A DNA stretch of 32,336 nt from the NCBI GenBank assembly GCA_027013735.1, contig JALWGH010000198.1, positions 1-32,336 on the forward strand. Direction: 5' to 3'. Shown here in pieces: positions 1-32,336 of the stretch (its first letter is position 1; the number at the start of each line of letters is the position of its first letter). A program made the position numbers and the translations under genes. Under the pieces are notes generated by a model. That model was not told the origin of the DNA, searched no databases, and saw nothing but the letters and a program-made list of their open reading frames with translations. The DNA comes from Melioribacteraceae bacterium. GTDB lineage: Bacteria; Bacteroidota; Ignavibacteria; Ignavibacteriales; Melioribacteraceae.

Positions 1-98
1 TTATTTAAGTTAATAAGATAAATTTTAATTTTCTTTAATTAAATTTTTTGGTTTTTGTTCCCGAATTCCTGATTTAAAAACTTTTTAAGGTTTTTCAA

Positions 99-1307
99 AT
101 GACAAAAAAAATTTCTTTCTTATTGCTTTTTTTAATTTTAACAGGACAATCATTTTCACAGAGTAATAAAAAAACGGTTATGCAAGAATCTTTTCAAAAA
201 GAGCTGGACTCACTTAAGAGCGTTTATGCTCCCGATACGAGAACCGTGATCTTTGATTACGGAACGGTTAAAACAAAAGAAGGTAATTTATTTAAATTTA
301 AAACCAATTCACCCGATGCTTACAAAGCGGTGAAGGAAACAATAGCAAAATTAAAAGTGAAAGATGCAAAATGTGAATTGCTCCCTTCGGAAAATTTGAA
401 GGGCAAAAATTTTGCGGTTGCAACTCTTTCGGTTATTAATATGCGCACAAAGCCAAGGCACTCGGCGGAAATGGCTTCGCAGGCTTTGCTTGGCACTCCG
501 CTTAAAGTTTACGAAAAGAAAAACGGTTGGTATCGCATTCAAACGCCGGACAATTACATTGCTTGGACGGACGCAGACGCAATTGCTTTGTTTACCGAAA
601 AGGAAATGCAAGAATGGACTAAAGCTCCCAAAGTTATTTTTACTACTACTTACGGGTTTGCTTTTGCGGATTCTTCTCTCGGTTCCCCAAGGGTTTCCGA
701 CTTAACGGCAGGGGATATTCTAAAATTAACGGGCGAAAAGAAAGCGTTCTACGCAATCGAATTCCCTGACGGCAGAACCGGTTTCGTCCGCAAAAAGGAT
801 GCGAAAAAGTGGGACGAATGGTTAAACTCAAGAACATTAAGCGCGGGGGATATTATTTCCACGGCATTTCAATTTATGGGCGTTCCTTATTTGTGGGGTG
901 GAACTTCCCCGAAAGGTTTGGATTGCAGCGGGTTTGCCAAAACAGTTTATTACCTTAATGGAATTATTCTGCCAAGGGATGCTTCGCAACAAGTTCTTAC
1001 TGGGCAGGTTGTCCCGACAGACTCCGGTTACAAAAAATTCCAGCCGGGCGATTTATTGTTTTTCGGGAAAGCGGCAACCGATTCCACAAAAGAAAGAGTT
1101 ACCCACGTAGCAATTTACATTGGCGGCGGTGAATTTATTCACGCTTCCGGCAGGGTAAAGGTAAACAGTCTTGAGCCTAAAAGCCCGATTTTCAGCGCAT
1201 ACCGTTACAGAACATTTTTACACGCAAGAAGAATATTATCTTCAATAAATAAAAACGGAATTTTCAAAGTTCAAAACAACAAATTTTACAGAGGAGTTTT
1301 CAAATGA
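99..1307 (+). CDS. Secreted NlpC/P60 (C40) cell-wall peptidase with SH3-like domains
   Basis: N-terminal signal peptide; SH3-like segments (LSVINMRTKPRHSAEM..., YGFAFADSSLGSPRVSDL); NlpC/P60 motifs GVPYLWGGTSPKGLDCSGF and HVAIYIGGGEFIHASG. Confidence 0.93.
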   Translation: MTKKISFLLLFLILTGQSFSQSNKKTVMQESFQKELDSLKSVYAPDTRTVIFDYGTVKTKEGNLFKFKTNSPDAYKAVKETIAKLKVKDAKCELLPSENLKGKNFAVATLSVINMRTKPRHSAEMASQALLGTPLKVYEKKNGWYRIQTPDNYIAWTDADAIALFTEKEMQEWTKAPKVIFTTTYGFAFADSSLGSPRVSDLTAGDILKLTGEKKAFYAIEFPDGRTGFVRKKDAKKWDEWLNSRTLSAGDIISTAFQFMGVPYLWGGTSPKGLDCSGFAKTVYYLNGIILPRDASQQVLTGQVVPTDSGYKKFQPGDLLFFGKAATDSTKERVTHVAIYIGGGEFIHASGRVKVNSLEPKSPIFSAYRYRTFLHARRILSSINKNGIFKVQNNKFYRGVFK

Positions 1308-2449
1308 AACAGAATCGCAGAGAATTTCTTAAAAGGAGTCTTATTGCAGGAACGGCTCTTTCGGTTGCAAACCCGCTAAAAATTTTTTCAGAAGAAGGAA
1401 AGGGAAAAATGTCAAACGGTAAACTTAATTTTAGCTTCAAACCTTACACTTTGCATTTGAAGCATGTTTTTACAATTGCTACTAATTCCAGAACCACAAC
1501 TCCCGTGATGTTAACGAAAATAGAATACGAAGGCGTTGTCGGTTACGGCGAGGCTTCGATGCCTCCTTATTTGGGCGAATCCCACAAAACCGCTACCGAA
1601 TTTTTAAGCAAAGTGGATTTGTCCCAATTTAAAGATCCGTTCCAAACGGAAGATATTCTTGAATACGTCGATTCGATTGCCCCGGGAAATCCCGCCGCCA
1701 AAGCAAGCGTTGATATTGCTCTTTACGATTTGGTTGGAAAATTATTGGGCAAACCGTGGTACAAGATTTGGGGCTACGATAAATCAAAAACTCCTTACAC
1801 TTCCTACACAATAGGTATTGACACTCCCGAAGTTGTTCGTCAAAAAGTTAAAGAAGCCGCGCCGTACAAAATCCTTAAAGTTAAGCTCGGACGAGGCACG
1901 GACAAACAGATGATTGAAACAATCCGCTCGGTAACCGACAAACCGATTTGCGTTGACGTAAACCAAGGGTGGAAAGACAAGCATTTTGCTTTGGATATGA
2001 TTTATTGGCTGAAAGAGAAAAACGTTGAATTTGTTGAACAACCGATGCCGAAAACTCAAATTGACGATATGGCTTGGCTTACCGAGCACAGCCCGCTCCC
2101 TACAATGGGTGACGAAGCAGTGCAAAGAATTCCCGATGTCGTAAAAGCTCACGGTGTTTATTCAGGTATTAATATTAAGCTAATGAAATGTACCGGAATG
2201 CGGGAAGCTCACAAAATGCTTAACCTTGCGCGCTCGCTCGGAATGAAAGTAATGATTGGATGTATGACGGAAACTTCTTGCGCTATTTCCGCCGCCGCAC
2301 AACTTTCTCCCGAGGTGGACTGGGCGGATTTGGACGGAAACCTCTTGATTAGCAACGACCCGTTCGAAGGCGTTAAAGTAGTTGACGGCAAAATAACGCT
2401 CAACGAATATCCCGGCATCGGACTGAAACCTAAGAATTACAAAATTTAA
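1304..2449 (+). CDS. Dipeptide (L-Ala-D/L-Glu-type) epimerase, enolase superfamily, with twin-arginine signal
   Basis: RREFLKRSLIAGTAL Tat-like signal; KxK (KVKLG), CVDVNQGW, VEFVEQPM, MGDEAV and GINIKLMK enolase-superfamily motifs; 4-nt overlap with the upstream NlpC/P60 gene. Confidence 0.88.
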   Translation: MKQNRREFLKRSLIAGTALSVANPLKIFSEEGKGKMSNGKLNFSFKPYTLHLKHVFTIATNSRTTTPVMLTKIEYEGVVGYGEASMPPYLGESHKTATEFLSKVDLSQFKDPFQTEDILEYVDSIAPGNPAAKASVDIALYDLVGKLLGKPWYKIWGYDKSKTPYTSYTIGIDTPEVVRQKVKEAAPYKILKVKLGRGTDKQMIETIRSVTDKPICVDVNQGWKDKHFALDMIYWLKEKNVEFVEQPMPKTQIDDMAWLTEHSPLPTMGDEAVQRIPDVVKAHGVYSGINIKLMKCTGMREAHKMLNLARSLGMKVMIGCMTETSCAISAAAQLSPEVDWADLDGNLLISNDPFEGVKVVDGKITLNEYPGIGLKPKNYKI

Positions 2450-2578
2450 AGTCCGGCAAGGTTTAAATGCCCCGTGTTTTTGAACCTTGATTTTGCATTT
2501 GGATTACATTTGCTGACCCCGAGTTTCGGCTCGGGAAGTTAATTAGAAAAAGTGTTTTATTGACAACTCACCCCCATT

Positions 2579-2603
2579 CCCCCTCCCTTACTAAGGGAGG
2601 GGG
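2579..2603. repeat. Strong GC-rich hairpin CCCCCTCCCTTACTAAGGGAGGGGG in intergenic DNA
   Basis: Self-complementary arms read directly; no following T-tract. Confidence 0.75.
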
Positions 2604-2748
2604 ATAAAAGTTGCGTCAGAATTTTCAAGTTGGCTTGAAGAGGGGGAGAGTTCGAAGTAAAATGTAGAGCGACTTTGACAAAAAGAGTAAGTATTTTTGT
2701 TGCCGGATTTAAACTTTTAGCGTTTGTTAGTAAAAAATCAAAATTATT

Positions 2749-2766
2749 TTGGCGCGATTCTTGAGC
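2749..2766 (+). promoter_or_regulatory. Candidate sigma54-like -24/-12 element (TTGGCGCGATTCTTGAGC)
   Basis: Resembles TGGCACG-N4-TTGC spacing; near-identical to 4557..4574; -12 dinucleotide is GA not GC. Confidence 0.35.
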
Positions 2767-2821
2767 GAAATTGTAAAAGATGAATAAAAATCGTTAAAAA
2801 ACGTTGGAGGAATGAGATAAA

Positions 2822-4471
2822 GTGAAAAGGATTAAAACTGCCGTTTTGCTTTTAATGGTTTTAAGCTCTGCTTCCGTTTGGGGAAGGCAAAAGGTTTTTA
2901 TTCGCGCCAATCAACAAGGTTATTTACCAAATGATATTAAAACATTTCTCGTTATTTCCGTTAATAAATTAACTTCTCAAAAATTTAATGTCCTGAATTT
3001 TTACGGCGACAATGTTGTTTACAGCGGAAAACTAAAGTTAACGGGCAAAAAGAGCGGTAATTTTAATTTTATTTACGAAGGAGATTTTTCTTCGTTAAAA
3101 AAGGAAGGAACTTTTTACATTTCCGCCGGCAAAACACATTCCTATTCATTTAAGATAGGCGAAAAAATTTTCAACCCCGTTGTTGATTCCCTAATGCAAT
3201 TCTTCAGAGTGCAGCGCTGCGGTTACACGCATCCTTATTTTCACAAAACTTGCCACATTGCGGATGCTACAAGTTTAATAATTAATGGAAAAAAAATAAA
3301 CAAAAAGTTCGATGTTACAGGCGGCTGGCACGACGCAGGGGACTACGTGAAGTTCTTAAACACTACCGCTTTCACAACTTATTTGATGTTATTTGCTTAC
3401 GATTTTGATCCCATTAAATTCGGTTTTGACGACGACAAAGACGGCGTGCCGGATATTCTTGCGGAAGCAAAAATCGGCTTGGATTGGTTACAGCGTGCAG
3501 TTTACAAAAAATACAAACTCGTTACTCAGGTTCAGGATTTGCGTGACCACGATGTAGGCTGGAGAATGCCGGAGAATGACCCTCTTGCCTTCGACAGACC
3601 CGCATTTATTGGAATAGGTAAGAACTTAGTGGGGATTTACACTGCCACTATGGCGCTTGCTTCCAGAATTTGGAGATTGAGATTTAATTACGACGAATAT
3701 GCCGATAAGTGTTTGACTGATGCCGAAAACATTTTTTCCGTAAGGAATAACGTCCCCGATGTGGACAGCAGCGGAACGGGAATGTACATTGATAGTAAGT
3801 ACAAAGCTAAACTTGCTTTGGGCGCCGTGGAGCTTTATTTAACCAATAGAAAACCGGAACTTTTGGACGAAGCAAAAAAATTAGCCCGCGAAGCCGGCTC
3901 GGATTATTGGTGGAGCTGGGGAGATATTAATGTTTTAGCCGATTATCGTTTGGCAAGAATCGATACTTCGTTTAGGCAATACATTCGTCAAAATTTGGAG
4001 CGTTTTGTTAAAACTAGCAAAACCCACGCCTTTGGCGAAGGAACGGATTACACGTGGGGAACAAATAACACTTTGCTTGGCGTTTCTCTTCAGGCAATTT
4101 TGTGGAAGAATTTAACGGGAGATTCCTCGTACGACACGCTTTCTTGCATTCAAAGGGATTACGTGTTAGGACGGAATCCCTGGGGAATCAGCTTTATTTC
4201 AAAAATAGGAAAGGATTACACGGAGAATTTCCATCATCAGGTAGCTTATTTCCGGCACGGTTATTTGCCCGGTGGATTTGCAGCCGGACCGATTAAGAAG
4301 AAAATCTACGAAAAATACAAAATACATTTTACCACTACTGACAGATTTGCTTTCTTCCAACCGGATTCGGTAATTTACAGAGACGACAGGAACGATTACC
4401 TCACGAACGAACCTACAATTGTGGGCAATGCAACGGCAGTGTTCGTTTTCGGTTACTATTCGAACAGGTGA
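2822..4471 (+). CDS. Glycoside hydrolase family 9 (endoglucanase-like) with N-terminal Ig-like domain
   Basis: Signal peptide; N-terminal CelD_N-like domain; catalytic-region motifs GGWHDAGDYVKF, NPWGISFISKIG, HHQVAYF, and DDRNDYLTNEPTIVGNATAVF. GTG start with GGAGG upstream. Confidence 0.92.
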   Translation: MKRIKTAVLLLMVLSSASVWGRQKVFIRANQQGYLPNDIKTFLVISVNKLTSQKFNVLNFYGDNVVYSGKLKLTGKKSGNFNFIYEGDFSSLKKEGTFYISAGKTHSYSFKIGEKIFNPVVDSLMQFFRVQRCGYTHPYFHKTCHIADATSLIINGKKINKKFDVTGGWHDAGDYVKFLNTTAFTTYLMLFAYDFDPIKFGFDDDKDGVPDILAEAKIGLDWLQRAVYKKYKLVTQVQDLRDHDVGWRMPENDPLAFDRPAFIGIGKNLVGIYTATMALASRIWRLRFNYDEYADKCLTDAENIFSVRNNVPDVDSSGTGMYIDSKYKAKLALGAVELYLTNRKPELLDEAKKLAREAGSDYWWSWGDINVLADYRLARIDTSFRQYIRQNLERFVKTSKTHAFGEGTDYTWGTNNTLLGVSLQAILWKNLTGDSSYDTLSCIQRDYVLGRNPWGISFISKIGKDYTENFHHQVAYFRHGYLPGGFAAGPIKKKIYEKYKIHFTTTDRFAFFQPDSVIYRDDRNDYLTNEPTIVGNATAVFVFGYYSNR

Positions 4472-4556
4472 GAGTGTTTCGTTCTGAACTCTAATCTCAT
4501 TTTGACGCAATTGAAGAATAATCGGATTGAAAATTTTATTAAAAACTAAAGATTTC

Positions 4557-4574
4557 TTGGCACGATAGTTGAGC
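4557..4574 (+). promoter_or_regulatory. Candidate sigma54-like element (TTGGCACGATAGTTGAGC)
   Basis: Exact TGGCACG -24 block, N4 spacing, then TTGAG; 38 bp upstream of the ATG at 4612. Confidence 0.4.
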
Positions 4575-4611
4575 TTAATGAAGCTGGGAATAGAATGAGG
4601 AAAAAATAAAA

Positions 4612-5892
4612 ATGTCTGGAATTTTAAAATTAATACAGTCGGGCTTTCCGCTGATAGACCAAAATTGGGGCGGTATTTACCGAGGCGGAAGTTACGTCCT
4701 GATAGGACCGAGAAAGTCCGGCAGAACACTGATTGGCTTGCAGTTTGCAATGGAATCTGCAAAATCGAACGAAGTTTGTCTTTATTTTACGAATATGAGA
4801 CCCAAGGATTTAATGATACAAGCTTCTTCGATAAACTTTGATATTCAATCTTATATGAATCAAAATTTGATTATTGTTGTCCGTGTGGCTTCGCCGGACG
4901 AAATTTATCAAACGCACGACCCCGACAGGTATTTGGTTGAATATCTTAACGACATTGTAACCGTAGTAAATCATTACAATCCTGCACGAATAGTTTTCGA
5001 CGAATTAACACCCTACATTGGTTTTAACAACTTGATGCTGTTGAGGGAATCTTTTGTGCACACGCTTGAATCCATTGAGGACAGGGACATCACAAGCTTT
5101 TTCATCTTAGGCGAACCTGCCACGCAAAGGGCACAGGAAATTGTGGACACAATAACCAACGAAGTTACGGGAATTATTTTCTTAAAGAAAAGTGTTAATC
5201 TTCTTGACGGGAAATTCCACGGTGGAATTGCTACGATTATTCCCAATGTGGGGCACACTGAAGGACAATTTTCCGCAGAATACGTTATTGAACCTTTTAA
5301 AGGAGTTACCATTCGCGTGCCGGAACCTAAGCCGATGCCCAAAGAAGAAACAATGAACGGCTATAGCCCGATGAAAGAAGCCGAGAAAAGAATCGAAGAA
5401 GTAAATAGAACAAATTCCGAAACGAAATCCGAAATTTTGGGCGAGGCGATTTCTTACAATAAAAATGATTTTATGTTGATTTTGAACAATCAAATTGCTT
5501 TGTACAAAAGTACGGGTAAAAAATTTCAAGTGATTGCATTCAGAGTTGACCCCGTTGCCGAAGTTACGGGTTTGTTGACTAAGGACGATTTGCTGGCGGC
5601 TATTAAAAAGGCAACTACTAAAAAAGAAAAGATGTGTGAAGTTGGTAATAAGATTCTTGTCCTTCAATTACGTGGCTCTGCCGATAGTATCATTGAATTG
5701 ATGAATAATGTTGCCAAAAGTTTGCCTGTAAACGACCCGAATAAATTAAAGCAAATGTTAGATGCTATTACGGTACATTTTAAAGAAGTTAACGAAGGTA
5801 TTGACAAAGCGGAAGACATAATGGAAGAACTTCTTTTGGAAGGTGGAGAAGAAAGTTCGTTTTATCTTCCTTTAAGTAAATATTTGGGGTAA
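4612..5892 (+). CDS. RecA/KaiC-RAD55-like ATPase-fold protein with altered Walker A
   Basis: N-terminal 'GIYRGGSYVLIGPRKSGRTLIGLQFA' and Walker B-like 'PARIVFDEL'; C-terminal half unassigned. Confidence 0.75.
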   Translation: MSGILKLIQSGFPLIDQNWGGIYRGGSYVLIGPRKSGRTLIGLQFAMESAKSNEVCLYFTNMRPKDLMIQASSINFDIQSYMNQNLIIVVRVASPDEIYQTHDPDRYLVEYLNDIVTVVNHYNPARIVFDELTPYIGFNNLMLLRESFVHTLESIEDRDITSFFILGEPATQRAQEIVDTITNEVTGIIFLKKSVNLLDGKFHGGIATIIPNVGHTEGQFSAEYVIEPFKGVTIRVPEPKPMPKEETMNGYSPMKEAEKRIEEVNRTNSETKSEILGEAISYNKNDFMLILNNQIALYKSTGKKFQVIAFRVDPVAEVTGLLTKDDLLAAIKKATTKKEKMCEVGNKILVLQLRGSADSIIELMNNVAKSLPVNDPNKLKQMLDAITVHFKEVNEGIDKAEDIMEELLLEGGEESSFYLPLSKYLG

Positions 5893-8759
5893 TGAAAAAT
5901 GTACTTTACATAGCGTTACTGTTTTTGTTTGTTTTTACTAATTTACCTGCTCAGCGTAAATTAGAGGGTATTAAGCGCGAAGCTCTGCTCCACATGCAAA
6001 ACGGACGATACGGCGATGCAATTGACCTGCTGAATAAATATGTTTCGGGCGATCCGCGTAATCCGGAAGGTTATTATCTTCGAGGACTTTGTTGGGAAAA
6101 GAGAAAACAGTATTTCAATGCCGTAATAGATTACCGTCGTGCGTTAAAATTAAACCCTAATTACACAGAAGCAAGAAAAGCTCACGAAAGAGTCATTAAA
6201 GTCTGGTACGATATTCTGCTTAGGGAAATTGAAGGCTACAAAAGGGAAATAGCAATAAATCCCGATAATCCTTACAATTATTTGGAAATCGGAAAACGTT
6301 ACCGCTGGATGGAAGAATGGGAAATGGCGGAAAGGTGGTACGACAAATATTTGGCGCGCGATAAGAATGCCTCTCCCGATGAAATAATCCGTTACACAAT
6401 TATTTTGACGAAAACAAGGCACATTAAAAAAGGGGAGAGAATCCTAAAAATTTATGTTAAACGCTATCCCGAAGACTGGAGACTGTGGAGCCGTTACGGC
6501 TATTTTACGCTTTGGCTGGGGAAGAATAAAATTGCCGAAAAAGCATTTTTAAAAGCTCTAAGTTTCAAACCTTTCTTTCAAGAAGCGCTTGACGGACTTG
6601 ACTTGGCAAGAAGAAACGGATATGTTACTCTTTACCAACAAAATTACGACAGGGTAAAACGTGAATATCCGATTGACAGGGATTACAGAATTCTTAAGAA
6701 AAATCCCAACGATGATGCGACACGTTTTAGATTAGTAGAAGAATTAGCTGCTGCCAAAAGGTACGAGGAGGCTTATCAGCAATTATTGATTTTAAAAGAC
6801 AAACACGAAAACGAGCAGTATTTCCAATCCCTTTGGGATGATGTTACAAAAAAACGAAGTGATTATTACGAAAATAAAATTGCCGAAGCACTTTCGATTT
6901 TGCAACAGGATTCTTTAAATAGCAAAGCAATTAGAAATGTTGCCCAATATTACTCAAACCTCGAGGCTTATCCAGAAGCGGAAGAAATACTTGAAAAATA
7001 TGTGAAATCAAATCCTACCGATTACGAAACCCGTTATTTGTACGCAAAGGTTTTGTCATTGGATGGCAAATTCGAAGAGGCTCTGAATCAAATAGACACT
7101 GTGCTTATTTACAATGATATCGAGCCAAAATATAATTTGCTTGCAGGACAGCTGAACGTTTGGTCGAACCACGATTTGAACGCCGCGGGGAAATATTTAC
7201 AAAAAGTTTTGGATGACCAGCCGAATAATATTTACGCCCTTATTGCAATGGGTACCCTTGCCTTTCAGAAAGACAGCCTTGCCAAAGCGGAAGAATTTGC
7301 TAAACGTGCCGAAGCAATTCAACCGGATAATAAAGAATTGCAAGAGTTGAAATCAATGATTGATCTCGAAAAGGTAAGACAAAAAGAACAAGAATATGTA
7401 AAAGAATTAAATCAGGGGAGAGAATTAGCTAAAAAAGGCGATTGCGTGGATGCAATCCCTTATTATGAAAATTATCTGAATAAATATCCCGATAACGATA
7501 ATGTTGAATTGGAACTTGCTGACGTTTATTTGTGTGCAAAACAGTTTAATGACGCCCTCGATATTTACAACAAAATTTTAGAGAGGGAATACGACATATC
7601 TGTTGAAAAAAGAAAGGCAAAAGCACTTTTCTGGATGGGAGATACTACTCAATCCTTAGCTTTATTGGAAAAATTACATTTGCAAGATCCCAACGATATG
7701 GAAATCGAGCTTTATTTAGGTGATGCTTACGCTCGTGTTCACAATTACAGGATGGCTCGCGATATTTATTACGATTTGAAAGACAAAGCGCCCAAATCAT
7801 ATATTATTGAACAAAGAATAAATTGGCTTCCGCCGGAATATCGTCGTATCGGATTTTTAGGCTCGGTGTGGTCAACACTGACAAATTATTTGTTCTCTTA
7901 CATGGTAATTTCTCCAATGGCGAGCTATTTTAACGATAACTTGGGCTTTGAGTATTATTACGGCGGAACGGGATTGGAAATTGGTGTCGCAAAACTTTTT
8001 AGCGTTGGAGGAACTTGGTACAGGGGTGCTATTGCAAATCAATACGATAGAGTGAATTTTACAACCGTTAAAGGAGATTTGTTTTTCCGCCCGATGAAAT
8101 CAATGTTAGTTACATTGGGCTATGGTAGAATGTACGCTCCGTACAGAATAGACCAGCCTATTTACGAAGGCAGCATTCGTTACAATCCGTTGAAAGATTT
8201 GGCTGTTTCATTGAATTATCTGCATTCGGATGCGTCGGTTATTCTTTACTCACCGAGTTTGGTAAATGTAAGAATTCCTGCAAATGATTTGATTTTTAAG
8301 GCAAAATACCAAATAAGACAAAAGTTACAATTTAGAATAAATTACACATTTATTTGGACTGACAATAATAATTTTGAGCCCCGCAATTTCGGTAATCTTT
8401 TTTCTTTTAGAATCGGGCGGGCATTTCGCCCCGATTTTGTTGCGGGCTATGAATATTACTTCGGAGATTTTTACTGGAATAGCGGATATTATTACACTCC
8501 GCAGTCATTTGTTTCCCATTCGCTTTGGGGCGAGTGGGAAGTTTACAGAACTTCACTCTGGTTGTTCAGGCTCGAAGGGAAAATCGGATATGTGATTCGT
8601 AGTGATTACATCGTAAGAGAAATACAAGCGGAAGCACGTTACAATATTTTGAAAAATCTTTACGTGGCTGCTACGGCATTTTTGGGCAGCACAATTAGGG
8701 AAAATGTCTCTTACAGCTCGGGTTCTTTTTTCATAAATTTGTTTTGGTCGTTGTATTAA
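5892..8759 (+). CDS. TPR-repeat protein with C-terminal YaiO-like outer-membrane beta-barrel
   Basis: Signal peptide; many TPR units (e.g. YYLRGLCWEKRKQYFNAVIDYRRALKLNP); amphipathic beta strands in the last ~280 aa ending in an aromatic residue (FWSLY). Confidence 0.85.
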   Translation: MKNVLYIALLFLFVFTNLPAQRKLEGIKREALLHMQNGRYGDAIDLLNKYVSGDPRNPEGYYLRGLCWEKRKQYFNAVIDYRRALKLNPNYTEARKAHERVIKVWYDILLREIEGYKREIAINPDNPYNYLEIGKRYRWMEEWEMAERWYDKYLARDKNASPDEIIRYTIILTKTRHIKKGERILKIYVKRYPEDWRLWSRYGYFTLWLGKNKIAEKAFLKALSFKPFFQEALDGLDLARRNGYVTLYQQNYDRVKREYPIDRDYRILKKNPNDDATRFRLVEELAAAKRYEEAYQQLLILKDKHENEQYFQSLWDDVTKKRSDYYENKIAEALSILQQDSLNSKAIRNVAQYYSNLEAYPEAEEILEKYVKSNPTDYETRYLYAKVLSLDGKFEEALNQIDTVLIYNDIEPKYNLLAGQLNVWSNHDLNAAGKYLQKVLDDQPNNIYALIAMGTLAFQKDSLAKAEEFAKRAEAIQPDNKELQELKSMIDLEKVRQKEQEYVKELNQGRELAKKGDCVDAIPYYENYLNKYPDNDNVELELADVYLCAKQFNDALDIYNKILEREYDISVEKRKAKALFWMGDTTQSLALLEKLHLQDPNDMEIELYLGDAYARVHNYRMARDIYYDLKDKAPKSYIIEQRINWLPPEYRRIGFLGSVWSTLTNYLFSYMVISPMASYFNDNLGFEYYYGGTGLEIGVAKLFSVGGTWYRGAIANQYDRVNFTTVKGDLFFRPMKSMLVTLGYGRMYAPYRIDQPIYEGSIRYNPLKDLAVSLNYLHSDASVILYSPSLVNVRIPANDLIFKAKYQIRQKLQFRINYTFIWTDNNNFEPRNFGNLFSFRIGRAFRPDFVAGYEYYFGDFYWNSGYYYTPQSFVSHSLWGEWEVYRTSLWLFRLEGKIGYVIRSDYIVREIQAEARYNILKNLYVAATAFLGSTIRENVSYSSGSFFINLFWSLY

Positions 8760-8879
8760 GAAACATTGTTTTAGCAATTACTTTAGATGTATTTAGTAAC
8801 TCTTTTTATTGCAACGATTTAAATAAAATGTTATATTACAGATAGATTATTAGGATTTATTAAAATAACGGGATTAAAT

Positions 8880-10304
8880 TTGGAACAGCAAGGAAACATA
8901 CAGCGCTCTACAATCCTTTTGGACAACAGGGAAATTGATCCGCCGAAAAGGAACGAGAAAAGAGAAAAAATTAGAACAATCATTGTTTCCGGTTTGTTGT
9001 CTTTGTTCTTGATTATTGTGATTCTCATTACTTTGCCTCAAACGGTTTTGTCCTTTAACGGATTGTTCGTTTACGCTTCTACAGTCGCATTGGTTATTTT
9101 CCTTTTCATTTTGCTGTTCAGATATTTTTCGATTATTGTGCTTGCTTACCTTGGTAACACGAAATATACCGTTAAAGAGTTTCCCGCATATTATCCTTTT
9201 GTTTCCATTATTGTGCCTGTTTACAACGAAGAAAAGGTTGTGGAACAATCCGTAAAATCCTTAATGGAGCTCGATTACCCGAACTACGAAGTAATTATTG
9301 TTAACGACGGTTCAACGGACAACACGGCTGAAGTGGCAAGCAAACTTGTGGGTTACCACAAAGGTAAATCGAGTATGGTAAAAGTTTCTTTAATAAATAA
9401 ACCGAACGGCGGAAAGTCCAAAGCGCTGAACGCGGGAATTCAATTTTCCGATGCGGAATTCACGGTTAGCGTTGACGGAGATTCGAAACTTTCTCCCGAT
9501 GCTTTGAAGATGGGAATCCGGCATTTTATTGACCCGAGTGTTGGAGCTGTTGCTGGGAACGTTAAGGTACTTAACAGAGGTAAAATGGTTACGGATTTGC
9601 AAGCTCTTGAATATATTGAAGGTTTGAACTTGGCTCGTTTTGCTCAGGGATTTGTAAAAATGGTTAACATTATTCCCGGTCCTATTGGTATTTTTAGGAA
9701 AAGTGCTCTCAGAAGTGCAGGGTTTTATTCGAGCGATACTTTTGCCGAGGATGCGGATTTGACGCTTAAAATTTTAGCTGCCGGTTGGCGTGTGGAATAT
9801 GAGCCGCGTGCAATTTCTTACACGGAAGCGCCGGAAAAATTTATGCAATTGTTAAAGCAAAGATACAGATGGACACGTGGGATTCTTCAGGCTATTCGTA
9901 AACACAAAAAGCACATTTACAATCCCACGTTAAATTTTAATAATACTTTAATTTTGTGGTCGATGTTCTACGAGGCTCTGGTTTGGCCTGCAATGAATAT
10001 TTTTGCAAATTTGTTCTTTATGGTTGTCGGTATTTTTTACCACATGTCTGCGCTTGTCGTCTTTTGGTGGATTGGAATCATGGCGCTCGATATGATGGCG
10101 GCGGTCTATTGCCTTGCCGTTGAAAGGGAAGAATTCCGGCTTGTGTTTTACGCATTTATTTACCGCTTGATTTTTATTTTAATGATTGATGTTACAAAAG
10201 CAATGGCAACCGTTGAAGAATTTTTGGGAATACAAATGACCTGGGGAAAATTAGAAAGAACCGGTCTCGAAAAAGGCGAGGCTCAGGAAAGTGCCCCGGC
10301 TTAA
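8880..10304 (+). CDS. Family 2 processive glycosyltransferase (PgaC/BcsA-like), integral membrane
   Basis: Two N-terminal TMs; VPVYNEEKVVEQS, IVNDGSTDNT, DGDSKLSPDA, AEDADLTL, QRYRWTRG; C-terminal TMs. TTG start. Confidence 0.93.
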   Translation: MEQQGNIQRSTILLDNREIDPPKRNEKREKIRTIIVSGLLSLFLIIVILITLPQTVLSFNGLFVYASTVALVIFLFILLFRYFSIIVLAYLGNTKYTVKEFPAYYPFVSIIVPVYNEEKVVEQSVKSLMELDYPNYEVIIVNDGSTDNTAEVASKLVGYHKGKSSMVKVSLINKPNGGKSKALNAGIQFSDAEFTVSVDGDSKLSPDALKMGIRHFIDPSVGAVAGNVKVLNRGKMVTDLQALEYIEGLNLARFAQGFVKMVNIIPGPIGIFRKSALRSAGFYSSDTFAEDADLTLKILAAGWRVEYEPRAISYTEAPEKFMQLLKQRYRWTRGILQAIRKHKKHIYNPTLNFNNTLILWSMFYEALVWPAMNIFANLFFMVVGIFYHMSALVVFWWIGIMALDMMAAVYCLAVEREEFRLVFYAFIYRLIFILMIDVTKAMATVEEFLGIQMTWGKLERTGLEKGEAQESAPA

Positions 10305-10334
10305 ATAAAAATTTAATATTAATATGAGGTAGTT

Positions 10335-10826
10335 ATGGAATTAATTCCAATACTTTCTTTCATTATTTTAGTTGCAACGGTCTCTACGTTTATCTTGGCT
10401 GTTGGAGCTTACGTACTTTACAAAATTCGCGAAAGGAAAGGGTTCAAGAAAGCTGCCGAACCGGCTGCAATTCCCGCGGAACTGGTGGCACCTACGCCTT
10501 TACCCACGGAAGCGGGTGTGCCGACCCAAACGGGAACAAGAAGGACGCTTTTCGAAGAACAGCCCGCACGCACTACCGGGTACGAAAGAGAAAGGAAACC
10601 TTCGTTTTATTCGACGGCGGAATCTCAAGAACTCAGACCCTCTTTTACTCCGGTTACTCCGCCGCCTACGTTTGCTGAAACGAGTCGTTACGAACGCCCG
10701 GCACCTGCAAAGCGTACCTCGACGGGACCTAAATTTATGCGTTACACAAGCGAAGGTTACGTAGAGCCGAATACCGAAGAAAAAGAAACTAAAAAGAAAA
10801 AACAGGAAACGCTTAAATGGCGGTAG
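10335..10826 (+). CDS. Small single-TM protein with Pro/Thr-rich, probably disordered tail
   Basis: One N-terminal TM followed by low-complexity P/T/E/R sequence; 10-nt overlap with the next gene. Confidence 0.7.
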   Translation: MELIPILSFIILVATVSTFILAVGAYVLYKIRERKGFKKAAEPAAIPAELVAPTPLPTEAGVPTQTGTRRTLFEEQPARTTGYERERKPSFYSTAESQELRPSFTPVTPPPTFAETSRYERPAPAKRTSTGPKFMRYTSEGYVEPNTEEKETKKKKQETLKWR

Positions 10827-12763
10827 ATGAGAACAAACTCTTTGGATTTAGAGTTAATTATTTTATTATTTTTCTTACCGGGTTAGTTCTGCTAACCGTC
10901 GGCGTTCTCATCTTTTTAGTAATTATTCAGAATGTTTACGGAAGGTACGAGGTTAGTGAAATCCTACCGACAAAAAAGAATCTTGAGTTAATAAATCAAA
11001 AAAACAAAGTCGGCTTGCTTTACTCCAAATATACGGAGAATATGCTTCCCGAGGGGAGTACGTGGCTTTCGGACAACATCGACACGTGGGAAGTATTCTT
11101 GAAAAACGCCAAGATTAATTACGACGTAATTAGCGATCAAACAATTGAACTTGGGAAGCATTACAAATACAAAGCTATTATTCTGCCTTCGGCAAAGTCG
11201 ATGAGCGACAAGGAGTTAATTGAACTTAAAAAATATTTGGAAAAAGGCGGAAGCGTTTTTGCCACAATGGGTCCTGGTACATTCTCCGACGAAGGCAAAT
11301 GGCGTGGTTGGTCGTTCTTTACCGAAGCTTTCGGAATGAAATTTAACAGGGAAATTAAACCGGAGGAAACTTATAAAGTTCACACTTTAAGGGGAAATTT
11401 AATTCTTACTGCCGGAATACCGACAGGCTATACGTTAAAAATTGCTACTTGGGACAGACCCATCTACGCAGAAATTTTGGAACCGAGAGTTACTCAAGTT
11501 AGCTTTTGGTACGACTTCCGCCGCGAGGCAGGTTTGGTTAGGGAAGAAATTAGTAAAAGCGCCGGCATTGCCAACGGCACTTACGGCAAGGGTAGATTTG
11601 TTTGGTACGGATTCGAACTTAATTCCGTTATTGGTAAACAGGAAGATTACATTAACTTCGAAAAATTGTTTAGAAATAGTGTTGCCTGGCTTTTGCACGA
11701 ACCGGTTGCCTTTGTGAAAGATTGGCCTGCTCCTTACAATGCCGCTGCTGTTTTTATCCCCGAAATTTCGGAGCAGCCGCAAAATATTTACAATTTATTA
11801 AAAGTTCTGAAAAACAAACATTATCCGGCAACATTTTTCATTGACCCTTACACTGCAATTAAAAATCCGAAACTAATAAAGGACGTTGCCAAGTACGGCG
11901 ATTTGGGCGTTGTTGTTGACATTGGCTACAAAGAGTCCGCCGAGGATACGGTTAACCAACTTGACGATAAACTTGTTCAGCTTGCAAGTATGCGTTTTGC
12001 CAAAGATACAGTGGAAGCTCTTTCGGGCGGAAGGGTAAGAAGTTTAATGCCTCTCTACGGCTTTTACGATGAGAATACATTGCAAGCGGTGGCAAAAACC
12101 GGAATGGAATTCATTGTTACGGATTCTTTGACAGACCGTTCCGTCCCGAAACAAATAATAAGATTTAACAAACCGTTGTTGTTAATTACCAAAACGGCAA
12201 GGGATGATTACGAGATAATAAGAAGATACGGACTTACGGAAACCGATTTTCAGGAGTACACTTACGAGGAAGATGTTGACAGAGTTTTGTTCGAAGGCGG
12301 ACTGTACGTACTTAAAGTTCACACGGGATTCCAATTGCAACCTCAGTACATTGGGGTGATTGACCATTTAATAAATTACATCCGTCAAAAAAATTATTGG
12401 GTTACCTCTTTTGACGAATTGCAAAAATGGTGGCTGCGAAAGCACGGCGTTGAACTCCGTTACAAAACCAGAAGCAAAAGAAGAATTGCAGTCGAGGTTA
12501 CCAATCCTACGGACGAAACGGTTTACAACTTTACCGTCCAATTAAATATTAACAAAAGAATTAAAAACATTGAGGTTTCATCGGACATCATAAACACGAA
12601 AATTCCGAAATATGAATTCGATAGTTCTACGAACAGGCTTTATCTGTATCTCGAAAAAATGGAGCCTCACGAATCCCGTTCTTTCTTAGTGGATTTCGAC
12701 AATGTGCCGGACTCCGATCAGGTACAGCCTGTTGAAACAGCGGAAAGAGTAATTCAGCGTTAG
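10817..12763 (+). CDS. Membrane-anchored protein with GATase1-like N-terminal region and polysaccharide-deacetylase-fold domain (catalytic motifs apparently absent)
   Basis: N-terminal TM; 'YKAIILPSAKSMSDKELIELKKYLEKGGSVFATMGPG' is GATase-like; 'AAVFIPEISEQPQNIYNLLKVLKNKHYPATFFIDPY...' aligns with the NodB ATFF region. Confidence 0.75.
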   Translation: MAVDENKLFGFRVNYFIIFLTGLVLLTVGVLIFLVIIQNVYGRYEVSEILPTKKNLELINQKNKVGLLYSKYTENMLPEGSTWLSDNIDTWEVFLKNAKINYDVISDQTIELGKHYKYKAIILPSAKSMSDKELIELKKYLEKGGSVFATMGPGTFSDEGKWRGWSFFTEAFGMKFNREIKPEETYKVHTLRGNLILTAGIPTGYTLKIATWDRPIYAEILEPRVTQVSFWYDFRREAGLVREEISKSAGIANGTYGKGRFVWYGFELNSVIGKQEDYINFEKLFRNSVAWLLHEPVAFVKDWPAPYNAAAVFIPEISEQPQNIYNLLKVLKNKHYPATFFIDPYTAIKNPKLIKDVAKYGDLGVVVDIGYKESAEDTVNQLDDKLVQLASMRFAKDTVEALSGGRVRSLMPLYGFYDENTLQAVAKTGMEFIVTDSLTDRSVPKQIIRFNKPLLLITKTARDDYEIIRRYGLTETDFQEYTYEEDVDRVLFEGGLYVLKVHTGFQLQPQYIGVIDHLINYIRQKNYWVTSFDELQKWWLRKHGVELRYKTRSKRRIAVEVTNPTDETVYNFTVQLNINKRIKNIEVSSDIINTKIPKYEFDSSTNRLYLYLEKMEPHESRSFLVDFDNVPDSDQVQPVETAERVIQR

Positions 12764-12771
12764 CCAAGTCA

Positions 12772-12786
12772 GGGCTTAAAAAGCCC
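12772..12786 (+). other. Short intra-cluster hairpin GGGCTTAAAAAGCCC
   Basis: 6-bp perfect stem with AAA loop between 10817-12763 and the FN3 gene. Confidence 0.5.
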
Positions 12787-12852
12787 GGTGCAATAATCCA
12801 GCCAATTTATCCGCTATTTGCAGAACGGAGTTTTGAAAAAAGTATTCTAATT

Positions 12853-14706
12853 ATGGAGAAAAAATTTAAGATGAAAGGGGAAAAAATCATAAAAAGGTTT
12901 TTGGGAATTTCAGTAGTATTCCTGCTTGGAATGGGATTGATTGTTTCCTGTGTCCAAACAATAACAAACCCGAATATGGGATTGCCGAAGATTTCAATTC
13001 ACAGACCTGTTACGGGAGATTCTGTCGGTGTAGGTAAAAACGAAATTTCTTACGAAGCCGACCCGGGCGATGGCAGCGCGGGAATAGACAGGTACGAAAT
13101 TTTTATTAATGGGAAGTCCGTACAAATTGTTCCGCAAAAAGGAACTTCTTTTCCTCCTCTTTATTTGGAAATAGACTCAACCCTTTTGGGCGAAAAGATT
13201 AGCTACCACGTTTCGGTTTACAATAAGGAAGGGAAAGGCAAGGCGAGTAAAGAGCAAACGGATATTACGGTTGTAAGATACATTAAGCCTCCGCGCGCAC
13301 CTGAGAATTTAATGTTGCAAAGAATTTCCGCAACGGAAGTTTTGCTTGTGTGGGACGACAGTTCCACTACCGAAGAAAATTTCGAGGTTTGGAGAAAAGA
13401 CGGCGGAGATGGTACGTACAGGGTGATTCGCACTTTGCCGAAAAATTCAACGAACTACCGGGATGTGGGACTTTCACAATTTGTTACTTACTATTACAAA
13501 GTTTGCGCCGTAAACAAACGCGGACGTTCCCCTTTTAGCAACGAGGTTAACTCCGGTGGAGCTGGAGGCAGTCCGCCAACGAATCTTACTGCACAGGCTC
13601 TTGGCGCTACAATTGTGCAATTGGATTGGACGGATAATTCTTCAGCCGAAAACGGATTTAAAGTTCAAAGGCGTGTTCTGGACACTGACCCGTGGACTAC
13701 GGTTGCTATTTTACCGCCGAACACGGAGGAATACATTGACCAAGGCTTAACACAATTGACTACCTACCATTATCGTGTGGGTGCGTTTACGAGTAATTCC
13801 GAGGCTTATTCTTCGGAAGTGGTAGTTACTACCAAAAGTGTCGATATCCCCGGGCCCACTAATTTGGTGGCTACTTTCGACAAATCACAGAATGCGGTTA
13901 AAATAGTTTGGTCGGACAATACCAATCTTGAAAACGGAACGATCATCGAGCGTAAAACCGGCGTTACCGGTAATTACCAACAGATTGGCGTTACAGGCGC
14001 AGACGCAACCGAGTATTTGGACAAGGATATTTCTCAAAATACTCTTTACTACTACCGTGCAAGATATTCGACAACGGAAGGATTTTTTACTCCTTATTCC
14101 AACGAGGATTCGGCTTATGTGCCTTTGATTCCTTTAGCCGCACCAAGCGACCTTGAGATTGTTGAGTTTGTGCCGAATCAGGTGTACGGACTTTTCTGGA
14201 CAAACAACGCTTCAACCGAAGACGGAATCGAGCTTTGGAAAAGAGTGGAAGGGGATACTTATCATTCCGTTTACAAAATATTCCCGCCGCGTACGCACGC
14301 TTACAACGATACTATTACCGACCCGTCGAAAGTATATTACTACAAAGTCAGAGCGTTTTTGAACGGGCAGTATTCCGACTTTTCCAACGAGGTTAACACC
14401 TCGGGCAGCAATGCCGGATTGTTCCGTCCCACAAATCTTGTTGCAACGGCTGTGCCTAATCAGTTAGCTGTTGACCTTACGTGGAACGATAATTCGAGCA
14501 ACGAACTCGGTTTTGAAATAGAGCGGAGAATGGTTGGCGGCAATGATTTTAAGAGGATTGCCATTGTTGGACCAAACACTCAATTTTACCGTGACGAAAC
14601 CGACGGGCTTTACCGCGGTTCGTCGTATGATTACAGGGTAAGGGCTTACAATGCTCAAGGTTTTTCGCAATATTCGAATATTTACACTGTTACAATTCCG
14701 TATTAG
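12853..14706 (+). CDS. Lipoprotein with five fibronectin type III repeats and an N-terminal Ig-like domain
   Basis: Lipobox-like LIVSC; five repeats with the W-x-[DN]-[DN]-[ST]-x-x-E signature (VWDDSSTTEENFEVWRK, DWTDNSSAENGFKVQRR, VWSDNTNLENGTIIERK, FWTNNASTEDGIELWKR, TWNDNSSNELGFEIERR). Confidence 0.9.
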   Translation: MEKKFKMKGEKIIKRFLGISVVFLLGMGLIVSCVQTITNPNMGLPKISIHRPVTGDSVGVGKNEISYEADPGDGSAGIDRYEIFINGKSVQIVPQKGTSFPPLYLEIDSTLLGEKISYHVSVYNKEGKGKASKEQTDITVVRYIKPPRAPENLMLQRISATEVLLVWDDSSTTEENFEVWRKDGGDGTYRVIRTLPKNSTNYRDVGLSQFVTYYYKVCAVNKRGRSPFSNEVNSGGAGGSPPTNLTAQALGATIVQLDWTDNSSAENGFKVQRRVLDTDPWTTVAILPPNTEEYIDQGLTQLTTYHYRVGAFTSNSEAYSSEVVVTTKSVDIPGPTNLVATFDKSQNAVKIVWSDNTNLENGTIIERKTGVTGNYQQIGVTGADATEYLDKDISQNTLYYYRARYSTTEGFFTPYSNEDSAYVPLIPLAAPSDLEIVEFVPNQVYGLFWTNNASTEDGIELWKRVEGDTYHSVYKIFPPRTHAYNDTITDPSKVYYYKVRAFLNGQYSDFSNEVNTSGSNAGLFRPTNLVATAVPNQLAVDLTWNDNSSNELGFEIERRMVGGNDFKRIAIVGPNTQFYRDETDGLYRGSSYDYRVRAYNAQGFSQYSNIYTVTIPY

Positions 14707-14712
14707 CCGAAG

Positions 14713-17523
14713 GTGAAAAGCGCAATTGAAAATATTGAAGTTTTACTTAATACGAATATTTCCGTGCCGGCGGTTTTAATCGACAGGGACGGAAAGATTT
14801 TAAAAACGAACAATTTTTTTAGGGACGTTTTCGGTGGAGATGTCGATTCGTTGGAAGATTTAATTCCTTCCGGCGAAGCGGAATCTTTAATGATAAAAAT
14901 CAGAGAAACATTTGACGCGGGCAACTCGGCTGAAATTGAAACGGAGCTTTTGTCGAGCAAAGGGCGTGAGGAGTGTACCCATAAAATATCCGCAGTCAAT
15001 TTTGGCGAGGAAAAATATTTGATTGTTTCCTTTGCCGGCGGCGAAAGCAAGAACGCAACTTCGAATAAATTTACTTATCTTGTTGAAGACATCGAAGAAA
15101 TTATTAAAGACGAACAAATTCTGGGAATAATCAATAAGATTAAATCAAATTTCCCTTTCACAATAATCGGCAAAAATATTGTTCAGAACGAAATCAATAA
15201 ATTACAAGGCTATTTTTGGATTAAGGATGTAACAAGGAAATATATTCTTGTGAATAAGGCTTACGCAAAGTATCTCGGCGCTAAGCCTGCTACGGTTGAA
15301 GGAAAATTCGAAAACGAACTTTTGCCTGCGTACATCGAAAAGATTTTTGCCAACACGGATTCTTACATTATTGAAACCGGTAACAGTGTGCTTGTTGAAG
15401 GAGTTGGCGAGCATTTTTTTGCACCCGGCAAAAGTAAGCAGAAAATTCTTGAATTCCCTTTGCTCGATATTGACAATCAAGTGATTGCGATTGTAGGATT
15501 ATCTTACGGCGAAACGCCTGAAAGCGAGGAAGAGGATTTTGGTAGCGGATTGGATTTCCCTTTTAAAAATGAGTTAAAGAAAACAATAGATGAGAGTAAT
15601 AAAATGTACGACGAAATTTTGAAGCAATTTCCCGAACCTATTTTTATTTACGACGTTGAAAATTTGAAGTTCCTTGACGTTAATCCTGCTGCGCTTGAGC
15701 TTTACGGTTACACGAGGGAAGAATTCCTTGAAATGGATTTAACCGACCTTTATGCGCCGGAGGATATTCAGTCCTTAATTGAAGCAAGCGGAAAAGAGAA
15801 GGGAAATAAGTACGGTGGTCCTTGGCGTCAAAAACGCAAGGACGGTACGTCGATAATCGTTGAAATAGGAAAGGTCAATATTGAATACGAAGGCAAACTG
15901 GCTCACATGTCGGTAATTCACGACCTTACCTACAAAATGGAAATGCAGAAAAAACTTCAGTTGTACAAGGCTTCGTTCGATAATGCGAGCGATGCAATTC
16001 TTATTACCGATACCCACGGCTTTATTAAATATTCCAACGATAATTTTACTAAGTATTTCGGATACGCAAAGTCGGATATTGATCAAAGTTCTTTTTTGAG
16101 TCTCGTTGCCGACGACGACAGGGGGAAAATCAACAAAAACGTTTTTCAGTCTGTTGTCCCCGATGTCAAAAATGTTGAGATTCGGATTAAAAAATCCAAC
16201 GGCGAAACGGTTGAGACCAAAATTATTGCTTCTCCCATTTTTGACTTTGAGGACAAAGTTGAAAGGTACGTGTTAATTGTTAAAACCGAGGCGGAATTAG
16301 CGGGCGAAGTAAGGGAAATGAAGGGGCGCGGAATTGACAGCGAATTCCTTTCCAATTTATTCCACGAATTGCTTACCCCGTTGAACGTGATAATCGGTTT
16401 TGTACAGGAGCTTGCCGAAAGCATTGAACATCCTACGGAAGACCAGAACGAGGCAATCCAAATAATTAAAGAAAACCAGAAGGTGTTGTTGCAAACGATG
16501 GACACGGCGGTTGAATATTCACATTTGGAGCAAAACATTATTCAGCTTTCACCGTCGGAAATTTCCTTCGTTGATTTGTTGGAGCAGTTGGAAAATTCCA
16601 CGCACAAAATTTCCGAGTCGAACGAAGTTACTCTGCAATACGGCAAGATTTCTTCTTCTCTTAAATTTACTACCGACAGTCAAAAGTTTCTGACTTTTAT
16701 TGTGCAGATTCTCCACTTTGCAATAATAATGACAAAGGAAAGCACTATTTACTTGTCGGCAAATTACACGGACGACGGGAAATTTTACGTCGGAATTAAA
16801 GACGCCAAGAATAGAATCACAAGCGATTTGCTTAACAATTTGACCTTGGTTTTTACGGACGACGAGAATAACATTCGCCGTAATTTCGGGCTTTCGAGAT
16901 TTACCGTGCGGCTTGTTAAAAAGTTGTTGGAAATTCTTCAGGCGGAATACAAACCTTACCCTTCGGAATCTTCGCCCGTGGAATTTGCGTTGATTTTCCC
17001 GCTTGAGTTGAAAATGGAAGAAACCGAGACTCAAGAGGAAGAGCCAAAGGAAGAAGAAGTAAAGCCGGAAACCCCACCCGTGGTTGTGCAGGAGGAGAAA
17101 CCTGTTGTAGAAGAACCGGTGAAAGCACACCCCATGGTAAACAAGAAAATAGATTTGTCGCAACTTTCCTGCCTTTATGTGGAAGACCAAATCGATTCGC
17201 AAATTCTTTTCCGTGTGCAGATGAAAGAGCTTCGCTCCATCGAATTTGCCACAAGTTTGGAAAAAGCCCTGCCTCTCCTTAAGAGCAAGCGCTTCGATTT
17301 TATTCTAATGGACATTAATCTTCAGGGTGAATACAATGGTCTTGACGCTCTTAAAATAATTAAGAAAATGCCCGGTTACGAGAATGTTCCCATAATTGCC
17401 GTTACCGCCTATGTGGTTCCCGGTGCGGCTGAGAAGTTTATTCAAGCGGGCTTTAGCGAATTTATTACCAAACCCTTGCTTAGGGAAAAAATTGTGGAAA
17501 CCCTCGAAAAAATATTTTCCTGA
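14713..17523 (+). CDS. Multi-PAS hybrid histidine kinase with C-terminal receiver domain
   Basis: PAS segments (EPIFIYDVENLKFLDVNPAALELYGYTREEFLEM; ASDAILITDTHGFIKYSNDNF); H-box FHELLTPLN; receiver with ED, MDINL, TAY and TKPL. ATP-binding motifs look degenerate. GTG start. Confidence 0.88.
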   Translation: MKSAIENIEVLLNTNISVPAVLIDRDGKILKTNNFFRDVFGGDVDSLEDLIPSGEAESLMIKIRETFDAGNSAEIETELLSSKGREECTHKISAVNFGEEKYLIVSFAGGESKNATSNKFTYLVEDIEEIIKDEQILGIINKIKSNFPFTIIGKNIVQNEINKLQGYFWIKDVTRKYILVNKAYAKYLGAKPATVEGKFENELLPAYIEKIFANTDSYIIETGNSVLVEGVGEHFFAPGKSKQKILEFPLLDIDNQVIAIVGLSYGETPESEEEDFGSGLDFPFKNELKKTIDESNKMYDEILKQFPEPIFIYDVENLKFLDVNPAALELYGYTREEFLEMDLTDLYAPEDIQSLIEASGKEKGNKYGGPWRQKRKDGTSIIVEIGKVNIEYEGKLAHMSVIHDLTYKMEMQKKLQLYKASFDNASDAILITDTHGFIKYSNDNFTKYFGYAKSDIDQSSFLSLVADDDRGKINKNVFQSVVPDVKNVEIRIKKSNGETVETKIIASPIFDFEDKVERYVLIVKTEAELAGEVREMKGRGIDSEFLSNLFHELLTPLNVIIGFVQELAESIEHPTEDQNEAIQIIKENQKVLLQTMDTAVEYSHLEQNIIQLSPSEISFVDLLEQLENSTHKISESNEVTLQYGKISSSLKFTTDSQKFLTFIVQILHFAIIMTKESTIYLSANYTDDGKFYVGIKDAKNRITSDLLNNLTLVFTDDENNIRRNFGLSRFTVRLVKKLLEILQAEYKPYPSESSPVEFALIFPLELKMEETETQEEEPKEEEVKPETPPVVVQEEKPVVEEPVKAHPMVNKKIDLSQLSCLYVEDQIDSQILFRVQMKELRSIEFATSLEKALPLLKSKRFDFILMDINLQGEYNGLDALKIIKKMPGYENVPIIAVTAYVVPGAAEKFIQAGFSEFITKPLLREKIVETLEKIFS

Positions 17524-17543
17524 AATATTTGCCTTTGAAGAAA

Positions 17544-17566
17544 GGAGCTTCCGAAGCTCCTTTTTT
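17544..17566 (+). terminator. Rho-independent terminator GGAGCTTCCGAAGCTCCTTTTTT
   Basis: 7-bp stem, CCG loop and T6 tract 20 bp after the hybrid kinase stop. Confidence 0.9.
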
Positions 17567-17654
17567 CGCAAGCCTTTGTGAAGGCACAGGTTTAAAATCG
17601 GTGGCAAAATATTATCATTGTATTCTTATTTCGAATATTTTGCTCTTAAAACTT

Positions 17655-17671
17655 GAACCCTTTCAGGGTTC
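17655..17671. repeat. Palindromic repeat family copy 1: GAACCCT-TTC-AGGGTTC
   Basis: 7-bp perfect stem and 3-nt loop. Confidence 0.75.
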
Positions 17672-17705
17672 TTCTTTAATTTTGATTCTTTTTGCTATCT
17701 ACATT

Positions 17706-17722
17706 GAATCCCTTCGGGATTC
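17706..17722. repeat. Palindromic repeat family copy 2: GAATCCC-TTC-GGGATTC
   Basis: 7-bp perfect stem and 3-nt loop; 5' flank CTATCTACATT. Confidence 0.75.
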
Positions 17723-17804
17723 TTTCGGAAACAGTATTAAAAAGCATCCTGCTCTTTCTCGTAAGAAAAAATAAGTTGTCTATCTGCGAAATGGTTTTTG
17801 TAAC

Positions 17805-17842
17805 ATAGATTATTGGCAATCCGCATTATAGATTATTGGCAA
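17805..17842. repeat. Two direct copies of ATAGATTATTGGCAA (17805-17819 and 17828-17842)
   Basis: Exact 15-bp repeat at 23-bp spacing. Confidence 0.8.
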
Positions 17843-17847
17843 CTATA

Positions 17848-17864
17848 CGACCCCAAGGGGGTCG
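17848..17864. repeat. Palindromic repeat family copy 3: CGACCCC-AAG-GGGGTCG (inverted orientation)
   Basis: 7-bp perfect stem; its reverse complement carries the CTATTTACATT flank matching copy 2. Confidence 0.75.
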
Positions 17865-17898
17865 AATGTAAATAGAAGAAAATAGAGGAAAGATAAAC

Positions 17899-17915
17899 CG
17901 ATGCCGAAGGTATCG
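17899..17915. repeat. Palindromic repeat family copy 4: CGATGCC-GAA-GGTATCG
   Basis: 7-bp stem with one G-U type pair and 3-nt loop. Confidence 0.6.
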
Positions 17916-17940
17916 AAGAAATTAAATTTCAATTATTTAC

Positions 17941-18020
17941 GGTTAGTGTTTAGGCTCTTGCGTCTTGCATTTAACCATTTCTTATTTCTGGTTTCTTATT
18001 TCTTCTATTTTTTGCCACCA
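17941..18020. repeat. Degenerate heptamer repeat array A
   Basis: TCTTGCG TCTTGCA TTTAACC ... TTTCTTA TTTCTGG TTTCTTA TTTCTTC. Confidence 0.6.
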
Positions 18021-18100
18021 AATTTAAACTTGTACCTTTGTGAAATTTCTTTCTTCCGAAAATAATCCCTCTTGACAAAAATAATTTGGCATTGTATTTT

Positions 18101-18120
18101 TACCATACAAATGTATGGTA
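18101..18120 (+). promoter_or_regulatory. Putative LexA operator, perfect dyad TACCATACA-AA-TGTATGGTA
   Basis: 9-bp perfect arms directly after a TTGACA(18072)-17 bp-TATTTT(18095) promoter-like element, upstream of lexA. Confidence 0.75.
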
Positions 18121-18159
18121 TTTAGTTTTGTTACCCCAAATGTGATTTACGTGCCGTAG

Positions 18160-18822
18160 GTGTGCCTGCCGGAAAGAATAATCAAAAGAAAGGGAAATAA
18201 AATGTCGAAGGAGTTAACTATTACACAGCAAAAAATTCTTGATTTTATTATTGAAAAAAGAGCGACCGGAAAAATTCCCACCTTGGCGGAAATTGCCGGA
18301 CATTTCGGCTATCGTAACCGTTCCACCGTGCGCCAGCATTTGCAAGCTCTGGAGCGAAAAGGTTACATTAAGCGTAATCCGAATGTTTCGCGCGGAATCG
18401 AACTGCTTACGGAGGACAAGTTTTTTGTTCCCCGTCCCGTGTTGGGTGAAGTTGCTGCGGGTAATCCCCTCACTATTTATCCCGACGCAATCGACACAAT
18501 AGAACTGCCCACAATTGCCCGTATGCCGAAGGATTCGTTTCTCCTGAAGGTGAAAGGAGACAGTTTAAAGGATGCGTACATTTTTACGGGGGACGTGGTA
18601 ATCGTTAATCCCAACACACAACCGCGTAACGGGCAAATTGTTGTTGCCGTTCTCGATGATGCCGCCGTAGTTAAGCGGTTTTACAAAAAACGCAATCGTA
18701 TTGAATTGCATTCGGAAAATCCAGAGTACGAACCGATTGTAATTGAGAAAAATTATTCCGGTTTCAAATTGGTAGGTGTTGTTATTGGTGTTTACAGAAG
18801 TATGGAAAGGAAGGTAGGATAA
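18160..18822 (+). CDS. lexA: LexA repressor (true start probably ATG at 18202)
   Basis: N-terminal wHTH (LTITQQKILDFIIEKRATGKIPTLAEIAGHFGYRNRSTVRQHLQALERKGYI); cleavage-type VAAGNPL; catalytic KGDSL and VVKRFYK. Confidence 0.95.
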   Translation: MCLPERIIKRKGNKMSKELTITQQKILDFIIEKRATGKIPTLAEIAGHFGYRNRSTVRQHLQALERKGYIKRNPNVSRGIELLTEDKFFVPRPVLGEVAAGNPLTIYPDAIDTIELPTIARMPKDSFLLKVKGDSLKDAYIFTGDVVIVNPNTQPRNGQIVVAVLDDAAVVKRFYKKRNRIELHSENPEYEPIVIEKNYSGFKLVGVVIGVYRSMERKVG

Positions 18823-18908
18823 AGGTCCCACGCAGAGCCCGCAAAGAAAATAGCTTAAATTTGTAAAGTTGAATTTCAATAAAATAAGAAACAGAGGAGG
18901 AAATTATT

Positions 18909-19322
18909 GTGGCAAAAGTAAAATACGATTTGGAAGTTTACACCTATCAGATTGACATCGTCCATCATCTCAGCAACATCGTTTATATTGAATGGATGGA
19001 AATAGGGAGGATTAAACTTCTTGAGGCAATGGGACTGCCGATTGAAGAATTGGAAAAACGTGGGATTCTGCCCGTGCTTACGGAGACGCAAATCCGTTAC
19101 AGAAAACCGATTTATTTTGGCGATAAGGTTCACGGTGAAATTTGGATTGGGGAATTAAGCGCCGCTTCGGCAATTCTGAATTTTAGTTTTTACAAAAACG
19201 GTAACATACTTGCCGCCGAGGGCTGGCAGAAAGGGTTGTTCATTAATGTGGAAACGAAAAAGCCCCACCGCCTTACAAACGAAGAACGGGAACGGTTCGA
19301 AAAATTTTTACAAAGAAATTAA
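18909..19322 (+). CDS. Acyl-CoA thioesterase, 4HBT/YbgC-like hot-dog fold
   Basis: YTYQIDIVHHLSNIVYIEWMEIGRIKLLEAMG hot-dog thioesterase motif; GTG start with GAGGAGG upstream. Confidence 0.87.
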   Translation: MAKVKYDLEVYTYQIDIVHHLSNIVYIEWMEIGRIKLLEAMGLPIEELEKRGILPVLTETQIRYRKPIYFGDKVHGEIWIGELSAASAILNFSFYKNGNILAAEGWQKGLFINVETKKPHRLTNEERERFEKFLQRN

Positions 19323-19333
19323 GGAAGTTAAAA

Positions 19334-19804
19334 ATGGCTAAGAAGAAATCCTGGAAAGAAAAACTTCTCGACACTAAAGATTTGCCGAAAGTTGTTCCTT
19401 TGAGCGGTAAGTTAGCTGAAAAATGGGGCGAGGGAACGCTGGCTATTCCTTCCCCGCTTGAAGTGAATGAAATAATGCGCAGTGTGCCCAGAGGGAAGTT
19501 AATCACAATAAACCAAATTAGGGAAAAGATTGCGGTCAAACACGGTGCTACTGTGGGCTGCCCTATTACCACCGGTATATTTGCCTGGGTTGCTGTTCAT
19601 GCTGCCGAGGAAGAACGGGCGGAAGGGAAAAAACGGATTACCCCTTGGTGGAGAACGCTGAAGGAAGGCGGCGTGCTTAACCCAAAGTATCCCGGCGGCA
19701 TACAAAGACAAATGGAGCTGCTCGAAGCCGAAGGGCACACGGTTGTTCCCAAGGGTAAAAAGAATTTTAGAGTTGTTGATTTCGACAAGAAATTGGTAAA
19801 GTAA
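19334..19804 (+). CDS. MGMT-family, alkyltransferase-like (ATL-type) DNA-binding protein lacking the acceptor Cys
   Basis: VPRGKLITINQIREKIA and TPWWRTLKEGGVLNPKYPGG correspond to MGMT-fold regions, with Trp where PCHR has Cys. Confidence 0.75.
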   Translation: MAKKKSWKEKLLDTKDLPKVVPLSGKLAEKWGEGTLAIPSPLEVNEIMRSVPRGKLITINQIREKIAVKHGATVGCPITTGIFAWVAVHAAEEERAEGKKRITPWWRTLKEGGVLNPKYPGGIQRQMELLEAEGHTVVPKGKKNFRVVDFDKKLVK

Positions 19805-19805
19805 A

Positions 19806-20270
19806 ATGGAAAAGATTTTTACCGGCTATTACAGTTCGCCGATAGGCACAATTGAAATTGTTAGCGATGGAGAAAATTTGCTTGAGCTGAAATTCCTTGA
19901 CGAAAAGAAACAGGGCGGAAGCAGAAACAAAATTATTCTTGAAACAAAAAAGCAATTGCAGGAATATTTTGCGGGGAAAAGGAAGAAGTTTGATTTGCCT
20001 CTGAAGTTGGAAGGAACGGAATTTCAAAAATCGGTTTGGAAAGCATTGCAAAGTATTCCTTACGGCGTTGTAGTTACTTATTCCGACGTTGCGAAAATGA
20101 TTGGCAATCCGAAAGCCGTGCGGGCTGTGGGACAGGCAAACAACAAAAATAAATTGCCGGTTGTTGTCCCTTGTCATCGTGTAGTTGGCAAAAACGGCAA
20201 ACTCGTTGGTTACGCGGCAGGCTTGTGGCGAAAGGAATTCCTGATTGAGCTTGAGGCGAGCAATTCCTAA
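19806..20270 (+). CDS. Methylated-DNA--[protein]-cysteine S-methyltransferase
   Basis: FQKSVWKALQSIPYGVVVTYSDVAKMIGNPKAVRAVGQANNKNKLPVVVPCHRVVGKNGKLVGYAAGLWRKEFLIELE, with PCHRV active site. Confidence 0.97.
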   Translation: MEKIFTGYYSSPIGTIEIVSDGENLLELKFLDEKKQGGSRNKIILETKKQLQEYFAGKRKKFDLPLKLEGTEFQKSVWKALQSIPYGVVVTYSDVAKMIGNPKAVRAVGQANNKNKLPVVVPCHRVVGKNGKLVGYAAGLWRKEFLIELEASNS

Positions 20271-20382
20271 TTACAAGATGAGTGGGTTTGGAAAATTGCG
20301 GAGTCTGTTTTTGGAAAGGCTGGTTCTTAAAATCTTTTTGGAAAAATGCCTCGCTTGCGCTCGGCTATTAATCAAATAGTTG

Positions 20383-20421
20383 TCCTTCTAAGGAAGGATA
20401 AAATAGCATTTATTTATCCTT
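20383..20421 (+). promoter_or_regulatory. Two mutually exclusive hairpins upstream of yjbQ-like gene
   Basis: TCCTTC-TAAG-GAAGGA (20383-20398) overlaps AAGGATAAA-N10-TTTATCCTT (20394-20421). Confidence 0.5.
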
Positions 20422-20468
20422 GTTAAAACGGAAAAAATAGGTAAGAAACATTTTACAGGAGCATTCAA

Positions 20469-20888
20469 ATGTATTATCAAAAAGAAATAACCTTACGTCC
20501 TTACCCGAGAGGCTTTCACATAATTACGAATGAGATTGAGGAAGCTGTCCCGGAGATTAAGAAAATAAAGATTGGGCTGGCGCATATTTTTATTAAGCAC
20601 ACTTCGGCTTCGCTGACAATTAACGAGAATGTTTCGCCGGATGTGCGCTCGGACTTACAAAAGTTTTTCGGCAGACTCGTGCCGGACGACACGCCGTATT
20701 TCGAGCACACATTGGAAGGCGCGGACGATATGTCGGCTCACGTGAAATCTTCTTTGCTTGGTCAGTCGCTTACAATTCCCATAACGGACGGGCGCTTGAA
20801 TTTAGGCACGTGGCAAGGGATTTACCTCGGCGAGCACAGGCGCCACGGCGGGGCACGTAAAATTGTGGTAACGTTAGTAGGGGAATAA
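20469..20888 (+). CDS. yjbQ: YjbQ family protein (secondary thiamine-phosphate synthase-like, UPF0047)
   Basis: FIKHTSASLTINENVSPDVRSDL, YFEHTLEGADDMSAHVKSSLLGQSLTIPITDGRLNLGTWQGIYLGEHR. Confidence 0.93.
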   Translation: MYYQKEITLRPYPRGFHIITNEIEEAVPEIKKIKIGLAHIFIKHTSASLTINENVSPDVRSDLQKFFGRLVPDDTPYFEHTLEGADDMSAHVKSSLLGQSLTIPITDGRLNLGTWQGIYLGEHRRHGGARKIVVTLVGE

Positions 20889-20890
20889 AA

Positions 20891-21568
20891 TCACTTGAAT
20901 TTCATTTTGGTGAGCGTTGCATTTATTTCTTCTTTCAAAAGGTTGAATCTGTTTTCGGAATAAAATGCTCTGTCACTTTCGTCAAGTACGGAGCCGAGCG
21001 TAACTTTGAAATCTCTCGTTTTAAAACCATCGAGAATTTGTAATATTTTTGTGAGGGTTGAAGCGTCGGCTTTTAATTCTACTCCACGCATAATTAAAAA
21101 TTGTAAGTCGAAAGCGTCACGAATTATTTTGTGCGAAAGTAACGCTTCGATTTTGTTTCTCAGCATTTGCTCAAGTGTTAAAGCTTGTACCTTTACTTGC
21201 AGGTTGGTGAATCTTGAAAATGCAATTTTTCTCTCCCACTCAAAGTTACTTTGCCCTTTGCGGATTTCTATTTTAAGACTTCTTCTTATGCCTTCTTTCC
21301 TGAATTGGAACAATATGGTATTTCTCTTGTTGGCAGAATCGGTAATTTTGTACCGCTGAGAAAGAGAAAGTTTTAACTTTTTGAAAATAGCTTTTGAGTC
21401 GATGTTTTCTTTTAACCAAAAATCAAGGTCTGTTGAATAGCGGTTTAAATTGTGGCAAAGTCTTAACATTGTTTCACCGCCGAAGTAAAGATGATCCAGA
21501 ATTTTAATTGAATTTAAGAAATCCAATGTTTCAATTTCAAATATTTCTAAATTTTGTAGCTCTTGCAT
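20891..21568 (-). CDS. AbiEii/AbiGii-type nucleotidyltransferase toxin
   Basis: LYFGGETMLRLCHNLNRYSTDLDFWL nucleotidyltransferase core; 22-nt overlap with AbiEi. Confidence 0.9.
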   Translation of the reverse strand: MQELQNLEIFEIETLDFLNSIKILDHLYFGGETMLRLCHNLNRYSTDLDFWLKENIDSKAIFKKLKLSLSQRYKITDSANKRNTILFQFRKEGIRRSLKIEIRKGQSNFEWERKIAFSRFTNLQVKVQALTLEQMLRNKIEALLSHKIIRDAFDLQFLIMRGVELKADASTLTKILQILDGFKTRDFKVTLGSVLDESDRAFYSENRFNLLKEEINATLTKMKFK

Positions 21569-22140
21569 AATTTACCCCAAAATTCTTTTGTCCTTTTATT
21601 TGTTTTTTCAAGGTAAGCTTCAACGGTTTTTATGTTGACCTTTTTGAAATCAACGGCAGCAAAATCGCAATTGTATTTGCCCAAAGCGGAAAGGTAAACG
21701 GCATCTGCCAATGCTTTTTCCGGAGTGGCTATAAAGAAATTCCCCTTTGGCTCAAAACCAAAATAAAATTCTTTTTTAACCAGTGTAAAAGTAAAAACAA
21801 TGTTGCTGATTACGAACTCTTTTGTCCGTTTAAGTGCTATTGATTCAATAAAATTTTGCTGTTGCTGTGTAGTAATTTCATAATAGCTGAGAGCGGTAGT
21901 AAGCGAAACGTACGAAGGAGTCTGTAGCAAATTTGCAATCTGAAATAATTTGTCTTCGGAAAGTGATTTAAACCTCGAAGGAGCGATGAAAAGTCCCCTT
22001 TTTAGTCTGATGAGAGAACCGCGTTTTGAATAACGCGATGCCTCAACGATAGCGGAAGCTTTTGTTACGGAAAGTAACTTGGCAATGTCGTCAACTTCAA
22101 GTAAAAATTTGTCGGTTTTATTTAGTAATTCAATATTCAT
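21547..22140 (-). CDS. AbiEi-type antitoxin / transcriptional regulator
   Basis: N-terminal wHTH-like region with GSLIRLKRGLFIAPSRF; SYVSLTTALSYYEI; FFIATPEKALADAVYL typical of AbiEi antitoxins. Confidence 0.88.
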   Translation of the reverse strand: MNIELLNKTDKFLLEVDDIAKLLSVTKASAIVEASRYSKRGSLIRLKRGLFIAPSRFKSLSEDKLFQIANLLQTPSYVSLTTALSYYEITTQQQQNFIESIALKRTKEFVISNIVFTFTLVKKEFYFGFEPKGNFFIATPEKALADAVYLSALGKYNCDFAAVDFKKVNIKTVEAYLEKTNKRTKEFWGKLCKSYKI

Positions 22141-22155
22141 TTAGTAAATATAGAT

Positions 22156-22175
22156 AATTAACAATATTGTTAATT
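22156..22175. promoter_or_regulatory. 20-bp perfect palindrome AATTAACAATATTGTTAATT upstream of abiE-like operon
   Basis: Exact palindrome 16 bp upstream of the AbiEi start on the minus strand. Confidence 0.65.
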
Positions 22176-22237
22176 TAATATATTAGGCTAAAATAGCAAA
22201 AATATATTTAAAACTTTGCTATTTTACCTTCCGTAGT

Positions 22238-22255
22238 TTGGCAGACTTTTTGCAA
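22238..22255 (+). promoter_or_regulatory. Candidate sigma54 promoter TTGGCAGACTTTTTGCAA
   Basis: TGGCA...TTGCA at canonical -24/-12 spacing, 30 bp upstream of the DUF1848 ATG. Confidence 0.45.
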
Positions 22256-22285
22256 GAGTTGTAAGTAAGAAAAAATTTTATTCTC

Positions 22286-23158
22286 ATGATTATTTCAGCA
22301 AGCAGGCGGACAGATATTCCGGCATATTATTCGAAGTGGTTCTTTAACAGAATTAAAGCCGGTTACTGCGAGGTGCGAAATCCGTTTAATCCTAAGCAAA
22401 TCTCTCGTGTTGACCTGCGCCCGGAAAGTGTTGATGCTATTGTCTTTTGGACGCGCAACCCCCGCCCGATGCTGAAATACTTGGACGAGCTCGACGAGCG
22501 TGGCTACAAATATTATTTTCAATACACGCTTAACAACTACCCAAGGATTTACGAACCAAACTGCCCGTCGTTGGATTCCGCAATTCAAACTTTCCGCGCG
22601 CTTTCAGAACGGATTGGAAATAGAAAAGTAATTTGGCGTTACGACCCTATTTTGTTTACGGACGATCTTACTTTGGATTTCCACATCGCAAATTTTAGCG
22701 AAATAGCTAAAAGCCTCGCGGGCTTTACGCAAAGGGTTGTAGTTAGCGTTATTGACGATTACAAAAAAACTTTGCGGAGATTGAACAAATTAAATGTCGG
22801 TTATTTTCCCAATCAAGAAAATAGTTCAAAAATTGAATTGTTACTGAAACAGATAGTTCAAATAGCGAACAAATACAGAATGGAAGTGAGAAGTTGTGCG
22901 GAACCGAAAGATTACAGTTATCTCGGCGTATTGCCGGGCAGGTGCATTGACGACGAATTGATTAGAAACGAACTTGGCGTGAACATTGAGTACAAAAAGG
23001 ACAAAGGACAAAGAGCCGCATGCCGTTGTACCGTAAGCAAGGACATCGGCGCGGTAAATACTTGTCTGATGGGCTGTGTCTATTGCTATGCCACACAAAG
23101 CCAACAAACAGCGATGAAAAACTGGAAGAAAAACAAAAGTTTACATATCTTGACGTGA
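22286..23158 (+). CDS. DUF1848 family protein with C-terminal Cys cluster
   Basis: MIISASRRTDIPAYYSKWFFNRIKAGYCEVRNPFNPKQ and CLMGCVYCYAT signature. Confidence 0.9.
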   Translation: MIISASRRTDIPAYYSKWFFNRIKAGYCEVRNPFNPKQISRVDLRPESVDAIVFWTRNPRPMLKYLDELDERGYKYYFQYTLNNYPRIYEPNCPSLDSAIQTFRALSERIGNRKVIWRYDPILFTDDLTLDFHIANFSEIAKSLAGFTQRVVVSVIDDYKKTLRRLNKLNVGYFPNQENSSKIELLLKQIVQIANKYRMEVRSCAEPKDYSYLGVLPGRCIDDELIRNELGVNIEYKKDKGQRAACRCTVSKDIGAVNTCLMGCVYCYATQSQQTAMKNWKKNKSLHILT

Positions 23159-23210
23159 GCGGAATAGGATAAAGAGAAATGGGAAGAATAAAAAAACGTG
23201 TGCCATGTGA

Positions 23211-23350
23211 TTAACGTCTAACCTCTTACCTCTCGCATCTTACGTCTCGCTTGTCGCGCCGAAGCCCGAACTAAGTGAGGGCGGAGACGGACGTCTCGCG
23301 TCTAGCGTCTAACTTTTCTTATTTCTCGTTTCTTCTTTCTTATTTTATAA
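23211..23350. repeat. Degenerate heptamer repeat array B with one GC-rich module (23252-23292)
   Basis: TCTAACC TCTTACC TCTCGCA TCTTACG TCTCGCT - TGTCGCGCCGAAGCCCGAACTAAGTGAGGGCGGAGACGGAC - TCTCGCG TCTAGCG TCTAACT ... TTTCTTC TTTCTTA. Confidence 0.7.
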
Positions 23351-23378
23351 CCTTTCAAATCAAAGGAGCAAAAAGTTA

Positions 23379-24257
23379 ATGAATGTAATTCCCAAACTTT
23401 ACGTAGGCACGGCGGGCTGGAGCTACGATGACTGGGTAGGAAATTTTTACCCGTTCTCGCAATCGAAAGAATTTAGCTGGCTGAAATATTATTCCCGTTT
23501 CTTTAATGTGGTTGAGGTGAATTCGTCCTATTATTCTTACCTTTCGCCGCGCATAGTGGAAAGTTGGCTTAGACAATTGGGTGAGACGGAGGATTTCCTT
23601 TTTACTGTTAAACTGCACATGGATTTTACGCACAGGCGGAATTACAACAACGAGAAAATTGATGCCGTGAGGCAAAATCTCGATTTGCTTAAAGAAAACG
23701 GCAGACTCGGAGGCTTGCTAATGCAGTTTCCTTATTCCTTTGCGTGCAATGATGCCTCGATTGATTATCTTCGTAATTTGATTGAAGCCTTCGAAGAGTA
23801 CGACAAATTTGTTGAAGTGCGCCATCGCTCATGGCAGGGCAAAAGGGCTAAAACAATTACCATTTGTTCAATCGATCAGCCGGCTATTGGTGAATCGGTA
23901 AGGTTTGAACCTGTAGTCGGTAGGGGAATGGTTTATGCACGGTTTCACGGGCGAAACAAAAAAGCATGGCTCGAATCAATTAAGAACTTCGGGCAAAAGC
24001 AAACCTACGAAGAACGCAGCGCCCGTTACGATTACCTTTACACTCCTGGCGAACTGGTTGAAATTGCGGACAAAATAAAAGAAACTTACGACAAAGCGGA
24101 AAAAATTTTTGTTGTAATGAACAACCACCCGCAAGGCAAAGCGGTGGCAAATGCGTTTGAACTTTTGCATTATTTGAAAGACGGCGCTAAAATTAAAATG
24201 CCCGGCACAATTTTGAACGCTTACCCGAGATTAAAAGAATTTGCCGTGGAGAATTAA
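23379..24257 (+). CDS. DUF72 family protein
   Basis: YVGTAGWSYDDWVGNFYP, NVVEVNSSYYSYLSPRIVESWL, FTVKLHMDFTHRR, FVEVRHRSW, YARFHGRN, VVMNNHPQGKAVANAFEL. Confidence 0.92.
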   Translation: MNVIPKLYVGTAGWSYDDWVGNFYPFSQSKEFSWLKYYSRFFNVVEVNSSYYSYLSPRIVESWLRQLGETEDFLFTVKLHMDFTHRRNYNNEKIDAVRQNLDLLKENGRLGGLLMQFPYSFACNDASIDYLRNLIEAFEEYDKFVEVRHRSWQGKRAKTITICSIDQPAIGESVRFEPVVGRGMVYARFHGRNKKAWLESIKNFGQKQTYEERSARYDYLYTPGELVEIADKIKETYDKAEKIFVVMNNHPQGKAVANAFELLHYLKDGAKIKMPGTILNAYPRLKEFAVEN

Positions 24258-24350
24258 GAACTTGAAATTAAATTTTCAATTTCATAATTTTATTTTCAAA
24301 AATATGAGGGACGCTATTTTCCGTGCGGTAATTTTTCCTTTTGCAGGGCG

Positions 24351-24400
24351 TAAATGTGAACAGGGAAAAAGTCCCGAGTTAACTTATTTATTCACATTTA
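24351..24400 (+). promoter_or_regulatory. Leader inverted repeat TAAATGTGAA ... TTCACATTTA flanking the SpoVG ribosome-binding region
   Basis: Perfect 10-bp arms at 24351-24360 and 24391-24400, 30-nt loop, right arm directly before AAAGGAGG. Confidence 0.6.
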
Positions 24401-24413
24401 AAAGGAGGATATT

Positions 24414-24671
24414 ATGCGGATAGTAAGAATGAATCCCTACAACGGGGAATCCAAAACCAGAGCTTTCTTCGACGTTGAGACTACCGAAGGTATTATTATT
24501 AAAGGGCTCACGCTGGTTGAAGGCAACAACGGCTTGTTTGTCGGCGTGCCGAGCGAGAAAGGTAAAGACGGCAAATACTACGACAAAGTAATTTTTCCGA
24601 AAGAATTGAAAGACGAGCTTAGCGAGCTTGCGCTTAAAAAATACGAAGAAGTAAAAGCCGGTGTACAATAA
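24414..24671 (+). CDS. spoVG: SpoVG-family RNA/DNA-binding regulator
   Basis: MRIVRMNPYNGESKTRAFFDVETTEGIIIKGLTLVEGNNGLFVGVPSEKGKDGKYYDKVIFP matches SpoVG. Confidence 0.87.
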   Translation: MRIVRMNPYNGESKTRAFFDVETTEGIIIKGLTLVEGNNGLFVGVPSEKGKDGKYYDKVIFPKELKDELSELALKKYEEVKAGVQ

Positions 24672-24791
24672 TAACCTTTAATTATTAACCTGTCCCGCAA
24701 CAGGCACATGTGCTGCGGGGCAAACCGATATGTCTTTCTTATCATGTATGGGAGGTGACTACTATAAGATTATGTAATGTTTTCAAAGTAA

Positions 24792-24808
24792 TACTTGATT
24801 ATTAAGTA
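24792..24808. promoter_or_regulatory. Imperfect palindrome TACTTGAT-T-ATTAAGTA upstream of vapB-like gene
   Basis: 7 of 8 arm positions complementary; typical location for antitoxin autoregulation. Confidence 0.4.
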
Positions 24809-24837
24809 GGAATATTTTATTTTGTACTACAAAAACT

Positions 24838-25077
24838 ATGAGGTATAACATGATATCTTCAGTAACTACTAAAGGACAAGTAGTAATTCCTTCCAGACTA
24901 AGAAGAAAGTACGGAATAAAAATAGGAACTAAAATTTATTTTGAAGAAGATAAAGACGGAATTAAGTTGTATCCTGTTACTGAAAACATAATAGAAAAGA
25001 ATATGGGTATGCTGGGTACACAAGGGAAACTTCTTAAAAAACTGTTAGAGGAAAAGAAAACAGAGAAAGAATTATGA
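24838..25077 (+). CDS. AbrB/SpoVT-type (VapB-like) antitoxin; start may be ATG 24850
   Basis: MISSVTTKGQVVIPSRLRRKYGIKIGTKIYFEEDKDGIKLYP swapped-hairpin AbrB signature; GAGG 6 bp before ATG 24850. Confidence 0.9.
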   Translation: MRYNMISSVTTKGQVVIPSRLRRKYGIKIGTKIYFEEDKDGIKLYPVTENIIEKNMGMLGTQGKLLKKLLEEKKTEKEL

Positions 25078-25481
25078 AAAGAATTAAGCGATATGTCTTG
25101 GATTCGTACGCCGTATTAGCTTATTTGGAGGGAGAACGGGGGGGCGAAAAAGTTTCCTCTATTTTGAAGGAGGCGCTAAGTGGAAAGGTTGAAATTTATA
25201 TGAGCGTCATTAACTGGGGGGAGGTTTATTATATTGTCTTGAGGGAACAAGGATCTGCTATCGCTAATTTGTATTTACAAACAATGGAAAAATATCCAAT
25301 TGAAATTGTTGGAGTTGAAAGAGAATTAACTTTGGGAGCAGCCCAGATTAAAGCTTTTAATAGGTTGTCTTATGCCGATGCTTTTGCAGCAGCGCTTGCG
25401 CAAATGAAAAAAGCTTATCTTGTAACGGGCGACAAAGAATTTGACGTATTAAAGCGTACAGTAAATATTTTTTGGCTATAA
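25074..25481 (+). CDS. PIN-domain (VapC-like) toxin
   Basis: YVLDSYAVLAYLEGERGG; acidic residues at NWGEVYYI, LSYADAFAAALA and VTGDKEF; 4-nt overlap with antitoxin. Confidence 0.9.
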   Translation: MKRIKRYVLDSYAVLAYLEGERGGEKVSSILKEALSGKVEIYMSVINWGEVYYIVLREQGSAIANLYLQTMEKYPIEIVGVERELTLGAAQIKAFNRLSYADAFAAALAQMKKAYLVTGDKEFDVLKRTVNIFWL

Positions 25482-25509
25482 AGAAAAAAGATCAAACCGA
25501 GAAAATTCA

Positions 25510-28020
25510 ATGGATACTAAAGTTAAAAATGAGATTTTAAATTCTCCTTTTTTTGCAGGGAAATTTCATAGACAAGAAATTAATTTACCACCCCCTTTAA
25601 AAAAAATAGCATTGACACAACTGAATTTTAGTGTCCGTTTTATGAATGTTTTGATGAAAACTTCTATCTCTGATTTGGAAGAACTTATTAATACAAATTA
25701 TGAACAAATAAAAAGTTTGCGGAATTGTGGAATAAAAAGCATTCAAGACGCCCAGAAAAAAGTTTTAGATTTTCTTCAAGAGTATTTTCCCGAGAATGAA
25801 GTTCAACAGAAAAAGAGCCAACTAAGAGTTAGTAAACCTATAGAAATTAGAAAAAAAGTTTTGAGGTCTCCTTTTTTTGCTGGGGAATTTTATGGATATA
25901 AAATTAATTTGCCAGCTTCTTTGAAAGGGATATTATTAGAACAATTGAACTTTAGTGTTCGTTTTATGAATATTTTAAGAATAGCCAGTATTTGTGATTT
26001 AGAAGAATTGCTTAATACAAGTTATGAACAAATAAGAAAACTACGAAATTGTGGGGCAAAAAGCATTGAAGATGCTCGAATAAAAATTTTGGATTTTATA
26101 CAAGAATATTCTTCCAAGAACAGAAATGCTCTATATAAAGATTTTCAAAGAGAAAAAGATTATGGCAAGAAGAGGATTGTTACAAAATCTTCTCATCTTA
26201 ATAATCCAAAATATATAATAGAAAATATTGAAAAACAGCTAAATACAATTAACCAAAGAAATCAGCGTATATTTGAGTTAAGGTTCGGGAAAAGCAAATC
26301 TTTAGAAGAAATTGGTGCCGAATTTGGAATTACTCGTGAAAGAGTAAGGCAGATTATTGAAAAAGAGATCAGTAGAATAAGTAATTTTATAGCTCCTAAT
26401 AGGAGAGCACATCAAGAATATTTCTTAAAGGAGATACTTAATACGGGCAAACCAATAAGCTGTGAGCAATTAGAAGTTTCTCCTTTAATAAAAATAACAT
26501 ATTCGCAAAAGATGTTATATCTGGGGCTTTTAGCCACTTTATTTCCTAATGTCCCTTTTGAAGGTTATTTATCTTTGAATATAAATAAGGTTGTTAAAAA
26601 GAATAAACAACAAAAAGAGACGGATTTTTATAAAATATATGCTACATTACTTAAAATGAATGTTCCATTTAATACTATTAGCTGGAATGTATTGTTTAGA
26701 TTATTGAAAACATCAAAAATTGAGGAGAAACTGTTTGTCCTAAAAATGATTTTTAATATGGAACAATTTGATGTAGTTTCCATAAATGGAAATTTTACTC
26801 TTATAAAAAAGGGTCCACTTCAAGAAATAGCTTTATCGATATTGGAGTCTAGTAGAATTCCTTTGCATGTAAAAGAAATTCTCAGAATTGGCAAAAAATA
26901 TTATGGAGTCGTGGGGAAATACAATTCTATTAGCTCTGTAATAGGAAACTTAAAAAATAATCAGAACCTATATGAGGTTGACAAGTATGTTTTTGGACTA
27001 AAGAAACATTTTAGTTATTCTTCTCAAGCATGGGGAGAAATAAATAAGAAAGCTAAACAAATAATCAAAAGTATTGGGCGTCAAGCATATGTTGCAGAAA
27101 TTTATGAACCATTAAAAAAATATTTTCCTAAACTTCGTTCTAAATATGAATTAGTTCATATTCTTAGGAGAGATGAGGAAATAGAGGATCTGGGTTTCTT
27201 TTATTTTTCTTTAAAAACTATGGGATTAACTAAAAGGATAAAAGTAAAAGATGCAATATTGAAATTATTTTTAGAGAGAGGACACCCATTACACTTTAGT
27301 GAAGTTTATAAAGAAATATATCAAAAAAGATATATAAGAATTGAGGGACTAAACCTTATATTAAAAAAACTTCGGTTCTTGAAATATTATGGAGGGGGTT
27401 TTTATGGGCTAATAAAAGAAGAACAGGTAAATATAAATTACTTAGCAAACAATGAATTGTATTTATCCAAAATAATAAGTCTTGAATTTTATCCTAACAC
27501 ATCATTTATGAGGTTGCTAACAATATTTGGTAACGACGAAATAAGACCTTTTGTAATGAATACAATTACCAGTAGTGATAAATTATTCTTATATGAGTAT
27601 CCAGAGGTAGAGCCGTTTGTAGTGCTGAAGGATTGGGCAATTGTTAGAATCGTTAAGTGCATTTTATATAATGTAAAACGCCAAGTTTACCTTGAAGAAC
27701 TAAAATGGATGTTGAGTGATATTGGTATTTTGATTGATGAAAGTAGTTATTATAAAATTAAGAACGATAATCACATTAAGATAGATAATAATAAACTTTC
27801 CTATTTGAATATTAATGTGAAGGAAAAAGATATTGAAGAAATTCTTGATATCTGTTATGAATTGTTAAGAGAGTTAAAAACTCCAAAATTAATAGATGAA
27901 ATTTGTGAGTATATTAATAATGAATACATTGAAATATCTAAAGATGAATTACTTTATTTATTAAAATCCGATGATAGATTTGTAATAATAAATAAACAAA
28001 TGGTCATAGTAGTAAGATGA
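25510..28020 (+). CDS. Multidomain protein: two RpoA-alphaCTD-like HhH repeats, sigma70 region-4-like HTH, several HARE-like winged-helix segments
   Basis: LNFSVRFMN-(V/I)L...DLEEL(I/L)NT.YEQI..LRNCG.KSI.DA resembles alphaCTD '[40 protein letters not shown]'; IFELRFGKSKSLEEIGAEFGITRERVRQIIEKEISRI is sigma4-like; ALSILESSRIPLHVKEI...VDKYVFGL and AILKLFLERGHPLHFSEVYKEI...GGGFYGL are HARE-like. Confidence 0.85.
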   Translation: MDTKVKNEILNSPFFAGKFHRQEINLPPPLKKIALTQLNFSVRFMNVLMKTSISDLEELINTNYEQIKSLRNCGIKSIQDAQKKVLDFLQEYFPENEVQQKKSQLRVSKPIEIRKKVLRSPFFAGEFYGYKINLPASLKGILLEQLNFSVRFMNILRIASICDLEELLNTSYEQIRKLRNCGAKSIEDARIKILDFIQEYSSKNRNALYKDFQREKDYGKKRIVTKSSHLNNPKYIIENIEKQLNTINQRNQRIFELRFGKSKSLEEIGAEFGITRERVRQIIEKEISRISNFIAPNRRAHQEYFLKEILNTGKPISCEQLEVSPLIKITYSQKMLYLGLLATLFPNVPFEGYLSLNINKVVKKNKQQKETDFYKIYATLLKMNVPFNTISWNVLFRLLKTSKIEEKLFVLKMIFNMEQFDVVSINGNFTLIKKGPLQEIALSILESSRIPLHVKEILRIGKKYYGVVGKYNSISSVIGNLKNNQNLYEVDKYVFGLKKHFSYSSQAWGEINKKAKQIIKSIGRQAYVAEIYEPLKKYFPKLRSKYELVHILRRDEEIEDLGFFYFSLKTMGLTKRIKVKDAILKLFLERGHPLHFSEVYKEIYQKRYIRIEGLNLILKKLRFLKYYGGGFYGLIKEEQVNINYLANNELYLSKIISLEFYPNTSFMRLLTIFGNDEIRPFVMNTITSSDKLFLYEYPEVEPFVVLKDWAIVRIVKCILYNVKRQVYLEELKWMLSDIGILIDESSYYKIKNDNHIKIDNNKLSYLNINVKEKDIEEILDICYELLRELKTPKLIDEICEYINNEYIEISKDELLYLLKSDDRFVIINKQMVIVVR
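25534..26121 (+). repeat. Internal duplication of an ~88-aa alphaCTD-like unit within the 836-aa CDS
   Basis: ILNSPFFAGKF...FLQEYFPEN versus VLRSPFFAGEF...FIQEYSSKN, conserved along the full unit. Confidence 0.88.
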
Positions 28021-28619
28021 AAAAGATTTCGAAAAAAGATAAGATTTTATATTCTATTTTTATTAAAGGAATGGGAAAGAAGAAAGTATTTTTATTCGAA
28101 GATATAGTTGTTTTTGTTCATAAATTCTTTCCAGGTGATTTCTCATTAAGCGGATATCCCGAATATCCAGATTCTGATATTTTTCGAAGGGCAATTTATT
28201 TTGAACTAAAACCGCAAGGCTTATTAAGAATTAAAAATAAACAGTGTGTACTAACGGACTTGGGAATAGAACGAGCGACAGAAATTGGAAAATATTTAGC
28301 TATTTCAGATAGTTCGCTTGTCAATCCTCAAAGGATTAATATTAATTACGAAATACAAAGGATGACAAGTTTAAAAGGGTTTGAGCTGTTTATTAACGGG
28401 AGAAAAAAAGAATTAATTGATCAGGACTTTTATGATTTTTTTAAGGTTTCCGTAAGAACGAAGCCTCTAGAACTAAGTGGTAATATTACCCAGATAAATT
28501 CGATTATAAAAAAAATAGAAAATGTTAATAAAAAAATTTCATTGGAATTAGCAAAATACTCGAAGTATTTAGAAGAAAATTACTTGGAATTGTTAGGGGG
28601 AGGTAATAATGAAAATTAA
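28017..28619 (+). CDS. Hypothetical protein with winged-helix-like N-terminal region
   Basis: ATGA overlap with the upstream gene; 'DIFRRAIYFELKPQGLLRIKNKQCVLTDLGIERATEIGK' looks like a wHTH wing and terminal helix. Confidence 0.7.
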   Translation: MKKISKKDKILYSIFIKGMGKKKVFLFEDIVVFVHKFFPGDFSLSGYPEYPDSDIFRRAIYFELKPQGLLRIKNKQCVLTDLGIERATEIGKYLAISDSSLVNPQRININYEIQRMTSLKGFELFINGRKKELIDQDFYDFFKVSVRTKPLELSGNITQINSIIKKIENVNKKISLELAKYSKYLEENYLELLGGGNNEN

Positions 28620-30381
28620 AGCCGAGAAACCAATTATTGATGAAGCTGTGTTAGATTTAATGGGCAAAGAATTTAAATTTGATCATGCTAAAGGTATTGC
28701 TGAGTGGTTTAAAAATTCTGTGGATGCCTATAATCTTGAAGAAACACCTGATGATGAACAAATAATTTATTTGTTTTTATCTGTTTCTAAAAATACTCAT
28801 ATCAAAGCTATTAGTGTTATAGATTTTGTCGGGATGTCTAAAGAAAAAATAGATGTAGCTTTTAAAAGATGGTTTGATCCACAAGCAGCCCGTAAAATGG
28901 ATAAGTCTCAAAAAAAGAACATTAAAACTCTGGGAGGACATGGTAACGGGGGTAAGTTTTATATGCGTGAAATGTTTAAAACTTCTAGTCTTATTACTTA
29001 CAGGGATAATAGATTAAACGGTTTTGGTTTTGACGAACATAAGCAGTATGGCTTTTATTCGGAACTGGACAATATAATGATAGATATTAATAATGCTATT
29101 GAGCGAGTAGGCTTTTATATTTACCATCCTCTACCTGATGAAGTTAGAAAACAAATTCTAAGGAGACAAAGGTTTACTATTGTAACTGGTTTTATTCCAA
29201 AGTCAGCTCATAAAACTAATTATGTGGGAGAATTGCTCAATAAACTTATTATACATCCACAAGCCAGAAGAATAATACAACATAAAAAAGTTTACCTTAT
29301 ATCGGGGAATAATATGCCTTCCAAAAAATTAATAATTCCACAACTGGTTCCTAAAAAAGGATTTAACGTGCCTTATGAATTTATATGCCCACAGTTTTTG
29401 CATTTTGAAAATAGGAAGATAAAGATGTATGACAGTTCTCCAATTAGATTAGTTCTATTTACCTCGGAAGAACCTCTTAAGGGAAGCAAATATAAAGGAA
29501 TGAATAGTATTGATTTTTTAGGAGATGTTGGGGTTATTGCTAATTATGAAATGAATGAAATTGGGCATTTTAGAAGTTATGTCTATAGTGAATTTATTTA
29601 TGGTGAATGCTATGCCCAAGTTATGGAAGATGAAGGGTATGTTACAAATGACAGGGAAAAATTCATTAAGAGCGATAAATCACAAGCATTGTTAAATTGG
29701 GTCAAAGAAAGTGTTGAATCTTTATGTGAAAACATGGAGCGAATCGCCAAAAAGGAAGCGAAAAAACAAAATTTACAAAAGACTTCAGAACTAAATGAAT
29801 TATTAAATATATGGAAAAATAGATTCTTACAGAAGGTTGTTCGTGAGAGATTAGCTGGAATTGGTGAGAAGTTTGGGATGGAAGGTGATAAAGAAGAAAA
29901 ATGGAGTGTTACTCCTGAAACTACACGTAAGAAAAAAAGTAATTCGCCTAAAAAATCAGGAAATTATGGAGGCGATAAAAAGAAACGAGGTGCTTTTTTC
30001 CCTGAAGTAAGAATTTCCGGTATGGATCCCGATCCCTTTTCAAACTCAAATGAGCCTTTTTATTGCGACCCACGGCAGCCTGCAGTATATCAAAGACCAA
30101 TTGATTTTCAATATGGCATATATTGGATTAATACTTCTAAAAAATTTGCTGAGTTAATTCTTGAAAAGTATGGGCCTGATTCAATAAGATGGAGGGAATA
30201 CCTTTTTCAAAGATATGTAGACATAATTGTAAGAGAAGCATTATATGCTTTGAGTAAAACTAATGTTGATTTAACAAGTGATTCTGTCTTAAATGAGATT
30301 GACAGAATAACTTCGGAAGTGCTTGATTTAGCAGCTGAGGATTTAGAATCATTTCTATTTGATAGGAATTTTAAATCTTAG
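28609..30381 (+). CDS. GHKL (Bergerat-fold) ATPase, MORC/MutL/Hsp90-like, with novel C-terminal region
   Basis: Motif I EWFKNSVDAY, motif II VIDFVGMS, motif III GGHGNGGKFYMREM; 11-nt overlap with upstream gene. Confidence 0.83.
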   Translation: MKIKAEKPIIDEAVLDLMGKEFKFDHAKGIAEWFKNSVDAYNLEETPDDEQIIYLFLSVSKNTHIKAISVIDFVGMSKEKIDVAFKRWFDPQAARKMDKSQKKNIKTLGGHGNGGKFYMREMFKTSSLITYRDNRLNGFGFDEHKQYGFYSELDNIMIDINNAIERVGFYIYHPLPDEVRKQILRRQRFTIVTGFIPKSAHKTNYVGELLNKLIIHPQARRIIQHKKVYLISGNNMPSKKLIIPQLVPKKGFNVPYEFICPQFLHFENRKIKMYDSSPIRLVLFTSEEPLKGSKYKGMNSIDFLGDVGVIANYEMNEIGHFRSYVYSEFIYGECYAQVMEDEGYVTNDREKFIKSDKSQALLNWVKESVESLCENMERIAKKEAKKQNLQKTSELNELLNIWKNRFLQKVVRERLAGIGEKFGMEGDKEEKWSVTPETTRKKKSNSPKKSGNYGGDKKKRGAFFPEVRISGMDPDPFSNSNEPFYCDPRQPAVYQRPIDFQYGIYWINTSKKFAELILEKYGPDSIRWREYLFQRYVDIIVREALYALSKTNVDLTSDSVLNEIDRITSEVLDLAAEDLESFLFDRNFKS

Positions 30382-30446
30382 AGTACTATACTCAGAAATG
30401 GTTTTTACATAATATTTAGTTTAAAACATTTTGATTTATTTAACCT

Positions 30447-31592
30447 ATGTCTCTAATCCTTTATCTCGATTTGGATTCCTTTTTCGTCTCGGTTGAGCGG
30501 ATACTTGACCCTTCGCTAAGGGGCAAGCCGGTTATTGTAGGTGCCGACCCCGAGCAGGGACGCGGTGTAGTAGCCGCTTGTTCCTACGAGGCGCGTGAAT
30601 ACGGCTTGCATTCCGCAATGCCGATCAAGGAAGCTTACAGACTTTGCCCGCATGGGATTTATTTGCACGGACATCACAAGGAATACGAGCTATTTTCCCG
30701 TGCCGTTAAACGTCTGTTAGAAAAATACACTCCGCAAATTGAGCAAGCATCGGTGGACGAATTTTACATGGATTTTAGCGGATTGAAAAAACGTTACGGC
30801 TCAATGTTCGAGCTTGCCAAAAAGATGCAGCGGGAAGTTTGGCAAAAACTTTCTCTGCCCGCTTCCGTTGGAATAGGAAGCAACAAAACCATTGCAAAGA
30901 TTGGTTCCGATTACGCAAAGCCGAACGGAATTACTTACGTCTTGCCCGGAATGGAAAAAGAGTTCCTTGCACCATTGCCGATTGAAACGCTGCCCGGCGT
31001 CGGGAAAGTAATGCAGCAAAAACTTAATGAAAAAGGATTTCGCATTATTGCCGATATTGCCCGGATGACGGCGGATTATTTTGCCACTGCGTTTGGCAAG
31101 GCGGGACTCAACCTGTGGGAAAAAGCCAACGGCAGAGGTTCGGAAATTTTAATTCCTCGCGGAGTTCAAAAAAGTATTTCCAAAGCGCACACTTACGAAA
31201 AAGACGTAATTGATTTTACCAAAATGGAAAGCACTTTGTTTGAACTTACCGCAAAGGTGTGTCAATCACTTCGTAATCTTAATTTGCAAACTACGGTTGT
31301 AAGCGTAAAGCTCCGTTACTCCGATTTTATTACTGTTACGCGTGACAAAAAAGTTAAACCTACCGATGACGACGGCGAAATTTTTGAGACCGTAAGGAGA
31401 CTCTTAAAACAAGCGTATTCCCGGCGCGTTAGTGTCCGGTTGGTTGGCGTTAAACTCTCGCGCTTCGTGGAATATTCCGAACAGTTGACGTTGTTCGACG
31501 AAAAAGCTGCCGCGCGAAAAAGATTGTTTAGAACGATTACTAAAATACGCGATAAATACGGTTATTCATCAATTGGATTTTACGGATTTTGA
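30447..31592 (+). CDS. dinB: DNA polymerase IV (Y-family)
   Basis: ILYLDLDSFFVSVERILDPSLRGKPVIVG, ACSYEAREYGLHSAMP, QASVDEFYMDFSG, SVGIGSNKTIAKIGSDYAKPNG; C-terminal QLTLFD clamp-binding-like motif. Confidence 0.97.
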   Translation: MSLILYLDLDSFFVSVERILDPSLRGKPVIVGADPEQGRGVVAACSYEAREYGLHSAMPIKEAYRLCPHGIYLHGHHKEYELFSRAVKRLLEKYTPQIEQASVDEFYMDFSGLKKRYGSMFELAKKMQREVWQKLSLPASVGIGSNKTIAKIGSDYAKPNGITYVLPGMEKEFLAPLPIETLPGVGKVMQQKLNEKGFRIIADIARMTADYFATAFGKAGLNLWEKANGRGSEILIPRGVQKSISKAHTYEKDVIDFTKMESTLFELTAKVCQSLRNLNLQTTVVSVKLRYSDFITVTRDKKVKPTDDDGEIFETVRRLLKQAYSRRVSVRLVGVKLSRFVEYSEQLTLFDEKAAARKRLFRTITKIRDKYGYSSIGFYGF

Positions 31593-31709
31593 ATTATCTT
31601 ATTTCCGAATTATTCTGTTTCCGAACTAAATTCTTATTTGGGTACAAGTTTAATTTTAGTAGCAAAAGATTCTTGCAGGTTTTTATTTTAAAAGTTTTGT
31701 CACGATTTC

Positions 31710-32020
31710 TGAAAGTCTTAAGTGACAAGTCTTAAGTAACGAGTGTTGTTCACTGTTAACTGATTTTCCACTTTCCATTTTCAACTCTCAATTAAATAAG
31801 TCTTAAGTGACGCGTGACGAGTCTTAAGTCTCTGTTCACTGCTAACTGTTCTCTGAATAGGGCGTCTTGCCTCTTGCGTCTAGCGAAAAACACCTGTCGC
31901 GGCGTAGCCCGAGCAAAGCGAGGGCGAAGACGGACCTGTCGCGCCGTAGTCAAGCAAAGCGCAGACGGAGGCGGATTTCTTATTTCTTGTTTCTTCTTTC
32001 TTATTTTGTAACCGATTTTA
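31710..32020. repeat. Degenerate heptamer repeat array C with two GC-rich modules (31895-31935, 31937-31975)
   Basis: 7-nt periodic text (aagtctt aagtgac aagtctt aagtaac gagtgtt gttcact gttaact gattttc cactttc cattttc aactctc aattaaa ...), a ~50-bp duplicated block, then TTTCTTA TTTCTTG TTTCTTC TTTCTTA. Confidence 0.72.
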
Positions 32021-32041
32021 AATTTGTACCCTTATTTACCT

Positions 32042-32336
32042 ATGTTTACCCTTCACGCACATTCGAATTATTCATTTTTGGAAGGAATAATTGAAATTCC
32101 CGAACTGGTTTCCTTTGCCCGTCGTTGTTCTGCTCCTTACGTTGCTTTAACGGACAAAAACGGAATGTACGGTTTAACCCGGTTTGCAAAGGAGGCTGAA
32201 GAAGCGGGAATTAAACCTGTGTTGGGCAGTTACATTGACGACCCAGCGAATAATTCCGAGTATGTTCTGCTTTTGGCTAAGAACAACGATGGTTATTCGG
32301 AATTGTGTAAGATTATTACGTCAAGAAAGTTAAATG
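32042..32336 (+). CDS. dnaE: DNA polymerase III alpha subunit / DnaE-type (PHP domain start; truncated by window end)
   Basis: Manual translation MFTLHAHSNYSFLEGIIEIPELVSFARRCSAPYVALTDKNGMYGLTRFAKEAEEAGIKPVLGSYID matches the DnaE PHP N-terminus; open to window end. Confidence 0.9.
   Translation, partial: MFTLHAHSNYSFLEGIIEIPELVSFARRCSAPYVALTDKNGMYGLTRFAKEAEEAGIKPVLGSYIDDPANNSEYVLLLAKNNDGYSELCKIITSRKLN

What the first reader, a model, noticed from the sequence alone, without database searches (positions are those of the whole stretch)
25510..30381. Candidate undescribed system: alphaCTD/sigma4/HARE protein + winged-helix-like partner + GHKL ATPase in an overlapping operon
Seen: three ORFs overlap by 4 nt (28017-28020) and 11 nt (28609-28619), so they are probably co-translated. 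The first combines RNA-polymerase-like DNA-binding modules, the second looks winged-helix-like, and the third has GHKL motifs (EWFKNSVDAY, DFVGMS, GGHGNGGKF). Established: HARE-HTH domains and prokaryotic MORC/MutL-like GHKL ATPases are described in restriction-modification and DNA-modification contexts. Inference: this is a defence or DNA-surveillance operon in which the first protein recognises promoter-like or modified DNA and the GHKL protein acts as an ATP-driven clamp. No nuclease or methylase is evident in the operon, which is unusual for such systems.
Basis: partly seen in the sequence, partly recalled or inferred. Interest (0 to 1): 0.88.

Follow-up and report, generated by a model that had tools for sequence, protein, structure and literature searches.

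The report
Promoter-reading MORC-like DNA surveillance operon
Three adjoining genes, found together in bacteria of many phyla, encode a MORC-like ATP-driven DNA clamp, a small partner, and a DNA reader assembled from pieces of the cell's own promoter- and origin-recognising proteins, probably an unnamed restriction-type defence system; here it is preceded by an RNase toxin gene pair instead of the DNA methylase seen in many relatives.

Summary
The three ORFs are real, overlap as described, and are conserved. Of 67 loci (about 25 NCBI phylum-rank groups), B lies near C in 58 and A in 36; core gaps are mostly ≤20 nt. C is a GHKL ATPase with all motifs; its model is closest to MORC2/MORC3. B is a winged helix plus helices. 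A is a mosaic: σ70 region 4 (34/35), RNAP αCTD (20/35, two copies here), HARE/winged helices (four here), and DnaA domain IV in ten members. DNA-contact residues of σ4, αCTD and DnaA are largely kept; most RNAP/activator-contact residues examined are not. Many relatives carry a C5 or N4/N6 methylase (often also Vsr) nearby, so this is a restriction-type GHKL operon related to BbrUII/HgiDII and paraMORC systems but matching none of the named systems tested. Best explanation (inferred, 0.48): A reads promoter-like DNA, B/C clamp it, PIN is an RNase guard. No nuclease is identifiable within A, B or C. Defence is inferred from context; nothing was tested experimentally.

The parts
24838..25077 (+). 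AbrB/MazE-type antitoxin (79 aa), first gene of the probable operon
   Evidence: Pfam MazE_antitoxin 1.3e-11; overlaps PIN by 4 nt; related pair lies upstream of core genes in 11 loci
25074..25481 (+). PIN-domain (VapC-like) RNase; catalytic D10, E50, D102, D120 kept in all 11 aligned relatives
   Evidence: Pfam PIN 9e-16; alignment and 6-28 nt gap to the next core gene in 9 of 11 loci
25510..28020 (+). Gene A, DNA-reader protein, 836 aa
25597..25764 (+). A residues 30-85: alphaCTD copy 1 (VRFMN...NCGIKS)
   Evidence: Pfam PF03118 4e-16; local profile 1.3e-19
25927..26094 (+). A residues about 140-195: alphaCTD copy 2 (VRFMN...NCGAKS)
26221..26385 (+). A residues about 238-292: sigma70 region 4 with TRERVRQI recognition helix
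   Evidence: Pfam PF04545 6.5e-12; family profile matches SigA/RpoD structures at E 3.5e-22
26818..27003 (+). A residues 437-498: HARE/winged-helix copy 1
   Evidence: Pfam HARE 3.5e-4, below cut-off; local profile 2e-11
27055..27213 (+). A residues 516-568: HARE/winged-helix copy 2 (weakest)
   Evidence: 1.1e-4
27247..27411 (+). A residues 580-634: HARE/winged-helix copy 3
   Evidence: 1.8e-10
27847..27993 (+). A residues 780-828: HARE/winged-helix copy 4
   Evidence: 7e-8
28017..28619 (+). Gene B, winged helix (res 6-93) plus helical C-terminal half; no candidate catalytic residues
   Evidence: AlphaFold pLDDT 91, weak winged-helix structure matches; homologue near C in 58 of 67 loci
28609..30381 (+). 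Gene C, GHKL ATPase (paraMORC/MORC-like), 590 aa
28702..28716 (+). GHKL motif I, E32-W-F-K-N36
   Evidence: E32 98%, N36 100% of 54
28822..28833 (+). GHKL motif II, D72-F-V-G75
   Evidence: D72 and G75 invariant
28933..28956 (+). GHKL motif III, GGHGNGGK (109-116)
   Evidence: 110-116 invariant
29992..30360 (+). C-terminal domain of C (res 462-584, YQRP.D...GIYWINT), no known fold assigned
   Evidence: confident model, N508 invariant; BbrUII alignment stops before it

Best explanation
A restriction-type DNA-surveillance operon built on a MORC-like (paraMORC) GHKL clamp. A binds DNA carrying promoter-like sites (sigma region 4 for -35, alphaCTDs for UP-like DNA, HARE/winged helices for grip). 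B, a winged-helix adaptor, links A or DNA to C. C dimerises on ATP and clamps DNA. In many relatives a C5 or N4/N6 methylase would mark self DNA and Vsr would repair deaminated 5mC or nick. In this lineage there is no linked methylase and the genome has no C5 methylase match; an AbrB-PIN (VapBC-like) RNase pair heads the operon and probably acts as a guard that halts the cell if the system is lost or overwhelmed. Shown: gene content, conservation, domain identities, intact motifs and DNA-contact residues, predicted folds. Inferred: defence role, DNA targets, clamp action, guard role of PIN. Unknown: what, if anything, cuts DNA, and how self is recognised without a linked methylase.
For: B lies near C in 58 and A in 36 of 67 loci, with tight gaps: B-C <=20 nt in 39/40, C-B 16/17, C-A 22/25, A-B 8/9. 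C5 methylase in 22, N4/N6 in 19, Vsr in 17 loci (families); a viral contig carries a fused C5 methylase-Vsr gene next to B-C. C aligns with BbrUII-type GHKL proteins over 360 columns (probability 96%, E 2.4e-9), whose operons often have a C5 methylase and Vsr. Model of C closest to MORC2/MORC3. Sigma4 R584 33/34, E585 31/34, R588 31/34, Q589 34/34; alphaCTD R265 28/34, G296 31/31; DnaA R399 10/10, H434 10/10; contact residues sigma R596 and alphaCTD 261/273/287 mostly not kept. PIN vs methylase Fisher p=6e-4 and at least 4 state changes on the tree. Published proposals place paraMORCs in R-M operons (PMC2292703) and link a paraMORC-fused RNase to R-M backup (PMC3710099).
Against: No experimental evidence of defence. 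No nuclease fold is identifiable in A, B or C, and Vsr is present in only 17/67 loci. A is missing near C in 31 loci (some are contig ends), so it is not essential to the core. AbrB-PIN is a common cassette (51/294 genomes of the class, mostly without this system), so it may be a bystander addiction module. The Fisher test is not corrected for relatedness. MutL and HtpG comparisons used only 2 and 4 sequences.
Confidence: 0.48

Rival explanations
1. Initiation-site silencer: A directs the MORC-like clamp to promoters (and, in DnaA-domain-bearing members, DnaA-box sites) of incoming DNA, and the clamp blocks transcription or replication start without cutting.
For: No nuclease recognisable in A-B-C; A's modules are readers of initiation sites with contact residues kept; winged helices of four A proteins match the Rok repressor domain; closest structures of C are MORC ATPases, known from the literature as silencing/compaction proteins.
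Against: Methylase and Vsr partners point to restriction-modification; A is missing in many loci.
Confidence: 0.25
2. A is only a transcription regulator of the operon (like R-M controller proteins) and B-C alone, with the methylase, are the functional system.
For: A is optional (36/67) and its modules are transcription-type DNA binders.
Against: A is large, often the last gene (C-A junction in 25 loci), and strings together several DNA-reading modules including DnaA IV and once a GyrA propeller, more than a simple operon regulator needs.
Confidence: 0.15
3. A host chromosome maintenance or repair module rather than defence.
For: Vsr partners; in this window DNA polymerase IV follows 65 nt after C.
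Against: The pol IV neighbour is not conserved; distribution is sporadic (2/297 genomes of the phylum sample), A-B-C is more AT-rich than the rest of the window (28-32% vs 40% GC), and relatives occur on a conjugative plasmid and viral contigs.
Confidence: 0.08

Closest known systems
Prokaryotic MORC / paraMORC R-M operons (Iyer et al. 2008, PMC2292703)
   Same: GHKL ATPase with MORC-like model, linked in relatives to DNA methylases and Vsr; sporadic across phyla
   Different: Lacks the MORC-specific S5 motif; no TIR seen, no Pfam match to a nuclease domain, no conserved HxH; adds B and the mosaic A; this lineage has AbrB-PIN and no linked methylase
BbrUII/HgiDII family GHKL restriction enzymes (NCBIfam NF050001)
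   Same: Related over GHKL and the following region (96%, E 2.4e-9); often have C5 methylase and Vsr neighbours, one with an upstream PIN gene
   Different: Window protein gives no NF050001 hit at E 0.01; different C-terminal domain; no A or B detected in the BbrUII-type loci (1.5-kb flanks)
MZA anti-phage system (mzaABCDE) and the related predicted system of PMC9523054
   Same: A residues 161-309 resemble the end of MzaA (4e-13); both join a sigma-like protein to MORC/GHKL (MzaB as MutL-like is from memory)
   Different: No Z1 gene in 16 genomes tested; no PADLOC MzaB match for C
HEF_HK + Response_reg_2 R-M operons (PMC8011034)
   Same: GHKL protein with C5 methylase and Vsr
   Different: No HEF_HK Pfam match in 57 C proteins at E 0.01
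BREX type 2 PglW (PMC12839542)
   Same: Described as having an alphaCTD-like domain followed by winged helices
   Different: No kinase or ATPase domain matched in A; only a weak PglW hit (0.027)
VcSduA (paraMORC3/Shedu, PMC12137116)
   Same: GHKL clamp-type defence shown experimentally, with GHKL Glu and nuclease residues needed
   Different: Has a fused PD-(D/E)XK nuclease; none matched in C

Membership tests
GHKL ATPase superfamily | Motifs I-III with catalytic Glu and Asn | tested here: met
   E32 98%, N36, D72, G75 and G110-K116 100% of 54; PDB MORC/Hsp90 matches
MORC family (Iyer et al.) | GhXhhpXXRhl motif in S5 domain | tested here: not met
   0 of 54
paraMORC (general) | GHKL plus S5, without the MORC motif | tested here: met
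   model matches MORC GHKL-S5 structures; motif absent; the S5 domain was read from these matches, not tested on its own
paraMORC (general) | Embedded in an R-M operon | tested here: inconclusive
   true of many relatives, not of the window, which has no linked methylase and no C5 methylase match
paraMORC2 / 3 / 4 / 5 | ExxxH / RE-fold domain / TIR / HxH | tested here: inconclusive
BbrUII/HgiDII (NF050001) | Score above curated cut-off (550 bits) | tested here: not met
   window: no hit; 5/54 relatives hit with best E 1.3e-5; the model also rings in most genomes, probably on HtpG/MutL
MZA | Z1 gene | tested here: not met
   0/16 genomes
MZA | MzaA-like protein | tested here: inconclusive
   49 bits over 161-309, cut-off 800
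MZA | AIPR gene | not tested
   -
PADLOC-DB defence systems | Model match for core genes | tested here: not met
   only isolated weak hits among homologues
Type II VapBC toxin-antitoxin (24838-25481) | AbrB antitoxin overlapping PIN toxin with D-E-D-D | tested here: met
Anti-phage defence system | Protection of host | not testable with these tools
   needs phage or plasmid challenge

The most novel reading that the evidence does not exclude
A bacterial MORC-type silencing immunity: a mosaic reader protein recognises what an invader must carry to be used by the host (-35/UP promoter DNA, and DnaA-box-like sites in members with a DnaA domain) and loads a GHKL clamp there, blocking initiation without cleavage, with an RNase guard as backup.
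Probability: 0.2. Interest if true: 0.92.

Novelty: new variant of a known kind. Interest (0 to 1): 0.72.

Why it matters
GHKL/MORC proteins of R-M operons were predicted in 2008 but little tested. This adds an unnamed, widely scattered subfamily with a fixed winged-helix partner and a modular DNA reader that keeps the contact residues of sigma70, alpha and DnaA domains, giving concrete targets (-35/UP, DnaA-box-like DNA) for testing what such a clamp recognises. The recurrent AbrB-PIN placement where a linked methylase is absent suggests an RNase guard can accompany, or stand in for, modification.

Tried and rejected
Named system: rejected by PADLOC, NCBIfam and Z1 tests. DNA polymerase IV as a partner: not conserved. 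PIN exclusive to this system: rejected, a common cassette. DnaA modules taken from each present host: not supported, most group with one another and not with the host's DnaA; one (L027) is nearest its own host's DnaA at 54% identity. C as a strict MORC: motif absent. C as an obvious fused nuclease: none matched. NF050001 as proof of restriction function: the model rings in most genomes, so it carries little weight. HARE paper PMC3272235 not held.
Full report
Observation. The three ORFs and overlaps are as stated. A contains two alphaCTDs, a sigma70 region 4 and HARE-like winged helices. B folds as a winged helix with a helical second half. C has full GHKL motifs although no Pfam model rings for it alone; its model is closest to MORC2/MORC3 and Hsp90 structures.

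Setting. The window lies in a 3.1 Mb, 97.7% complete genome; the nearest relatives of the operon are in Ignavibacteriota and one Bacteroidota MAG. Upstream of A, 28 nt away, is an AbrB-PIN pair with a four-nt overlap and intact catalytic residues, so the probable operon is AbrB-PIN-A-B-C. A, B and C have 28-32% GC against 40% in the first 22 kb of the window, fitting, but not proving, recent acquisition. No clear terminator or promoter was placed; the scans gave about chance-level numbers.

Conservation. A GHKL alignment found 66 loci in genome contigs; with the window and a plasmid locus, and without a duplicate, 67 were analysed, in about 25 NCBI phylum-rank groups with 13 unassigned. B lies within 6 kb of C in 58 and A in 36; adjacent core genes are mostly within 20 nt. 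Some loci lack genes because contigs end. Two gene orders occur in the A-bearing clade (A-B-C; B-C-A), and a second clade is C-B without A. The system is sporadic: 2 of 297 genomes in a phylum sample. It occurs on a conjugative plasmid and six viral contigs carry relatives.

Partners. C5 methylase in 22 loci, N4/N6 in 19, Vsr in 17, a 75-80 aa protein (S) in 30, AbrB-PIN in 11. C5 methylase goes mostly with the A-bearing clade and N4/N6 with the C-B clade. PIN and methylase tend to exclude each other (1 locus with both; Fisher p 6e-4, uncorrected for relatedness) and so do PIN and S (0; p 7e-4). PIN needs at least four changes on the tree and lies in three separate clades. This genome has no C5 methylase match, nor do 8 of 10 other PIN-bearing genomes, whose completeness is not stated. 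This genome does have N4/N6 methylases elsewhere. The AbrB-PIN pair is otherwise common: 51 of 294 class genomes; of 30 loci inspected, 5 precede A, 3 precede B, 3 precede a methylase.

The reader protein. Sigma4 is in 34 of 35 A proteins, alphaCTD in 20, HARE in 13, DnaA domain IV in 10, GyrA propeller in one. DNA-contact positions, numbered by E. coli (contact assignments from general knowledge), are kept: sigma4 R584 33/34, E585 31/34, R588 31/34, Q589 34/34; alphaCTD R265 28/34, N268 20/34, G296 31/31, K298 21/30; DnaA R399 10/10, D433 9/10, H434 10/10. Positions that contact RNAP or activators (sigma R596; alphaCTD 261, 273, 287) mostly are not. This points to DNA reading without docking on polymerase; it is an inference from residues. 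DnaA modules mostly group with each other rather than with the host's own DnaA.

Relatives of C. Profile comparison gives 96% probability and E 2.4e-9 to BbrUII-type GHKL proteins, against 18% to HtpG and 0.7% to MutL, with few sequences in the last two. BbrUII-type operons often have C5 methylase and Vsr, one with PIN upstream. The MORC S5 motif is absent in all 54.

Mechanism and status. The best explanation is a restriction-type GHKL clamp directed by a promoter-reading protein, with an RNase guard in this lineage. No cutter is identified within A, B or C. Rivals are initiation-site silencing, a mere regulator role for A, and a repair role. Known: paraMORC-type operons and MORC-like clamps. 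New here, as far as the tools reach: the A mosaic, the fixed B partner, the taxonomic breadth, and PIN in place of a linked methylase. Function remains untested.

Noticed in passing
L070:9890-11689: On a viral contig a single 599-aa ORF matches both C5 methylase and Vsr profiles directly downstream of B-C.
   Followed up: partly
L017:1906-2133 and 29 other loci: Small S protein (about 75 aa, GNLSNK.NY.Y motif) directly before B or C in 30 loci; three examples gave no Pfam family or only weak hits.
   Followed up: partly
L018:2970-5435: An A protein carrying a GyrA C-terminal propeller match (2.4e-21) besides alphaCTD and sigma4.
   Followed up: no
L138 (genome G295) and L105: AbrB-PIN upstream of a C5 methylase and a BbrUII-type GHKL gene.
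   Followed up: partly
9 of 57 C proteins: Nine C proteins match the bacterial Ig-like domain Big_2, best E 3.4e-9.
   Followed up: no
model of C against viral structures: Overall fold match to an uncharacterised Hokovirus protein (E 4e-16, TM 0.47) and to phage RIIA proteins.
   Followed up: no
L011:3211-5004: C gene appears broken into three ORFs (98, 290, 189 aa), by mutation or assembly error.
   Followed up: no
window 22286-23155: DUF1848 protein with a strong match to PADLOC's RTasDUF1848 (1.8e-48), a reverse-transcriptase-associated family.
   Followed up: no
window 24414-24671: SpoVG-like protein 166 nt upstream of the AbrB-PIN pair.
   Followed up: no
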